From contig NZ_LMDN01000002.1 of the NCBI RefSeq assembly GCF_001425085.1, forward strand, positions 521,796 to 585,795: a stretch of 64,000 bases of DNA, written 5' to 3'. Position numbers and translations under genes: made by a program. Under the pieces are notes generated by a model. That model saw only the letters and a list, made by a program, of their open reading frames with translations. It was not told where the DNA came from and ran no database searches. The stretch's first letter is position 1. Every line of letters begins with the position of its first letter. This DNA comes from Leifsonia sp. Root4 (GTDB lineage Bacteria > Actinomycetota > Actinomycetes > Actinomycetales > Microbacteriaceae). Positions 1 to 64,000 of the stretch are shown here, in pieces.

Positions 1-1
1 G

Positions 2-985
2 ATCCCCACGCTGCTCGATGCGCTGCGGATCGAGTTCCCGGACAGCGAGATCCGGCATGCACTGGGCACCAGCGTCGACGGCGGTGAGACCGATGGCATT
101 GCGGATGCCGTGGCCATCGCGGCATCCGCCGACATCGTCGTGCTCGCACTCGGCGACCGCGCCGGACTGTTCGGGCGCGGCACCAGCGGAGAGGGCTGCG
201 ACGTGGAGTCACTCGAGCTCCCCGGTGCGCAGCAACGGCTCGTCGATGCGGTGCTGGCCACCGGCACGCCGAGCGTCACGACGCTGCTCACCGGTCGTCC
301 GTACGCGATCGGCTCCGCGGCCACGGAGTCCGCGGCCATCGTGCAGGCATTCTTCGTGGGCGAAGAGGGCGCATCGGCGATCGCCGGCGTGATCAGCGGG
401 CGCGTCAACCCGAGCGGGCGCCTGCCCGTGAGCGTCCCGGCGACTCCCGGCGCGCAACCGACCAGCTACCTCGCCCCGGCTCTCGCCCGCGCCACCGACG
501 TGTCGAGCATCGATCCGAGCCCCGCGTTCGCCTTTGGGCACGGCCTCGGTTACGGGCAGTTCGAGTGGAGCTCCTTCGCGGGCGATGAGACCGAGATCGC
601 CATCGACGGCGAGGCCTCCCTGCGCCTGCGGGTGCGCAACTCCGGTTCTCGGGCCGGAACCGACGTCGTTCAGCTCTACCTGCACGACCCGGTGGCCTCC
701 GTCGTGCGCCCGGTGCAACGCCTCGTCGGATACCTGCGCGTCGCACTGGAGCCCGGCGAGCAGACCGAGGTGCGTTTCGTGGTTCCTGCCGACCTCGCCT
801 CGTTCACCGGACGCGACGGCGAGCGGATCGTGGAGCCGGGTGCGATCGTGCTGAGCGTCGGGCGCTCAAGCGCCGATCTGACGTTCTCGCACACGGTGCA
901 GCTGCAGGGATCAACCCGTCGGGTCGACCACACGCGGCGTCTGCGCTCCGAGGCCTGGCAGCGTGCCGTCGACGCCGAGCGCTGA
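2..985 (+). CDS. Glycoside hydrolase family 3, C-terminal part (beta-glucosidase/beta-xylosidase type), 5' end cut by window
   Basis: The reading frame is open from base 2, so the N-terminal TIM-barrel domain lies outside the window. The 327 residues present hold the end of the GH3 alpha/beta sandwich domain (a PSGRLPVSVP segment) and the fibronectin type III-like C-terminal domain (FAFGHGLGYGQF, then a VQLYLHDP segment), in the usual family order. GH3 enzymes remove non-reducing terminal beta-glucose or beta-xylose from oligosaccharides; which one applies here cannot be read from this half, because the catalytic aspartate lies upstream. Its stop codon overlaps the next start (TGATG), so it is translationally coupled to the GH43 gene. 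The many other sugar hydrolases nearby suggest a role in xyloglucan or xylan breakdown. Confidence 0.9.
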   Translation: MPTLLDALRIEFPDSEIRHALGTSVDGGETDGIADAVAIAASADIVVLALGDRAGLFGRGTSGEGCDVESLELPGAQQRLVDAVLATGTPSVTTLLTGRPYAIGSAATESAAIVQAFFVGEEGASAIAGVISGRVNPSGRLPVSVPATPGAQPTSYLAPALARATDVSSIDPSPAFAFGHGLGYGQFEWSSFAGDETEIAIDGEASLRLRVRNSGSRAGTDVVQLYLHDPVASVVRPVQRLVGYLRVALEPGEQTEVRFVVPADLASFTGRDGERIVEPGAIVLSVGRSSADLTFSHTVQLQGSTRRVDHTRRLRSEAWQRAVDAER

Positions 986-2571
986 TGGGTCGCTACCGCA
1001 ACCCGGTTCTGCCCGGATGTCATCCAGACCCCAGTGTGTGCAGCGTCGGAGACGAGTACTTCCTCGTCACCTCGACGTTCGAGTATTTCCCCGGGCTGCC
1101 GATCCACCGCTCGTCGAACCTCGTCGATTGGGAACTGATCGGGCACGCTGTTCATCGCGACGAGCAGGTCGATCTGAGCGGCGTCCCGGCATCCGGAGGT
1201 CTCTTCGCACCGACGATCCGGTACCACAACGGACTGTTCCACGTCGTCTGCACGCTCGTGCACGGCACGGGCAGACAGGGCCACTTCCTCGTGACGGCGC
1301 GCGATGCGGCCGGCCCGTGGTCGCAGCCGCTGTGGCTCGACGATGTCGGCGGCATCGACCCCTCGCTCACCTTCGACGGGGATCGCGTGTGGCTCTGCGG
1401 CACCCGGCTCGCCGTGGAGGGCGAGTGGGCGGAACAGACGGAGGTGTGGCTCTCGGAGCGCGACCCGGTCAGCTTTCAGGCGATCGGCCAGACCCACGTG
1501 CTCTGGCGCGGCGCCCTCGCGGGAGCCCGCTGGGCAGAGGGGCCCCACCTGTTCCGCCACGACGGCCGCTGGCTGCTGCTCGCGGCGGAGGGCGGAACGG
1601 AGCGCGATCACGCCGTGACGGTGGCCTTCGCCGACGAGATCACGGGGCCGTACACGGGTGATCCCGGCAATCCCCGGCTCACGCATCGCGATCTGGGGGC
1701 GCGTGCGCCGATCATCAACGTCGGCCATGCCGATCTGGTGGATGCCGTCGACAGCGCCGGCGGCGCAGCGGCGGACACCGGCTGGGCGACGCTCTTGGCC
1801 ACCCACACCGTCGATGGCGTCGCCAGCCTGCTCGGCAGGCAGACGCATCTCGTTCCGGTCGGCTGGGAGTCCGAGCGGCTGCTCTTCGCTCCGGGAGTCG
1901 CCCGGGTGCTGCAGAGCATCGATGCGCCCGGCGTGCCCGATCAGGCGCAACGACCGACACGCTTCCTCGACCATTTCGACGCACCGACACTGGAGCTGGG
2001 TTGGAACACGCTGCGCTCCTCAGGGGCCGAGCGGATGTCGCTCACGGCACGCCCCGGCCATCTGCGGCTCCTGGCCGGCACGGGGAGCGCAACGGAGACG
2101 GGCCCGCTGGCGTTCCTCGGTCGACGCCTGCCGTCGATGCACGTCACCGTGGCGACGCGGCTCGAGCTCAGTGTCAATACGGCCACTCCGGCATCCCGCA
2201 CTCAGGCCGGGCTGCTGTTGCGCCTCTCGGAGAGTGACCACCTGAGCTTCGTCATGCATGCCGACGCCACTGGTCACGCAACCGCAGAGGTGCGCCTCGT
2301 GGTCGCGGGCACGGTGTCAACCCTGGGCGCGGTATCGCTCCCCCACCGGTTCCCGCCGGCCGCCGAGCTCGTTCTCACGCTCGACGGCTTCGGCGCCGAG
2401 CTGTCCGTGCGGGCCGACGGGGAGCCGGTGCTCGTCGCCACGGCCGATCTGACGCCGCTCTCACCGGATTTCGCCGGCGGTTTCGTCGGGGCTTGGATCG
2501 GGATGTTCGCGGTGGGCGACGGAACCGGGCACGTCGATGTCGACAGCTTCGAGCTGTCGGTCAACGACTAG
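985..2571 (+). CDS. Glycoside hydrolase family 43 (beta-xylosidase / alpha-L-arabinofuranosidase type)
   Basis: This 528-residue protein has a five-bladed GH43 catalytic domain over about residues 1-310 and a C-terminal beta-sandwich (GH43_C2-like) over about 325-528, the arrangement of xylosidase subfamilies such as GH43_11. The three expected acids are visible: Asp15 in CHPDPS (general base), Asp125 in GGIDPSLTF (pKa modulator) and Glu185 in WAEGPHLF (general acid). No signal peptide is seen, so it probably works inside the cell on imported oligosaccharides. The ATG overlaps the GH3 stop by one base. Xylosidase versus arabinofuranosidase activity cannot be decided from sequence. Confidence 0.9.
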   Translation: MGRYRNPVLPGCHPDPSVCSVGDEYFLVTSTFEYFPGLPIHRSSNLVDWELIGHAVHRDEQVDLSGVPASGGLFAPTIRYHNGLFHVVCTLVHGTGRQGHFLVTARDAAGPWSQPLWLDDVGGIDPSLTFDGDRVWLCGTRLAVEGEWAEQTEVWLSERDPVSFQAIGQTHVLWRGALAGARWAEGPHLFRHDGRWLLLAAEGGTERDHAVTVAFADEITGPYTGDPGNPRLTHRDLGARAPIINVGHADLVDAVDSAGGAAADTGWATLLATHTVDGVASLLGRQTHLVPVGWESERLLFAPGVARVLQSIDAPGVPDQAQRPTRFLDHFDAPTLELGWNTLRSSGAERMSLTARPGHLRLLAGTGSATETGPLAFLGRRLPSMHVTVATRLELSVNTATPASRTQAGLLLRLSESDHLSFVMHADATGHATAEVRLVVAGTVSTLGAVSLPHRFPPAAELVLTLDGFGAELSVRADGEPVLVATADLTPLSPDFAGGFVGAWIGMFAVGDGTGHVDVDSFELSVND

Positions 2572-2575
2572 GCGT

Positions 2576-3607
2576 TCAGGCCGCCGGTGGCGCTGTGCTG
2601 TCGCGCACGACCAGGCTCGTGGCGAGATCCATGCGCGGGGTCGACTCCACCGTCTCCTCGCTCAGTCTGATCACCAACCGCGCAGCCTCTTCGCCCATGC
2701 GCCTGAGCGGTTGGTGCACCGTCGTCAACGGCGGGGTCACCCAGCGGGCGAGCGGGATGTCGTCGTAGCCGACGATGGAGAGGTCCTCCGGCACGCGCAG
2801 CCCGCTGGCGCGCGCCGCGTCGAGCACCCCGAGTGCCTGCAGATCGCTCCCCGCAAAGATCGCCGTCGGCCGCTCGGGACCGGCGAGGATCGTGTTCGCG
2901 CGGTCGCGGCCGCCCGCCGCATGAAAGTCGCCGAACTGAATCCACTCCGGAACGATGCGCAGCCCGGCCGAGTTCATCGCCGAGCGGAAGCCGTCGAGCC
3001 GCGCCAGGGAGCACATCATGTCTTCCGGGCCGGTGATCGCGGCGATGCGGGTGTGCCCGAGCTCGATGAGGTGGCGGGTGGCGATGAGCCCACCCGACCA
3101 GTTCGCCGAGCCGACGGACGGGGCATCCGGAGAAGGGTCCCCGGCCGGATCGACGATGACGAACGGGATGGCGCGGGCGCGCAGGCGTTCCCGGTACTCG
3201 GGGGCGAGGTCGGAGAAGACGAGGACGACCCCGACGGGACGCCGGCGCATGACGCCCTCGATCCAGTCAGGATCCGGAGAATGGCGGCTGCCGCTCACGG
3301 TGAGCACGACGCTCAGTCCGTGCTCCTTCGCGACCGCTTCGACCCCGTTGATGAGTTCCATCGACCAGATGCTGTCGAGCTCGTGGAAGACGAGTTCGAT
3401 CAACTCGGCTTTGGGCTGCGCCCGGCCACCGCGGCGCATGTATCCGCGCTCCCGCAGAAGCTCTTCGACGCGCTCGCGGGTTGCCACGGCGACATCCGTA
3501 CGCCCGTTCAACACCTTCGAGATCGTGGAGAGGGAGACACCGGCCTCCTCCGCGAGGTCAGCGAGCGTCACGCGTTCGCTGCTGTCTTCGGCGACATTGA
3601 TCTGCAT
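2576..3607 (-). CDS. LacI-family transcriptional regulator
   Basis: This 343-residue repressor has the family length. An N-terminal LacI helix-turn-helix (residues about 13-60, core LADLAEEAGVSLSTISKVLN) is followed by a periplasmic-binding-protein-like sensor domain ending in the usual region YDDIPLARWVTPPLTTV. It lies 4 bp from the end of the GH43 gene in convergent orientation and downstream of the ROK gene, all next to glycoside hydrolases. The likely role is sugar-responsive repression of one of the surrounding hydrolase operons. I did not identify its own operator. Confidence 0.92.
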   Translation of the reverse strand: MQINVAEDSSERVTLADLAEEAGVSLSTISKVLNGRTDVAVATRERVEELLRERGYMRRGGRAQPKAELIELVFHELDSIWSMELINGVEAVAKEHGLSVVLTVSGSRHSPDPDWIEGVMRRRPVGVVLVFSDLAPEYRERLRARAIPFVIVDPAGDPSPDAPSVGSANWSGGLIATRHLIELGHTRIAAITGPEDMMCSLARLDGFRSAMNSAGLRIVPEWIQFGDFHAAGGRDRANTILAGPERPTAIFAGSDLQALGVLDAARASGLRVPEDLSIVGYDDIPLARWVTPPLTTVHQPLRRMGEEAARLVIRLSEETVESTPRMDLATSLVVRDSTAPPAA

Positions 3608-3677
3608 CTTTCGATCTTAGTTCCGAGACTTGCGAACGCGGCTCGGGGCGCGCGAAGCCGAGATCGCGACCCTGCGC

Positions 3678-4898
3678 TCAGCGCCCCGGCTGAATCGGCC
3701 AGCTGAAGCCGGCGGGGTCGCTGAGGAGCGGGGCGAAGGCCAGTTCCGCCGCCCCGACCATCAGGAGGTTCGGCCCGAGTTCGGCACGAACGACGGTCAC
3801 GTCTTCACGGGGCGCGGCGAGGGCCGAACGGGAGAGCGCCGCATCGAGCGCCGCCGGGTCGGCGGCAAGGAGCGATGCGAGAAAACCACCGAGCACGACG
3901 AGTTCCGGGTTGAGCACGTTGACCGCAGCCCCGAGCGCCGTGCCCAGATGGCCGAGTTGGCGGGCGACCTCCGCACGTGCGGCGTCGCCCGTGGCGCCAT
4001 CGGCGGCGAGCGCCTCCGCCAGTGCGCCATCCAGCTCTTCTGCGCGCTCCGCACCGAGCCCCAGTACCGAGAGCAGGGCGCTCAGGCGCACCTCGGATTC
4101 CAGAGTGCCGGCGATGCCCGCAGAGTCGAGGTGCGCGCCGGCGACGTCCACCGCGCTCACTCGAATGTGGCCGAACTCCCCGGCGAATCCGCCGACACCG
4201 CCGAATGGAGCGCCGGCGGCGATGATGCCACCGCCGATACCGCTCGCGCCACCATTCAGATACACGAGATCCCGGCGTCCGCGCCCCGCTCCGAAGTGCC
4301 ACTCGGCGATCGCTCCGAGGCCCGCATCGTTCGCCGCGAATGCCGGGTATCCGCTCGCCGCCGAGAGCAGACTTGCGATCGGCGCATCGACCCAGTCGAG
4401 ATGGGGGGCCAGGCGCACCGTGCCGTCGCTGGAGCGAACCTGGCCGGGGACGGCGAGACCGATGCCGGCGACACGGAATCCGGTATCGAGTTCTCCACGC
4501 AATGCCGCGATCACCGACTCGGCGATGGCCACGGCCTCGGTGACGCTCGGTGATCGCTCGGTGGCATGACGGATGCGACGGTGCACACGACCGCCGAGGC
4601 CGACGACGGCAATGGTCACGGCGTCGATCTCGGGGTTCACGGCCAACGCGACAACGCGGGGATCGACAGCGACGACCGGACTCGGACGTCCGACCTGCTT
4701 GGTGGGGTCTGGCTCTCGCTCGATGGCCAGGCCCAGCTCGACGAGTTCGGCGACCAGTGCGGCGACCGTCGAACGGTTCAGGCCGGTCATGCGGGTGAGC
4801 TGCGAGCGCGCGGTCGCGCCGTTGCGGTGCACCAGGCTGAGAACGGTCGAGAGGTTGTGCCGTCTCACATCGTCGTTGTTGTTACCGTGCACGGCCAT
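3678..4898 (-). CDS. ROK-family transcriptional regulator with degenerate zinc site
   Basis: 406 residues when started at the ATG giving MAVHGNNNDDVRRHN. The frame stays open 17 codons further upstream, but homologues start near the chosen ATG, which has AAGGGG just before it. An N-terminal winged helix (about residues 10-75, with LTRMTGLNRSTVAALVAEL) precedes a ROK sugar-kinase-like domain. The family zinc motif CxCGxxGC is missing: the aligned stretch reads AGAHLDSAGIAGTLE and has no cysteine. It lies immediately downstream of the GH1 gene and probably controls the adjacent hydrolase/transporter operon. Ligand unknown. Confidence 0.88.
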   Translation of the reverse strand: MAVHGNNNDDVRRHNLSTVLSLVHRNGATARSQLTRMTGLNRSTVAALVAELVELGLAIEREPDPTKQVGRPSPVVAVDPRVVALAVNPEIDAVTIAVVGLGGRVHRRIRHATERSPSVTEAVAIAESVIAALRGELDTGFRVAGIGLAVPGQVRSSDGTVRLAPHLDWVDAPIASLLSAASGYPAFAANDAGLGAIAEWHFGAGRGRRDLVYLNGGASGIGGGIIAAGAPFGGVGGFAGEFGHIRVSAVDVAGAHLDSAGIAGTLESEVRLSALLSVLGLGAERAEELDGALAEALAADGATGDAARAEVARQLGHLGTALGAAVNVLNPELVVLGGFLASLLAADPAALDAALSRSALAAPREDVTVVRAELGPNLLMVGAAELAFAPLLSDPAGFSWPIQPGR

Positions 4899-4970
4899 CC
4901 CCTTCGTCACGGTCAAGGTTAGTGGCGCGCATCTGGGCTCGGTGCGCATCTGACCCCGCTGACCCGCTCT

Positions 4971-6416
4971 TCAGTCATTCGCTGGTGGAAGCACTCCGTT
5001 CGCAATGAGTTCCGCGTACCATTTGGCGCTGTCCTTCGGGGTGCGAGCAAGAGAGTCATAGTCGACGTGCACGATGCCGAACCGCTTCGAGTAGCCGTAG
5101 CCCCACTCGAAGTTGTCCATCAGGGACCACACCTGGTAGCCACGGAGGTCGACACCACGGGCCATCGCCCTGTGCGCAGCGGTGAAGTGCCTGCGCAGGT
5201 AATCGGTGCGCTCCTCATCGTGCACCGCAGGGCCATCAAGCCCCTGAACGAGCTCATCGACGAATGCCGCGCCGTTCTCAGTGATCATCAAGGGTTGATT
5301 CGGATAACTCTCGTGCAGACTGACCAGGAGCTCTTCCAGGCCGGCCGGCTCGATGTTCCAGCCCATCTCCGTGTACGGACCGGGCTGCTGCATGAACTCG
5401 ATTCGGTCGGCTCCCGGCCACGGCGAGCCGCCGACATCCTTGTGCCCGTCAGAATTCTGACGTTCCGAGACGCCATCCCAGACTCGCACGAGGGTGGTCG
5501 AGTAGTAGTTGACGCCAAGCACGTCGAGTGGCTGGTGGATGATCTCGGTGTCACCGGGAAGAATGAACGCCCAGTCGGTGACTCCACGGGTGTCGTTGAA
5601 GACATCCGCCGGGTACGCGCCATCGAGCAGTGGCCCGAGGAACACCCGGTTCGCGAGTGCATCGATCTGGCGCACCGCCTCTGGGCCAGACTCCCCCTCT
5701 CCGCGCAGCACGTGCAGATTGAGGGTGATCGAGAAGTCGGGGTCGTTGCTCACCACTTCCCTCAACGCGGTGACCGCGAGGCCGTGCGCGAGGTTGAGGT
5801 GGTGTACGGCGGCGAGCGCCGCTGCGCCGTCTGTGCGCCCTGGCGCGTGTGCTCCGGAGCCGTAGCCGAGGTAGGCGGAGCACCACGGCTCGTTGAGGGT
5901 CGTCCACGTGTCAACGCGATCGCCGAGCGCCTCACCCATGATGCGCGCATAGTCCGCGAAGGCGTAGGCCGTGTCGCGGTTTGCCCAGCCGCCCTCGTCT
6001 TCCAGCGCCTGAGGCAGATCCCAGTGGTAGAGCGTTGCAATCGGGCGGATGCCGCGGGCCAGCAGCCCGTCGACGAGCCGCTCATAGAACGCGACCCCCG
6101 CCGGATTGGCGGGTCCCCGCCCGTTCGCCTGGATGCGGGGCCACGCGATGGAGAAGCGATAGGAGTGCAGCCCGAGCGACTTCATGAGGTCGAGGTCCTC
6201 GTCCAGGCGGTGGTAGTGGTCGGCCGCAATGTCGCCCGTGTCGCCGTTCCAGACCTTGCCGGGTGTATGGCTGAAGGTGTCCCAGATGGACGGCCCGCGG
6301 CCGTCTTCCTGTGCCGCTCCCTCCACCTGGTACGACGCGGTCGCCGAGCCGAAGATGAAGCCATCGGGGAAGACGAGGCCGGAGTCGCGGTAGTCGGCAT
6401 TGCCCTGCGTGCCCAT
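4971..6416 (-). CDS. Glycoside hydrolase family 1 (beta-glucosidase)
   Basis: This 481-residue single-domain TIM-barrel enzyme has normal GH1 length. The acid/base is Glu176 in TLNEPW and the nucleophile is Glu380 in ITENG. The N-terminal signature is [15 protein letters not shown]. No signal peptide, so cytoplasmic. It should release glucose from the non-reducing end of imported cello- or xyloglucan-derived oligosaccharides once side chains are gone. The start is fixed by TAATG coupling to the upstream GH31 gene; the frame stays open further upstream but that part belongs to GH31. Last structural gene of the operon. Confidence 0.95.
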
Positions 6417-8764
6417 TAGAGTGTGACCTTTCCGTCGATCGAGGTGATGATCTTGCCACCGGCACGGCGTGCGCCGAATGCGTGCGCGGCCTCGCTCGTG
6501 ATGCTGATGCCGTCGTCGTCGCCGCTGACGGTGAACAGGGCGGCGGTACCGTCGAGCGGGTTCGCGACCTCGACGGTGCGCGTGCCGTTGAATCCGGGGT
6601 AGACGGTCAGAAGTGCGCCATCGGTGTAGTCGTAGTCCGGGCGGTCGTGGCGAGCGCCGGTGACGAGGACGGCCCCCTCCCTCACCCACAGCGGGATGCT
6701 GTCAAAGGCGTGCGTCTCGCGGCGCCAGGTGGGGCCGGTGACCCGCTCCCCGGTGAGATAGTTGGTCCACGTGCCTGCCGGCAGGTAGTACTGCACGTCG
6801 CCGGCGGCGCTGAACACCGGGGCGACAAGTAGCTCCCCCCCGAGCAGGTACTGCCGATCGAGGTAATCGGTCGCCGGATCGTCGCCGAACTCGAGCTGCA
6901 TCGGGCGCATGAACGGGATGCCGCGGCGGTGCGCCTCGAGCCCGACCTGGTAGAGGTACGGCATCAACTCGAGCTTCAGGGTCGTGAAACGGCGCGTGAC
7001 CTCGACCGCACTCTGCCCAGCCGGTTCACTGCCGTCGTCGAACAGCCACGGCACACGGTAGCTCGTCGAGCCGTGCAGGCGGGAGTGGCTGGAGAGCAGG
7101 CCGAATGCCAGCCAGCGCTTGAACACGGCGGAATCCGGCATCCCCTCGAATCCGCCGATGTCGTGGCTCCAATAGCCGAAACCGCTGAACGCCAGCGAGA
7201 GTCCGCCGCGCAGTGTCTCGGCCATCGACTCGAAGCTCGACGAGTTGTCTCCGCCCCAGTGCACCGGCTGCATCTGCCCGCCGACGGTGGCAGAGCGCGC
7301 GAAGAGCACGGCATCGCCCTCGCCCCGGTGCTCCTGGAGCACTTCGAACACGGCCTTGTTGTAGAGCTGAGAGTAGAGGTTGTGCATCACGAGCGGTGAT
7401 GAACCGTCATGCCAGACGACATCGGTGGGAATGCGCTCGCCGAAGTCGGTCTTGATGGCGTCGACGCCCTGGTTGAACAGGTGGCGGAGCTTGTCTTGGA
7501 ACCAGCTGACGGCATCCGGGTTCGTGAAGTCGACGAGGCCCATACCCGCCTGCCAGAAGTCCCACTGCCAAACATCGCCGTTGGGCTTGGTGACGAGGTA
7601 GCCTGCCTGCTTCGCCTCCTCGAAAATGGGCGCGCGCTGGGCGATGTAGGGATTGATCCATGCGCTGACGTGCAGCTTCTTCTCGTGCAGTCTGTCGAGC
7701 ATGCCCTCGGGGTCCGGAAAGACCCGCGGGTCCCACTCGAAGTCGGTCCAGTTGAACTCCCGCATCCAGAAGCAGTCGAAGTGGAAGACGCTGAGCGGCA
7801 GCTCGCGCTCGGCCATGCCGTCGATGAAGCTCGTGACGGTCGCCTCGTCGTATTGCGTCGTGAAGGACGTCGAGAGCCACAAACCATACGACCAGGCCGG
7901 CACGCGGGCCGGCCGACCGGTGAGCCGGGTGTACCGCTCGAGGATCTCCTTCTGGCTGGGGCCATAGATCACCAGATATTCGAGGGTCTCCCCCGCCACC
8001 GAGAATTGCACCTCCTCGACCGATTCCGTTCCGACCTCGAATGAAACGTGCTCAGGGTGGTTGACGAGTACGCCGTAGCCGCGGTTCGTCAGATAAAAGG
8101 GAATGTTCTTGTACGACTGTTCACTTGAGGTGCCACCATCGGCGTTCCAAATGTCGATTGTCTGTCCGTTTTTCACGAGAGGTCCGAAGCGTTCACCGAG
8201 TCCGTAGACGAGCTCGCCGACTCCGAGCGAGAGTCGCCCGTGCACATAGCGGGATGCCGGGGCCAGACCGGTCGTCGTCACGCCGGACACACCGGCGGGC
8301 TCGGCGGCGATCGGCGCGCCCGCGTCCAAGCTGAGATAGCCGATGGACTTGTGACCGCTGCTGGTCAGGGTCTGCCCGTTGGCCTCGAAACTCAAATTCC
8401 ATGGAGCTCCCTGGGCAATGCGCGCCGTGAGGGGGCCAGCGCTCACCGTGCCGCCAGCCTCGCCAACAGCGACTATGCCGTGGCCCGGCTCCGCTCCCAC
8501 GAGCTCGAAGCCCTGGCTCGAGAGGCCCCCGAGTTTCTTCTCGACTCGCACACGGATGACGCCATCCAACGGAGAGGACAGGCTGACCGTCAACAGTGGG
8601 CGGTTCAGAACGTCGCCACGACGCTCGATGACCTTGGTCGGTGCCGAGATGCGCAACACATCCGTGCCGCTCGCGTCATTGTGCGCTTCGATGTCATACG
8701 CCTCTTGCGCGTAGAGGGCATCGACGCCGGGCCGCACTTGCCAGAAGCCATCGGTGAATTTCAT
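6416..8764 (-). CDS. yicI: Glycoside hydrolase family 31 alpha-xylosidase (YicI/XylS type)
   Basis: 782 residues, close to E. coli YicI (772 from memory), with long stretches that look nearly identical in motif. The nucleophile is Asp440 in [10 protein letters not shown] and the acid/base is Asp506 in [12 protein letters not shown]. The neighbouring segment [14 protein letters not shown] and [12 protein letters not shown] are typical of the alpha-xylosidase branch. It removes alpha-1,6-xylose from the non-reducing end of xyloglucan oligosaccharides (isoprimeverose units) and acts in the cytoplasm. The ATG overlaps the GH95 stop (ATGA), so translation is coupled. The longer upstream frame is the GH95 3' end in another frame. 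Confidence 0.95.
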
Positions 8765-11115
8765 GCGGTGTCGCTTTCGTCGAAATCGGTACTGCTGAGT
8801 CGGATGCCGCTGGTATCGATGAGGCGGTGCGTTGTGCGGCCGGCATAGCGGATGCGCGCCTGAACGGGTGCGCCGCGCGCGCGCAGCGTTGCCGAACGCA
8901 AAGCGCCGTCGGCCCACTCGATGTCAACGAGCACCCCCGGCCTCGCCACGAAGCCGGTCACACTGCCAGATCGCAGTTCGGTCGGAAGAGCGGGCAAGAG
9001 GCTGATTGTGCCGTCATGGCTCTGCAACAACGCCTCGGCGAGCACGGCGGTGAAGCCGAGGTTGCCATCAATCTGGAACGGTGGATGAGCCGCGAAGAGG
9101 TTCGGGTAGAGCCCGCCCGCGAACGGTCCTGCGCCCGTCTCGGCCGGGCGGAACACGAGGCGGAGCAAATCCGAGACCTTGTCGGCCCGGCCGAGGCGAG
9201 CCCACAGTGCCAACTTCCAGCACAGCGACCAGCCCGTCGAGTCATCGCCTCGATCGACGAGGCTTTGTTCTGCCGCCAGGCGGACGGCCGCATCAGCGAC
9301 GACGCCTCCCGGGAACAGGGAATAGAGGTGGCTGAGGTGGCGATGGTGTGGATCAGCTGCGGGCGCGTCGTCTGCCCACTCGCTGATTCCCCGCTTCGAT
9401 CCGAGCGCAGGTGCGTCCGGCATCGCGTCGAGTCGCTCGCCGACCTCACGCACGAACGCCAGGTCTTCGATTCGATCCGCGGCGCTCCGCTCGGCCGCGG
9501 TGCTGAGCACTGTCTGGAACAACTCTCTGAGCAGAGAGATGTCCATCGTGGTCGAGGTGCTGAGCGATGCGGTGCGCCCATCGGGGCACAGGTAGCGGTT
9601 CTCGGGAGAGGTCGATGGCGAGGTGGCCCAGCCGCCGTCTGGCAGCCGCACCATCCAGTCCAGCGCGAATTCGGCCGCCCCACGGAGCACCGGCCAGAAA
9701 CGCGTGGCGAGGAGCGGCCCGCCGCCGAAGGCCTCCCGCTCGCGCAAGTGGCGGATCAGCCACGGCCCACCCATCGGCCAGAACGCCCATGCCGGATCGC
9801 CCGTGCCACCGCCTGCGGGAGCGGTGAAGCCCCAGGCGTCGGAGTTGTGATGCACGACCCAGCCCCTGGCCCCGTAGAGCCGGCGCGCCGTGTCGCGTCC
9901 GCGCTCGGCGAGCGCCTCGATGAAGTCGAACAGCGGCTCGGCCGTCTCGGGCAGATTGGCGACATCCGCGCCCCAGTAGTTCATCTGCAGATTGATGTTC
10001 GTGGTGTAGTTCGAGCTCCACGGGGGTTGCATCTGCTCATTCCAGATTCCCTGCAGAGTGGCCGGAAGGCCGCCAGCGCGTGAGCTGGCGATCAGCAGAT
10101 ATCGACCGTAGTCAAAGAGAAGTGCGGCGAGCGCCGGGTCTGCGACGAGGCTGCCGCCCTCGTGGCCGGCGGCCACGGCGACTCTGGCGTCGCTGCTGGC
10201 GTTCGGGGCGCCGGACGGCTCGCCGAGCGAGATCGAGACACGGTCGAAGAGGGCACGGTGGTCGGCAATGTGCTCGGCGAGAACGATCGCCGACCCGGCC
10301 GCGATGGCCGCGTCGATCCGCAGCTCAGCCGCCATCTCGGCGTCACGGGCGGTGCCGACGGTCGTTTGGCCGATGCCGGCGTAACTCGTTCCGGTAGCGA
10401 TGAAGAGCACGACACGGTTCCCGGTGGATCCCGTGGCAGGGCCCGCCGATTCGGTGACGACGCGCGTGACGATGGCGGCCTCAAGGCTTGCGCCCGGTTC
10501 ATCGGACCAGCTCGCCGCCGGAAAGCGCGTCTCATGTCCGGGTGCGACATCGGATGGGAGACGGAGCCAGAGCGCTCCGTCTCGTCGCCCGAGTTCACGC
10601 AGCTGGCTGTGAATCTCGACGGCGGGAACGATGCCATCCGGCAAGCCGTCGATCACATGCATGAGCACCCCGTGGGGTTTGGAGACGAGGGTCGTCTGAA
10701 CGAGCGCATCGCTCGTATCGGCGTTCGTGCTGACGGTGTGCACCGCAGAGCCGAGGTCAAGGGTTCGGCGGTATCCCGTCGTGGAGCTGGCCGGCAGGCG
10801 GAGCGTCACCCGTCCGAGCGGAAGATACGCCTGGCTGTAGTCCGACTGCATCGCTTGTACAGCGCGCTCGGCGTCGATCGGCCGGCCGGCGCCAATCAGG
10901 GTGCGGGCCTCTTCGAGCAGTCGCGCGGCGTCTTCCGGCCCGACCCCGCCTTGGCGACTTTCGCTGGCGGGGCTGCCGGACCATGCCGTCTCGTCGTTCA
11001 GATCAAAGCGCACAACGTCCGCGCCACCCCAGCACATAGCGCCGAGCGTGCCGTTGCCAAGCGGTAGCGCCTCAAGCCAGAGCGCCGCTGGGGAGTCATA
11101 GCTGAGTGCGCTCAC
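8761..11115 (-). CDS. Glycoside hydrolase family 95 (alpha-L-fucosidase / alpha-L-galactosidase)
   Basis: 784 residues with the GH95 layout: N-terminal beta domain (LPLGNGTLGAMCWGG near residue 17), an (alpha/alpha)6 barrel and a C-terminal beta domain. Residues matching the catalytic set of Bifidobacterium AfcA are present: Asn373/Asn375 in TTNINLQMNYWG, Glu505 in STSPENRY and Asp683 in QIDGNLG. GH95 enzymes remove alpha-1,2-linked L-fucose (or L-galactose) by inversion; on xyloglucan this is the outermost sugar. No signal peptide is seen. The start codon is GTG, 3 bp after the permease stop, so it is part of the transporter operon. Confidence 0.93.
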   Translation of the reverse strand: MSALSYDSPAALWLEALPLGNGTLGAMCWGGADVVRFDLNDETAWSGSPASESRQGGVGPEDAARLLEEARTLIGAGRPIDAERAVQAMQSDYSQAYLPLGRVTLRLPASSTTGYRRTLDLGSAVHTVSTNADTSDALVQTTLVSKPHGVLMHVIDGLPDGIVPAVEIHSQLRELGRRDGALWLRLPSDVAPGHETRFPAASWSDEPGASLEAAIVTRVVTESAGPATGSTGNRVVLFIATGTSYAGIGQTTVGTARDAEMAAELRIDAAIAAGSAIVLAEHIADHRALFDRVSISLGEPSGAPNASSDARVAVAAGHEGGSLVADPALAALLFDYGRYLLIASSRAGGLPATLQGIWNEQMQPPWSSNYTTNINLQMNYWGADVANLPETAEPLFDFIEALAERGRDTARRLYGARGWVVHHNSDAWGFTAPAGGGTGDPAWAFWPMGGPWLIRHLREREAFGGGPLLATRFWPVLRGAAEFALDWMVRLPDGGWATSPSTSPENRYLCPDGRTASLSTSTTMDISLLRELFQTVLSTAAERSAADRIEDLAFVREVGERLDAMPDAPALGSKRGISEWADDAPAADPHHRHLSHLYSLFPGGVVADAAVRLAAEQSLVDRGDDSTGWSLCWKLALWARLGRADKVSDLLRLVFRPAETGAGPFAGGLYPNLFAAHPPFQIDGNLGFTAVLAEALLQSHDGTISLLPALPTELRSGSVTGFVARPGVLVDIEWADGALRSATLRARGAPVQARIRYAGRTTHRLIDTSGIRLSSTDFDESDTA

Positions 11116-11118
11116 CGG

Positions 11119-12051
11119 CTAACCACGGATCCCGCCCGCGGTCAGGCCGGTCTTCCAGAACCGCTGCAGGGCCACGAAGACGATGGCAATGGGGATCACC
11201 GAAACCAGAGAGCCGACGACGGTGAGGATCTGCAGCCCGGGGATCGTGATGGAGGATTGGCTCCAGCCGGTGAGCCCGACGGTGAGCGGCATGAGCTGGG
11301 AGTCCGTCAGAACGAGCAGCGGCAGGAGGTAGCTGTTCCAACTGCCCAAGAAGGCGAACAGCAGAACAGTGACCAGGCTCGATGACATCAGGCGGAGCCC
11401 AACAGAGACGAAGATGCGGAACTCATTCGCACCGTCGAGACGCGCGGCTTCAACCAATTCGATGGGCACCGTCGACTGGGCGAAGATGTAGCAGAGCAGA
11501 ACGCCGAATGGATAGACGAGTGCGGGGAGCAGGATCCCCCAGTAGCTGTTGTTCAGCCCGAGGTTCACCAGCAGCACGTACGTCGGCTGCGCGAGGACGG
11601 TTCCCGGGATCAACAGGCTTCCCAGGATTATGCCGACGAGCGTGCCATGGCCGCGGAAGCTGTAGATCGCGAGGGCGTAGCCGGTTGCCGCGCAGACCAA
11701 CGTCGTGAGCGCCGAACCGATCACCGAGTAGATGATCGAGTTGAGACCCCACCGCCAGAAGATGCCGTTCTCGTAGCTGCTGAGAGCCGCCAGATTGTTG
11801 AAGAGATTGAAATCGGCGAAGACAAATCCCGGGGTGGAGAACAGGTCACCTGTCGACTTGGTCGAGGCGATCACGAGCCAGAGAATCGGGATGAGGAAGT
11901 AGGCCGCGGCGATGAGCATGACCACGGTGACCAGGATCTTCCACGGTCGACTCACATGCTCGGCAGCATTGACAACGTTCTTCTGCGGCAGAGGCGTCCG
12001 CAGCGGGGGCAACGGCTTCGACTGCGTCACGGGCAGCACGCTATTAACCAT
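11119..12051 (-). CDS. Carbohydrate ABC transporter permease (CUT1, MalG type)
   Basis: 310 residues with about six transmembrane helices and the C-terminal EAA loop (EAARLDGANEFRIFVSVGLRL) that docks the ATPase. It pairs with the MalF-type permease, whose 3' end it overlaps by 8 bp, and with the upstream binding protein. No ATPase gene is in this operon, as usual for actinobacterial CUT1 systems that share an MsiK-type ATPase encoded elsewhere (inference). The co-transcribed GH95, GH31 and GH1 genes suggest import of decorated beta-glucan oligosaccharides such as xyloglucan fragments. Confidence 0.93.
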   Translation of the reverse strand: MVNSVLPVTQSKPLPPLRTPLPQKNVVNAAEHVSRPWKILVTVVMLIAAAYFLIPILWLVIASTKSTGDLFSTPGFVFADFNLFNNLAALSSYENGIFWRWGLNSIIYSVIGSALTTLVCAATGYALAIYSFRGHGTLVGIILGSLLIPGTVLAQPTYVLLVNLGLNNSYWGILLPALVYPFGVLLCYIFAQSTVPIELVEAARLDGANEFRIFVSVGLRLMSSSLVTVLLFAFLGSWNSYLLPLLVLTDSQLMPLTVGLTGWSQSSITIPGLQILTVVGSLVSVIPIAIVFVALQRFWKTGLTAGGIRG

Positions 12052-12985
12052 CGGTGGCCTTCTTCTGTGAGGAGCGGTTGGTCGCCTTCAGCACGATCAG
12101 GGAAATGATCAGGGTCGCGAGACCGAGCAGGATGGCCATCGCCGACGAGAGGTGGGAATCCTTGCCCAGCGTCGAGGCCGCGTAGATGGCCATATTGGGG
12201 GTGTAATCGCTCGAGATGTTCGCCGTGATGCTCTTCAGCACCTGTGGCTCGTTGAACAACTGCAGCGTCCCGATGATCGACGACACGGTCGTGAGCAGAA
12301 GCGCAGGCGCGATCATCGGGAGTTTGATGCCGAGGGCGATCCGAATCTGACCGGCGCCATCAAGCTTCGCCGCTTCGTACAGTTCTCGGGGCAACGCCTG
12401 CAACGCCGAGAAGAGGATGATCATGTTGATGCCGACAGTCGACCATGTGGCGACGTTGGCGATGGACCAGAGCACGGTTCCCGGCGCCAGAAGGTTGACG
12501 TCGATGCCGATCGAGGCGAGTCCCTGAATGATCGGGCTCACCGATGGTTGGTAGAGGAAACCCCAGAGCAGTGCGGCGATGACGCCGGGGACGGCGTAGG
12601 GCAGGAAGACCGTGAGCTGGAAGAAACGCGAGCCTGCAACGAGTCCGGAGTCGAAGAGCAACGCCAGCACCACGGAGATGGCGAGCATGATCGGCACCTG
12701 CACGACGCCGAATAGCACGACTCGACCGAAGCTCGTGACGAAGTCGGAGTCAGCGAGTGCGCGTGCGAAATTGTCAAGACCGACGAAGAGAACTTCGGAA
12801 CCGCCGAAGCCGAGCCCGGACGATTGTTCGGAGAAGAGGCTGTTGACGATCGCGATGAGGATGGGACCGACAAGGAACACCGCGAACAGGACGACGAACG
12901 GGGCGATGAACACATATGGTGTCCACCACCTCCCGGCGCCGGACCACTGGCGCCGGGAGGCTGTGACAAGTGCTGGTGCGCTCAT
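12044..12985 (-). CDS. Carbohydrate ABC transporter permease (CUT1, MalF type)
   Basis: 313 residues with six predicted membrane helices and an EAA loop (LYEAAKLDGAGQIRIALGIK). It begins 9 bp after the binding-protein stop and overlaps the second permease by 8 bp, so the three transport genes form one translational unit. The N-terminal cytoplasmic tail of about 25 residues is short. Role: half of the membrane channel of the oligosaccharide importer. Confidence 0.93.
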   Translation of the reverse strand: MSAPALVTASRRQWSGAGRWWTPYVFIAPFVVLFAVFLVGPILIAIVNSLFSEQSSGLGFGGSEVLFVGLDNFARALADSDFVTSFGRVVLFGVVQVPIMLAISVVLALLFDSGLVAGSRFFQLTVFLPYAVPGVIAALLWGFLYQPSVSPIIQGLASIGIDVNLLAPGTVLWSIANVATWSTVGINMIILFSALQALPRELYEAAKLDGAGQIRIALGIKLPMIAPALLLTTVSSIIGTLQLFNEPQVLKSITANISSDYTPNMAIYAASTLGKDSHLSSAMAILLGLATLIISLIVLKATNRSSQKKATDG

Positions 12986-12994
12986 GTTGTGCGC

Positions 12995-14305
12995 CTAGTT
13001 GACGTTCAGGCCACGCGACTCGAGGTCGGCGATCGTCGCCGCCTGAGCGTTGTCCAGCGCCTGCAGGAAGGTCTGCTGACCGTTGATGACCTTGGCGAAC
13101 TCGTCGGTGATGGCGGTCTGCGCCGTGCCGTAGTTCGGGCCGTCCACCCACGTGGCCGGCGTGTTCTCTGCGGCCTCGATGAACACCTCGTTGATGACCT
13201 GATCGCCGTAGAACGGCTGCGGGGTCAGCAGTGCATCGGAGGCAAGACCGGTCAGGGTCGACGGGAACAGTCCCCCGACGGTGATCAGAGCATCCTGCAC
13301 CTCGTCGGCGCCGTTCAACCAGGCAGCGACGTCGGCCGCGGCCTCGGGGTTGTCTGCTCCCTTGAGCACGACGACCGCCGCTCCGCCCGAGTCACCTGCG
13401 TTGGTGGAGCCCGCATTCACGGGCATGGGGGCAACCGCCCATTTGCCGGCGGTGTCCGCTGCGTTCTCGGCGAGCAGGCTCGGGAACCAGGCCGCATAGC
13501 TAACGGTGGCGACCTTGCCGGCGTTCACGAGTGCCCAGTACTCAGGGGTCCACACCTGCTCCGTCGTGACGAGACCTTCGTCGAGCAGTGTTTGCCAGCG
13601 CTTGGCGACGAGCTGGCTGCCCGCGTCGTTCACACCGACCGACCAGGAGTCACCATCGATTCCATACCAGCTGCTCTCGGCCTGCTGGATCTCCTGCGCC
13701 CACTGACCGATCTCGCTCGGCGACATGTTGGCGATGTAGACGTCGGGGTTGGCACTGTGCAGCGCGCGGGCAGCGTCGACGTACTCGTCCCAGGTGGTGG
13801 GAACTGCGATGCCGTACTGCTCGAGGATGTCGGTGCGGTACATCGTTGCCGCGGGTCCGATGCCCTGCGGAATGCCGTACACCTTGCCATCGAGGGTCAC
13901 AGAGGCCCACGAGGCCGGCGTGTACTTCGCCTCCTCCTCGCCGACATATGCCGTGATGTCCTGCACACGGCCGGAGATGACGTAATCGGGCAGATTGTGA
14001 GTGCTGAGCTGAACCAGATCGGGACCGGCGCCCGCGTCAACGGCCGCCTCCACCTTCTGACCGTCGTCGCCCGTCATGCGGTGGAAAGTGACCTGGATGT
14101 CGTCGTGCGAGTCGTTGTACTGGGCAACCAGATCTTCGAGGCCGGGAACCCAGCCCCAGAAATCGACCGTGGTCACGCTCTCGGTGGCTTCCTCTGGCGC
14201 CCCTCCAGATGCACAACCGGCGAGCAGTGCCACGGAGGCGATGCCGGCGACGGCGAGTGTCGCAGCCCTCTGCACTCGGGAGAAGCGGTGGTTCGTTGCC
14301 TTCAT
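12995..14305 (-). CDS. Extracellular sugar-binding lipoprotein of a CUT1 ABC importer
   Basis: 436 residues from the second of two adjacent ATGs; the sequence GAAAGGA sits 6 nt before it but only 3 nt before the first, which decides the start. A basic n-region and hydrophobic core end in the lipobox LLAGCAS (Cys near residue 31), so the mature protein is tethered outside the membrane. The rest is an SBP_bac_1-type two-lobe fold (VDFWGWVPGLEDL). As first gene of the operon it defines the substrate of the importer. The downstream hydrolases point to xyloglucan-type oligosaccharides; binding specificity cannot be read directly. Confidence 0.93.
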   Translation of the reverse strand: MKATNHRFSRVQRAATLAVAGIASVALLAGCASGGAPEEATESVTTVDFWGWVPGLEDLVAQYNDSHDDIQVTFHRMTGDDGQKVEAAVDAGAGPDLVQLSTHNLPDYVISGRVQDITAYVGEEEAKYTPASWASVTLDGKVYGIPQGIGPAATMYRTDILEQYGIAVPTTWDEYVDAARALHSANPDVYIANMSPSEIGQWAQEIQQAESSWYGIDGDSWSVGVNDAGSQLVAKRWQTLLDEGLVTTEQVWTPEYWALVNAGKVATVSYAAWFPSLLAENAADTAGKWAVAPMPVNAGSTNAGDSGGAAVVVLKGADNPEAAADVAAWLNGADEVQDALITVGGLFPSTLTGLASDALLTPQPFYGDQVINEVFIEAAENTPATWVDGPNYGTAQTAITDEFAKVINGQQTFLQALDNAQAATIADLESRGLNVN

Positions 14306-14374
14306 CATGGATCCTTTCAAGACTTCTTTGTCGGAGAGAGACCCGCTGCAGCGGACGCTCGGTGCTTCTCGAGT

Positions 14375-14404
14375 ATTTTGTAGCATCATGCAACAAAATG
14401 TCAA
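14375..14404 (-). promoter_or_regulatory. Operator palindrome inside the promoter of the oligosaccharide-import operon
   Basis: Bases 14375-14399 form a 25-bp palindrome with outer arms ATTTTGT and ACAAAAT and inner arms GCAT and ATGC; apart from the central base only one symmetric pair is unmatched. On the minus strand a -35 box TTGACA lies at 14404-14399, so the palindrome fills the -35/-10 spacer (a CAAAAT hexamer sits at the -10 position). A repressor bound here would block polymerase. The site also lies about 27 bp before the divergent esterase start, so it may control both. A ROK or LacI protein from this island is the likely binder. Confidence 0.75.
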
Positions 14405-14425
14405 GACGGGTGATACAACAGTCGC

Positions 14426-15397
14426 ATGGCAAACACCGACTTCTCTCTCGACGTCCTCCGTGCGTACACGCCGGAAGTGCGGCAACCATCCGACTTCGAC
14501 AGCTTCTGGTCTACAACCATCGATGACGCCCGGCAGGCCGACTCAGGATTCACGCTGACGCCAGCTGCAACCCCGATAACAGGCATCCGAATCGATGACC
14601 TGACCTTCTCGGGCTTCGGCGGGGAGCCGATCAAGGCGTGGATCATGCGCCCAGCGAACGTCAGCGGTCCGCTGCCGACAATCGTCGAGTTCCAGGGCTA
14701 CAACGGCGGGCGTGGCCTGCCGGGAGAGAAGCTGCACTGGGCGGCCAGCGGCTACGTCCATGTGTTCATGGACACCAGGGGCCAGGGAAGCGGCTGGGGA
14801 AGCGGTGGGGACACACCGGATCCACACGGTTCCGGGCCGGCAACGGCCGGGTTCATGACGCGCGGCATCCACGATCCCGCCGAGTACTACTACCGGCGGC
14901 TCTTCACCGACGCGGTGCGACTGGTCGATCTGGTCAAGACCCTCGACTTCGTCGATCCTCGGCGCATTGCCCTGAGCGGCGCGAGCCAGGGCGGCGGTAT
15001 CGCCATCGCGGCCACCGCGCTCTCGGACGGTGTTCGCGCCGTGATGCCAGACGTCCCGTTCCTCAGCCACTTCCGTCGCGCCGTCGAAGCCACACCGGAG
15101 GAGCCGTTCACCGAGATCACGCGATACCTTGCCGTGCATAGGGAGCGCGTTGAGGCCACTTTCGACACACTCAGCTACTTCGACGGCGTGAACTTCGCAT
15201 CCAGGATCGAGGCGCCAGCCTATTTCTCCGTCGCCCTCATGGACGGCATCGTGCTGCCGTCCACCGTGTTCGCGGCCTACAACAACTTGGCGAGCATCGA
15301 CAAGGACATCGCGGTCTACGCGTATAACGGCCATGAGGGCGGCCAGTTCCTGCAGTGGACGCGACAGGCGGCCTGGCTACCGGAGCGCCTCGCCTGA
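14426..15397 (+). CDS. Carbohydrate family 7 acetyl esterase (acetyl xylan esterase AXE1)
   Basis: 323 residues, the normal CE7 length, single alpha/beta-hydrolase domain. All CE7 signatures are present: RGQ (oxyanion region) near residue 116, Ser187 in GASQGGG, Asp273 in ALMDGIVLPST, and His303 in NGHEGG. No signal peptide, as is usual for CE7. It should remove O-acetyl groups from imported xylo- or xyloglucan-oligosaccharides (cephalosporin C is a known side substrate of the family). It reads away from the ABC operon across a shared operator, and its last 21 bases overlap the convergent GH42 gene. Confidence 0.93.
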   Translation: MANTDFSLDVLRAYTPEVRQPSDFDSFWSTTIDDARQADSGFTLTPAATPITGIRIDDLTFSGFGGEPIKAWIMRPANVSGPLPTIVEFQGYNGGRGLPGEKLHWAASGYVHVFMDTRGQGSGWGSGGDTPDPHGSGPATAGFMTRGIHDPAEYYYRRLFTDAVRLVDLVKTLDFVDPRRIALSGASQGGGIAIAATALSDGVRAVMPDVPFLSHFRRAVEATPEEPFTEITRYLAVHRERVEATFDTLSYFDGVNFASRIEAPAYFSVALMDGIVLPSTVFAAYNNLASIDKDIAVYAYNGHEGGQFLQWTRQAAWLPERLA

Positions 15398-17437
15398 ACG
15401 GCGTGACTCACGCAGCACGCGCACGGCCCCGGCCGCAATCGTGACGCTATGCGGGTGCTCCTCGCCACCCAGCAGATCGAAACCGCCGAGCTCCACCGTG
15501 ATGGACGCGGCTGAATGATTGAGCAGGAACAGGTACGAGTGCGTGTCTGCGACGCGCCTCACGGCCTCGAGTCCCGGCGCGACGGGAACGCTCGCGTGTA
15601 CGCCCGCGGCGTTGAGCAGCCGGCCGACGAGCTCGTCGATTCCGTCCTGGTCGAGGCGGGTGGAGACGTACCAGGCCTGGCCGTCACCGACCTCGCGGCG
15701 GGTGATTGCGCTCGAGCCGGCCAGTTGGCCGGTCTCGTACCACGCAACGGTCTCGCTCTCGTCGGCGTGCACTTTCTCTGACCATGTGTTGGCCCGCCAG
15801 CTGATGCCCTCCCCGTCGCCGCGCAGCGTGACCGTCTCGCCGTCCTGCACGGTGAAGAACTCCTCACCGAAGACACCGAGCATGTCTCTGAACGCGCCGG
15901 GGTAGCCCCCGGCACGCACCCGGTTCGTCTCGTCAACGATGCCGGAGAGGTAGGTGACCAGCACAACCGCGCCACGTGCGGCGGCTGCGGCTACCGATCT
16001 GGCATCCGCGTCGCTCACAAGGAAGAGCGCCGGAACGATCACGATGTCATAACGCGAGAGATCGGTCCATGGTGGAACGACATCGCTGAGGATGCCGCGG
16101 TTGAATAACGCTCGGTGATATTCGCGCGCCGCGTGCGACGGCGGAAGATCATGGTGGGGCTTCTCTCCCGAGCGCCAAGCCCAACCGGCCTCATCGTCGA
16201 CGAGGATGGCCACGCGCGCGGCCTCGACGAGACTGCCGGCAACCTCACCGATGGCAGCCAAGATGCCACCGAGCTCGCATACCTCCCGGAATACCTTGCT
16301 TCGCTCACCGGCATGGGGCACCATCGCGGAGTGAAACTGCTCGGCCCCCGCCGTCGACGCGCGCCATTGGAAGAACATGACGCTGTCAGAACCTCGGGCG
16401 ACATGGGCGAGGCTGTTGCGCACGAGCTCGCCCGGATCCTTGGAACGATTGACACTCTGCCAGTTGACCGCGCTCGTGGAGTGCTCCATCAGCATCCACG
16501 GCCTCCCGGTGTCAAGTCCGCGCATCCGGTCGGCGCTGAAGGCGAGCTCCTGTTCACGCTGCGGGTCGGCCGCGAGAGAGTAATGGTCATTCGCGAGAAC
16601 GTCCATGTGAGGAGCCCAGCGGGCGTAGTCCACCACGTCCGGCCCTTGGGCGACCATGAAGTTCGTTGTGATCATGTGCTCAGGCGAGTGCAGTCGGATC
16701 AGATCGCGCTCGGCGAGAAAGTGCTCGAGCAGCGCGTCAGAGGAAAAACGGTCGAAGTCCAGCACGAGTGCCGGATTGGGTGCCGACTCGCTGTCACGCG
16801 GGGGAAGAATCTCGGCGAAGCTGCCGTAGCGATGCCCCCAGAACGCCGTGCCCCACGCCTGGTTCAACCGGTCGATCGTGCCGTGGCGCTCGGTGAGCCA
16901 GCGCCGGAAGTGCGCGGCAGAGGCATCGCAATAGCAATGCCGATTACCGCCACCGAGCTCGTTGCTGACGTGCCACATGCGCACGGCCGGGTGCTGCGCG
17001 TAGCGCTCGGCGATGACGTCGACGATGCGCATGGCGTACTCCCGCCAGACCGGCGAGCTTGGGCACCACCCGAGCCGACCGCCCTGGGAGTAATGCACCC
17101 CCTCCCGCGAGGTGGGCACGATTTCCGGGTGCTTCTGCTGCAGCCAAATCGGGGGGCTTGCCGTTGGCGTCGCGAGATCGATGGCTATGCCGGCCTCATA
17201 CAGCAGCCCGACGACCTCGTCGAGGGCGCTGAAGTCATAGCTCCCATCGGCCGTTTCGATGCTCCCCCACGAGAAGACACCGAGGGTGATCATGGTCACG
17301 CCCGCCTCGCGCATAAGCCGAATGTCGTCACGCCACACCTCTGGCGCCCATTGCTCCGGGTTGTAATCCCCGCCATAGGCCAGACCGCGAATCGGCCAAA
17401 CGAAGGGTCGTCTCGTGGGCACGGCGGGAATCGACAT
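15377..17437 (-). CDS. Glycoside hydrolase family 42 beta-galactosidase
   Basis: 686 residues from the ATG giving MSIPAVPTRRPF, preceded by GAGAGGA; 16 extra upstream codons are in frame but lack family similarity. The TIM-barrel holds acid/base Glu160 in SNELGGG and nucleophile Glu318 in LMEHSTS. A cysteine group, HCYCDA near residue 165, matches the metal site of many GH42 enzymes. A trimerisation domain and a small C-terminal beta domain follow. It releases terminal beta-galactose, here plausibly the galactosyl unit exposed after GH95 removes fucose. Cytoplasmic. It converges on and overlaps the esterase gene by 21 bp. Confidence 0.93.
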   Translation of the reverse strand: MSIPAVPTRRPFVWPIRGLAYGGDYNPEQWAPEVWRDDIRLMREAGVTMITLGVFSWGSIETADGSYDFSALDEVVGLLYEAGIAIDLATPTASPPIWLQQKHPEIVPTSREGVHYSQGGRLGWCPSSPVWREYAMRIVDVIAERYAQHPAVRMWHVSNELGGGNRHCYCDASAAHFRRWLTERHGTIDRLNQAWGTAFWGHRYGSFAEILPPRDSESAPNPALVLDFDRFSSDALLEHFLAERDLIRLHSPEHMITTNFMVAQGPDVVDYARWAPHMDVLANDHYSLAADPQREQELAFSADRMRGLDTGRPWMLMEHSTSAVNWQSVNRSKDPGELVRNSLAHVARGSDSVMFFQWRASTAGAEQFHSAMVPHAGERSKVFREVCELGGILAAIGEVAGSLVEAARVAILVDDEAGWAWRSGEKPHHDLPPSHAAREYHRALFNRGILSDVVPPWTDLSRYDIVIVPALFLVSDADARSVAAAAARGAVVLVTYLSGIVDETNRVRAGGYPGAFRDMLGVFGEEFFTVQDGETVTLRGDGEGISWRANTWSEKVHADESETVAWYETGQLAGSSAITRREVGDGQAWYVSTRLDQDGIDELVGRLLNAAGVHASVPVAPGLEAVRRVADTHSYLFLLNHSAASITVELGGFDLLGGEEHPHSVTIAAGAVRVLRESRRSGEALR

Positions 17438-17498
17438 GGTGTGGTGTCCTCTCGGTCGATCTTGATCAAGCCGAGTGTATGGCACCTTTCACACGACC

Positions 17499-18635
17499 TC
17501 AGATCACGTGACGGATGGCCCCGATGGCCGCGGCCCAGGCGTAATCGGCGAAGTCAAAGTCGACGAGCTCCACCTGCACTGCCTCCGCAGCGGGGTCCAA
17601 GCGCTCGCGGATCGAGGCCTCCATCTCTGCGCTGGAGTACCGCGCCACGGCGAGCGCCTCACCCGTGATGATCACCTTCTGTGGATCAATCAGGTCGGCC
17701 AGAGTGGCGACGACCGTGCCAAGCGCCCGACCGGCGTCGCGCAGCGCCCGATCGCTGGCTTCGTCACCGGCAGCGGCCGCGCGGATCGTCTGCTCGAGCT
17801 CGGAATTCCCCGAATTCTGCAGGATCGCGGGAATCGTGACGAACGCCGAGACGCAGCCGGTGTGACCCCGGTCGCACTGCGGCCCATGCTCGGTGACCAG
17901 CAGGTGTCCGACCTTGCCCGGGTGCCCCCGCGAGCCTCGCACGATGTGATCGTTCACCACGAAACCGCTACCGATTCCCGCACCGACCGCGATCAGTGCC
18001 ATGTTCGTACAGCCGACGCCGGCACCGAACCAGTGGTGTGCGACGGTCAGCGCCTGCACATCGTTGGAGACCGAGGCGGCGAGCCCGGTCGCCCGCTCCA
18101 CCAGGGCCGCAAGCGCAACGGTCCCCCAGCCGAGGAAGGGTGATTCGAGCACAAGCGGCTGGTCCCCCTCGTATGTGACGTCACCGGCCAGGCACACGCC
18201 AACGGCGGTGAGAGCGAACTGCCCACGGAAGCCATCAACCACTTCGGCGACCAGCCGAACGACGTCCTCTACGGCCCGGGATTCGAGCACGCGTTCGTCG
18301 GAGGCCAGCACCTTCGCGTGCAGGTCGGTGACGACGGCGTAGAGCGCATCACCGGTGAGCTTGATACCGACGAAATAGGCCGCCTCTGGCCGCAAATGCA
18401 GCACCTCGGACGGCCTCCCCCGACCCGTCGGCGCGAGCGTCTCGCCCTCCGTCACGAGGCCGAGCTCGACCAACCCGCGGGTGAGTCGCATGAGTGTGGC
18501 CCTGGACAGATTCGTGCGCCGGGCGAGATCCGCCCTGGAACGCGATCCGTGGATCAGTACCTCGAGCAGCACCGCCCGCTGGGCCTCGTGGAGCTCTGGC
18601 CACGTCGCCTCGTGGAGTGCGCTCCGTTTGCTCAT
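17499..18635 (-). CDS. ROK-family regulator, likely XylR-type repressor of xylAB
   Basis: 378 residues from the ATG giving MSKRSALHEATWPEL; an in-frame extension of 39 codons would run through the xylA promoter and is rejected. An N-terminal winged helix (ADLARRTNLSRATLMRLTR) precedes a ROK domain. The zinc motif is partial: CDRGHTGC keeps the outer cysteines but has Arg where the middle Cys should be. It is divergent from xylA with 149 bp between them, the usual layout for a xylose-responsive repressor. Ligand and operator are inferred from position only. Confidence 0.88.
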   Translation of the reverse strand: MSKRSALHEATWPELHEAQRAVLLEVLIHGSRSRADLARRTNLSRATLMRLTRGLVELGLVTEGETLAPTGRGRPSEVLHLRPEAAYFVGIKLTGDALYAVVTDLHAKVLASDERVLESRAVEDVVRLVAEVVDGFRGQFALTAVGVCLAGDVTYEGDQPLVLESPFLGWGTVALAALVERATGLAASVSNDVQALTVAHHWFGAGVGCTNMALIAVGAGIGSGFVVNDHIVRGSRGHPGKVGHLLVTEHGPQCDRGHTGCVSAFVTIPAILQNSGNSELEQTIRAAAAGDEASDRALRDAGRALGTVVATLADLIDPQKVIITGEALAVARYSSAEMEASIRERLDPAAEAVQVELVDFDFADYAWAAAIGAIRHVI

Positions 18636-18710
18636 CTTGCCAGCATAGCCACGGGCCCGTTGCCGCAGGTGCCCCCGCCTGCTCGACGTGGAATCGGCCG
18701 CATCCGGCAT

Positions 18711-18757
18711 TGACAACGTCGGAATCGTTGAATAAGTTGTAGTCGTAAACATTTACA
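18711..18757 (+). promoter_or_regulatory. Putative xylA promoter and operator
   Basis: A -35 box TTGACA at 18711-18716 is followed after 17 bp by a weak -10 hexamer TAAGTT at 18734-18739. Around the expected transcription start, 18746-18757 reads GTAAACATTTAC, an inverted repeat with 5-bp arms, and a looser GTT...AAC dyad overlaps it. This is where a repressor such as the divergent ROK protein would act. The promoter is reasonably clear; the operator is tentative. Confidence 0.55.
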
Positions 18758-18784
18758 CCTCACCGTATGTAAGGACGCGTACTC

Positions 18785-19978
18785 ATGGCTGCATTGCCCA
18801 CCCCCGCCGACAAATTCTCCTTCGGCCTGTGGACCGTCGGCTACAACGGAACCGACCCGTTCGGTGGCCCGACCCGCCCCGACCTCGACGTCGTTGAGGC
18901 GGTCACCCGTCTGGCCGAGCTCGGCGCATACGGACTCACCTTCCACGACGACGACCTGTTCGCCTTCGGCTCGACGCCTGAAGCCCGCCAGAAGCAGATC
19001 GACCGCCTCAAGCAGGCCATGGCCGACACCGGCATCATCGTGCCGATGGTCACGACCAACCTGTTCAGCGCTCCCGTCTTCAAGGACGGCGGCTTCACCT
19101 CGAACGATCGCGCCGTGCGCCGCTTCGCGCTGCGCAAGGTGCTGCGCAACATCGACCTCGCCGCCGAACTCGGCGCGAAGACCTTCGTGATGTGGGGTGG
19201 CCGCGAGGGCGCGGAGTACGACGCCGCCAAGGACATCCGTTCCGCCCTCGGCCGCTACCGTGAGGCCGTGAACCTGCTCGGCGACTACGTCACAGACAAG
19301 GGCTACGACATCCGCTTCGCCATCGAGCCCAAGCCGAACGAACCGCGCGGCGACATCCTGCTGCCGACCCTCGGCCACGCCATCGCGTTCATCAACACGC
19401 TGGAGCGCCCTGAGCTCGTCGGAGTGAACCCCGAGGTCGGCCACGAGCAGATGGCGGGGCTCAACTTCACCGCCGGAATCGCACAGGCCTTGGACGCCGG
19501 CAAGCTCTTCCACATCGACCTCAACGGGCAGCGCGGCATCAAGTACGACCAGGACCTGGTCTTCGGCCACGGTGACCTGCAGAACGCCTTCTCGCTCGTC
19601 GACCTGCTCGAAAACGGTGGACCGGACGGCGGCCCGGCCTATGACGGCCCGCGCCACTTCGACTACAAGCCCTCCCGCACCGAGGACATCACGGGCGTCT
19701 GGACCTCGGCCGCGGCGAACATGCGCACCTACCTGTTGCTCAAGGAGCGCGCGGCCGCGTTCCGCGCCGACCCTGAGGTGCAGGAGGCCCTCGCGGCCTC
19801 GCGCGTGCCGGAGCTGGCCGTGCCGACGCTGGCCGACGGCGAGAGCTATGACGATCTGATCGCCGACCGCAGCGCCTTCGAGGACTTCGATGCCGCGGAA
19901 TACCTCGGCGGCAAGGGCTTCGGCTTCGTGCACCTGCAGCAGCTGGCCCTGGAGCACCTCCTGGGCGCGCGCGGATAA
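18785..19978 (+). CDS. xylA: Xylose isomerase
   Basis: 397 residues, the class I actinobacterial type, converting D-xylose to D-xylulose in the cytoplasm with two divalent metals. Active-site landmarks: the catalytic His in LTFHDDDLF, metal ligands in [17 protein letters not shown], the [14 protein letters not shown] stretch and HFDYKP. It follows the divergent ROK regulator and precedes xylB by 216 bp. A long hairpin covers its stop codon, so xylA and xylB may be expressed at different levels. Xylose would come from the GH31 and GH43 enzymes encoded upstream. Confidence 0.98.
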
Positions 19979-20008
19979 AGGGCGCTGCGCGCCCGTTATC
20001 CGCGCGCG
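19966..20008 (+). terminator. Long stem-loop over the xylA stop codon
   Basis: Thirteen-base arms CGCGCGCGGATAA (19966-19978) and their exact complement (19996-20008) enclose a second hairpin, GGGCGC-tgc-GCGCCC (19980-19994), separated by a single mismatch. The left arm ends exactly on the TAA stop. There is no U-tract, so it may be a GC-rich terminator, a partial attenuator, or an mRNA 3'-end protector between xylA and xylB. Confidence 0.65.
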
Positions 20009-20089
20009 AAAGGCGGCAGCCCACACCAAGGAATCCCCGAGAACGCAACGCGACTCCGCAACCGCCTCGGGCACTCCCCCACCCGCAGG

Positions 20090-20163
20090 TCGAGTAGGCC
20101 GCCTGCGGCCGTATCGAGACCCTCGTCACCAGATCTCGATACGGCCCTGGCGGGCCTACTCGA
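20090..20163. repeat. REP-like palindromic element between xylA and xylB
   Basis: TCGAGTAGGCCGCC at 20090 is mirrored by a matching arm ending CCTACTCGA at 20163, with GTATCGAGA and TCTCGATAC inner arms near the centre. Each arm also contains its own short palindrome (GGCCGC..GCGGCC; GGCCC..GGGCC), so the whole can form a branched or cruciform structure. I recall similar palindromes as dispersed intergenic repeats in Microbacteriaceae and relatives. Only one copy is seen here. Confidence 0.6.
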
Positions 20164-20194
20164 TCAACGAAAACGCCTCAATAGAAGGATCACC

Positions 20195-21652
20195 ATGACG
20201 CTCGTCGCGGGAATCGACTCATCCACCCAGAGCTGCAAAGTCGTGATCAGGGACGCCGCCAGCGGAGCGCTCGTGCGCTCCGGCCGCGCCTCCCACCCGG
20301 ACGGCACAGAGGTCGATCCCGAGGCGTGGTGGCTGGCGCTCGGCGAGGCGATCGCGGATGCCGGCGGCCTCGCCGACGTGAGCGCGCTGAGCGTGGCTGG
20401 GCAGCAGCACGGCATGGTGGCCCTCGATGCGGCCGGTCGCGTCATCCGCCCCGCCCTGCTCTGGAATGACACGCGCTCGGCCGCGGCGGCCGCCGATCTC
20501 GTCGCCGAGGTGGGCGCGGAGGAGTATGCGCGGCGCAGCGGCGTCGTTCCGGTCGCCTCCTTCACGGCGAGCAAGCTGCGCTGGTTGCGCGATGCCGAAC
20601 CCGCGAATGCGGCCGCGGTCGCCGCGGTCGCGCTCCCCCACGATTGGCTCGTCTGGCGATTGCGCGGCTGCGGCCCCGCCGAGTCCTCACCGCTCGGCCC
20701 GGAACTCGAGCTGCTGAGCACCGACCGCTCCGATGCCAGCGGAACGGCCTACTGGTCGCCGGCCACGGGCGAGTACGACCGCGAGCTGCTCCGGCTGGCA
20801 CTTGGGCACGACGCGGTGCTGCCGCGCGTGCTCGGCCCGGCCGAACGCTCCGGCACCGTGCACCCGACCATCGCAGAGCGCCTCGGCGCCACGACCGGTC
20901 GGCCCGACATCGTGCTCGGCGCCGGCGCAGGCGACAACGCCGGAGCGGCGCTCGGTCTGGACGCGATGGCCGGCGACGTCGTCGTGTCGATCGGCACGAG
21001 CGGCACCGTCTTCGCCGTCACGGATGCCGCGGCCTCCGACCCCAGCGGCACCGTCGCCGGATTCGCCGACGCCAGCGGGCGCTTCCTCCCCCTCATCGCC
21101 ACGCTGAACGCCGCGCGCGTGCTCGACGCGGTCGCGGGCCTGCTCGGCGTCGACCACGCGGAGCTCGGCGAGCTCGCCCTCCAGGCGGAACCCGGTTCCG
21201 GCGGCGCCGTGCTCGTGCCCTGGTTCGAGGGTGAACGCACGCCCAATCTGCCCCAGGCCACCGCCGGCTTCGATGGACTCACTCTCGCCAACAGCAGCAG
21301 AGCGAATCTGGCGCGCGCGGCCATCGAGGGAATGCTGTGCGGCCTCGCCGACGGCCTCGATGCCGTGCGTCTGCAGGGAGTCACCGCGGAGCGCGTGCTC
21401 CTCATCGGCGGAGCGGCACAGAATCCGGCCGTGCAGGCGGTCGCGGCCGAACTCTTCGGACTCCCCGTCGTTGTACCGTCACCGGGCGAATACGTCGCGG
21501 ACGGCGCGGCACGTCAGGCGCTCTGGGCCCTCAGCGGCGAGCGTCCGAACTGGCCGGTCACCGTTGCCGCACAGCCGACGCCGGCCCATCGCCCCGTGAT
21601 CCGCGAGCAATACGCCGCAGCACGCACGGCCCGCGCCGCCCGATTCGCCTAG
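20195..21652 (+). CDS. xylB: Xylulokinase
   Basis: 485 residues of the FGGY sugar-kinase fold, phosphorylating D-xylulose to D-xylulose 5-phosphate with ATP. Visible signatures: [10 protein letters not shown] at the N-terminal phosphate loop, a [12 protein letters not shown] segment and LLWNDTRS as in xylulokinases, [10 protein letters not shown] in the second ATPase lobe, and [12 protein letters not shown] for adenosine binding. AGAAGGA lies just upstream of the ATG. It follows xylA after a hairpin and a REP-like element and is closed by a strong terminator. Confidence 0.96.
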
Positions 21653-21672
21653 CGGTCGAGGCGGAAAGAGCG

Positions 21673-21698
21673 AGGGCCCGGGACAATTCCCGGGCCCT
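21673..21698 (+). terminator. Intrinsic terminator after xylB
   Basis: Perfect 11-bp arms AGGGCCCGGGA (21673-21683) and TCCCGGGCCCT (21688-21698) with a 4-nt loop, 20 bp after the xylB stop, followed by a weakly T-rich tail GCATTTGTTG. This separates xylB from the following ABC transporter operon. Confidence 0.8.
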
Positions 21699-21733
21699 GC
21701 ATTTGTTGCGACCGTTACGGAATTGCAACCTGA

Positions 21734-21780
21734 GAATATGTCGAATGCCTGTTGGCGGGCGCATATTCGGAGAAATATGT
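21734..21780. repeat. AT-rich inverted/direct repeats before the putative xylose transporter
   Basis: GAATATG (21734-21740) is mirrored by CATATTC (21762-21768), and an AGAA(T/A)ATGTC element recurs near 21734 and 21771. In this GC-rich DNA such AT-rich words ahead of a sugar-transport operon could be promoter or operator elements; I cannot tell which. Confidence 0.35.
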
Positions 21781-21854
21781 CCAGTTGCCACCGTTCGACG
21801 TGGAAGGTGACCCCGCGAGGGAATCGACACAACACCACACAGAAGGGCAGAGTG

Positions 21855-22919
21855 ATGAAGCATTCTTCATTGATCTCACTAGCCGCGATCGCGGGCGTCT
21901 CCGCTTTGATGCTCGCCGGATGTTCCAGCTCCGGAGGTGGTGGTGACGGCGAGACCGGAGAACCCGCCGCCGATCGCGCATGCGTGATCCTTCCGGATGC
22001 GGCATCCTCACCCCGGTGGGAGAACCTCGACCGGCCGGCCCTCGACACGGCACTGACCGACGCCGGCTTCGAGGCAGACATCCAGAACGCGCAGGGTGAC
22101 ACCAGCCAGTACGCGACGATCGCCGACCAGCAGCTGAGCAAGGGATGCGGCGTCATGCTGCTCGTCGACCTGGAGGGCGCGGCCGGCGCCGTCACCGAGA
22201 AGGCACAAGCCGAGGGCATCCCCGTCATCGCGTACGACCGCCCGATCGAGGGCGCCGACTTCTACGTGTCGTTCGACAACTTCAAGGTCGGCGAGCTGCA
22301 GGGGCAGTCGATCGTTGACGGTCTCACGGCCGCAGGCAAGGACCCGGCGACGGCGACCGTCGTCTACATGGGCGGCGACGCCACCGACGGCAACGCGGCC
22401 ATGTTCCACGACGGCGCAGACTCGGTGATGGCAGCAGCAGGCATCGTTCCGGCGGCGGAACCCCCGGGAATCTGGGACGGCGACAAGTCGGCGACCAACT
22501 TCGAGCAGGCCCTCACCGCCCTCGGCGGCAAGGTCGACGCAGTCTGGGCGGCCAACGACACGAACGCCGCTGGCGTCATCACGATCCTCGACAAGAACGG
22601 CCTGACCGTTCCCGTCTCTGGTCAGGATGCCAGCACCGCCGGCCTGCAGAACGTGCTGCTCGGCAAGCAGATCGCCACGGTCTACAAGGAGGTCGCCCTC
22701 GAGGCAGATGCGGCGACGGAGCTCGCCATCCAGCTGCTGAAGGGCGAGACGCCAGAGGTCGAGAAGACTCTCGAGGATGGCACGCCGTACATCGCCGTGA
22801 CCCCGGTGCTCGTCGGCCCCGCCGATGTGCAGACGGTCATCGACAACGGCGAAGCGAGCGCTGACGAGATCTGCACCGGAGAGGTGCTGGCCGCCTGCGA
22901 AGCGAACGGCATCGAGTAA
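21855..22919 (+). CDS. Sugar ABC transporter binding lipoprotein (CUT2, XylF/ChvE-like)
   Basis: 354 residues from the ATG giving MKHSSLISLAA; the 44 upstream in-frame codons are non-coding leader. A lipoprotein signal ends at SALMLAGCSSS (Cys near residue 23). The mature part is a Peripla_BP_4 type I fold: ADRACVILPDAASSPRWE, then IPVIAYDRPI and VSGQDAST, as in pentose-binding proteins. It heads a three-gene operon with an ATPase and a permease immediately after xylAB, so D-xylose is the best guess for the ligand. Confidence 0.9.
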   Translation: MKHSSLISLAAIAGVSALMLAGCSSSGGGGDGETGEPAADRACVILPDAASSPRWENLDRPALDTALTDAGFEADIQNAQGDTSQYATIADQQLSKGCGVMLLVDLEGAAGAVTEKAQAEGIPVIAYDRPIEGADFYVSFDNFKVGELQGQSIVDGLTAAGKDPATATVVYMGGDATDGNAAMFHDGADSVMAAAGIVPAAEPPGIWDGDKSATNFEQALTALGGKVDAVWAANDTNAAGVITILDKNGLTVPVSGQDASTAGLQNVLLGKQIATVYKEVALEADAATELAIQLLKGETPEVEKTLEDGTPYIAVTPVLVGPADVQTVIDNGEASADEICTGEVLAACEANGIE

Positions 22920-22994
22920 GCGACACATCTGGACGGGAGGCGGCGCGCTCGTCGCGCCGCCTCACCGTTCTCGCAGCGGGCGAAGGGATGCAGC

Positions 22995-23747
22995 ATGGAC
23001 GTGCCACTCATCGAACTGACTGGGATCGTCAAGAGCTTCGGGCCGGTCAGCGTGCTCAAGGGGGTCAACCTCACCGCCTACGCGGGCAAGGTCACCGCCC
23101 TCGTAGGCGACAACGGCGCGGGCAAGTCCACCCTCATCAAGGGGCTCGCCGGCGTGCAACCCTACGACGAGGGCGAGGTGCGATTCGCGGGTGACATCGT
23201 TCATCTGCACAGCCCCCGCGACGCCGCCCACCTCGGCATCGAGGTCGTGTACCAGGACCTCGCTCTCTGCGACAACCTCGACATCGTGCAGAACATGTTC
23301 CTCGGCCGCGAGAAGACAGAGGCCGGCACCTTCGACGAAGCACACATGGAGCGCGAGGCGGCCGAGACCCTGCGCCAGTTGTCGGTGCGCACGGTCAGAT
23401 CGGTGCGGCAGAAGGTCTCATCACTCTCCGGCGGGCAGCGACAGACGGTCGCGATCGCGCGTTCGGTGCTGAAGAAGGCGAAGCTCGTCATCCTCGACGA
23501 GCCGACTGCCGCCCTCGGCGTCGCCCAGACCGAGCAGGTTCTGAACCTGGTGGAACGGCTCGCCGAACAGGGCGTCGGCGTCATCATCATCAGCCACAAC
23601 CTCGCCGATGTCTTCGCCGTCGCCGATTACATCAGCGTGCTCTACCTCGGCCAGATGGTGGCGTCGGTCAAGACCGCGGACACCAACCGCGACGATGTCG
23701 TCGGCTACATCACCGGCAGCAAGACCTACGCAGGAGCCCCAGAATGA
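22995..23747 (+). CDS. Sugar ABC transporter ATPase (CUT2), single-domain
   Basis: 250 residues with one ABC domain: Walker A GDNGAGKST near residue 40, signature LSGGQRQTVAIAR, Walker B VILDEPTAALG. GAAGGGA precedes the ATG by 7 nt. It energises import with the binding protein before it and the permease after it (4-bp ATGA overlap). Classical XylG/RbsA proteins carry two fused ABC domains of about 500 residues; this one is half that length and presumably works as a homodimer. Confidence 0.92.
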   Translation: MDVPLIELTGIVKSFGPVSVLKGVNLTAYAGKVTALVGDNGAGKSTLIKGLAGVQPYDEGEVRFAGDIVHLHSPRDAAHLGIEVVYQDLALCDNLDIVQNMFLGREKTEAGTFDEAHMEREAAETLRQLSVRTVRSVRQKVSSLSGGQRQTVAIARSVLKKAKLVILDEPTAALGVAQTEQVLNLVERLAEQGVGVIIISHNLADVFAVADYISVLYLGQMVASVKTADTNRDDVVGYITGSKTYAGAPE

Positions 23748-25030
23748 GCCGGACATCTCCAGACACGACGCCCACCTCGGCGCTGGCCGCGCAGAGCACA
23801 GCAGAGCTGATCGGCAGCGGCCAGGAAGGCACGTTGGTCGATCAGGCCAAGGCCTGGGTGCAGCGCCTGCGCAGCGGCGACATGGGCGCACTGCCCGCCA
23901 TCGGCGGGTTCATCGTGCTGAGCATTCTCTTCTCGTTCCTCAGCCCGTTCTTCTTCACCGAGCGCAACTTCGCCAACCTCATGACCCAGGCGGCGACGCT
24001 CGTCATGCTCGGGATGGCGCTCGTGTTCGTCATCCTGCTCGGCGAGATCGACCTCTCCGCCGGCGTCACAGCCGGCCTCTCCATGTGCGTCTGGATCACA
24101 CTCGTGAATGTCGCCGGACTCAACTGGATCCTGGCCTTGGCGATCGCATTCATCATCGGGTTGACTGTCGGCGCCTTGATCGGCTTCTTCGTCGCAAGGG
24201 TCGGCATCCCGTCATTCGTCGTGACGCTGGGCCTCTTCCTCGGCATCCAGGGTCTCAACCTCATCATCATCGGCAGCGGCGGGCTCTACCGGGTGCAGGT
24301 GCCAGAGGTGCTCGCGATCATGAACAGCAACATGCCCGTCTGGGCGGGCTGGGTCATGCTCGCCATCATGTTGGCCGTGTCGTTCGGGATGTCGATGTGG
24401 GATCGCTCGCGGCGCACGCGCGTCGACCTGCCGAACCGCACGATCACGCTGCTCTGGATCAAGCTCGCCGCGATCGCCCTGATCGGCGGGGCCGCCGTGT
24501 GGGTGCTGAGCCAGAACCGCGGAACCGGGTTCAGGGCGGTCGAGGGCGTACCCATCGTCGTGCCGATCACGCTCGTCATCCTGTGGATCGGCACCTTCGT
24601 GCTCGACCGCACGAAGTACGGCCGCTACATCTACGCGGTTGGCGGCAATGCCGAGGCCGCCCGCCGCGCGGGCATCAAGGTCGTGATGATCCGGTGGACC
24701 GCGTTCATCGTCTGCTCCGGCCTCGCGGTCGTCTCCGGCCTGTTCAGCATCAGCAAGGTCGGATCCGTGGATGCCGCATCCGGCAGAGACATCGTGCTGA
24801 GCGGTGTCGCCGCAGCCGTCGTCGGCGGCGTGAGCCTCTTCGGTGGGCGCGGCCGGCTGATGCATGCGGCGATCGGTGCGCTCGTCATCGCCGTGATCAC
24901 GAACGGCCTCGGCCTGCTCAACCTGCCGGCGGGTGCCAACCTCGTGATCACCGGCGGCGTGCTGATCCTCGCGGCGACCGTCGATGCCCTCTCCCGGCTT
25001 CGCGCGGGCGGTTCGCTCGTTCGCAGTTGA
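23744..25030 (+). CDS. Sugar ABC transporter permease (CUT2, XylH-like)
   Basis: 428 residues. A soluble N-terminal tail of about 55 residues precedes a BPD_transp_2 membrane domain with roughly ten helices; the segments LLGEIDLSAGVTAGL and GGNAEAARRAGIKV are family hallmarks, the latter being the ATPase contact loop. The length is typical of XylH rather than the shorter RbsC. Start overlaps the ATPase stop (ATGA). It ends 21 bp from the convergent response-regulator gene with no clear hairpin between. Confidence 0.92.
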   Translation: MSRTSPDTTPTSALAAQSTAELIGSGQEGTLVDQAKAWVQRLRSGDMGALPAIGGFIVLSILFSFLSPFFFTERNFANLMTQAATLVMLGMALVFVILLGEIDLSAGVTAGLSMCVWITLVNVAGLNWILALAIAFIIGLTVGALIGFFVARVGIPSFVVTLGLFLGIQGLNLIIIGSGGLYRVQVPEVLAIMNSNMPVWAGWVMLAIMLAVSFGMSMWDRSRRTRVDLPNRTITLLWIKLAAIALIGGAAVWVLSQNRGTGFRAVEGVPIVVPITLVILWIGTFVLDRTKYGRYIYAVGGNAEAARRAGIKVVMIRWTAFIVCSGLAVVSGLFSISKVGSVDAASGRDIVLSGVAAAVVGGVSLFGGRGRLMHAAIGALVIAVITNGLGLLNLPAGANLVITGGVLILAATVDALSRLRAGGSLVRS

Positions 25031-25051
25031 TTCCCTCCGGCACTCGAGCCG

Positions 25052-25741
25052 TCACTCGCTGTCACTCTGCATGAACGCGAGCACGGCGGCCACCCGCCGG
25101 TGCACGCCGGACTCCGGCAGGCGCAGCTTCGTGAAGATCGCGTTGACGTGCTTCTCGACGGTCGACGACGAGAGGAAGAGTGCCTGCTCGATGCCGGCAT
25201 TGGTCTTGCCCTCCGCCATCGCGCGCAGCACATCGAGCTCGCGCGGCGTCAGCGCCGCGAGCGGACTCGCGGCGCCGGCCCGACTGCGCCGGCGCACGAG
25301 CGTGTCGACGATCTGCGGATCGATCACCGAGCCGCCTGCACTCACCTCGCGGAGCGCTCGCACCAGGTCCTCCAGGTCGCCGATGCGGTCCTTCAGCAGG
25401 TAGCCGAGGCCGGCGGCTCCCTCGGCGAAGAGGGCCAGCGCGTAGCTCTCGTCCGCGTGCTGGGAGAGCACGACGACACCGATGTCCGGGTGCGCGGCAC
25501 GGATGGCGCGGGCAGCCTCGATCCCCTCCATCTGGTGGCTCGGCGGCATCCGGATGTCGGTGAGCACCGCATCCGGGGCGAACCTTTTCACCGCGTCGAG
25601 CAGCTCATCCGCGTTGCCGGTCGATGCGACGACGTCGATCTCGCCGGAATCCTCGAGCAGGCGCCGTAGCCCCTCCCGCACGAGGTAGTTGTCCTCGGCG
25701 ATCACAACGCGCACAACGGTCGGCTCATCCACCACGGCCAC
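25052..25741 (-). CDS. NarL/FixJ-type response regulator
   Basis: 229 residues: receiver domain (residues 10-130, phospho-acceptor Asp62 in VLTDIRMPP) followed by a LuxR-type HTH (LTPRELDVLRAMAEGKTN). Start is GTG; two further GTGs lie within the next three codons. It overlaps the upstream histidine kinase gene by 17 bp, so the two are co-translated. The pair is next to, and divergent from, the small membrane protein and multicopper oxidase genes, which are candidate targets. Confidence 0.93.
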   Translation of the reverse strand: MAVVDEPTVVRVVIAEDNYLVREGLRRLLEDSGEIDVVASTGNADELLDAVKRFAPDAVLTDIRMPPSHQMEGIEAARAIRAAHPDIGVVVLSQHADESYALALFAEGAAGLGYLLKDRIGDLEDLVRALREVSAGGSVIDPQIVDTLVRRRSRAGAASPLAALTPRELDVLRAMAEGKTNAGIEQALFLSSSTVEKHVNAIFTKLRLPESGVHRRVAAVLAFMQSDSE

Positions 25742-27803
25742 CGCCCAGACCGGGGTCCGGCGCCGGGTGGGCCACCGGCAGCTCGGCGAGCACGGTCGTG
25801 CCCGTCGGCAGGGCCGTCGTCACCCGCACGGTGCCGCGCAGTGCCGCCACCCTGTCGCGGATGTTCGCGAGACCGCCGCTCGTCGCCGCGGCCGGCCTGA
25901 TCGCGCCAAGGCCCCGACCGTCGTCGGTGATCGCGATCCGCAGCTGTCCGTTGCTCCGTTCCAGCCTCACCGTTGCCCGCGTCGCCTGGGCGTGCTTGGC
26001 CGTGTTCGCGAGTGCCTCCCGCACCACGTAGTACGCCGTCGTCTCGACGTCCTCCGGGTAGCGTTCCGAGCGCACCGCGGCGTCGGCCTCGACGATGAGC
26101 GCGATGGGGAACCGCGCCATCCCCGACTCAACCGCCGCCACGAGTCCGTTGTCGCTCAGCACGGATGGGTGGATGCCGCGGGTGATCTCCCGCAGCTCGG
26201 TGAGTGTCTCGCGCGCCTGATCTTGAAGTTCAATGAGTTCCGCCGCGGCGAGTTCGCCACGCTGCAGGCGGTTACGGGCCAGGCGCAGCCCCGCGATCTG
26301 CGCCACCAGGTTCTGTTGAATGCCATCGTGCAGATCACGTTCGAGCCGGCGCCGCTCGTCATCCTGCACCGCGACGAGCCGCTCGCGGGAGGCGCGCAGC
26401 TCCTCGAGCTGCTCGGCGAGCTGTGCGCTCAGGCGCACGTTCGCGACGGCCGCCGCTGCCTGGCCGGCGACGGTGCGCAGGAGCGTGCGCTCGGCAGAGC
26501 TGTAGTCGCCGCGGCGCCGCCTGCCGACCTCGATGCGGCCGAGAACGTCTTCTCCGTGCACGAGTTCGCTCGACTCGACGGAATCTCCAACGATCTCGCC
26601 TGCGACGCCGATGGGCGTGGCGGATGTCGCGCCATCCGTTGGTTCCAACCGGATCTGCACCCACGAGGCATCGAGCCCGTCACGGACCGCCTCGGCGAGC
26701 CGCGTGAGCAACTCGCGGCGATCGCCGGCCTGTTCGAATTGGGCACCGAGTGTGCTCAGCATCGCGAACTGCCGCTCGCGGTCACCGAACAAGGCCCGAT
26801 GGAGCCGCCGCTGCATCCACCCGCGCACGGGCAGCAGCACGACCGCGAGGAGGGTGGTGAGCAGGATCGCCGGCACCGGCCTGAGTGGGGGCGTGAGCAG
26901 CAGGCCCGGAGTCGCGACGCCGGCCGCGTAGACGACCGTGATGAGCAGACTCGACGCGCGTTCGACACGCGCTCCGCGGTCGCCGGGCCCGATGTCGAAT
27001 GCGCCGTAGCGGAGGATGCCGTGGATCGCCGCCAACGGGATCGCGATCATCGACGCGTAGACCAGGAATTCGACGCCCCAGAGCCCTGGAACGAAGGTCC
27101 AGAGCAGGAACGCCACCATCGCCGAGCCGACCGCGAGGCCCATGACGCGGGTGCGTGCGCGCACCTCAGGCTCTCCGAAGAGTGCGCGGGACGCGAGCAC
27201 CACGACTCCGAGCACGACGGCCGCCCAGGACTGGACGACGAGGTAGTGCACGGCGGGGGCCGCCCACTCGAGCCACGGCACGACGTAGGGGTTGGGAATC
27301 GACTCGCCGCTGATGCCGATGAACTGCGACATCACGACGTGCGGGGTGGTGAGCAGGGTGAGCGGGCCGACCAGCACAGGAGTCCAGAGGAAGATGATCG
27401 CGATCCGCTGCCAGCGGCGCTCCGGAACGCCGTCGGGGAAGGTCGCGAACACGACCAACAGCGTCGACGTCGCCACCGCGTCGGCGGTGAGGTGGAGCAC
27501 GTTGACGAGCGGGAACCACGGCTCCCCAATGATCTCGAGGTTGAGGTGCACGAAGGTCTCATACGCCGAGCCGAAGAGCATCGCGGTCGACCCGAGCCCG
27601 ATCAACAGGGCGATCCGCGATGCGGAGACCGTGAGCAGCCACATGCCGAACACGAACAGCGGCAGCGCGCCGAGCAGCGGCCAGGCCAGGCCATGATCCG
27701 AGTTGACGTCTGGATCGACGAAGCCGCGCATGGCGACGACGTAGAGCAGTGACGCGACCCCGATGGGGCCGAGCGTCGCAAGGCACAACCACCTGCGGTC
27801 CAC
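25725..27803 (-). CDS. Membrane sensor histidine kinase (HisKA_3 type)
   Basis: 692 residues when started at the GTG reading VDRRWLCLATLGPIG, which has AGGAGGAGGA upstream; the open frame continues 66 codons further but that part is proline/arginine-rich and unlike the family. Layout: about seven membrane helices (residues 1-260), two more near 300-340, a GAF-like domain (about 370-480), the dimerisation/phospho-acceptor helix with His492 in DLHDGIQQN, and an HATPase (DDGRGLG, GGLANIRDR). The signal sensed is unknown. Works with the following response regulator. Confidence 0.9.
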   Translation of the reverse strand: MDRRWLCLATLGPIGVASLLYVVAMRGFVDPDVNSDHGLAWPLLGALPLFVFGMWLLTVSASRIALLIGLGSTAMLFGSAYETFVHLNLEIIGEPWFPLVNVLHLTADAVATSTLLVVFATFPDGVPERRWQRIAIIFLWTPVLVGPLTLLTTPHVVMSQFIGISGESIPNPYVVPWLEWAAPAVHYLVVQSWAAVVLGVVVLASRALFGEPEVRARTRVMGLAVGSAMVAFLLWTFVPGLWGVEFLVYASMIAIPLAAIHGILRYGAFDIGPGDRGARVERASSLLITVVYAAGVATPGLLLTPPLRPVPAILLTTLLAVVLLPVRGWMQRRLHRALFGDRERQFAMLSTLGAQFEQAGDRRELLTRLAEAVRDGLDASWVQIRLEPTDGATSATPIGVAGEIVGDSVESSELVHGEDVLGRIEVGRRRRGDYSSAERTLLRTVAGQAAAAVANVRLSAQLAEQLEELRASRERLVAVQDDERRRLERDLHDGIQQNLVAQIAGLRLARNRLQRGELAAAELIELQDQARETLTELREITRGIHPSVLSDNGLVAAVESGMARFPIALIVEADAAVRSERYPEDVETTAYYVVREALANTAKHAQATRATVRLERSNGQLRIAITDDGRGLGAIRPAAATSGGLANIRDRVAALRGTVRVTTALPTGTTVLAELPVAHPAPDPGLGGGRGG

Positions 27804-27999
27804 GTTCCCATCGTCCTCCTCCTCTGCCCGCTGCGGGAGGGGGTCTACCCCGTGCCGTTCTGGCGGCTGTCCGCCAGGAGCGCTGCGACGATCCGCACCG
27901 CACGATGCGGTTTGCCGCGATCCGGCGGGCGCCGCCGCCGCGCGAGAGTGGGCGAAGCGGATGCCGCACCGCGCAGCCGCACGAACAGGGAGGTTCATC
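27804..27999. other. Divergent intergenic region
   Basis: 196 bp between the sensor kinase and the plus-strand membrane protein. It holds one clean hairpin, CTGGCGG (27860-27866) with CCGCCAG (27871-27877), and a CCGCA...TGCGG dyad. Promoters for both directions must lie here, but I cannot assign convincing -35/-10 boxes. Confidence 0.4.
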
Positions 28000-28467
28000 A
28001 TGCACAGGGCCTATGGCGTCATCGCCTGGATCATCGCCGGCGGGGTCGCCGTTCAGGCGGCCGCGATCGCGTTCGGAGTCGGCGGGATGGTGCACTTCGT
28101 GCAGGACGGCGGGGTCGTCGACAAGGCGCTGATCGAGAGCGGCCAGGTCACGTACCTCGGAGAAATCGGGTTCTGGATCCACGCCATCGGCGGCGCGGTG
28201 GTCATCCCGCTCGCCGCCGTCATCCTGCTCCTGCTCTCATTCGGCGTGCGTGTGCGCGGCGCCCGGATGCTGGCCGCGATCGTGCTCGGGCTGGTCGCGC
28301 TCCAGGTGATGGCGGGCTTCGGGCTTCGCGATCTGCCCTACCTCGGCCTGCTTCACGGGGTGAACGCGCTCGCCGTGCTGCTCGCCTCGGTTTACGCCGC
28401 GCTGCGGGTCAGCCGCTCCTCGCGGAAGACAATCGAGAAGGCGACATCCGATGCCGTCCCGGCGTGA
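28000..28467 (+). CDS. Small four-helix integral membrane protein (DUF6220-like)
   Basis: 155 residues from the ATG after GGGAGG; the longer upstream frame is leader. Four hydrophobic helices lie at about residues 7-30, 60-85, 90-110 and 120-140, with a short extracytoplasmic loop containing MVHFVQDGG. No catalytic motif. It overlaps the multicopper oxidase gene by 17 bp, so both are made together; it may anchor or assist the oxidase. Assignment to DUF6220 is by general pattern and is not certain. Confidence 0.75.
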   Translation: MHRAYGVIAWIIAGGVAVQAAAIAFGVGGMVHFVQDGGVVDKALIESGQVTYLGEIGFWIHAIGGAVVIPLAAVILLLLSFGVRVRGARMLAAIVLGLVALQVMAGFGLRDLPYLGLLHGVNALAVLLASVYAALRVSRSSRKTIEKATSDAVPA

Positions 28468-29956
28468 GGTCGTTCGCCGCGTGCTCCTCGGTGCCGCGGT
28501 CACGACCGCGATGCTGGCCGTATTCGTTGCCTGGCAGGGAACCCTGTTGGGTGAGTATTCGGTCATGGAGATGGGCGGGCCCACTGGCGAAACCGGCCAC
28601 GCGGGCCACGCCGACCACGCCGCGCCGGCCGGACTCCCCGGTGTCGGCGCCGTGCCGGTCAGCGTGAGCACGCTCACCGCTGATCCAGACCGCCCAGCCG
28701 ATGTGCGGGTTGAGCTCGTCGCCAGGCAGGAGCGGTTTGAGGTGCCGGGTGGCCGCCCGGTCGACGGGTACACCGTGAACGGCCAGTCCCCCGGCCCCGC
28801 CATCCGTGCCAGGCAGGGTGAACTCGTCGAGGTCGTACTCATCAACGAGTCGGTGGCGGCCGGCGCGACGCTGCACTGGCACGGCATCGACGTGCCGAAT
28901 GCAGCCGACGGTGTCGCCGGCATCACGCAGGACGCGGTTCCCATCGGGGGTCGGCACGTCTACCGCTTCGTTGCCGCCGATGCCGGCAGCTACTGGTACC
29001 ACTCGCATCAGCTTTCCCACGAGCAGGTGCAACGCGGGCTGCTCGGCGCGATCGTGATCGAGCCGACGGACTCCCCCGCTCCGGACGCCGGGCCCGAGCT
29101 CATCGCCCTCCTGCACCTCTACGGCAGCGAGCACACGCTGAACGGCCGGGTGGCAGACGAACGGGTGCCAGCGGCTCCCGGCCAGGCGGCGCGGGTGCGC
29201 GTGATCAACACCGATCAGGGCACCGCTGCCGTGTGGTCGGCCACCCCGTTCCGCGTGGTCGCGGTCGACGGCCACGAGGTGAACGAACCGGGCGAGGTCA
29301 GCGATCGCACGCTCCTCATCCCGGCCGGCGGACGCGCCGACGTCTCGATCCGGGCGCCGTCGCAGGGTGCGGCGCAGCTCCGGGTGGGTGGCGCCCGCAG
29401 CGTGCTGATCGGGGAGGTGACGGATGGCGCCGTGCTGCCCGATCCGGTGCGCCAACCCGCCGATCGCGTCGACCTGCTCAGCTACGGCGCACCGATCGAT
29501 CCCGGCATCGACCGGTCACACCCCGACCGCGAGTACGAGTACGTGATCGCCCGCCGCTACGGCATCATCGACGGCCGACCGGGCAACTTCTGGACTGTCA
29601 ACGGCCGCATGTTCCCCGACGTGCCCATGTTCGCGGTGAGCGAGGGCGATGTCGTCGTGATGCGGATCCGCAACGACTCCGGCGACGTGCATCCGATGCA
29701 CCTGCACGGCCATCACGCCCTGGTGCTCTCCCGCGACGGGGTCGCGGCGTCCGGCAGCCCCTGGTGGGTGGACACGCTCGATGTTCGGCCGCACGAGTCA
29801 TACGAGATCGCCTTCGTCGCCGACAACCCCGGCATCTGGAGCGACCACTGCCACACACTTCAGCACGCGGTCGACGGACTGATCACCCACCTCATGTACG
29901 ACGGGGTGACGACGCCGTTCACGATCAATGGTGACGCGGGCAATCACCCGGAGTGA
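28451..29956 (+). CDS. Membrane-anchored multicopper oxidase
   Basis: 501 residues. An N-terminal hydrophobic helix (about 10-30) acts as signal anchor; a His-rich linker, GHAGHADHAAP, follows at about residue 48. Two or three cupredoxin domains carry all four copper-ligand motifs: HWHG (142-145), YHSH (183-186), HPMHLHGH (414-421) and HCHTLQH (466-472, with Cys467 for the type 1 site). It can therefore oxidise a substrate (cuprous ion, phenols or other) with reduction of oxygen to water outside the membrane. The substrate is not determined. Confidence 0.93.
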   Translation: MPSRREVVRRVLLGAAVTTAMLAVFVAWQGTLLGEYSVMEMGGPTGETGHAGHADHAAPAGLPGVGAVPVSVSTLTADPDRPADVRVELVARQERFEVPGGRPVDGYTVNGQSPGPAIRARQGELVEVVLINESVAAGATLHWHGIDVPNAADGVAGITQDAVPIGGRHVYRFVAADAGSYWYHSHQLSHEQVQRGLLGAIVIEPTDSPAPDAGPELIALLHLYGSEHTLNGRVADERVPAAPGQAARVRVINTDQGTAAVWSATPFRVVAVDGHEVNEPGEVSDRTLLIPAGGRADVSIRAPSQGAAQLRVGGARSVLIGEVTDGAVLPDPVRQPADRVDLLSYGAPIDPGIDRSHPDREYEYVIARRYGIIDGRPGNFWTVNGRMFPDVPMFAVSEGDVVVMRIRNDSGDVHPMHLHGHHALVLSRDGVAASGSPWWVDTLDVRPHESYEIAFVADNPGIWSDHCHTLQHAVDGLITHLMYDGVTTPFTINGDAGNHPE

Positions 29957-29980
29957 GCGAGCATACATCGAAGAAAAGCT

Positions 29981-30013
29981 CGATGAAACTCTGAGATTTC
30001 ATCGATTTCATCG
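29981..30013. repeat. CGATGAAA/TTTCATCG dyad and repeat
   Basis: CGATGAAA at 29981-29988 is mirrored by TTTCATCG at 29997-30004, and TTTCATCG recurs directly at 30006-30013. It sits after the oxidase stop and before the DUF222 gene; it could be a weak terminator or an operator. A TTGCTAGACT word just after it may be part of a promoter. Confidence 0.4.
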
Positions 30014-30080
30014 CATCTTTTTGCTAGACTGAGTGCATCAGAAATCGCTCGTGCCCCGAACGATATGTCTGGAGAACCGG

Positions 30081-31342
30081 ATGCACCCGTCATCCCCGCC
30101 CGAAGCACGTCCCACCACTGATTCACCCGATTTAGCGCTGCTCTTCGACCGCATCGAGCAGGCCGTCGACGCTCACACGGCAGGCAACCGAGCACAGGCT
30201 CGCCTCTGGGCAGCACTGGCCGAGCTGATCCGACTCGCCAGAGCGAACCCGCAGATCTATCTGCGCCCGGTCGGTCTCGCCCAATCAGATGCACCTGAGC
30301 TCGCCGCGGATGCCGCCGCCTTCGACGCCGGCCTTCGGCTACAGCTCTCCTCAGCCCAGGTGCGCACGATTGCCTTCCGGGCACAGACCCTCGAAGACCG
30401 GATGCCGCGACTCCACGCCGCGTTCCAGCTCGGCGCCACCAGCGCAGCACACGTCGGCGCGGCACTCGAACTCATCACGGGGTGGTCAGAAGACGGCGCG
30501 GTGCGTGCGTTCGACGAACAGCTGGCCGAGCCAGCCGGAAGCCTCACGCTGCCGGCGTTCCGCACCAGGGCACGCCGGCTGAAGGAACGGCTCTCGGCTG
30601 AGCCGCCCGAGCTCCGCCACGCGCGCTCCTTCGCCGAGCGCCGTGTCTGGATCGAGCCCGACGAAGACGGCATGGCGTGGATCCACGCCTTCGTCGCCGC
30701 GCCCGATGCCGTGCGGATCGTGTCCCGGCTGAACGCGACCGCCCGTGCCGAGCAGAAGAAGGTCGCGATAGGGCAACCGGGATGGCGCTCCCGCGACCAG
30801 ATCCGGGCCGACCTGGCCGTGGCCTGGCTCGCCGGCGACGGAACGTCGACGGCCGCCAGGGTCCGGCCGATTCTGCTGGTACCCCTGCTCTCACTCATCG
30901 CCGACGGCGACGAGCCCATCGAGCTGCGCGGCTATGGCACCGTCGACAAGGCCACGGCGGCGCGGCTCATCGCCGGGGCCCCGTCGTTCCGCCGCGTGGC
31001 CACCGACCCGTTCACGGGCGAGCGACTCCGCTACGACCGCACCCGATACCGCCCGAGCACAGCGCAACGCGACTGGATCGCATTCCGCTACGAGAGCTGC
31101 ATCGACCCGACCTGCTCCCGACCCGTCGACGACACCGACATCGACCATCTGCGTTGATCAGGACCGCGGAATGGGTGCGCGATCGCGGTCGCACCAACGA
31201 CGACAATCTCCTCCCGCTCTGTGAGCAGGCAAACCGCCGTAAGAACCTCAGCCGCATCGAGTACAGCCGGTTGCCCAACGGCCACGTCACCATCACCACA
31301 CCCACCGGGCACAGCGTGGACACCGAACCGGCGCCCTTCTGA
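30081..31342 (+). pseudogene. DUF222/HNH endonuclease-type gene, frameshifted at the HNH motif
   Basis: The frame from the ATG (GGAG 6 nt upstream) encodes a DUF222 domain and runs to DDTDIDHLR, then hits TGA at 31155. The rest of the HNH domain (EWVRDRGRTNDDNLLPLCE, then RRKNLSRIEYSRLPNG) continues in the frame one base back to 31342. Restoring one lost base near 31150 would give about 420 residues, the normal size. So this is a recent inactivation, a sequencing error, or less likely programmed frameshifting. These genes are multicopy in this family of bacteria; their function is poorly known. Confidence 0.85.
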
Positions 31343-31489
31343 TCGGACGTCGTTCCGGTATTCGCGTTTCGGCATCCGCGACTCGGCATCTGGCATTCCG
31401 CCGCCGGGGCTGGACAGCGCGCATTCGGCGCGCGAAGAATGAACCTCGTTGGCCGTGGCCCTCGCCACGGCGGAAGGAGGGATCCGACC

Positions 31490-32119
31490 ATGGGAACCAT
31501 CACCGCAAGCCTGTTCATCTCACTCGACGGCGTCTACCAGGCGCCGGGTGGGCGCGACGAAGACCGCGAGAACGACTTCGAGTACGGCGGATGGCAGGCG
31601 CCACTCTTCGACGAGGAATCCGGCGAGGCGATCGGCGCCGACCTCGAGAACCTCGATGCACTCCTGCTCGGGCGGAAGACCTACGACATCTTCGCGGCCT
31701 ACTGGCCGAATGCCGGCGACGGCCCGATCGCCACGAAGTTCAACGCGGTACCGAAGTTCGTCGTCTCCCGCACCCTGCGCGATCCTATCTGGGCTGGAAC
31801 GACCGTGCTGCCGGATGCCGCATCCGCCGCGCGCCTGCGCGAGGAGTTCAATCAGGTGCAGGTCATCGGCAGCGGCGCGCTCGTACGGTCGCTGCTCGCG
31901 GAGGACGTGCTCGACCGGCTGCAGCTCTGGCTCTATCCGGTGACATTCGGTCAGGGCAAACGGCTGTTCGACACCGGCACGATTCCCGCCTCATTCCGGC
32001 TGGTTCAGCCGGCCCGCAGCTTCGAGAAGGGGGCGGTGTCGCTCGTGTACGAGCGCGCCGGAGAGGTCGAGACCATGGACATGCCGGATGAAGATGTGCC
32101 CATCGAACCGCGGACCTGA
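31490..32119 (+). CDS. Dihydrofolate reductase-like / RibD C-terminal domain protein
   Basis: 209 residues from the ATG of MGTITASLFISLDG, with GGAGG 9-12 nt upstream. Single RibD_C fold: ISLDGVYQAPGG at the N-terminus, LLLGRKTYDIFAAYW, FVVSRTL, and VIGSGALVRSLL (nucleotide-binding turn). Members are NADPH-binding reductases of mostly unknown substrate. It stands alone between the broken DUF222 gene and the convergent glycerol-type operon. Confidence 0.9.
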   Translation: MGTITASLFISLDGVYQAPGGRDEDRENDFEYGGWQAPLFDEESGEAIGADLENLDALLLGRKTYDIFAAYWPNAGDGPIATKFNAVPKFVVSRTLRDPIWAGTTVLPDAASAARLREEFNQVQVIGSGALVRSLLAEDVLDRLQLWLYPVTFGQGKRLFDTGTIPASFRLVQPARSFEKGAVSLVYERAGEVETMDMPDEDVPIEPRT

Positions 32120-32142
32120 CCGCCGCCGCTCTCAGGCGGCGG
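32120..32142. terminator. Shared hairpin between convergent genes
   Basis: CCGCCGCC (32120-32127) and GGCGGCGG (32135-32142) form an 8-bp GC stem with a 7-nt loop, immediately after the reductase stop and overlapping the last codons of the alcohol dehydrogenase. No U-tract on either side, so a GC-type terminator at best. Confidence 0.5.
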
Positions 32143-33262
32143 CCCCGTCGAGCGCGATGATTCGGCGCACCACGCGACCCTCCTCCAGGGCGTCCAGTGC
32201 CTCGTTGACCTCATCGAGCGTCACGGTGTCGCTGTGCAACAGTTCCATCGGAAGCAGGCCGGCCCGCCACAGCTCGATGTAGGCGGGGATGTCACGAGCG
32301 GGTACGGCGTCGCCCATGTAGGAGCCGAGCAACCGCTTGCCCATTCCGGCGAACTGCAACGCCTGAACGTCGAGCTGCTGTTCCGGATGCGGCAGGCCCA
32401 CGGACACGAGGGCCCCGCCGCGCGTGACGAGCGCGAGCGCGGCCTCCATCACTCGAGCACTGCCGACGGCCTCCACTGCGAGGTCAACGCCGTCACCGGC
32501 GTGCTCGGCGACGAGGGCCGCAGCCTGCTCTGGCGTTCCGACCGCGCTCGCGCCGACGGCGAGGGCCAGTGCGTGCTTGTCGGTGTTGGGGTCGATCGCG
32601 ATCACCCGCGTGCCATCGATCTGCGCCGCGGCCATGATGGCGGTGAGGCCGACGGCGCCGAGTCCGAACACGATGAGGGACTGACCCGGCGTCATCCGGC
32701 CGGTGTTGAGCACCGCCCCCATACCGGTCAGGGCGGCGCACCCGAACATGGCCGCGATGTCAAACGGCACGTCCTTGTCGATCACGACGAGGGACTCGGC
32801 GGCGACGACGGCGTAGTCGGCGAAGCCGGAGACGCCGAGGTGGTGGTTCACACGGCTGTTGGCGCCATCGCGCAGCACGGCGTCGCCGTGCAGCAGGCCG
32901 CCGGAGGCATTGGCCTCGGCGGCACGGTAGCAGAGCGCGGGTCTGCCGGCCGAGCAGGCCCGGCAGTCGCCACAACTGGGCACGAACACGAGGACGACGT
33001 GGTCACCGGGACTGACGCCCTCGACACCGTCTCCGACGACGTCGACAATTCCGGCCGCCTCGTGGCCGATCGCCATGGGGAGCGGGCGCGGGCGCGATCC
33101 GTTGACGACGGACAGGTCGGAGTGGCAGAGGCTGGCTCGAACGATGCGCACTCCGACCTCACCAGCGCGCGGCGCCGGAGCGCTGAGTTCTTCGATGCTG
33201 AGTGGGCGCGAGTCGGCATAGGGGCGCGGCAAACCCGCCGCACGCAGCACGGCACTACGCAT
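32132..33262 (-). CDS. Zinc-dependent alcohol dehydrogenase (MDR family, class III-like)
   Basis: 376 residues. Catalytic-zinc residues Cys in RASLCHSD and His in IGHEAAG, the structural-zinc cluster CGDCRACSAGRPALC, and the NAD-binding FGLGAVGL are all present. It oxidises an alcohol (or reduces an aldehyde) with NAD(P). It is the last of seven genes transcribed from 40,457 and overlaps the ABM gene by 8 bp, so the likely substrate is a metabolite of the glycerol-type pathway. Confidence 0.92.
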   Translation of the reverse strand: MRSAVLRAAGLPRPYADSRPLSIEELSAPAPRAGEVGVRIVRASLCHSDLSVVNGSRPRPLPMAIGHEAAGIVDVVGDGVEGVSPGDHVVLVFVPSCGDCRACSAGRPALCYRAAEANASGGLLHGDAVLRDGANSRVNHHLGVSGFADYAVVAAESLVVIDKDVPFDIAAMFGCAALTGMGAVLNTGRMTPGQSLIVFGLGAVGLTAIMAAAQIDGTRVIAIDPNTDKHALALAVGASAVGTPEQAAALVAEHAGDGVDLAVEAVGSARVMEAALALVTRGGALVSVGLPHPEQQLDVQALQFAGMGKRLLGSYMGDAVPARDIPAYIELWRAGLLPMELLHSDTVTLDEVNEALDALEEGRVVRRIIALDGAAA

Positions 33263-33560
33263 CCGGGCTTGCCTTCATCTTCACGACGACACGGTTCTCG
33301 AGCAGCGGGATGATCGTTCCGAGGCCGATGGTCTCGAAGTGCTCGGAGCTGCGGTGGGCATCGAATCCCGCCGCATCCGTGTAGCTCTCGACGATGACGA
33401 TCTCGTCGGGGTTCTCGACCCCGCGATAGAACTCGTAGCTGAGGTTGGCAGGCTCGGTACGGCTGGCGACCGCGAGCTCGGCGAGGTGCCCGAGAACCGT
33501 CTCGGTCTGGCCTTCCTGCGGGTAGTAGCGGGCGATGACCTGATAGAAATCGGCAGACAC
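33255..33560 (-). CDS. Antibiotic biosynthesis monooxygenase (ABM) domain protein
   Basis: 101 residues, one ferredoxin-like ABM domain (YYPQEGQTETVLGHLAEL; LSYEFYRGVENPDEIVIVES, with the conserved YE/H pattern near SSEHF). Start is GTG with AGGAG 7 nt upstream. Members are dimeric, cofactor-free and often act on quinones or autoinducers; here it may protect against or process reactive products of the operon's flavoenzymes (inference). Overlaps the dehydrogenase by 8 bp. Confidence 0.88.
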   Translation of the reverse strand: MSADFYQVIARYYPQEGQTETVLGHLAELAVASRTEPANLSYEFYRGVENPDEIVIVESYTDAAGFDAHRSSEHFETIGLGTIIPLLENRVVVKMKASPDA

Positions 33561-33600
33561 AGGAGTTCTCCTAAAAAAATGGGGTGGCGGATGCCGCGGC

Positions 33601-34182
33601 CTAGCGCCGCGTGGTGTTCCAGAGGGCGACGTCGCTCGTCGAGACGGCTTTCGCGCCGCCCTTGATCGCCGCGACGACGTCCTCGGTGCTCGTCACGAAG
33701 CCGGCGGCCACATAGGGCGACAGCCTGGCGAGCTCGGTCGCGGAGATCGAGGAGATCACCGGCCACGGCATGAGCTGCATCAGGTGCGGCTTGCTCTGCT
33801 GCACGGCGTTGATGCTGCGCGGCAGCGTGGATCGGTCGGTCACGAACACCTTCTGCATCGTCACCATGCCGAGTGCGTTGGCGCGCTGGATCAGCGCGGT
33901 GCGGGTGGTGATGAGACCCGGCGTGCCGATCTTGCGGAGGTATTCGACGCCGCCGCGGTCCTGGGCGAGGCCGTCGCAGTTGTCGATGTTGACGAAGACG
34001 AACTTGCCTGCGGCCGCAGTGCGGGTGACGACATTCTCCATGTCTGGCAGCGCGACGTTCGCGACGATTCCGACCGGGCACGGCCCAGAGAGGAATTCGG
34101 CGAGCGCGTCGGTGCCGTAGAGCGACGCCATCACGGGATGACGGTAGAGCTTCTCGTCGAGGGAACGTGGGAGCTCTGGCAT
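33601..34182 (-). CDS. glpP: Glycerol-3-phosphate-responsive antiterminator (GlpP family)
   Basis: 193 residues from the ATG of MPELPRSLDEKLYRHP; GTG at 34221 and ATG at 34215 are in-frame alternatives. The G3P_antiterm TIM-barrel is clear: VNIDNCDGLAQDRGGVEYL, GLITTRTALIQRANALGM, VQQSKPHLMQLMPW and AAGFVTSTEDVVAAIKGG. In Bacillus subtilis, GlpP with glycerol 3-phosphate binds glp leader RNA and prevents termination. Here the gene is fifth in an operon with glpD and a kinase, and the operon leader contains a terminator-like hairpin, so it probably controls its own operon. Confidence 0.93.
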   Translation of the reverse strand: MPELPRSLDEKLYRHPVMASLYGTDALAEFLSGPCPVGIVANVALPDMENVVTRTAAAGKFVFVNIDNCDGLAQDRGGVEYLRKIGTPGLITTRTALIQRANALGMVTMQKVFVTDRSTLPRSINAVQQSKPHLMQLMPWPVISSISATELARLSPYVAAGFVTSTEDVVAAIKGGAKAVSTSDVALWNTTRR

Positions 34183-34226
34183 GGATGCATCACCTTTGCT
34201 TGCGACCGCAGGCATACTCACTGCGA

Positions 34227-35756
34227 CTAGGCCTCGAGGCCCAGTTTACCGGGGTTGAGCAGGTTCTTCGGGTCGAGCGCGGCCTTCACCGCACGCAGCA
34301 CGGCGAAGCCTGCGCCGAGGGACTCCTCCATGTACGGCGCGCGCAGCAGCCCGACGCCGTGGTGGTGGCTGAGCGTTGCGTTGTGCTTCAGGATGACGGC
34401 GTTGGCGGCATCCCAGGCGGCGCGATACCACGCAGCGCGCTCGTCGACCGCGACGTCGCCGCGCAGCGAGAAGTAGAGGCAGGCGCCGTCGACGTACGCG
34501 TGTGACTGGTGCGCGGAACCAGCGAGCGTGCCCGGCACCGCGTTGATGGCGGCCACGACCTCGTCATAGATGGCGGGGAGGTCGCGCCAGCGCCCCGTCA
34601 TCTCCAGGGTGTCCGCCACGAAGCCGGGGCTGCGCTTGAATCCCTCCGCGCTCTTGCCGGTGAGGTAGCGGGTGTCGAGCCAGCGCTCGAAGATCACGGC
34701 GTCGTCGAGCTTGGCGCCCGTCTCGGCACAGACTCGCTCGCTGATCGCGAGCACGGCGTCCACGATCTCCTGCGCACCCTCGTCCGCGATGAGCAGCACG
34801 TTCTGATCGGCGAGGTCGAACTGGAGCCCGCTCTCGAGGTTGTCGTAGAGACGCAGCGCTGCGGGGTTCGCCCCCTGCTGCATGATCTGGCGGCAGGCCT
34901 CCAGGCCGTCGGCGAAGCTCGCGAAGCCGTAGGCGATCGCGCGGCCGTAGTCCGGCAGTCGGTGCAGCTTCAGACGCACGGTGGTGATCACACCGAGCGT
35001 GCCCTCCGAACCGATGATGAGCTGAAGCAGATCGGGGCCGACGGCAGCCGCCGAGGTCTCCCCGACCGTGATCAGTGAGCCGTCGGCCAGCACGACATCC
35101 ATGCCGTAGACCATGTCCTCGATCTTGCCGTAGCGAGTCGAGAGCTGGCCGGCACCGCGGCAGGCGACCCAGCCGCCCACCGTGCTGATGGCGTATGAGG
35201 ACGGCCAGTGGCCCATCGTCATCCCGAAGTCCTTCTGCACCATCTCCTCGAAGATGTCGCCGAACATTCCGGCCTCGACCTCGACGATCTGGCTGGCCTC
35301 ATCGAAGCTCACGAACTTGTTCATCTCGCAGACGTCAAGCACGATGCCGCCGCGCACGGGGAGTGCTGAGCCCGTCACGTTGCTGCGTCCGGCAGAGACG
35401 GTCACCGGCACGTTGGCGGCATCCGCGATGCGCATCACGGCCTGCACCTGCTCCGTCGTCGACACCTTGGCGATCACGGCCGTCGGGGTGGCCGGCGTGC
35501 CCGCGGTCTCACCGATCATGCTTCCGGCCCACCAGTCGCGGGTGCCGGCGATGACGTCAGCGGTCTCGGTCACGAGCTCGTCGACGGCAGCGGCCAGCTG
35601 GGCCAGCACATCGGCCGAGACGACGACGGCGTCCTTCTGGAAGTACGCCTCACCACCGACCTTCTCGATGCCCGCGGCGTAGCCGGGCTGCGTCGGCGCT
35701 CCGACAACGTAGTTGCCGCGGTTGTATCCGCGCTTGACGGCTTCCTTGCTGATCAT
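34227..35756 (-). CDS. FAD-binding oxidoreductase, alkylglycerone-phosphate synthase (AGPS)-like
   Basis: 509 residues with an FAD_binding_4 (PCMH) domain (residues about 70-250; VSAGRSNVTGSALP, then GAGQLSTRYGKIEDMV) and an FAD-oxidase C-terminal domain ending LDPKNLLNPGKLG. The run SHHHGVGLLR matches the active-site histidine motif of AGPS, which swaps acyl for alkyl groups on dihydroxyacetone phosphate. It overlaps the glpD stop/start by 4 bp. Since GlpD produces DHAP, a DHAP-related or glycerol-ether substrate is conceivable; ordinary lactate/glycolate oxidase chemistry is the alternative. Confidence 0.85.
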   Translation of the reverse strand: MISKEAVKRGYNRGNYVVGAPTQPGYAAGIEKVGGEAYFQKDAVVVSADVLAQLAAAVDELVTETADVIAGTRDWWAGSMIGETAGTPATPTAVIAKVSTTEQVQAVMRIADAANVPVTVSAGRSNVTGSALPVRGGIVLDVCEMNKFVSFDEASQIVEVEAGMFGDIFEEMVQKDFGMTMGHWPSSYAISTVGGWVACRGAGQLSTRYGKIEDMVYGMDVVLADGSLITVGETSAAAVGPDLLQLIIGSEGTLGVITTVRLKLHRLPDYGRAIAYGFASFADGLEACRQIMQQGANPAALRLYDNLESGLQFDLADQNVLLIADEGAQEIVDAVLAISERVCAETGAKLDDAVIFERWLDTRYLTGKSAEGFKRSPGFVADTLEMTGRWRDLPAIYDEVVAAINAVPGTLAGSAHQSHAYVDGACLYFSLRGDVAVDERAAWYRAAWDAANAVILKHNATLSHHHGVGLLRAPYMEESLGAGFAVLRAVKAALDPKNLLNPGKLGLEA

Positions 35757-37426
35757 TGTGATTCTCCCATCAGGATTGCGCGTTCATGCGCTGTTGCGGT
35801 TGTGTATGCCGACACCTGGGCGTCGACCTCGGCGTCGCTGAGTCCCAGCTCGGCCTGAAGCAGTTGCCCGACCCGGCCGGCTGCGGCAGCCGATGCGTCG
35901 CGCGCCATGAGTCTGGCCCTGGTGCGGCGCGACAGGATGTCGTCGACGCTGCGTGCCATCTCGTGTCTGGCCGAGTACACGACCTCCGCCTCGAGGTATG
36001 GCAGGCCGTCGACGATCGGTGCCGCGAGCTCCGGGTTGTTGCCGAGGATGTCGGTGACGAACTGTGCCTCGTTTCCGTACCGCTCGCCGAGGTGGGCGGC
36101 GAGTCCACCGGATGCCACGACGGCTTCTCCGTCGTATCCGGCGGCCCCGAGCAGGTACGCGTTCTTGGTCATGCAGCGACGACGTTGGCCGATGACCCGC
36201 TGTGCCGCGTCGATCGTCTGCTCGGCCATGTGACGTGACGTGGTGAGCTTGCCGCCGACCACCGTGACGAGTCCGTCGTGGTCCACGCGGATCTCGTGCT
36301 TCCGCTTGACGTCGATGGTCTTGCCGCCGGGCGGTGCGACGAGCGGGCGGCACCCGCCGATGCTGCCGACGACGTCATCCGCGGAGAGATCGGTCTTCAG
36401 CGCGGAGTGCGCCCCCTCGATCAGGAAGTCCATCTCCTCGCGGGTGCAGTTCACATCGTCGAGGTCGCCCTGGTAATCCTCGTCGGTCGTGCCGAGGTAG
36501 GCGGTGTCGCCCCAGCGCGTGATGGTCGCACGGCGGTTGCGGCCGGGAACGGGGATGGTCACGGTGCAGTCGTTGCGGATCTTCATCCACGGCACGGCGA
36601 TGTGCACGCCCTTGGCCGGGCGGATGTTCGGAGCGTCCGCGTCCTTGCCCGCACCGTTCCAGTCGCGCAGCCAGGCGCCTGTCGCGATCACGACCACGCG
36701 GGCGGATGCCGCCACCTCACGTCCGTCGATTTCCGCGATGATTCCGCTGACCTTGCCGCCGGAGCGGGTCACCTCGGTCACCTTGGCGCCGTTCAGCACG
36801 ACGGCGCCGTGGTGGGCGGCCGTGCGTGCCAGCGCGAGGGTGAGCCGCGCGTCATCGGCGCGGGCGTCGTAGTACATGTAGCCGCCGTCGAGGTTCTCGC
36901 CCTTGAAGGTGGAGCAGTGGGAGAGCACCTCCTCCTTGGAGAGTTTCTGGTGCAGAACGCCCTCGCGCCAGCCGCCGGCGATGTCGTAGGTCCAGAGCAG
37001 ACTCTCGAAGCCGGCTGCGAGGCGGCGGTCGAAGACGCCATCGTGCGCGAGCACCGGGAAGAGGAACGGCAACCGCTGCACCAGGTGTTTGGCGTTCTTG
37101 CGCAGACGCTGGCGTTCCAACAGCGAATGCCGAACCAACGGCAGGTTGCCCTGCTCGATGTAGCGCAGTCCGCCGTGGATCATCTTGGATGACTTCGAGG
37201 AGGTTCCTGAGGCGAAGTCGTCCTTCTCGAGCAGGGCGACGCTGTATCCGCGAAGCGCGGCGTCCATGGCCGCATACGCCCCGGTGACGCCTCCGCCGAC
37301 AATGATCATGTCGAAGCGGGCGCCGTCGATGCGCGCGACGTTGTCTCGGCGACTCAGCGGGAGCGCGTCGACCCTGGTCATCAGCGCGCGGGCTGTATCG
37401 GTCTTGCGGGCGGGCAATCCAACCAT
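35753..37426 (-). CDS. glpD: Aerobic glycerol-3-phosphate dehydrogenase
   Basis: 557 residues. N-terminal FAD Rossmann motif VGGGVTGAYAAMDAALRG, family signature SSKSSKMIHGGLRY, GSIGGCRPL, and a C-terminal DAO_C helical domain with ILSRRTRARL. It oxidises sn-glycerol 3-phosphate to DHAP, passing electrons to the quinone pool at the inner membrane face. It sits between the kinase (14 bp upstream) and the AGPS-like gene (4-bp overlap), in an operon with its own GlpP. Confidence 0.95.
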   Translation of the reverse strand: MVGLPARKTDTARALMTRVDALPLSRRDNVARIDGARFDMIIVGGGVTGAYAAMDAALRGYSVALLEKDDFASGTSSKSSKMIHGGLRYIEQGNLPLVRHSLLERQRLRKNAKHLVQRLPFLFPVLAHDGVFDRRLAAGFESLLWTYDIAGGWREGVLHQKLSKEEVLSHCSTFKGENLDGGYMYYDARADDARLTLALARTAAHHGAVVLNGAKVTEVTRSGGKVSGIIAEIDGREVAASARVVVIATGAWLRDWNGAGKDADAPNIRPAKGVHIAVPWMKIRNDCTVTIPVPGRNRRATITRWGDTAYLGTTDEDYQGDLDDVNCTREEMDFLIEGAHSALKTDLSADDVVGSIGGCRPLVAPPGGKTIDVKRKHEIRVDHDGLVTVVGGKLTTSRHMAEQTIDAAQRVIGQRRRCMTKNAYLLGAAGYDGEAVVASGGLAAHLGERYGNEAQFVTDILGNNPELAAPIVDGLPYLEAEVVYSARHEMARSVDDILSRRTRARLMARDASAAAAGRVGQLLQAELGLSDAEVDAQVSAYTTATAHERAILMGESQ

Positions 37427-37440
37427 TGTGTGGTTCTCTC

Positions 37441-38961
37441 CTACTTACTGTGTGCTGAGCTCGGAATGAGCGAAAGGTCTGCCGCGATGCGCGCGTTCCA
37501 GGCGCTGCGCCGCTCGAGGCGCTCGTCGGCGCTGATGCGTGGCTCGAAGATGTCGCCGCTGCCCATCGACGCGGCGGCCTCCTCGAGCGAGTTCCAGAGC
37601 AGCCCGTCGCTGCCGGCCAGGAAGGCTGCGCCGCGGAGGCTCGCCCCCTCGGATGCCGGCAGCCGGCGCATCGGGACACCGACGAGGTCGGCCTGCATCT
37701 GAATGAGTGGGTCACTGGCCGACATGCCGCCACCGACGACGATCTCGGTGATCGCGGTGCCGGCGACCTGCTCGTCCGCCTCCGCGCTGGAGGCGACCGA
37801 GTGGGCGATGCCCTCCAGAACGGCGTACGCGATCTCCGGCAAGGTCGTCGACATCGAGAAGCCGCTCAGCGAGGCCTTGGCTTTGGGCTCCATGACCGGC
37901 ATCCGAAGCCCAGTGAGGGCCGGAACGAACATGACCCCGTTGGCGTTGGCGACCGTCGCCGCGAGCTCGCTGATCTTCTTGGACGACTCGAACCAGCCCA
38001 GCGTGCCGCAGACCCAGTCCAGTGCGGAGCCGGTGGTCGCCGTGAAGGTCTCGATGGTGAAGACGGAGCGGTTGTGGCGGCGCCAGCCGACGAGGGTGAG
38101 TGCACCGTCGTAGAGGCCGGGGTTGGCCGGGGCATCCGGGCCGATCACGAGATCCACGAAGCTTCCCGTGCCGTGCACGCACATGGCCTGGCCCTTGCGC
38201 AGGCAGCCCAGACCGATCGTCCCGGCGTGCTGATCGCCGGCCGCGGCGAGGATCGGGATCTCGATGCCGAGCAGCTCGGCGTTCGTCACCCCGAAGTCGT
38301 CGGCGTCCTGACGCAGCTCCGGCAGCAGCTCAGCGGGGAAGCCGAGGGCGCTGATCCAGTCGTACTCATAGTCGTGCGCGGCAAGATTGTACGCGCCGGC
38401 CGATGTCGCATTGGTCGAGGTGGCCGCGTAGATGTGATCGCGCGACAGGCTCCACAGCAGCCAGGTCTCGATCGTGCCGAAGCCGAGGCGTCCCGCGCGG
38501 TGGGCCTCTGCCACCTCGGGAGTCTCCCGCAGATGGTGGGCGGCCCACAGATAGGGGGATCGCACGCCGGTTGGGCGGCCGACCGTGGTGACCAGATGCT
38601 CGCTCCACTCGGCGCTCAGGGCCGCGAGTTCATCGGAGTATCTGCTGTCCTGCCACACCATGGCCGGCACAATGGCGCGCCCGGTCACGGTGTCCCACAG
38701 CACCGTCGTCGCCCGTTGCGTGGCGATGGCGAGGCCGACGAGCGTGACCCCGTTGCCTGCCGCGCGGGCGATGACCGCGCGGCAGGCGTCGAGTGTCTTC
38801 TCGAGAATCGCGTTGGCATCCTGTTCGACGACACCGGCGACGGGTGTCTGTACCCGGAGCGGGCGGTACTCGAGAGCGTGGACCAGGCCGTCGGCCGTGA
38901 CCCACGCGGCACGAGTGCCTGTCGTTCCTTCATCAATGCTGAGAATCGCGGGGATTGTCAT
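37441..38961 (-). CDS. FGGY-family kinase, glycerol kinase-like
   Basis: 506 residues of the FGGY fold. Landmarks: SIDEGTTGTRA (phosphate loop), AIATQRATTVLWD and VWQDSRYSDEL (glycerol-kinase-like), AAGDQHAGTIGLG, HGTGSFVDLV and IVVGGGMSASDPLIQ. Position before glpD suggests phosphorylation of glycerol or a close polyol. It is clearly diverged from canonical GlpK (for example ATQRATTV in place of NQRETTV), so the substrate could differ. Start ATG lies 23 bp after the MFS stop. Confidence 0.88.
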   Translation of the reverse strand: MTIPAILSIDEGTTGTRAAWVTADGLVHALEYRPLRVQTPVAGVVEQDANAILEKTLDACRAVIARAAGNGVTLVGLAIATQRATTVLWDTVTGRAIVPAMVWQDSRYSDELAALSAEWSEHLVTTVGRPTGVRSPYLWAAHHLRETPEVAEAHRAGRLGFGTIETWLLWSLSRDHIYAATSTNATSAGAYNLAAHDYEYDWISALGFPAELLPELRQDADDFGVTNAELLGIEIPILAAAGDQHAGTIGLGCLRKGQAMCVHGTGSFVDLVIGPDAPANPGLYDGALTLVGWRRHNRSVFTIETFTATTGSALDWVCGTLGWFESSKKISELAATVANANGVMFVPALTGLRMPVMEPKAKASLSGFSMSTTLPEIAYAVLEGIAHSVASSAEADEQVAGTAITEIVVGGGMSASDPLIQMQADLVGVPMRRLPASEGASLRGAAFLAGSDGLLWNSLEEAAASMGSGDIFEPRISADERLERRSAWNARIAADLSLIPSSAHSK

Positions 38962-38984
38962 GTCGGATGCCTCTGCGCTTGTCG

Positions 38985-40457
38985 TTACTTGCTGCTGATC
39001 AGTTCGGCGGCCTTGGCCTCTGCCGCCCTGGCTGCAACGGCCTGCGCCGCGGCGTCGCTCTTGAACTGCGGGGCGTCGGTCTCCTCATCCGGGCTGACCG
39101 CTGCACGGGTCGGGTCCCACTTGATGATCGAGCAGATGATGAACGCGATCAGCGGCACGACCGAGAGGATGAGGAACGTCGGGCCGAGGCCGATCCCCTC
39201 CTTGAGCAGCGGGAACACCAGCAGTCCGAGGGCGGCTCCCATGCTGCCGATGGCACCGATGATTCCGTTGGCTCCCGCCCGCAGCTCGCTGCGGAAGGAG
39301 AGCGTGGAGAGGCTCTTGCCGTTCGCGCCCGGACCGGCCGAGTGGAACAGGATGAACAGCGACGGCACGACGAAGGCCAGCCAGATCGGCATGCTCTCGT
39401 AGAAGAAGCCCAGCACGACCAGCATGAGGAACACGGCGCCGAAGCCGAAAGCGGATGCCCGGCGCAGACCGAACTTCTTGCCGATGACGGGCGACATGAA
39501 GCCGCCGAGGATTCCGAAGAGGTTGAACACGAGCGCGCCGAGTGTGGCGACGACGAAGTCGGCACCGAACAAGGTGAGGCTGATGATCGGCAGGTACCAG
39601 CCGACCGCGAAGTACTGGATCGACTGCGCCATCTGCACAGTGGCGGCCAGGACGGTGCGCTGACGGTAGGTGCCACGGAAGATCAGCGCGATGTTCGCGA
39701 AGCCCTTCGTTGCCTGGTTGAGAACGGGGACGCGCTGGTCGACCGGTGCCGCGACGAAGGTCTCGCCGTAGATCTTGGTCATCGCCGTTGCGGCGCGTTC
39801 CACCTTCTCCTTGCGGGCGAGCCAGGTGGGGCTCTCCACCATGAAGCTTGCCTGCAGGATCATGAGCACAAGGGCGACGATGCCCGCCGTGCCGACGGCG
39901 TAGCGCCAGATCGCGTCGCCGACGTTCAGGTTGTAGAACATGATCGCCAGCACGAGGTTCGAGCAGACGGCCACGTACCAGATGCCCTGCCAGGTGTTCA
40001 GGCGTGCCTTGAATCGTGCGGGCGTGAACTCGGCGAGCAGCGCCATCGCGATCGCGAAGTCGATTCCGTATGCAGCACCGACGAAGAAGCGGCCGGCGAG
40101 CACCATCTCGAAGCTCGGCGCGAATGCGGCGAGAGCCGCTCCGACGAGTGCAAGGAACTTCGCGAAGATGAGCGGGGGAATGCGACCCCAGCGATCGGCC
40201 ATCCAGCCACCGATCGGGTTGAACACGATGGCGACCCACGATGCGAGGGAGGTGAGGATCGCGACCTGCGTCGCGCTCAGCTCCATGTCGCGTGTCATCG
40301 GCCCGAGGCCCGCGCTCAGCGCTGAGTTCGAGAATGCGTCGAGGAACAACCCGCTGAGTGCGAGCCACCAGATGACTGCTGCGCGCCCACTGATGCGGGG
40401 GCGAGCGTCGATGAATGAGACGACGTCACTGACGCCTCGGATGACAATTGTTGGCAC
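38985..40457 (-). CDS. MFS transporter (sugar/polyol porter type)
   Basis: 490 residues with 12 predicted helices. Start is the GTG reading VPTIVIRGVSD, with AGAGAGG 7 nt upstream; the longer frame belongs to leader RNA. MFS motif A appears as NPIGGWMADRWGRIPP between helices 2 and 3, and a GVMVESPTWL-like segment (FMVESPTWLARKEK) as in sugar porters. The C-terminal tail is Ala/Lys-rich. First gene of the seven-gene operon and so the likely uptake protein for its substrate, in place of a GlpF channel. Confidence 0.92.
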   Translation of the reverse strand: MPTIVIRGVSDVVSFIDARPRISGRAAVIWWLALSGLFLDAFSNSALSAGLGPMTRDMELSATQVAILTSLASWVAIVFNPIGGWMADRWGRIPPLIFAKFLALVGAALAAFAPSFEMVLAGRFFVGAAYGIDFAIAMALLAEFTPARFKARLNTWQGIWYVAVCSNLVLAIMFYNLNVGDAIWRYAVGTAGIVALVLMILQASFMVESPTWLARKEKVERAATAMTKIYGETFVAAPVDQRVPVLNQATKGFANIALIFRGTYRQRTVLAATVQMAQSIQYFAVGWYLPIISLTLFGADFVVATLGALVFNLFGILGGFMSPVIGKKFGLRRASAFGFGAVFLMLVVLGFFYESMPIWLAFVVPSLFILFHSAGPGANGKSLSTLSFRSELRAGANGIIGAIGSMGAALGLLVFPLLKEGIGLGPTFLILSVVPLIAFIICSIIKWDPTRAAVSPDEETDAPQFKSDAAAQAVAARAAEAKAAELISSK

Positions 40458-40466
40458 TGTCCGACC

Positions 40467-40492
40467 TCTCTGTCGGGAAACCCTGTCAGAGA
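40467..40492 (-). promoter_or_regulatory. Alternative leader hairpins around the ribosome binding site
   Basis: In the transcript (minus strand), TCTCTG (40492-40487) can pair with CAGAGA (40472-40467), with a GGG-UUU-CCC inner stem, hiding the Shine-Dalgarno AGAGAGG. A competing hairpin, CCGAC-AGAGAG-GTCGG (40476-40461), instead shows the purines in its loop. The two cannot form together. This could add translational control to the leader; it could also be chance. Confidence 0.45.
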
Positions 40493-40503
40493 ACGCGCCA
40501 AAC

Positions 40504-40556
40504 AAAAAAGAGGGCAAGACGAAGACTCCAACAGGAAGTCTCCAATTCTTAACCCT
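40504..40556 (-). promoter_or_regulatory. Leader intrinsic terminator (putative GlpP-controlled attenuator)
   Basis: Reading the minus strand from 40556: AGGG-uu-AAGA, a GGAGA-c-UUCC stem with UGUU loop, then GGAGUCUUC, UCUU and CCCU (ending 40511), then C and six U (40509-40504). AGGG pairs with CCCU, AAGA with UCUU, and the centre forms a 9-bp hairpin. It starts only a few bases after the predicted transcription start and 47 bp before the first gene. A terminator in the leader, and an antiterminator gene in the operon, make an attenuator the simplest reading. Confidence 0.75.
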
Positions 40557-40566
40557 ATTGAGCGAA

Positions 40567-40595
40567 AGAGTAGCCCGGGCCTCAGCCGAAGTCAA
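40567..40595 (-). promoter_or_regulatory. Promoter of the glycerol-type operon
   Basis: On the minus strand, -35 TTGACT (40595-40590), a 17-bp spacer and -10 TACTCT (40572-40567) make a good housekeeping-sigma promoter. The start would be near 40560, so the leader is about 100 nt and begins with the terminator hairpin. Confidence 0.75.
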
Positions 40596-40632
40596 TTGCG
40601 CCGGCATCCACCCGTTGCTCGCACCGCAGAAA

Positions 40633-40668
40633 CAGAAACAGCGCCAGTGTGCACTGGCGCTGTTTCTG
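40633..40668 (-). terminator. Terminator after araA
   Basis: Perfect 17-bp arms, CAGAAACAGCGCCAGTG (40633-40649) and its complement (40652-40668), with a 2-nt centre, 25 bp after the araA stop. On the minus strand it is followed by TTTCTG. The repeat is symmetric and could act in both directions, insulating the following operon promoter. Confidence 0.85.
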
Positions 40669-40692
40669 GTGAGACGGTTTCTGGTGAGACGG

Positions 40693-42210
40693 CTAGATGC
40701 CCTGAGCCAGGCGGTAGTACGCCTGGTTCCAGCGCACCTCGCGTCCGAACTCGCGCAGTTCGGTGTTCTCATCGATGACGAGCAGCTCGGTGCGGGCGAT
40801 CTCGGCGAAGTCCTGGAACACCTCGATGCCGACCGCCGTCGACATCACGGTGTGGTGGGCGGCTCCGGCGGTGAGCCAGGCTGCAGCACTCGTGGCGAAG
40901 TCCGGCGCGGGCTTCCAGACGGCGCGACCGACGGGGAGCTTCGGCAGCGGAGCCGTCGGCTGCACGACCTCGACGACGTTCGCCACGAGGCGGAAACGGT
41001 CGCGCATGTCGCTGAGGGCGACGACGACGGCGGGGCCGGAATCGGCGGTGAAGACCAGGCGCACCGGGTCTTCCTTGCCGCCGATGCCGAGCGGGTGCAC
41101 CTCGAGCGTCGGCTTGCTCGTGGTGAGCGATGGCGACACCTCGAGCATGTGGGCGCCGAGGATCAGCTCATTGCCCGGCGTCATGTCGTAGGTGTAGTCC
41201 TCCATCAGGGAGGCTCCGCCGGGCAGGCCGGCACCCATCACGTTGGCGACGCGCACCAGGATGGCCGTTTTCCAGTCGCCCTCGGCACCGAAGCCGTAGC
41301 CGTCGGCCATCAGGCGCTGCACCGCGAGACCGGGCAGCTGGCGCAGCGCGCCGAGGTCTTCGAAGCTCGTCGTGAACGCGCCGAAACCGCCCTCCTCGAG
41401 GAAGGAGCGCAGGCCGATCTCGATGGCGGCGCCGTAGCGCAGCGACTCGTGACGCTCTCCCCCGCGGCGGAGCTCCGGCGCGACCGCGTAGAGCTCCTCG
41501 TACTCGGCGACGAGCGCGTCAATGTCGGCGTCGGATGCCGCGTGCACGGCGTCCGCGAGCTCGTTCACGCCCCAGGTGTTCACCTGCACGCCGAAGCGCA
41601 GCTCGGCCTCGGTCTTGTCGCCCTCGGTCACGGCGACGTAGCGCATATTGTCACCGAAGCGGGCCAGCTTGAGCGTGCGGGACGCGGCCCAGCCGGCCGC
41701 AGCCCGCTGCCACGTGCCGACCTCGCCGGCGACGCGCGGGTCGGTGACGTGACCGACGACGGTCTTGCGCACGACGCCGAGGCGGGTCTGGATGTAGCCG
41801 AACTCCCGGTCGCCGTGGGCGGCCTGGTTGAGGTTCATGAAGTCGAAGTCGATCTCGCCCCATGGCAGTTCGACGTTGGCCTGCGTGTGCAGATGCAGCA
41901 GCGGCTTCTGCAGCGCGTCCAGGCCGTGGATCCACATCTTGGCCGGCGAGAAGGTGTGCATCCAGGCGATGACGCCGATCACGTTGTCTGCGGCGTTCAC
42001 CTCGAGGGCGAGGCGGCGGATCGAGTCGGAGTCCTTGAGCACGGGCTTCCAGACCACTTTCACGGGCACGGTGCCCGCGGCATCCAGGGTGCGCGCAATC
42101 GTCTGCGACTGCTCGGCAACCTGGCGCAGGGTCTCCTCGCCGTAGAGGTTCTGGCTCCCGGTGAGGAACCAGACTTCGTAGTGGTCGAGGGTCGTGGTGA
42201 GTTTCGGCAT
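40693..42210 (-). CDS. araA: L-arabinose isomerase
   Basis: 505 residues, typical for AraA; converts L-arabinose to L-ribulose with Mn2+. Landmarks: [16 protein letters not shown] at the N-terminus, CTF-type region [11 protein letters not shown], and the metal-site regions [16 protein letters not shown] and [12 protein letters not shown]. It starts 2 bp after the araD stop and ends the araBDA operon. Arabinose could come from the GH43 enzyme or from outside the cell. Confidence 0.98.
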
Positions 42211-42212
42211 TG

Positions 42213-42929
42213 CTAGATCTCTCCCTGAGGTGCTTGTCCGTAGACATTCTGATAACGATTGAAAAGTGAGTCGATGGCGGCCTGCGGGATCGGGATCAGC
42301 TCGCCGCCCTGGCTGGCGATGTGCACGGTGCGCGCCACGTCCTCGACCATCACGGCCGCCTTGACGGCGTCCCGCGCGTCCTTGCCGATCGTGAACGGAC
42401 CGTGGTTCTGCATCAGCACGGCCCGCGAGCGGTGACCGCTGAGCGTCTGCACGATCCCGCGGCCGATCGAGTCGTCGCCGATGATCGCGAACGGGCCGAT
42501 CGGGATCGGGCCGCCGAACTCGTCGGCCATGGCTGTGATCACGCAGGGGATCTCCTGCCCGCGCGCGGCCCAGGCCGTGGCGTAGTCGGAGTGGGTGTGC
42601 ACGACGCCGCCGACCTCCGGCATGTTGCGGTAGACGTAGGCGTGTGCGGCGGTGTCGCTGGAGGGCGAGCGCTCGCTGCCGGCCGAGCCGGGCACGACGG
42701 CGCCGTCGAGGTCGCAGAGGATCATGTTCTCCGGCGCCAGATCGTCATAGGAGACGCCCGACGGCTTGATCACGAAGAGCTCGGCGCCCTGCACCCGGCC
42801 GGAGACGTTGCCGCCGGTCCAGACCACGAGGCCGTAGCGCACGAGCTCGCCGTGCAGGGCGGCGACCTCCGCCCGCGCCTCCTCGATCGCTCGCTCGACC
42901 TCTGGCGAGAACGGGGTGTATGCGGTCAT
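42213..42929 (-). CDS. araD: L-ribulose-5-phosphate 4-epimerase
   Basis: 238 residues, class II aldolase fold; converts L-ribulose 5-phosphate to D-xylulose 5-phosphate. Signatures: [24 protein letters not shown], and the zinc histidines in [15 protein letters not shown]. The ATG is preferred to the GTG 6 bp upstream because GGAGG lies 7 nt before the ATG. Located between araB and araA with almost no gaps. Confidence 0.97.
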
Positions 42930-42931
42930 GC

Positions 42932-44659
42932 TCACGCCTCCGCAACCTGTGCGGATACCGCGGCAAGCGCGTCGCGCTTCTGCGCCCGCAGCCGGTGCAT
43001 CACCTCGTTGGCTCCGCGCCCGAAGTAGTCGTGCAGCAGCGTGTATTCCGCGAACAGCACGTCATAGGCATCGGCAGATGCCTCATTCGGCATATAGACG
43101 TTCTTGTTGAGTTTGCCCATAGCCTGGCCGGCCGCGCGCACGTCCGGGTAGGCCCCGGCGGCGACCGCGGCGTGGATGGCGGAGCCGAGCGCTGGCCCCT
43201 GCTCGCTGGCGATCGTGGAGATCGGCATGCGCAGCACATCGCTGTAGGTCTGCATGAGGTGCGGGTTCTTCAACAGGCCGCCGGCCACGATGAACTCGGT
43301 CACGGGAACGCCGCTGGCGTTGAAGGTCTCGACGATGGTGCGCGTCCCGAAGGCCGTCGCCTCCAGCAGCGCGCGGTAGACCTCTTCCGTGCGGGTCGTC
43401 AGGGTGGTGCCGAGCACGACGCCGGAGAGCTCGTGGTCAACGAGCACCGAGCGGTTGCCGCTCTGCCAGTCGAGGGCGACCAGGCCGTGGGCACCGACGG
43501 GCTCGCGGTAGGCGAGGTCGGTGAGGTACTGGTGGATGCTGCTGCCTGCGGCGTCCGCAGCCTCGAAGTAGCGGGCGGGCACCTGGTTCTTGACGTACCA
43601 GGCGAAGATGTCGCCGACACCCGACTGCCCCGCCTCGTAACCGTAGAGTCCGGAGACGATGCCGCCGTCGACGACGCCGCACATGCCCGGCACCTCTGCG
43701 AGCGTGTCGGAATTCATGACGTGGCAGGTGCTGGTTCCCATGATGGCGACCATCTGGCCGGGCAGAACGGCCTGCGCGGCCGGCGCGGTGACGTGGGCGT
43801 CGACGTTGCCAACGGCCACGGCGATGCCCTCCGGCAGTCCGGTCCAGGCGGCGGCCTCTGCGCTGAGCGTGCCTGCCGCATCGCCGAGCTGGCCGATGCG
43901 GTGCTCGAGCTTGTCGCTGACGAATCCGGAGAATGCGGGGTTGAGCGCCGCGAGGAAGTCGCTCGACGGGTAGTCGCCGTCCTGCCAGATGCCCTTGTAG
44001 CCGGCGGTGCAGGCATTGCGCACGTACTCGCCGGTGAGCTGCCAGACGATCCAGTCCGCGGCCTCGACCCAGTGCTCCATCTCGGCGTAGAGCGCCGGAG
44101 CCTCTTCGAGCAGCTGTAGGCCCTTGGCGAACTCCCACTCGCTCGAGATGAGTCCGCCGTAGCGGGGCAGCCAGGCCTCGCCGCGCTCGGCGGCGAGCGC
44201 GTTGATGCGGTCGGCGTGTGGCTGGGCCGCGTGGTGCTTCCAGAGCTTCACATAGGCGTGCGGGGTGTCGGCGTGCTCGCTCAACTCGTTCAGCGGGGTG
44301 CCGTCGGAGAGCGTCGGCACCATCGTGCACGCGGTGAAGTCGGTGGCGATGCCGATCACCTGGGCCGGGTCGATGCCGGCATCCGCGACGGCTGCCGGAA
44401 CTGCGCTCTTCAGCACGGCGACGTAGTCGGCCGGAACCTGGAGCGCCCAGTCCGGGGCGAGGGCGACGGGTGTGCCTGCTGTCGCGGCGGGGCCTGCGGT
44501 GAGCACGGTGTCCATCACGGCGTGCGGGTAGTCGAGTGTGGCGCTGCCGAGCTCCGCCCCGTCGGAGACGCGCACGACGACGGCGCGGCCGGAGAGGGTG
44601 CCGTAGTCGACGCCGATCACGAACTGCTCGGTCTGGGCTGGGGTGGTGCTGGGCGCCAC
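42932..44659 (-). CDS. araB: Ribulokinase
   Basis: 575 residues from the GTG preceded by GGAG at 7 nt; further upstream codons would run through the operator. FGGY fold of the AraB subgroup: VIGVDYGTLSGRAVVV, GIATDFTACTMVP, ALDWQSGNRS and FIVAGGLLKNPHLMQ. Phosphorylates L-ribulose with ATP. First gene of araBDA. A perfect palindrome between its promoter and start codon points to repression by the divergent LacI protein. Confidence 0.97.
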   Translation of the reverse strand: MAPSTTPAQTEQFVIGVDYGTLSGRAVVVRVSDGAELGSATLDYPHAVMDTVLTAGPAATAGTPVALAPDWALQVPADYVAVLKSAVPAAVADAGIDPAQVIGIATDFTACTMVPTLSDGTPLNELSEHADTPHAYVKLWKHHAAQPHADRINALAAERGEAWLPRYGGLISSEWEFAKGLQLLEEAPALYAEMEHWVEAADWIVWQLTGEYVRNACTAGYKGIWQDGDYPSSDFLAALNPAFSGFVSDKLEHRIGQLGDAAGTLSAEAAAWTGLPEGIAVAVGNVDAHVTAPAAQAVLPGQMVAIMGTSTCHVMNSDTLAEVPGMCGVVDGGIVSGLYGYEAGQSGVGDIFAWYVKNQVPARYFEAADAAGSSIHQYLTDLAYREPVGAHGLVALDWQSGNRSVLVDHELSGVVLGTTLTTRTEEVYRALLEATAFGTRTIVETFNASGVPVTEFIVAGGLLKNPHLMQTYSDVLRMPISTIASEQGPALGSAIHAAVAAGAYPDVRAAGQAMGKLNKNVYMPNEASADAYDVLFAEYTLLHDYFGRGANEVMHRLRAQKRDALAAVSAQVAEA

Positions 44660-44680
44660 TGGTGGACTCCTTCGTCTGGT

Positions 44681-44698
44681 TTCTACAACGTTGTAGAA
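44681..44698. promoter_or_regulatory. Operator for the arabinose LacI-type repressor
   Basis: TTCTACAACGTTGTAGAA is a perfect 18-bp palindrome with a central CG, the usual style of LacI-family operators. It lies between araB and the divergent LacI gene, touching the araB -10 box, so a bound repressor would stop araBDA and possibly its own gene. Confidence 0.85.
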
Positions 44699-44726
44699 GA
44701 ATAACATTCCCCGCCCCGTCCGTCTA
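44698..44726 (-). promoter_or_regulatory. araB promoter
   Basis: Minus strand: -35 TAGACG (44726-44721), 17-bp spacer, -10 TATTCT (44703-44698) preceded by TG. The operator begins at the end of the -10 box. The -35 matches consensus at four of six positions. Confidence 0.6.
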
Positions 44727-44787
44727 CGCCGGGCCTGATAGCTTGGGATACCGCGCCGGACCGGCGCCCGATCAGGAAGGGGACAGA

Positions 44788-45786
44788 ATGGCCGCAACGC
44801 TCTCCGACGTCGCCGCCATTGCCGGTGTCTCCATCAAGACCGTCTCCAATGTGATCCACGACTACCCGCACATCCGCCCCGCCACGAAACAGCGCGTGCT
44901 CGACGCCATCGAGGCCACCGGATACCGCCCGAATCTCACCGCGCGCAATCTGCGCACGGGGCGCACCGGCGTCATCAGCCTCGTCGTTCCGACCCTGCGC
45001 AACCCCTACTTCGCCGAACTCGCCGAGGCCGTGATGGACGCGGCCGATCGCGAGGGGCTCTCCGTGCTGATCGAGCAATCGCGGGGGGCGGATGCCGGGG
45101 CCGCCAGGGCCAGCAAGGCGCAGCTCGTCGACGGCATGCTGTTCAGCACGCTCGGCCGCGAGCAGGAAGACACCGGCCTCTACGCGCAACTCGCCCCGAG
45201 CCTCGAGAACGGCACGGCCGAGCCGGCAGTGGACCACGTGACCATGCGCAACACCGAGGCGATCCGCGCCGCGACGGAGCACCTCATCGGGCTCGGCCGC
45301 ACCCGCATCGTGGCCATCGGCGCCCGAAGCGGCGACGTGTCGGGGGCAGCCGGCCTGCGGCTGCTCGGCTACCGGCAGGCGCTCGACGCCGCCGGCATCG
45401 CCGAGAGCGCGGAACTCGTGCGCCCCGTCGCCAGCTGGACCCGCTTCGACGGCGCCGTCGAGACGGATCGGCTGCTCGAGGAGGGCGTCGACTTCGACGG
45501 CGTCGTCGCGTTCAACGATGCGCTGGCGCTCGGCGCGCTGCGCACACTCGGGCAGCGCGGCATCCGCGTGCCAGAACAGGTCTCGGTGATCGGATTCGAT
45601 GACCTCGACGAGTCCCGCTACTCGCTCCCGGCGCTCAGCACGATCAGCCCGGGCCGTGAGCAGATCGCCGCGCTGGCCGTGCAGATGCTCGCAGAGCGGA
45701 TCGCCGCCCGCGACGAGTCGCTTCCTGCGCGCGACATCACCGTGCCGTTCACGCTCGTCGAGCGCGAGTCGACCGCGCGGGCGTGA
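44788..45786 (+). CDS. LacI-family regulator of arabinose genes
   Basis: 332 residues from the ATG after AGGAAGGGG; the in-frame extension upstream overlaps the operator and araB. HTH: LSDVAAIAGVSIKTVSNVIH (residues 5-24) with hinge helix RPNLTARNLRTG. The sensor domain ends VIGFDDLDESRYSLP and LSTISPGREQ. It is divergent from araB across the 18-bp palindrome, so an arabinose-responsive repressor (AraR role) is likely. Confidence 0.93.
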   Translation: MAATLSDVAAIAGVSIKTVSNVIHDYPHIRPATKQRVLDAIEATGYRPNLTARNLRTGRTGVISLVVPTLRNPYFAELAEAVMDAADREGLSVLIEQSRGADAGAARASKAQLVDGMLFSTLGREQEDTGLYAQLAPSLENGTAEPAVDHVTMRNTEAIRAATEHLIGLGRTRIVAIGARSGDVSGAAGLRLLGYRQALDAAGIAESAELVRPVASWTRFDGAVETDRLLEEGVDFDGVVAFNDALALGALRTLGQRGIRVPEQVSVIGFDDLDESRYSLPALSTISPGREQIAALAVQMLAERIAARDESLPARDITVPFTLVERESTARA

Positions 45787-45798
45787 CAAGCTGGACAG

Positions 45799-46224
45799 AT
45801 GAACAAGACTGACGACGACGTCGACGAGTTCCTGGCGGCCATCGACGGCGATGCCGGGGAATCGATGCGCGTCGTCGATGCCCGGATCCGCGCCGCGCTG
45901 CCCGGGCTCTCCCGCGTGCTCTGGCGCGGGGTGTTCTGGGGTGGAACCGAGCAGGCCATCATCGGCTACGGCGAGCTGCTCCAAGGAAGGCCCACGGGCG
46001 CTGCCGTCGAGTGGTTTCTGATCGGACTCGCGCAGCAGGCGAAGCACATCAGCCTCTACGTCAACGCGGGCGACTCCGGCGGCTACCTGGGCAAGCAGTT
46101 CGCCGCCGAACTCGGCACCGTGAAGATCGGTTCAGCCAGCATCGGCTTCCGCTCGGCTGACGACCTCGACCTCGACGCCCTGGAGCGCATGGTGCTGCGG
46201 GCTCGGGAGCTGTCCGGCCTCTGA
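45799..46224 (+). CDS. DUF1801 domain protein
   Basis: 141 residues, a single YdhG-like DUF1801 domain (VDARIRAALPGLSRVLWRG; YVNAGDSGGYLGKQF). Family members are small cytosolic proteins without established function. It begins 12 bp after the LacI stop and may be co-transcribed by read-through only. Confidence 0.85.
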   Translation: MNKTDDDVDEFLAAIDGDAGESMRVVDARIRAALPGLSRVLWRGVFWGGTEQAIIGYGELLQGRPTGAAVEWFLIGLAQQAKHISLYVNAGDSGGYLGKQFAAELGTVKIGSASIGFRSADDLDLDALERMVLRARELSGL

Positions 46225-46238
46225 ACGCGGCTGCGGAG

Positions 46239-47000
46239 CTACCGGCGCAGATACCGCCAAGGCAGTTCGCGCATGTCGAGTCGGTGCAGCGGCCCCTCCG
46301 CCTCGAGGAGTGCGGGGTCGACCGCGCCGTCATCGCCGCCGTACGCGACATCCGCCTGCCACAGCGCCATGGACCTGCCGGGGGCGAGCCGCGTCGAGTA
46401 CTCGACAAGGGGTTGCCTCCGCGCTTGCTTCAGCACATCCGCGCTGGATGCGGCCTCGATCAGTCCGAAGAGGTTCACCCAGGTCGGCGGGAGTAACGTG
46501 AGCTGGCCGGCGGCGTGCATGGCGAGTGCGCCCTCCGGCGCGACCCAGCGGTGCGCAACGGCCTCATGCGGTTCGAGCGTGACGGGGCCGTCCGGGGCCG
46601 CGGCCAGGTAGAACCAGGTCCGCAGGGGCTTCGGCGATTCCCGGGGCGGGTGCCAGCGCGACACCGGAACGAGCGCGGATTCGTCCAGCGGCAGCCCGGT
46701 CTCCTCCCTCGTCTCCCGCGCGGCCGCGCGGCGGGTCGCCGCCGCCTCGACGCGTAGCGACAGCTCGAGCAGCCCGTCGGCGGTCACCGCCCCGCGCGAC
46801 GGTCCGGCCCCGGCCACGACGAGGTCTGCCGGGTCGACGGCGCCGCCGGGGAACACCCAGGCGCCGGCGAAACTCCCCCTGTCGTGTGGCCGTTCCAGAA
46901 GCAGAACCTCGACGCCGGAGTCACCGGCATCGCGCAGCAGCACGACCGTCGCGGCCAGCCCGATCGCATTGCCGCGCGCGGTCTGAGCATTCACATCCAT
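46239..47000 (-). CDS. NUDIX hydrolase with split Nudix box (NUDT19-like)
   Basis: 253 residues from the ATG of MDVNAQTARGNA; the open frame continues into the divergent MBL gene and is rejected. Nudix fold with FPGGAVDPADL and AAARETREETGLPL, which are the two halves of the Nudix box separated by about 35 residues, as in the NUDT19 (CoA diphosphatase) group. Normal boxes are continuous over 23 residues. Probable activity: hydrolysis of a nucleoside diphosphate linked to another group, such as CoA. Confidence 0.88.
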   Translation of the reverse strand: MDVNAQTARGNAIGLAATVVLLRDAGDSGVEVLLLERPHDRGSFAGAWVFPGGAVDPADLVVAGAGPSRGAVTADGLLELSLRVEAAATRRAAARETREETGLPLDESALVPVSRWHPPRESPKPLRTWFYLAAAPDGPVTLEPHEAVAHRWVAPEGALAMHAAGQLTLLPPTWVNLFGLIEAASSADVLKQARRQPLVEYSTRLAPGRSMALWQADVAYGGDDGAVDPALLEAEGPLHRLDMRELPWRYLRR

Positions 47001-47063
47001 GGGCGCCCCTCTCGCAGCCAGAATACGCCCGCGGTGGACGGCGGGCGCGGGTAGGCTGCCGTC

Positions 47064-47879
47064 ATGAGCGCAGCGATCGAGCCCACGAGCCGGCTCTCCC
47101 GGCGCCTGCTCGCGCCGAATCCGGGGCCGATGACCCTCGACGGAACGAACTCCTATCTGCTGGGCACACCGGGCTCTGCGGCATCCGTCGTCGTCGATCC
47201 GGGCCCGCTCGATGAGGCACACCTCCACGCCCTGGCGGCCGCGCCCGTCGAGCTGATCCTCGTCACGCACCATCACTCCGACCACACGGCGGGATCCGCT
47301 CGGCTCGCGGCGCTCACCGGCGCCCCGGTGCGCGCGCTCGATCCGGCGCACTGCATCGGCGGCGAGCCGCTGCGAGACGGCGAGCAGCTCGCGGCGGCCG
47401 GGGTCGACATCCGCGTCGTCGCCACGCCCGGCCACACGGCAGACTCCGTGTGCTTCCTGCTCCCCGACGACGCCGCAATGGGTGCGGCGGCCGCCGGGGT
47501 GGGCTCCGTGCTGACGGGTGACACGATCCTCGGGCGCGGCAGCACCGTCATCGCGCATCCAGACAGCACGCTGGCCGACTACCTGGCCTCGCTTGACAGC
47601 CTCGCGGCCTTCGGCCCCGCGCTGGTTCTGCCCGGGCACGGCCCGGTGCTGCCGAGCCTCAGCGATATCTGCGCGCGGTACCGAGCGCACCGGATGCAGC
47701 GGCTCGACGAGGTGCGCGCGGCACTCGCCGTGCTCGAGGGAGAGCTGGGCGGGGCGCCGGCATTGCACGAACCGTTCGTCGCGCGCGTCACCGCCATCGT
47801 CTACCCGGATGTCGACCCGCACATCCTGCCGGCGGCCGAGGCCTCCGTGCGCGCTCAGCTCGTGTACCTGCTCGATTAG
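47064..47879 (+). CDS. Metallo-beta-lactamase-fold hydrolase (LACTB2-like)
   Basis: 271 residues. Zinc motif THHHSDHTAG near residue 74, then ATPGHTADSVCF, the bridging aspartate in LTGDTILGRGS and LVLPGHGP. The C-terminal winged-helix-like region is typical of the LACTB2/glyoxalase-II-like group. Substrate unknown. It is divergent from the NUDIX gene with 63 bp between. Confidence 0.9.
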   Translation: MSAAIEPTSRLSRRLLAPNPGPMTLDGTNSYLLGTPGSAASVVVDPGPLDEAHLHALAAAPVELILVTHHHSDHTAGSARLAALTGAPVRALDPAHCIGGEPLRDGEQLAAAGVDIRVVATPGHTADSVCFLLPDDAAMGAAAAGVGSVLTGDTILGRGSTVIAHPDSTLADYLASLDSLAAFGPALVLPGHGPVLPSLSDICARYRAHRMQRLDEVRAALAVLEGELGGAPALHEPFVARVTAIVYPDVDPHILPAAEASVRAQLVYLLD

Positions 47880-47903
47880 CCCGCCCCGCCCTGCCGCGTG
47901 AAA

Positions 47904-48479
47904 CTACTTGGTGAGGGCGAAGCCGGCGGCCCAGCCCACCTTCTCCTGCACGGCGAGGGTCAGCTGCAGGAAGCCGATCGCCTCGAGTTCGCGGGCGCGA
48001 GCCATCGAACCGGCGTCCACGGCGTCGACGCCTGCGGCGCCGAGCACGGAGGCGAGCAGCGCCTTGGCGTCGCCGTCGTCTCCGGCGATCAGCACGGTCG
48101 TCGGCGCGGCGCCGCCGACGCTCTTGCTCGCGAGCGTCGCGGCGAAGTTGGTGTTGAAGGCCTTGAGCACGTGGGAATCCGGCAGCTGAGCGGCGATGAC
48201 CGAGGCGGCAGAGCCGTCGGCCGGCACCACGAGTGAGTCGAAGGTCTCGAAGTTGAGCGGGTTGGTGATGTCGACGACGACCTTGCCGGCCAACTTCTCG
48301 CCGTGTGCGGCGATGATGTCGGCGACGGCGGGGTAACCGACGGCGAGAACGACGATGTCACCGGTGATGGCGGCATCCGCGTCACGGCCGATGAACTCGA
48401 CGGTGTTTCCGCCTGCAGCGACGATGTCGCCGATCGCGGTGCCCATGTTGCCGTTTCCGATGATGCTGACCGTTGTCAT
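47904..48479 (-). CDS. NAD(P)-binding oxidoreductase, F420-dependent NADP reductase family
   Basis: 191 residues from the ATG of MTTVSIIGNGNMGTA; the longer frame crosses the operator. Rossmann motif GNGNMGTAIGDIV, then VVLAVGYPAVADII, VVDITNPLNF and KAFNTNFAATL, as in the F420_oxidored (FNO) family. Such proteins reduce NADP or F420, or act as ferric/quinone reductases. The divergent MarR gene and intervening palindrome suggest induction by a redox-active or phenolic compound. Confidence 0.9.
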   Translation of the reverse strand: MTTVSIIGNGNMGTAIGDIVAAGGNTVEFIGRDADAAITGDIVVLAVGYPAVADIIAAHGEKLAGKVVVDITNPLNFETFDSLVVPADGSAASVIAAQLPDSHVLKAFNTNFAATLASKSVGGAAPTTVLIAGDDGDAKALLASVLGAAGVDAVDAGSMARARELEAIGFLQLTLAVQEKVGWAAGFALTK

Positions 48480-48520
48480 GTGAGAGTCCTTCAATCTGCG
48501 CCGCGGCGCTTTAGTTGTTC

Positions 48521-48554
48521 CAACAAGTAAAACCATAACCCGCTTTACTTGTTG
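48521..48554. promoter_or_regulatory. MarR operator between reductase and regulator
   Basis: CAACAAGTAAA (48521-48531) and TTTACTTGTTG (48544-48554) are perfect 11-bp arms with a 12-bp spacer, so the half-site centres are about two helical turns apart. TTGTTccAACAA overlaps the left arm and GTTGcgtCAAC the right, hinting at more than one bound dimer. Confidence 0.8.
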
Positions 48555-48591
48555 CGTCAACTATTGCCGCGACAACGGCTAGACTGTTCAC

Positions 48592-49125
48592 ATGAGCGAG
48601 AACGGTGCGACGACCCCCGCGCTCGACGCGCGCCCGATGAGCCCCGACGAGATGGCCGCCTGGCAGCGTCTCGCCGCCGTCGTCGAGCTGCTCCCGCCGG
48701 CGCTGGACGCGCAGCTGCTGCGCGATGCCAAGCTCACCCACTTCGAGTACACGGTTCTCATGGTGCTGGCGGATGCCGCCGCGCACACGGCCCGCATGAC
48801 CGCGATCGCATCGAGCACCAACGCGACGCTCCCCCGGCTCTCCCACGTGGTGCGCCGGCTCGAGGAGCGCGGCCTGGTCGAGCGCTTCCCCTGCCCGGAG
48901 GACCGTCGGGCCACGAACGCGCGCATCACGGATGCCGGGCTCGCACTGCTCGATGCGGCAGCCCCCGGCCACCACGACACGGTGCGCTCCGTCGTGCTCG
49001 ACGCGCTGAACGCCGAGCAGCTGGATCAGCTCTACCTGATCGCGGGTTCCCTGCTGGAACGGCTCGACCCTGACGGCAAGCTCACCGCCACGGCCTGCCA
49101 CCCGGCCAAGGCCGCCTCGGCCTAG
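48592..49125 (+). CDS. MarR-family regulator
   Basis: 177 residues; winged helix with LTHFEYTVLMVLADAA, IASSTNATLPRLSHVVRRLE (recognition helix) and the wing PEDRRATNARITDAG. The wing matches the MarR pattern DxRxxxxxLTxxG. It presumably represses the divergent F420-type reductase through the palindrome in front of it. Its 3' end overlaps the convergent mrpG by 4 bp. Confidence 0.92.
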   Translation: MSENGATTPALDARPMSPDEMAAWQRLAAVVELLPPALDAQLLRDAKLTHFEYTVLMVLADAAAHTARMTAIASSTNATLPRLSHVVRRLEERGLVERFPCPEDRRATNARITDAGLALLDAAAPGHHDTVRSVVLDALNAEQLDQLYLIAGSLLERLDPDGKLTATACHPAKAASA

Positions 49126-49523
49126 GCCGCGCCGGGGGCGGGTGGGTCCGTCGACTCGGCGGCTTCCGCGGCCTCGGCTGCTTCGGCTGCGGAGGCCGCG
49201 TCGACGGCATCCGCGATCTCGTCGGCAATGAGCAGATCGGCGCGCACATACTCGGTGCGGTACGCCGCGCGGCCGATCATGTGGGCCGTCATCGGCTGCG
49301 TCATCATCTGGAATCCGAGCACGAGGATCAGCGTCGACGCGACGCCCCAGCTCGGGTTGAGCAGCCAGATCGCCACGCAGATCGCCGCGACGCCGAGGAT
49401 CTGCGGCTTCGTCGACGCGTGCAGTCGCGAGAGCACGTCGGGGAAGCGCACGATGCCGATGCCCGCCGCCATCGAGAGGAAGGCGCTGAGCAGGATGAGG
49501 ATGCCGGCGACGATCTCGTTCAT
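49122..49523 (-). CDS. mrpG: Na+/H+ antiporter subunit G (MrpG/MnhG)
   Basis: 133 residues with three helices (about 5-28, 38-60, 65-85), the family core IVRFPDVLSRLHASTKPQ, and an Ala/Glu-rich cytoplasmic tail. Last subunit of the Mrp operon; the ATG overlaps the mrpF stop (ATGA). Needed for assembly of the multi-subunit cation/proton antiporter in the membrane. Confidence 0.95.
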   Translation of the reverse strand: MNEIVAGILILLSAFLSMAAGIGIVRFPDVLSRLHASTKPQILGVAAICVAIWLLNPSWGVASTLILVLGFQMMTQPMTAHMIGRAAYRTEYVRADLLIADEIADAVDAASAAEAAEAAEAAESTDPPAPGAA

Positions 49524-49792
49524 GCCGCGTCCTGCTTCGACATGAATCGTGCGATGCTGATCGAGCCCACGATGGCGAACATCGCGAGCACGAGCAGCAC
49601 GGGGAGTGTGTCGGTGTGCTGGTTGATCGCCATCTCGGCGCCGAGCGCACAGATGGCGATGGCCAGCATCACGTCGGCGGCCAGCGCCCGGTCGAGGATC
49701 GACGGCCCGCGGATGATGCGGTACACCGCGCAGAGCGCGCCGACACCGAACATCACACCGGCCACGACGGCGACAACCATGAGAAACGACAT
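49520..49792 (-). CDS. mrpF: Na+/H+ antiporter subunit F (MrpF/MnhF)
   Basis: 90 residues, three helices, with the conserved YRIIRGPSILDRALAADVM. The ATG at 49792 is one base after the mrpE stop region; the longer frame lies within mrpE. Small accessory membrane subunit of the Mrp complex. Confidence 0.95.
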   Translation of the reverse strand: MSFLMVVAVVAGVMFGVGALCAVYRIIRGPSILDRALAADVMLAIAICALGAEMAINQHTDTLPVLLVLAMFAIVGSISIARFMSKQDAA

Positions 49793-49793
49793 G

Positions 49794-50486
49794 TCAGTCT
49801 CCCTTCCTTCTGGCGCCGACAGTGCCGACCCCGCCGTCGCGCTGACGGCGGTCGGCCCGGATCCCGTCGGCCTCGTCCTTCGCGCCGATCGCCAACACGA
49901 TCCGCTCCTCCGTGCCGAGCACATCGCGCCGGATCCGGTCGATGTCCTCATTCGTGCGGGTGCCGAGCGCGTGGATGTAGAGGATCGCGTGCTCCCGGTC
50001 TGCGTCGATCACGACGGTGCCGGGCACCAACGAGATCGAGACGGCGGTGAGGGTGATCACGAGGTCGCTGCGCGTGTGCAGCTTGATGGCCAGGATCGAG
50101 TTGATCGGCTGGTAGCGCGGGTTGATGGCGAGCCACGCCACGTACACGGAGGCGACCATGATGTCGTAGATCATCCGCCCGACGTAGATCAGCAGGCGCC
50201 ACGGGTTGAGCCGCCCGCTCAGCGCGATCGGCGGCAGGTAGAACACGCGGGTCACGAGCAGCGCCAGCGCCGTTCCGGTGACGGCCGTCATCACGGTGAT
50301 GTCGTCCCAGAGCAGCATCCAGAGCACGACCAGGATGACGAGCAGCGGGAACTGTCGCCAGAGATTCTGCCGGTGCGTCTGCTCGGTCTCTGGGAACGCG
50401 GGCCCGCTCGGCACCCGGTTGGTCGGGATGACGCCACCGCGCATCGTGGCCTGTGTCGGAGGCACATACCTCTTGCGCGCGGTCAC
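49794..50486 (-). CDS. mrpE: Na+/H+ antiporter subunit E (MrpE/MnhE)
   Basis: 230 residues from a GTG overlapping the mrpD stop (GTGA). About 40 polar residues lead into membrane helices and a C-terminal cytosolic domain with LTAVSISLVPGTVVID and YIHALGT, typical of MnhE. Longer than many homologues because of the polar N-terminus and a basic C-tail; a downstream start is possible. Confidence 0.93.
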   Translation of the reverse strand: MTARKRYVPPTQATMRGGVIPTNRVPSGPAFPETEQTHRQNLWRQFPLLVILVVLWMLLWDDITVMTAVTGTALALLVTRVFYLPPIALSGRLNPWRLLIYVGRMIYDIMVASVYVAWLAINPRYQPINSILAIKLHTRSDLVITLTAVSISLVPGTVVIDADREHAILYIHALGTRTNEDIDRIRRDVLGTEERIVLAIGAKDEADGIRADRRQRDGGVGTVGARRKGD

Positions 50487-52051
50487 TGCACACCCCCGGG
50501 GAACACGGTCTCGATGTACGTCGTCGGCGTCTCCAGGTTCTCGGCCGCCCGCTCGGCAAAGCCGAACAGTGGGCCGGCGAACACGGTCAGAGCCACGGTG
50601 AGCGCCACCATGCCGGTGGTCACGGCGAGCATCGACGCCGGAACGGTGCGCGTCTTGACCGCGACCGATGCGTGCGGTGCCTCTGGCGCCTCCTGCAGGG
50701 ACTCGATCAGCACCGACTCGTACCCCTTGAGCTCGCTCTGGCCGCGCCAGAAGGCCATGTTCCAGAAGCGGGCAAGGGCGTACAGCGTGAGCAGCGACGT
50801 GACCGCACCGGCCGCGATTCCGACCCAGACCAGCGGGCTCGGCTCGTCGACGCCGGCGGCGAACAGCCCGACCTTTCCGATGAAGCCGGAGAATGGCGGG
50901 ATACCGCCGAGGTTCAGCGCGGGGATGAAGAACAGGATCGCGACGAGCGGCGATGCCTTGAGCAGCCCGGCGAGGCGGTTGATCGAGGTGGCCCCGCCGA
51001 TGCGCTCGATCAGACCGGTCGTGAGGAACAGGGTCGTCTGCACCGTGATGTGGTGCACGACGTAGTAGATCGTCGCGGCCAGGCCGAGCGTCGACGCCAG
51101 CCCGATTCCGAACAGCATGTAGCCGATGTGGCTCACCAGGGTGAACGAGAGCAGTCGCTTGATGTCGGCTTGGGCGAGGGCACCGAGGATGCCGACGACC
51201 ATCGTCAGGCTGCCGACCACCAGGAACAGCGCGCTGAGGTCCTGCCCGGCGAACAGCACGGTCTCGGTGCGGATGAGCGCGTACACGCCCACCTTCGTGA
51301 GCAGGCCGGCGAACACCGCGGTCACCGGCGCCGGCGCCGTCGGGTACGAGTCAGGCAACCAGAACGAGAGCGGGAACACGGCCGCCTTGATGCCGAATCC
51401 GATCAGCAGCAGCAGGTGCAGCACGAGCTGCACGTCGGCGGGGAGCTCGGCGAGGCGCACGGAGAGCTGAGCCATGTTGACGGTGCCCGTCGCTCCGTAG
51501 ATCAGCGCGATCGAGGCGAGGAAGAACAGCGAGCTGACGAGGCTCACGATGATGTATGTGACGCCGGCGCGGATACGTTCACCGGTGCCGCCGAGGGTGA
51601 GCAGCACGTAGCTCGATGCCAACAGCACCTCGAAGCCGACGTAGAGGTTGAACAGGTCACCGGCGATGAAGGTGGTGAACACACCGGCGGAGAGGATCAG
51701 GTAGCTGGGGTGGAAGATCGACACGGGTGTCTCGCGGTGCCGGTCGGCGACGCCCTGTCCGATGGAGTAGATGAGGACGCCGAGCAGCATGATCGAGGAG
51801 ATCAGCAGCATGATCGCCGAGAGCCGGTCCACGACGAGGGCGATCCCCCACGGTGCGGCCCAGCCACCGACCGCGACGACCGCCGGGCCGTTGAGATCGA
51901 TCAGCCAGAGCTGAACAGCGCTGATCACGACGGTCAGCGTCAGCGCGGTACTGCTGATGGCCACCTGCAGGCGCGGCTGGCGGCCGAGGATCACCGTGAG
52001 GGCGGCCGCGATCAGGGGGATCAGAACCATGAGCGGGATGAGCTGAGGCAT
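50483..52051 (-). CDS. mrpD: Na+/H+ antiporter subunit D (MrpD/MnhD)
   Basis: 522 residues with about 14 helices, homologous to NuoM/NuoN of complex I. Proton_antipo_M core: FIAGDLFNLYVGFEVLLASS (containing the conserved membrane glutamate) and LPDSYPTAPAPVTAVFAGL. One of the two ion-channel subunits. Start shares one base with the mrpC stop (TGATG). Confidence 0.96.
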   Translation of the reverse strand: MPQLIPLMVLIPLIAAALTVILGRQPRLQVAISSTALTLTVVISAVQLWLIDLNGPAVVAVGGWAAPWGIALVVDRLSAIMLLISSIMLLGVLIYSIGQGVADRHRETPVSIFHPSYLILSAGVFTTFIAGDLFNLYVGFEVLLASSYVLLTLGGTGERIRAGVTYIIVSLVSSLFFLASIALIYGATGTVNMAQLSVRLAELPADVQLVLHLLLLIGFGIKAAVFPLSFWLPDSYPTAPAPVTAVFAGLLTKVGVYALIRTETVLFAGQDLSALFLVVGSLTMVVGILGALAQADIKRLLSFTLVSHIGYMLFGIGLASTLGLAATIYYVVHHITVQTTLFLTTGLIERIGGATSINRLAGLLKASPLVAILFFIPALNLGGIPPFSGFIGKVGLFAAGVDEPSPLVWVGIAAGAVTSLLTLYALARFWNMAFWRGQSELKGYESVLIESLQEAPEAPHASVAVKTRTVPASMLAVTTGMVALTVALTVFAGPLFGFAERAAENLETPTTYIETVFPGGVQ

Positions 52052-52644
52052 CAGCGGTTGCCCTCCCGGTTCGTGTCGTCAGGGTCATGGCCACCGTGCG
52101 TCGGTTCGCTCGGTGCGTCGAGCGCGGTGAGCTCTGCGAGCAGCTCTGCTGCATCCGCATCGGCATCGTCGGCCGTGTCGTCCACATCGCCCGCCGCGTC
52201 AAGGTGCTCATCACTGGCGTCGAGGATCGCCTGGATGGCGGTGTCATCGGCCTCGGAGCGGCGCAGCTCAGCGACCGAGGCGAGCGCGTCTTCGAGATCC
52301 TGCTCCTCATCGTCGATGAGGTCGCCCTTGGCGCCGAGCTGGGCCAGCCACCAGGAGCGGTAGATCAAGGCGAGCATGAAGGCGGTGATGCCGAGGTTGA
52401 TGACGATGGCGGTGAGGATCAGGGCCTGCGGCAGCGGGTCGGAGATCTCGGAGGGGTCGACGCCCTCCTCCATGATCGGGCCGAGTCCCGGCCGGCCACT
52501 CATCAGGAACAGCAGGATGTTGGTGGCATTGCCGACGAGCAGGAAGCCGATGAGCACGCGGGTGAGGCTGCGCTCGAGCAGCACGTAGACGCCGGAGGCG
52601 TACATGACGGCCATGAGGAGGATGAGTGTCATCGAGGCGTTCAT
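52051..52644 (-). CDS. mrpC: Na+/H+ antiporter subunit C (MrpC/MnhC)
   Basis: 197 residues; the first 115 are the NuoK-like three-helix domain (VYVLLERSLTRVLIGFLLVG, PQALILTAIVINLGITAF). A highly acidic tail of about 75 residues (DDTADDADADAAELL) follows, longer than in most MrpC. ATG overlaps the mrpA stop by 4 bp. Confidence 0.95.
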   Translation of the reverse strand: MNASMTLILLMAVMYASGVYVLLERSLTRVLIGFLLVGNATNILLFLMSGRPGLGPIMEEGVDPSEISDPLPQALILTAIVINLGITAFMLALIYRSWWLAQLGAKGDLIDDEEQDLEDALASVAELRRSEADDTAIQAILDASDEHLDAAGDVDDTADDADADAAELLAELTALDAPSEPTHGGHDPDDTNREGNR

Positions 52645-55562
52645 GCGGATGCCCCCTCGACCGGATTCGGCTTGGCTGTGTCGGCCTCTGAACTGCTCGG
52701 CCGCTCGTACTCGGCCTCTTCGTCGCCGTCCTGGTCTTCCTGCTGGCGGTCGACCTCGCTGCCGAGGCTGCGCAGGATGTCGAGCACGAGACCGAACACG
52801 ACGAGGTAGACGCCGATGTCGAAGATCGTCGATGTGCCGATGGAGATCTCGCCGAGCACGGGGATGCTCGCCTCGAACCAGGAGGATTCCAGCACCTCGA
52901 GCCCGAAGAACATTGAGCTGAGCGCGGTGCCGACGGCCAGCAGCAGTCCCGTTCCGAGCAGCTTGCCCGCATCGATCGGCACGGCCTCCGCCAACTCGTA
53001 GCGACCGCCGGCCAGGTACCTGGCGACGAGCGCGAGGCCCGCAAGCAGACCACCGGCGAAGCCGCCACCCGGCTGGTTGTGGCCGACGAAGAGCAGGTAG
53101 ATCGAGACGATGATGGCGGGGTGGAACAACAGCCGGACGAGCACCTCGATGATGATCGAGCGGTTCTGCGGGGAGAGCGTTCGGCCGGCGAGCAGCCAGG
53201 TCTGGCGTGTGACGGCGCTCGCGTTCAGCACCGGCCGGTTGCGACGCTCTCCACCGCCCTCCATACGCTCAACGGGCGCTGCGCGGCCAGAGATGAACAC
53301 GAGGCTGGCGACGCCCGTGGCGACGGCGACGAGCACTGCGACCTCACCCATGGTGTCCCAGGCGCGGATGTCGACGAGCATCACGTTGACGATGTTCTTG
53401 CCGTGCGCCTCGGCGGCGAGGGCCGGCAACTCGGCCGAGATGGACGCCGCCTCGCGGGCGCCGAGCGCGATCATCGCGATCACGGCCATCACGGTTCCGG
53501 CGAGGATGCCGAGCACGGCACGCAGCCCCTTGTGCACGGACTTGTTGCGCACGGCCATCTGCTGCGGCAGCCGGCGCAGCACGAGCACGAAGACGACGAC
53601 GGTGAGCGTCTCGACGAGCGCCTGGGTGAGTGCCAGGTCGGGCGCGCCGCCCATGGCGAACAGCAGCACGAGGCCGTAGCCGGTCACGCCGACGAGCAGC
53701 ACGGCCGTCATCCGGTGCCCGGCGATGGCCGCGCCGATCGCCGCCATGGCCATCACGAGCGCGATGAACGGCTGCACGGCGTAGTCCCAGGGCACGACGC
53801 CATCCGGCCAGCTGCGGTTGACCGCGGCGGAGAGGCCGAGTCCGAGAACGAAGACGCCGATGATCACGGCGAGGTATGCGGGCAGACCGCCGCGTTGGAT
53901 GCGCGTGGTGAGCACGGCGGCGAAGCGGTCGAGCGCCCGCATGAACTGCACGTAGTCGCGCGCCGCGTCGAGGGTTTGCGGAACCTTCGCCTGCAGGCGG
54001 GCAACCTGGCGGCGGCGCAGCAGCAGCAGGAATCCGAGCAGCAGGACGACCGCCGAGATCGCCAGCGCCGGCTCGAAGCCGTGCCAGAGGGCGAGGTGTT
54101 GATCGTGCGGGCCGGGCAGCGTGTCGGCGTATGGCGCGACGAGCGTCTCGACGACGGATGCCGCCAGCCCCCCGCCGATCGTCGCGAGTGAGAGCACGAT
54201 CGGCCCGAGCAGAATGCTGAAGCCGGTCTCGTGCAGCTCCATAGCCTTGACGTCCGGCTTGCGGGAGAAGGCGCCCCAGAAGAAGCGCAGGCTGTACGCG
54301 ACGGTCAGCACCGAGCCGACGATGACACCGGAGAGGGCGACCCAGGCCCAGAGCGCGTCCGGCCCGGAGGTGGATTCCAGCAGCGAGCCGAAGACGCTCT
54401 CCTTCGCGACGAAGCCGAGCAGTGGGGGTAGCCCGGCCATCGAGGCGACGGCGATGCCCGCCGTTGTCGCGAGCAGGGGCATCCGTCGGCCGAGGCCCGA
54501 GAGCTTGCGCCAGTCCCTGGTACCCGTCGCGTGGTCGATGATGCCGACGACGAGGAAGAGCGTTGCCTTGTAGAGCGCGTGCGCGAGCAGCAGGGCGGCG
54601 CCGGCCAGTGCCGCATCTCGCGTGCCGAAGCCGAGCATGATGGTGAGGAAACCGAGCTGGCTGACCGTGCCGTAGGCGAGCAGCAGCTTGAGGTCGTACT
54701 GGCGCATGGCGCGCCAGCCGCCGACGAGCATGGTGAGCACGCCGACGGTCACGAGGATCGGCTGCCAGACTGGCAGCTCGGCGTAGCCGGGCGCGAAGCG
54801 GGCGATCACGTAGATGCCGGCCTTGACCATGGCTGCTGCGTGCAGATACGCGCTGACCGGGGTGGGCGCGGCCATCGCGGCCGGCAGCCAGAAGTGGAAC
54901 GGCACGAGCGCGCTCTTGCTGAGCGCGCCGAGAAGCACGAGCACGATCGCGACCTGCCCGAACACCCCGCCGACCGGGTTCGCCACGATCTCGGTGAGCG
55001 AGGTCGAGCCGCTCGCGACGGAGAGCATGATGATGCCGACCAGCATCGCGAGCCCACCGAAGGTGGTCACGGTCAGGGCCTGCAGCGCGGCACCGCGGCT
55101 GGATCGGCGGCCGGTGTGGTGCCCGATCAGCAGGTAGGAGAGCACGCTCGTGGCCTCCCAGAACACGAACATGACGATCACGTCGTCGCTCGTGACGAGG
55201 CCGTACATCACGCCGGCGAAGGCGAGCAGCAGGGCGGCGAAGCGGCCGAGGCCCGGCTCGTCGTCGCTGAAGTAGCGGGCGCAATAGGCCAGCACGAGCG
55301 CGCCGACGCCGGTGACGATGAGCGCGAGCAGCAGCGACAGCGCATCGATGCGGAAGCTGAGCGAGATGCCGAGCTGCGGGATCCACGGGACGGATTCGGT
55401 GACCGGGGTGCCCGCGAGAATGCCGGGGGCCTGCGCGAGCGTCATCGCGAAGAGCGCTGCCGGTGCCAGGGCGATCACCCAGAAGACGCGGACCTTGAGC
55501 CACTTCGTCAGGAACGGGGTGAGAATCGCGAGAAGTCCGACCGCCACAAGGGAGAAGATCAT
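52641..55562 (-). CDS. mrpA: Na+/H+ antiporter subunit A, fused MrpA-MrpB
   Basis: 973 residues. NuoL-like antiporter core (EATSVLSYLLIGHHTGRRSS; FHFWLPAAMAAPTPVSAYLH) takes about 1-500. An MbhE/DUF4040 region (LALTQALVETLTVVVFVLVL) and a C-terminal MnhB domain (FHPAIIVSIYLLFVGHNQPGG) follow, so subunits A and B are one protein. The ATG at 55562 is preferred over the adjacent TTG; GGGGGAG lies 4 nt upstream. The complex exchanges Na+ for H+ and supports salt and alkali tolerance. Confidence 0.95.
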   Translation of the reverse strand: MIFSLVAVGLLAILTPFLTKWLKVRVFWVIALAPAALFAMTLAQAPGILAGTPVTESVPWIPQLGISLSFRIDALSLLLALIVTGVGALVLAYCARYFSDDEPGLGRFAALLLAFAGVMYGLVTSDDVIVMFVFWEATSVLSYLLIGHHTGRRSSRGAALQALTVTTFGGLAMLVGIIMLSVASGSTSLTEIVANPVGGVFGQVAIVLVLLGALSKSALVPFHFWLPAAMAAPTPVSAYLHAAAMVKAGIYVIARFAPGYAELPVWQPILVTVGVLTMLVGGWRAMRQYDLKLLLAYGTVSQLGFLTIMLGFGTRDAALAGAALLLAHALYKATLFLVVGIIDHATGTRDWRKLSGLGRRMPLLATTAGIAVASMAGLPPLLGFVAKESVFGSLLESTSGPDALWAWVALSGVIVGSVLTVAYSLRFFWGAFSRKPDVKAMELHETGFSILLGPIVLSLATIGGGLAASVVETLVAPYADTLPGPHDQHLALWHGFEPALAISAVVLLLGFLLLLRRRQVARLQAKVPQTLDAARDYVQFMRALDRFAAVLTTRIQRGGLPAYLAVIIGVFVLGLGLSAAVNRSWPDGVVPWDYAVQPFIALVMAMAAIGAAIAGHRMTAVLLVGVTGYGLVLLFAMGGAPDLALTQALVETLTVVVFVLVLRRLPQQMAVRNKSVHKGLRAVLGILAGTVMAVIAMIALGAREAASISAELPALAAEAHGKNIVNVMLVDIRAWDTMGEVAVLVAVATGVASLVFISGRAAPVERMEGGGERRNRPVLNASAVTRQTWLLAGRTLSPQNRSIIIEVLVRLLFHPAIIVSIYLLFVGHNQPGGGFAGGLLAGLALVARYLAGGRYELAEAVPIDAGKLLGTGLLLAVGTALSSMFFGLEVLESSWFEASIPVLGEISIGTSTIFDIGVYLVVFGLVLDILRSLGSEVDRQQEDQDGDEEAEYERPSSSEADTAKPNPVEGASA

Positions 55563-55777
55563 CAATCTCCCCCGCCAGTCGTCGTGTGGCTACAGAATAC
55601 CAATGCACAGCGCTGCGCGTCTTCGACTAAACTCAAATGTTGCCGCCGATCACGGTGAGCGCGCTTGAGCGTTCTCCCGCTCGCGCCGACCACTCAGGGT
55701 CATCTCAGGGTTATCCCCCATTCGCGGGGCAGCCCGCCAGCACGTAAGCTCTGCCTACGAGCTTGAGGGGGCACGCT
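55563..55777. other. Divergent intergenic region between mrpA and a small gene
   Basis: 215 bp holding promoters in both directions. A GAGCG...CGCTC dyad lies near 55666-55682, and GAGGGG precedes the small plus-strand gene. I see no convincing operator or RNA element. Confidence 0.4.
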
Positions 55778-55969
55778 ATGAGTGATCTGACACTGATCGG
55801 CACGACGATCGATCCGGCCGGATGCAATTGCGACGATTGCCTGCGCGGATCGAGTATCCCCCTGCACCGCGCGACCGCCGCTCATCTGCACGGGCTGATG
55901 AACGGCGATCTCGCGAATGCGACAGGCCTCGACCTCAGCGACATCGAGGCCGTGCTCGACGGTCTCTGA
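55778..55969 (+). CDS. Small protein with CxCxxC motif, function unknown
   Basis: 63 residues, starting at the ATG of MSDLTLIGTTID after GAGGGG; an ATG 15 bp upstream is also in frame. It has no membrane helix or signal. A cysteine cluster, GCNCDDCLRG near residue 14, could bind a metal or form a disulfide. The C-terminal half (LNGDLANATGLDLSDIEAVL-like acidic helix) resembles a recognition or docking segment. I do not recognise the family. Confidence 0.6.
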   Translation: MSDLTLIGTTIDPAGCNCDDCLRGSSIPLHRATAAHLHGLMNGDLANATGLDLSDIEAVLDGL

Positions 55970-55999
55970 GCGCGCCCCTGAGGCGGCGGCTCGGCTCTG

Positions 56000-56515
56000 C
56001 TACGGCGTGCGGTTCTCCGCACCGACCATCCAGGCGTACTGCTCGATCTTCTCGATGATCGCGTGCAGGATGTCGGCACTCGTCGGGTCCGCGTCGTCGA
56101 CGGTGTCGTGCACCGAACGGGCGGTGTGGGCCACGGCCTGCAGACGGGCGGTGATCAGGTCGACGGTCTCCGCGGTGTCCGTCTCCCCTGCCGGGTAGGC
56201 GGGCAACGTCGTGGTGGCCGCGATCGTGTCGCTGCGGCCGTCCGGCACCGAGTGCAACGCACGCATGCGCTCGGCTATGACATCGGCGAACTCCCGTGCC
56301 GAGTCGATGATCTCGTCGAGCTGCAGGTGCAGGTCGCGGAAATTCTTGCCGACGACGTTCCAGTGCGCCTGCTTGCCCTGCAGCTGAAGCTCGAGCAGCT
56401 CGACGAGCACCTTCTGCAGTGCGTCGCTGAGCTTCTTGGGGGCCGTGAATGCGCTCGCCGTCGACTTCTTGCGCGAGGACTTCGCCGTGGTCGGGCGTTC
56501 CAGAGTGTCGGTCAT
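56000..56515 (-). CDS. dps: DNA-binding ferritin-like protein (Dps)
   Basis: 171 residues from the ATG after GAAGGCACC; the longer frame runs through the tandem repeats and is rejected. Ferritin-like fold with the Dps ferroxidase pattern KQAHWNVVGKNFRDLHLQLD and EIIDSAREFADVIAERM. An N-terminal Lys/Arg/Ser/Thr-rich tail (KSSRKKSTAS) would contact DNA. It forms dodecamers that store iron and shield DNA under oxidative or starvation stress. Confidence 0.95.
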   Translation of the reverse strand: MTDTLERPTTAKSSRKKSTASAFTAPKKLSDALQKVLVELLELQLQGKQAHWNVVGKNFRDLHLQLDEIIDSAREFADVIAERMRALHSVPDGRSDTIAATTTLPAYPAGETDTAETVDLITARLQAVAHTARSVHDTVDDADPTSADILHAIIEKIEQYAWMVGAENRTP

Positions 56516-56620
56516 GGTGCCTTCCTTCTGTCGTGCCACCCGGTCGTTGTCGACACCGCTCATGGGGGCGGTGTCCGACCGGGGATGCTCCTTCGAGGCT
56601 AACTCGCGACTCTGCTTCTG

Positions 56621-56700
56621 CACAGGGCTTGACGAGGAAACACAGGGTTTGACGAGGATGCACAGGCTTTGACGAGGAAGCACGGAGCTTAACGAGAAAG
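56621..56700. repeat. Four tandem 20-bp repeats upstream of dps
   Basis: Four back-to-back 20-bp units, consensus CACAGGGTTTGACGAGGAAG, at 56621, 56641, 56661 and 56681; the last is the most diverged. Units are spaced at about two helical turns. The array ends 106 bp upstream of the dps start and abuts the argG terminator. It may be a multi-site operator or just a decayed minisatellite. Confidence 0.9.
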
Positions 56701-56732
56701 GGAGGCCAGATCCGACGAATCTGGCCTCCCTT
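56698..56732 (-). terminator. Terminator after argG
   Basis: Perfect 14-bp arms AAGGGAGGCCAGAT (56698-56711) and the complement (56719-56732), 7-nt loop, 13 bp beyond the argG stop. On the minus strand it is followed by TTCTCGTT. It isolates argG from dps. Confidence 0.85.
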
Positions 56733-56745
56733 CGCGGTGCCGGGG

Positions 56746-58233
<1,488 letters not shown>

Positions 58234-58749
58234 TCAGCCCTCATCGACGACCGCGAGCCAACGCGTCAGCACGCCCTCGATGCTCGCGACATCGGCGGCG
58301 TCCAGCACGCCGAGCAGCCGGTGCTCGTTCTCCATGTGCTCCGTGAACACCCGGTCGACGAGTTCGCGCCCGGCCGGGGTGAGTGCGACAACGCGGGCGC
58401 GGGCGTCCATTTCGCTCACCCGACGCGTGACGAGTCCGCGCTTCTCGAGCCGATCGACACGCTTCGTGAGGCCGCCAGAGGTGACCATGGTGTGATCGGC
58501 CAGCTCCCCCGCAGCACGCTCGAACGGTTCCCCCGCGCGGCGCAGCGTTGCGAGCACATCGAACTCCCCCTCGCCGAGTCCATGCCGCCGGTACACCTCG
58601 ACGATGGATTCGCGCAGGTAGTCGCTGATGCGGTGCATCCGCCCGATGACGCCCTGCGGCGACGGGTCGACGTCCGGGCGCTCGCGCCGCCACTCCGCCT
58701 GGATGCGCGCGACGCGGTCGAGCGGGAGGTCATGGGAGTTTTGCGACAT
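58234..58749 (-). CDS. MarR-family regulator
   Basis: 171 residues; winged helix with LGEGEFDVLATLRRAG, DHTMVTSGGLTKRVDRLEKR (recognition helix) and the wing EMDARARVVALTPAGRELV. The start is 39 bp from the divergent exporter gene, with a dyad in between. Probably represses that exporter. Confidence 0.93.
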   Translation of the reverse strand: MSQNSHDLPLDRVARIQAEWRRERPDVDPSPQGVIGRMHRISDYLRESIVEVYRRHGLGEGEFDVLATLRRAGEPFERAAGELADHTMVTSGGLTKRVDRLEKRGLVTRRVSEMDARARVVALTPAGRELVDRVFTEHMENEHRLLGVLDAADVASIEGVLTRWLAVVDEG

Positions 58750-58758
58750 CCCGCCATG

Positions 58759-58799
58759 TTATCTTCCGCGGCAACTATAGTAGTTTCCATGGAAGATAA
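58759..58799. promoter_or_regulatory. Operator dyads between marR and eamA
   Basis: GGCAACTA and TAGTTTCC (58770-58788, 3-bp centre, one mismatch) form a MarR-style palindrome that ends at the base before the eamA ATG. A wider pair, TTATCTTCC (58759-58767) and GGAAGATAA (58791-58799), brackets it. With so little room, eamA may be translated from a nearly leaderless transcript. Confidence 0.65.
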
Positions 58800-59706
58800 A
58801 TGGCGATATGTGCTCCTCACGACGATCGCGCCGATCAGCTGGGGCACGACGTACTTCGTGACCCAGCAGTTCCTGCCCGCCGATACCCCGCTCTGGGGCG
58901 CGGCGATCCGGGCGCTGCCGGCCGGTTTGCTGCTGTTCGCGCTCCGCCCACGACTCCCACGGGGCTCGTGGTGGCTCAAGTCGCTCGTGCTCGGATCACT
59001 CAACATGGGCGCATTCCTCGCACTCGTCTACGTTGCAGCCCAGCTGCTGCCGACAAGTGTCGCCGCAACGATCATGGCGACCGGCCCGCTCGTGATGATG
59101 CTGCTGGCCTGGCCGCTCATCGGCGAGCGCCCGCGGTGGCTGTCGCTGCTGGGCGCCGGGCTCGGCATCGTCGGCGTCGCCGCGATGCTGTTCTCCGGCG
59201 CCGGCGCGGTCAACATCCTCGGCGTCCTGGCGTCGCTCGCGGCGATGGTGATGTCATCGATCGGCTATGTGCTCACCAAACGCTGGGGGCGCGGCGTCGA
59301 TGTGCTCTCGATGGCCTCCTGGCAGCTGATCGCCGGGGCGCTCAGCCTCATTCCGCTCGCGGTGATCGTCGAGGGCGCCCCGCCGGCACTGGACACGACA
59401 CAACTGCTTGCATTCGCCTACGTGTCGATCATCGCGACGGCGCTCGCCTACGTCGCGTGGTTCACCGGACTCAAGCATCTGGATGCCGGAACGGTCGGCC
59501 TGATCGGGCTTCTGAACCCGATCACCGGGGTGCTCCTCGGCCTCGCCATCGCGGGCGAGAGCTTCACGCCGCAGCAAGCCATCGGCGTCCTGCTCACCCT
59601 CGCCGGGATCATGCTCGGCCAGCGCGCGGGTCGGACGCCCTCGCGCCGACCGGCGACGAAACCGAACCTGTTGCTCCCGAGGGCGGCCCCCATAGACTGC
59701 GAGTGA
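58789..59706 (+). CDS. EamA/DMT-family exporter
   Basis: 305 residues from the ATG of MEDKWRYVLL; the longer in-frame stretch overlaps marR. Ten helices in two EamA repeats (WGTTYFVTQQFLPADTPLW; GYVLTKRWGRGVDVLS), with a basic tail. The family exports amino acids, nucleosides or drugs. Control by the divergent MarR protein suggests a small aromatic or toxic substrate. No Shine-Dalgarno is seen before the ATG. Confidence 0.92.
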   Translation: MEDKWRYVLLTTIAPISWGTTYFVTQQFLPADTPLWGAAIRALPAGLLLFALRPRLPRGSWWLKSLVLGSLNMGAFLALVYVAAQLLPTSVAATIMATGPLVMMLLAWPLIGERPRWLSLLGAGLGIVGVAAMLFSGAGAVNILGVLASLAAMVMSSIGYVLTKRWGRGVDVLSMASWQLIAGALSLIPLAVIVEGAPPALDTTQLLAFAYVSIIATALAYVAWFTGLKHLDAGTVGLIGLLNPITGVLLGLAIAGESFTPQQAIGVLLTLAGIMLGQRAGRTPSRRPATKPNLLLPRAAPIDCE

Positions 59707-59796
59707 CGGTGGTTGAGGGGCACGTCCGCTCGCCACCGGCGTCTCCACCCGAAGGGGCCGCGCTGTGATCAGTTGACGAGCGAAGCGGGGAAATTG

Positions 59797-62190
59797 ATGG
59801 TCGGAGTATCGGGAAACGGTCAGCGGGAGCCTGTTCAGGGCCCTGAACGGCAGCGGGGGGCGCTGCCGATCCCCGATCTGGCGTACACGGGAACCGTCAC
59901 ATACGACGCGACCGATCCGGATACGCACTACCCGCCGATCACCCGGCTCCTCCCCCCGGATGGCGCACCGAATGTGCTCGTGATCCTGATCGATGACACC
60001 GGCTTCGGCGCATCGAGCGCCTTCGGCGGACCGGTGCAGACGCCCAACTTCGAGCGCGTCGCCGCACGCGGCCTCAAGTACACCCGGTTCCACACGACCG
60101 CGCTCTGCTCCCCGACGCGGGCGGCCCTGCTCTCCGGGCGCAACCACCACACGGTGGGCATGGGCGGCATCACCGAGATCGCCACCAGTGCCCCCGGCTA
60201 CAGCTCCGTGCGCCCGAACAACTGCGCGCCGCTGGCGGAGACGCTCAAACTGAACGGCTACAACACGAGCCAGTTCGGCAAGTGCCACGAGGTGCCCGTC
60301 TGGGAGGCAAGCCCGGTCGGCCCGTTCGACCACTGGCCGCACCCCGGCAACGGCTTCGAGTACTTCTACGGCTTCCTCGGCGGCGAGACGAACCAGTGGT
60401 ACCCCGCGATCTACGAGAACACCTCCCCCGTGGAGCCGTGGGGCACGCCGGAACAGGGCTACCACTTCATGGCCGACATGACCGACAAGGCCATCGACTG
60501 GACCCGCCAGCAGAAGGCGCTGGCGCCGGACAAGCCCTTCTTCACCTACTTCGCCCCCGGGGCGACCCACGCACCGCACCACGTTCCGACGGAGTGGGCA
60601 GACAAGTACACGGGCCAGTTCGACCAGGGCTGGGACGAGGTGCGCAAAGAGACGTTCGCCCGCCAGCTCGAGCAGGGCGTCATCGCCGCCGATTCGGTGC
60701 TCACCGAGCGCAGCCCCGGCATCCCGTCGTGGGACGAGATGAGCGACATCATCAAGCCGGCCCTCGCGCGGCAGATGGAGGTGTACGCCGGCTTCCTCGC
60801 CTATACCGACCACTACGTCGGTGAGCTGCTCGACGCGTACGAGGAGCTCGGGATCCTCGACGACACCCTCGTCTACGTGATCATCGGTGACAACGGCGCG
60901 TCGGCTGAAGGCTCTATGCACGGCACGACCAACGAGGGCTTCACGATCAACCACATGAACGAGATCGAGAGCGAGGAATACGTCGCGGCGCACATCGACG
61001 ACCTCGGCACCCCGAGCTCGTACAACCACTACGCGGTGGGCTGGGCGCACGCCATGGACACCCCGTACCAGTGGACGAAGCAGGTCGCCAGCCACTGGGG
61101 CGGCACCCGCAACGGCACGATCGTCAGCTGGCCGAACGGCGGCGTTGAGCAGGGCGGCATCCGCAACCAGTTCAGCCACGTCATCGACGTCGCGCCGACC
61201 GTGCTCGAAGCGGCAGGCATCCCGGAACCGAGCACCGTCCACGGTGTGACGCAGCGGCCATATGAGGGCACCGCGATGAACTACACCTTCGGTGATGCGG
61301 ATGCCGAAGAGCGCCACACCACGCAGTACTTCGAGATGCTGGGCAACCGGGCGATCTTCCACAAGGGCTGGACCGCCGTCGCCAAGCACAAGGACCCGTG
61401 GCTCGGATCCAGCCACGGCCTTGACGAGGACGTGTGGGAGCTCTACAACGTCGACGAGGACTGGACGCAGTCGAACAACCTCGCCGAGCAGGAGCCGGAG
61501 CGACTCGCGCACCTGCAGCGCCTGTTCCTGATCCAGGCGGCCCGGTTCAACGTTCTGCCACTCGACATCCGCTCGGCCGAGCGCATGAACCCCGACATCG
61601 CCGGACGACCAGCGCTCATCACCGCCAGCAGTCAGAAGTTCTACCGCGGAATGCGGCGGCTCAGCGAGAATTCGGCAATCAACATCAAGAACAAGTCGTT
61701 CACGGTGTCGGCGAAGGTCCTCGTGCCCGAGGACGGTGCGAATGGGGTGGTCATCGCCCAGGGCGGAGCCTACGGCGGCTGGTCGTTCTACGGCGTCGAC
61801 GGCAAACTCGCGTTCGCGTACAACCTACTGGGCATCACCATCGACCGGATCCACTCGGATTCGACCGTGCCGGCCGGCACCACCGAGTTGAAGGCCCACT
61901 TCGCCTACGACGGCGGCGGTGTCGCCAAGGGCGGGACCGTCACCCTCTTCGCCGACGGCGCGCAGATCGGCGAGGGCCGCATCGAGAAGACGATCCCGTA
62001 CCAGTTCACCTTCGATGAGACGACGGATGTCGGCGTCGACTTGGCGTCACCGGTATCGACCGACTACAGCGCAACCGGCAACGAATTCAGCGGCGAGCTC
62101 GACTGGGTACTGATCGAGCTCGGTGACGACGACCACTCGCACCTCATCGACGACGAGCACAAGATGCGCGTCGCAATGCTCAAGCAATAA
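59797..62190 (+). CDS. Arylsulfatase (type I, formylglycine-dependent)
   Basis: 797 residues from the ATG of MVGVSGNGQREP after GGGGAAA; 28 upstream in-frame codons are less likely. Sulfatase domain with LVILIDDTGFG (metal Asp pair), the activation motif CSPTRAALLSGRNHH at Cys104 (becomes formylglycine), and VIIGDNGASAEG. A C-terminal beta-sandwich of about 170 residues (from about 630) may bind substrate. No signal peptide is seen. It hydrolyses sulfate esters to release sulfate; a formylglycine-generating enzyme must be encoded elsewhere. Followed by a strong terminator and an alkylsulfatase. Confidence 0.93.
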   Translation: MVGVSGNGQREPVQGPERQRGALPIPDLAYTGTVTYDATDPDTHYPPITRLLPPDGAPNVLVILIDDTGFGASSAFGGPVQTPNFERVAARGLKYTRFHTTALCSPTRAALLSGRNHHTVGMGGITEIATSAPGYSSVRPNNCAPLAETLKLNGYNTSQFGKCHEVPVWEASPVGPFDHWPHPGNGFEYFYGFLGGETNQWYPAIYENTSPVEPWGTPEQGYHFMADMTDKAIDWTRQQKALAPDKPFFTYFAPGATHAPHHVPTEWADKYTGQFDQGWDEVRKETFARQLEQGVIAADSVLTERSPGIPSWDEMSDIIKPALARQMEVYAGFLAYTDHYVGELLDAYEELGILDDTLVYVIIGDNGASAEGSMHGTTNEGFTINHMNEIESEEYVAAHIDDLGTPSSYNHYAVGWAHAMDTPYQWTKQVASHWGGTRNGTIVSWPNGGVEQGGIRNQFSHVIDVAPTVLEAAGIPEPSTVHGVTQRPYEGTAMNYTFGDADAEERHTTQYFEMLGNRAIFHKGWTAVAKHKDPWLGSSHGLDEDVWELYNVDEDWTQSNNLAEQEPERLAHLQRLFLIQAARFNVLPLDIRSAERMNPDIAGRPALITASSQKFYRGMRRLSENSAINIKNKSFTVSAKVLVPEDGANGVVIAQGGAYGGWSFYGVDGKLAFAYNLLGITIDRIHSDSTVPAGTTELKAHFAYDGGGVAKGGTVTLFADGAQIGEGRIEKTIPYQFTFDETTDVGVDLASPVSTDYSATGNEFSGELDWVLIELGDDDHSHLIDDEHKMRVAMLKQ

Positions 62191-62196
62191 CCTCAC

Positions 62197-62230
62197 CGGC
62201 CGCCGCCCGCTCCGGGTGGCGGCCGTTTTT
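62197..62230 (+). terminator. Intrinsic terminator after the arylsulfatase
   Basis: Outer stem CGGCCGCC (62197-62204) with GGCGGCCG (62218-62225), inner stem GCCCG-ctc-CGGGT, and a run of five T at 62226-62230: a complete Rho-independent terminator, 6 bp after the stop. Confidence 0.92.
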
Positions 62231-62253
62231 CAGCTCTGAACAAGGGACAGGAC

Positions 62254-64000
62254 ATGCAGAACAAGAACGTCATTCCCAGCATCGAAGCGGCACACCGCTC
62301 CGTGCTCGACTCGATGCCGTTCGACGACACGGCCGATTTCGACGACGCCGAGCGCGGTTTCATCGCCAAGCTCGAGCCCGGCATCGTGCTCGCATCCGAC
62401 GGGCACACTGTGTGGGACAACGACCGCTACGACTTCCTCGACGGCGAGGCTCCGACCTCCGTCAACCCCAGCCTGTGGCGGCAATCCCAGCTCGTCGCCA
62501 AACAGGGCCTGTTCGAGGTCGTCGAGGGCATCTACCAGGTGCGCGGCCTCGACCTCTCCAACATCACCTTCGTCGAGGGCGAGACAGGGGTGATCGTGAT
62601 CGACCCGCTGATCTCGAGCGAGACGGCCGCGGCCGCCCTCGGGCTCTACCGCGCGCACCGCGGCGAGCGCCCCGTCGTCGCCGTCATCTTCTCGCACAGC
62701 CACGTAGACCACTTCGGCGGCATCTTCGGCGTCACATCACAGGCAGATGTGGATGCCGGACGCGTGCAGGTGATCGCCCCGGTCGGCTTCGTGCACCACG
62801 CCGTGGAGGAGAACGTCTACGCCGGAACCGCGATGGCGCGTCGGGCAGGCTACATGTACGGCGCCGTGCTCGCCCGCGGCCCGAAGGGGGCCGTCGGCGC
62901 CGGACTCGGCCAGACGACGTCCTCCGGCGAGGTCGGCCTCATCGTGCCCACACTGGAGATCAGCACGACGGGGGAAACCCACACCATCGACGGGGTGGAG
63001 ATCGAGTTCCAGATGGCGCCCGGAACCGAGGCGCCGTCCGAGATGCACTTCTACTTCCCCGCTCGCCGCGCGCTCTGCATGGCGGAGAACGCCACGCACA
63101 CGCTGCACAACCTGCTCACCCTGCGCGGTGCACTGGTGCGCGACCCGCACGTGTGGTCGAGCTACCTGACCGAGGCGATCGACCGTTATGGCGACAAGAC
63201 GGATGCCGTATTCGCCTCGCACCACTGGCCGACCTGGGGCAAGGAAAGGATCATTGGATTCCTCTCCACCCAGCGCGACCTCTACGCCTATCTGCACGAT
63301 CAGACGCTGCGTCTGCTCAATCAGGGATACACGGGGGCCGAGATCGCCGAGATGATCGAGCTGCCGCCGGCCCTCACCTCCGCGTGGAACACCCACGGCT
63401 ACTACGGATCGATCAGCCACAACGTCAAGGCGATCTACCAGCGCTACATGGGCTGGTTCGACGGCAACCCGGCCAGGCTCTGGCCGCACCCGCCGGCCGC
63501 ACAGGCCGAACGCTACGTGAAGGCACTCGGCGGGATTGACCGCGTCGTCGAACTCGCCCAGACGGCGTTCGACGAGGGTGATCTGCGCTGGGCCGCGACG
63601 CTGCTCGACCACGCGGTGTTCGCCGATGCCGAGCACTCCGGCGCCCGCGCGCTGTACGCCGATACCCTCGAACAGCTCGGCTACGGCGCCGAGAACGGTA
63701 CGTGGCGCAACTTCTTCCTCTCCGGCGCCACCGAGCTGCGCGAGGGCAACTTCGGCACGCCGACTGCCACGAGCGCACCGGCGATCGTCGCCCAGCTCAC
63801 CGCCGAGCAGCTCTTCGACTCGTTGGCCATCTCGGTTGACGGCCCGAAGGCGTGGGACCTCGACCTCCGCATTAACGTCACCTTCACCGACCTCGATGCC
63901 AACTACCGCGTTGCGCTTCGGAACGGCGTGCTCATCAGCAGGAAGAAGGCGCTGGACCCGGATGCCGCGGTGACCGTGTCGCTCAGCAAGGCACGCCTGT
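62254..64000 (+). CDS. Alkylsulfatase (SdsA-type MBL fold), 3' end cut by window
   Basis: 582 codons are open from the ATG (AAGGGACAGG upstream) to the window edge. MBL motif HSHVDH at residues 148-153, second metal cluster AENATHTLHN near 277, and ASHHWPTWGKE. A helical dimerisation domain (GYYGSISHNVKAIYQRY) and the start of the SCP2-like C-terminal domain follow, as in Pseudomonas SdsA1 (about 650 residues). It hydrolyses primary alkyl sulfates such as SDS. No signal peptide is visible, while SdsA1 is secreted. Two shorter reading frames on either strand here are shadows. Confidence 0.93.
   Translation, partial: MQNKNVIPSIEAAHRSVLDSMPFDDTADFDDAERGFIAKLEPGIVLASDGHTVWDNDRYDFLDGEAPTSVNPSLWRQSQLVAKQGLFEVVEGIYQVRGLDLSNITFVEGETGVIVIDPLISSETAAAALGLYRAHRGERPVVAVIFSHSHVDHFGGIFGVTSQADVDAGRVQVIAPVGFVHHAVEENVYAGTAMARRAGYMYGAVLARGPKGAVGAGLGQTTSSGEVGLIVPTLEISTTGETHTIDGVEIEFQMAPGTEAPSEMHFYFPARRALCMAENATHTLHNLLTLRGALVRDPHVWSSYLTEAIDRYGDKTDAVFASHHWPTWGKERIIGFLSTQRDLYAYLHDQTLRLLNQGYTGAEIAEMIELPPALTSAWNTHGYYGSISHNVKAIYQRYMGWFDGNPARLWPHPPAAQAERYVKALGGIDRVVELAQTAFDEGDLRWAATLLDHAVFADAEHSGARALYADTLEQLGYGAENGTWRNFFLSGATELREGNFGTPTATSAPAIVAQLTAEQLFDSLAISVDGPKAWDLDLRINVTFTDLDANYRVALRNGVLISRKKALDPDAAVTVSLSKARL

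Follow-up and report, generated by a model that had tools for sequence, protein, structure and literature searches.

In the 5′ leader of a seven-gene operon of Leifsonia sp. Root4, the loop and 3′ arm of a terminator-like hairpin (segment B) are complementary to a segment located further downstream (C), and this complementarity, which is the new element here, is compensated across lineages. Comparison of related leaders demonstrates, at the level of sequence, the pairings A:B and B:C as well as the conservation of the operon. B appears to have two conserved and mutually exclusive partners, the 5′ arm of the hairpin (A) and C, and there is good support for a conserved leader in which one strand alternates. 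With moderate confidence, we propose that this leader is a co-transcriptional switch made of four segments, A to D, and set by the GlpP-family protein that the operon itself encodes.

Organization of the operon and of its leader

The window analysed here is a stretch of 64,000 nucleotides of Leifsonia sp. Root4 DNA. On its minus strand, seven co-directional genes follow each other in the order MFS transporter, kinase, GlpD-like dehydrogenase, FAD oxidase, GlpP, ABM-domain protein and alcohol dehydrogenase (Table 1). As first annotated, the fifth gene encodes a GlpP-family protein; it is a full-length family match (PF04309, 147 bits against a cut-off of 27, profile positions 1-173), with 3kts and 1vkf as relatives by sequence in the PDB. 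As to glycerol genes, the first gene of the operon is an MFS transporter, and the kinase (325 bits against the curated GlpK cut-off of 590) and the dehydrogenase (281 bits against the curated GlpD cut-off of 360) are homologues that fall below the equivalog cut-offs.

Table 1. Features of the leader and genes of the operon, with positions in the window
Feature	Position	Strand	Remarks
Promoter TTGACT-17-TACTCT	40567-40595	-	-35, 40595-40590; -10, 40572-40567
Hairpin A:B (P1) with U6	40504-40556	-	intrinsic-terminator-like
P1 outer 5′ part AGGG	40556-40553	-	
P1 outer 5′ part AAGA	40550-40547	-	
Segment A, 5′ arm GGAGACUUCC	40534-40543	-	putative GlpP-binding strand; AGAC-type arm conserved
P1 loop UGUU	40533-40530	-	
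Segment B, loop and 3′ arm	40521-40536	-	takes in the last bases of A
P1 outer 3′ part UCUU	40519-40516	-	
P1 outer 3′ part CCCU	40514-40511	-	
C, then six U	U at 40509-40504	-	directly 3′ of CCCU
Segment C, CUCUGACAGGG	40481-40491	-	complement of B and partly of D
Hairpin P2 (C:D)	40448-40505	-	predicted MFE; UCUCUG/CAGAGA, GGCGC/GUGCC, UUGUU/AACAA
Shine-Dalgarno GAGAGG, within segment D	40465-40470	-	CAGAGAGG invariant in 12/12 leaders
Gene 1, MFS transporter	38985-40457	-	GTG start
Gene 2, FGGY kinase	37441-38961	-	GlpK-like, below cut-off
Gene 3, FAD dehydrogenase	35753-37426	-	GlpD-like, below cut-off
Gene 4, FAD-linked oxidase	34227-35756	-	
Gene 5, GlpP-family protein (PF04309)	33601-34221	-	type-1 clade
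Gene 6, ABM-domain protein	33255-33560	-	
Gene 7, zinc alcohol dehydrogenase	32132-33262	-	

The -35/-10 pair, the two-part hairpin, the closing CCCU and the C followed by six U that the first-pass annotation had pointed out are all present. The last U is separated from the GTG by 46 bases. The central stem of P1, announced as 9 bp, comprises ten pairs in the MFE structure, including a closing U-G, plus one bulged U. The folding energy of P1 (56 nt) is -21.4 kcal/mol, with a z score of -4.0 against dinucleotide shuffles. A fold of 131 nt gave a z score of only -0.75, a misleading value because that segment starts upstream of the -10 box and includes untranscribed DNA. A consensus scan of the window called neither the promoter nor the terminator of the leader. 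The promoter was missed because it matches 8 of 12 positions, one short of the threshold of 9, and the terminator probably because its interrupted stem does not fit the rule of the scan.

Taken alone, the window promoter is unremarkable, as 8% of shuffled upstream stretches score equally well, and its assignment is supported not by its own score but by the spacing kept in relatives. In 33 of 35 leaders (the exceptions being L067 and L086), the best-scoring -10 box ends 20-27 nt before the AGAC of the hairpin, which places P1 at the 5′ end of the transcript. Compared with shuffles, the promoter is strong in 20 beta-proteobacterial leaders, where no more than 1% of the shuffles do equally well; in 12 Micrococcales/Nocardia leaders, where this share is 0 to 43%, it is mostly not strong. 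That P1 might be the terminator of the upstream gene was ruled out, since it lies 3′ of the promoter and stays with the MFS gene in relatives. The upstream gene (araA-like, named by eye) is followed at about 40639-40662 by an inverted repeat, AACAGCGCCAGUG..CACUGGCGCUGUU, which is likely to be its terminator.

Two partners for one strand

A GlpP search of genome contigs yielded 34 loci. According to tblastn, 32 of them (L032-L062 and L064) carry MFS, kinase, GlpD-like, FAD oxidase and GlpP genes in identical order; the exceptions are L031 (Pseudoclavibacter), without the front of the operon, and L063, a short contig. Additional copies of the operon occur in genomes G129, G003, G265 and G358, in G752, G706 and G745 (4 of 394 genomes of the class at E 1e-20, the window's own being counted), in five further members of the G752 family (7 of 200 genomes searched), and in Burkholderia, Cupriavidus and Arthrobacter records. 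The leader recurs 5′ of this gene series in Microbacteriaceae, Arthrobacter, Nocardia, large-genome actinobacteria and Burkholderiales. An apical hairpin with the pattern (R)AGAYYNYC-loop UGUN/UGGC-G is common to the leaders 5′ of MFS, L085 giving the worst fit. Pseudoclavibacter helvolus (L031 / L066) has kept the type-1 GlpP, ABM and ADH genes; MFS, kinase and dehydrogenase genes were not found next to these three, and the FAD oxidase is matched in its C-terminal part only, by two frames that overlap. In Burkholderia arboris (L087, about 1450-2890), the leader and the MFS start are found well 5′ of the main MFS match (from 2887), and the MFS gene seems to be interrupted by an insertion.

Leader search R1 missed the beta leaders as well as L084 and L085, and anchored segments were therefore used for the cross-lineage tests; the near-identical Achromobacter and Cupriavidus leaders were for the most part left out of the A:B count, the B:C z scores and the swap, accessibility and constrained-folding tests. 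Because MAFFT had displaced the 3′ arm of the beta leaders by a single column (A6), A:B pairs were counted by script according to their level from the loop, the bulge of the window leader being ignored and L085 left out. In the resulting 30 apical hairpins (14 distinct without the loop), 93% of the cells pair, and changes on both sides are found across lineages at 6 of 9 pair levels, for instance U-A/A-U at level 3 or, in L068/L069, C-G/A-U, A-U/G-C and G-C/A-U at levels 5-7. None of 2000 shuffles, which ignore the kinship of the leaders, reached the pairing fraction or the double-change cells, 28 reached the number of double-changed pairs and 88 the pair types. Sliding the strands out of register lowered pairing to 40-63%.

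For helix 1, paired cells amount to 98.6% in the set of 22 beta leaders, 20 of them distinct; in the beta alignment of P1 and P2, paired cells and double-changed cells exceed shuffles (0/500), whereas the two double-changed pairs do not (158/500). The 12 actinobacterial leaders alone show no significant covariation, 65 of 500 shuffles reaching their double-change pairs. Their GGG/CCC pairs never vary and the A-U pair is lost in one of them, so that pairs of the AGGG/CCCU type, whose covariation in related genomes the first-pass annotation had suggested looking for, are silent in this respect. The hairpin itself is conserved with compensatory changes across lineages.

The second partner of B is most easily recognized in the beta leaders, where CCUCUUACAGAA, unchanged in 22/22 and located well 3′ of the hairpin, is the complement of the hairpin loop and 3′ arm (UCUGUAAGA-U-GGUC). 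Actinobacterial leaders have B:C with other letters, most clearly in L037 (CCUGUCGGAGGUU vs GACCUCUGACAGG). L085 has UCCCUGUCAGUGGUC opposite GACCGCUGGCAAGGGA, further versions are found in L084, L086 and L124-L128, and in L068 and L069, which belong to the same genus, B and C differ together. Position 4 of the B loop, outside A:B, varies with C (U-G, C-G, A-U), although this list is made of pairs of the best duplex, and so is biased to pairing, and omits L067 and L034. C is not a mere copy of A, because it also complements the loop (UUACAGA vs UCUGUAA).

In a swap test involving 30 leaders of 11 groups, B gave -19.5 kcal/mol with its own downstream region and -14.5 kcal/mol with those of other groups, and none of 20000 permutations of groups equalled the own-partner energy. 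In 4 of 11 groups (Nocardia, g50, Strep A and f24), the own partner ranked first in its row; in the other rows, the region of a related group or of Nocardia was slightly to clearly better. Related groups being interchangeable, the B:C signal lies between broad blocks. Owing to the start filter of the script, L134 and L136 lie outside the swap, C:D, constrained-fold and U-run sets. Against shuffled downstream regions, the mean z score of B:C in 27 leaders is -3.1, ranging from -0.2 (L068) to -5.9 (L085); that of the window is weak (-1.2). Eleven GlpP-linked leaders of other types, with slightly different segment limits, show no B:C (z -1.3 to +1.6). When A and its 5′ flank (22 nt) were held unpaired and the RNA ended at C, B:C was predicted at 0.82 on average in 30 leaders, against 0.01 in the free RNA and 0.39 with C shuffled. 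Two leaders depart from this behaviour: L067 (0.03, against 0.19 with shuffled C) does no better than its control, and L034 (0.42) is weak and hardly above shuffled C. In both, the best partner of B sits elsewhere.

The pairing of C with D, which would involve the ribosome-binding site and the start codon, is the weakest leg of the model and is weakly supported. The predicted MFE structure of the window leader has P2 covering part of the ribosome-binding site and the GTG, with UCUCUG/CAGAGA and GGCGC/GUGCC at this region. In L084, GUUGUGCCAUC/GAUGGCACAAC pair across the ATG, and in beta leaders CUCUU faces AAGGAG or AAGAGG, in addition to UUGC/GCAA. The stability of P2 relative to shuffles is modest (mean z -1.9, range 0 to -4.3), and swapping reveals poor covariation (own -12.4, swapped -11.3; 848 of 20000 permutations as good), which might be expected where D must remain a Shine-Dalgarno site. 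Further, when 9 nt of A are kept unpaired in the complete leader at equilibrium, C:D mostly persists and the start region hardly opens (+0.03, against +0.02 in the control). Among the predicted MFE structures of 12 leaders, only those of L037 and L038 take up B:C. Most of these 12 structures keep both hairpins, and the CUGU of the P1 loop can pair with ACAG in C; one may therefore imagine that GlpP binds C:D as a second hairpin and that B:C, instead of replacing the two hairpins, links them through a loop-loop contact. We hold this to be highly improbable, as the B:C complementarity generally continues into the P1 stem. For the four-segment switch, the persistence of C:D in the folding of complete leaders means that the model requires GlpP to be on A while A is nascent, and the segments to follow the order A, B, C, D.

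Association with GlpP

PF04309 matches 30 of 398 genomes of the window's family, 16 of them over the cut-off (6 of type 1, 10 of other types). With stricter filters, R1 matches five of the 398, all carriers of type-1 GlpP; these five were also the seeds of R1, so that they speak for specificity and not for discovery. In the sixth type-1 genome, G364, the operon is eroded. In the family of G774 (Cupriavidus), represented by 120 genomes, leader search R2 gave E < 1e-10 in ten, exactly those where PF04309 is over the cut-off, and weak matches (E 0.005-0.099) in four more. Divergent R2 matches (L134-L138, 58-70 bits) include L134, which resembles seed L087. The four genomes with weak matches have no GlpP over the cut-off, and three of these matches (L139, L141 and L142) correspond to ordinary-looking terminators, such as AAAAAGACCAUC..GAUGGUCUUUU, from which it follows that P1 alone can be mimicked.

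As leader and GlpP belong to one operon, their co-occurrence does not separate GlpP from the operon; it would also be observed if the leader were a riboswitch or answered another protein, GlpP acting elsewhere. This possibility appears quite improbable. The conserved part is a short hairpin with a complementary strand, without a large aptamer core. Rfam gave no family at gathering score in the whole window, and for the leader and the loci of four relatives, searched at an E-value threshold, all matches were below gathering and none was convincing. Moreover, 5′ arms similar to A are found in part of the GlpP-linked leaders of Firmicutes, namely those of Cytobacillus (AGAGACUCACG, AGAGACCACG), Planococcus (AGAGACCUC) and Paenibacillus (GGAGAACACG, GGGAGAGCCACG). 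The GAGAC-type likeness, a motif picked by eye, is plain in 3 of 10 Firmicutes/Fusobacteriota records, and GlpP may have its targets elsewhere in several of the others. Control of the leader by GlpP is likely; we infer binding of the protein itself, to segment A, as well as its ligand and the direction of control.

In a tree of 22 GlpP rows, 14 type-1 sequences split from 8 others with 100/100 support, subject to long-branch warnings. Type-1 proteins have Q/E-x-M-P-W/A and a K instead of R, whereas the other rows share E-x-L/M-P-G and (Q/H)R before F/Y-x-x-D; by these residues, the window GlpP lies outside the classical Firmicutes-type subgroup. With these divergent positions, and with kinase and dehydrogenase below the GlpK and GlpD cut-offs, glycerol 3-phosphate is uncertain as the signal. 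The ligand may be another one, and other polyol phosphates are proposed.

Other GlpP-linked hairpins were encountered. A second attenuator, with stem AGAGAACAG..CUGUUCU and a U-run, lies near a Bacillus-like GlpP at seven loci (L070-L076), in leaders of FAD-oxidase operons; in L076, AGAGA is printed outside the stem. It is also present in Streptomyces clavuligerus (L166, about 8735-8785) and was not seen in L077-L079. A stricter pattern retrieved it in 5 of 32 genomes, once each, always among the seven loci. In Klebsiella (L169, 7120-7190), the GlpP-containing gene run begins behind a hairpin, CCCUCAGAGACGCGAGUCUCUGAGGG, with U7. Near the GlpP-family gene of E. coli, five intergenic stretches inspected by eye hold no copy of the present leader. 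On the minus strand of L091 (about 16050-16330), a strong hairpin with a long U run stands directly 5′ of the start of a divergent SDR-like gene, whose leader is a possible target of the GlpP-family protein. We take the E. coli GlpP-family gene to be ygcP and the SDR-like gene to be ygcW.

Proposed switch and its relation to known systems

Fifteen of 30 leaders, comprising all 12 from Micrococcales/Nocardia plus L085, L086 and L124, have at least four U directly after the hairpin. The U-run is absent after the hairpin in L084, in L125-L128 and in all ten beta leaders; Achromobacter has four U inside the 3′ arm, and a weak terminator is conceivable there. By sequence, an intrinsic terminator stands between the promoter and the first gene in the window and in the 12 Micrococcales/Nocardia leaders. 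A simple Bacillus-like antitermination, where GlpP would block the terminator and C and D would have no regulatory role, could account for these 12 U-runs, for the weak B:C of the window and for the start region that equilibrium folding does not open. We nevertheless consider it unlikely, in view of the complementarity of C to the loop and not just to the arm, of the B:C swap test and z scores, and of the ten beta leaders without U-run, even allowing for the four U of Achromobacter. As these ten lack a U-run, antitermination is improbable as a common output; the output probably combines termination and translation in some lineages and is confined to translation in others. The first-pass annotation had read the leader as an attenuator through which the operon controls itself by means of GlpP. 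This is partly supported: an attenuator precedes a GlpP-encoding operon and is conserved and covarying, but the reading, right in direction, is too small in scope, leaving aside B:C, a possible C:D and the beta leaders without U-run.

In the four-segment switch that we favour, the OFF state would have A paired with B, forming the terminator in the window, and in any read-through RNA C:D would conceal the ribosome-binding site and the start codon. In the ON state, ligand-bound GlpP would grip A as it emerges from the polymerase, so that A:B and the terminator could not form; the freed B would take C, D would stay open and the operon, including glpP, would be made. In leaders without a U-run, only the translational output would remain. 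A more specific version, put forward tentatively and with rather more doubt than belief, is that the GlpP-family protein would respond to some polyol phosphate different from glycerol 3-phosphate and drive a four-segment switch, which would couple antitermination to exposure of the start in actinobacteria and act purely on translation in beta-proteobacteria.

According to excerpts of two papers, B. subtilis GlpP with glycerol 3-phosphate disrupts the terminators of three leaders, those of glpD, glpFK and glpT, and stabilises glpD mRNA (PMC9604022, PMC7430163; excerpts of PMC3997798 for the mRNA decay context). The present system resembles these by its GlpP-family protein, a 5′ UTR terminator just 3′ of the promoter, and kinase and GlpD-like genes. 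It differs by its gene set, its GlpP clade, the location of glpP inside the operon, the extra B:C and possible C:D, and the beta leaders without U-run. Attenuators of the trp type alternate between segments 1:2, 2:3 and 3:4. Mutually exclusive neighbours are likewise found here, but 1:2 would be the terminator, 3:4 would conceal the start, and no leader peptide was noticed. LicT, SacY and BglG-type antiterminators exemplify protein-dependent antitermination, as proposed here, with an unrelated protein family; no separate antiterminator hairpin is seen 5′ of the present terminator. The LicT antiterminator is treated in the excerpts of PMC7430163. The type-2 GlpP attenuator (AGAGAACAG..CUGUUCU) is likewise a GlpP-linked leader terminator of the same bacterial family, with another stem sequence, a divergent GlpP and no B:C-like complementarity.

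The open full-text literature covered, subscription papers lying mostly outside this scope, gave no pointer to a GlpP leader outside Firmicutes. In the excerpts of PMC9732521, Streptomyces glycerol genes are under GylR and GlpP is named once, for B. subtilis; term searches in PMC2965389 and PMC2864571 returned no glp or glycerol entry. In this literature, the rules for GlpP RNA targets are poorly defined, and a control mode coupling a four-segment switch to GlpP was not met. One strand with two conserved, covarying partners across two phyla makes the RNA side readable by comparison. If the model is true, GlpP control would reach beyond Firmicutes and gain a translation layer, and these leaders would provide a natural series along which a single switch has shifted its output between termination and translation.
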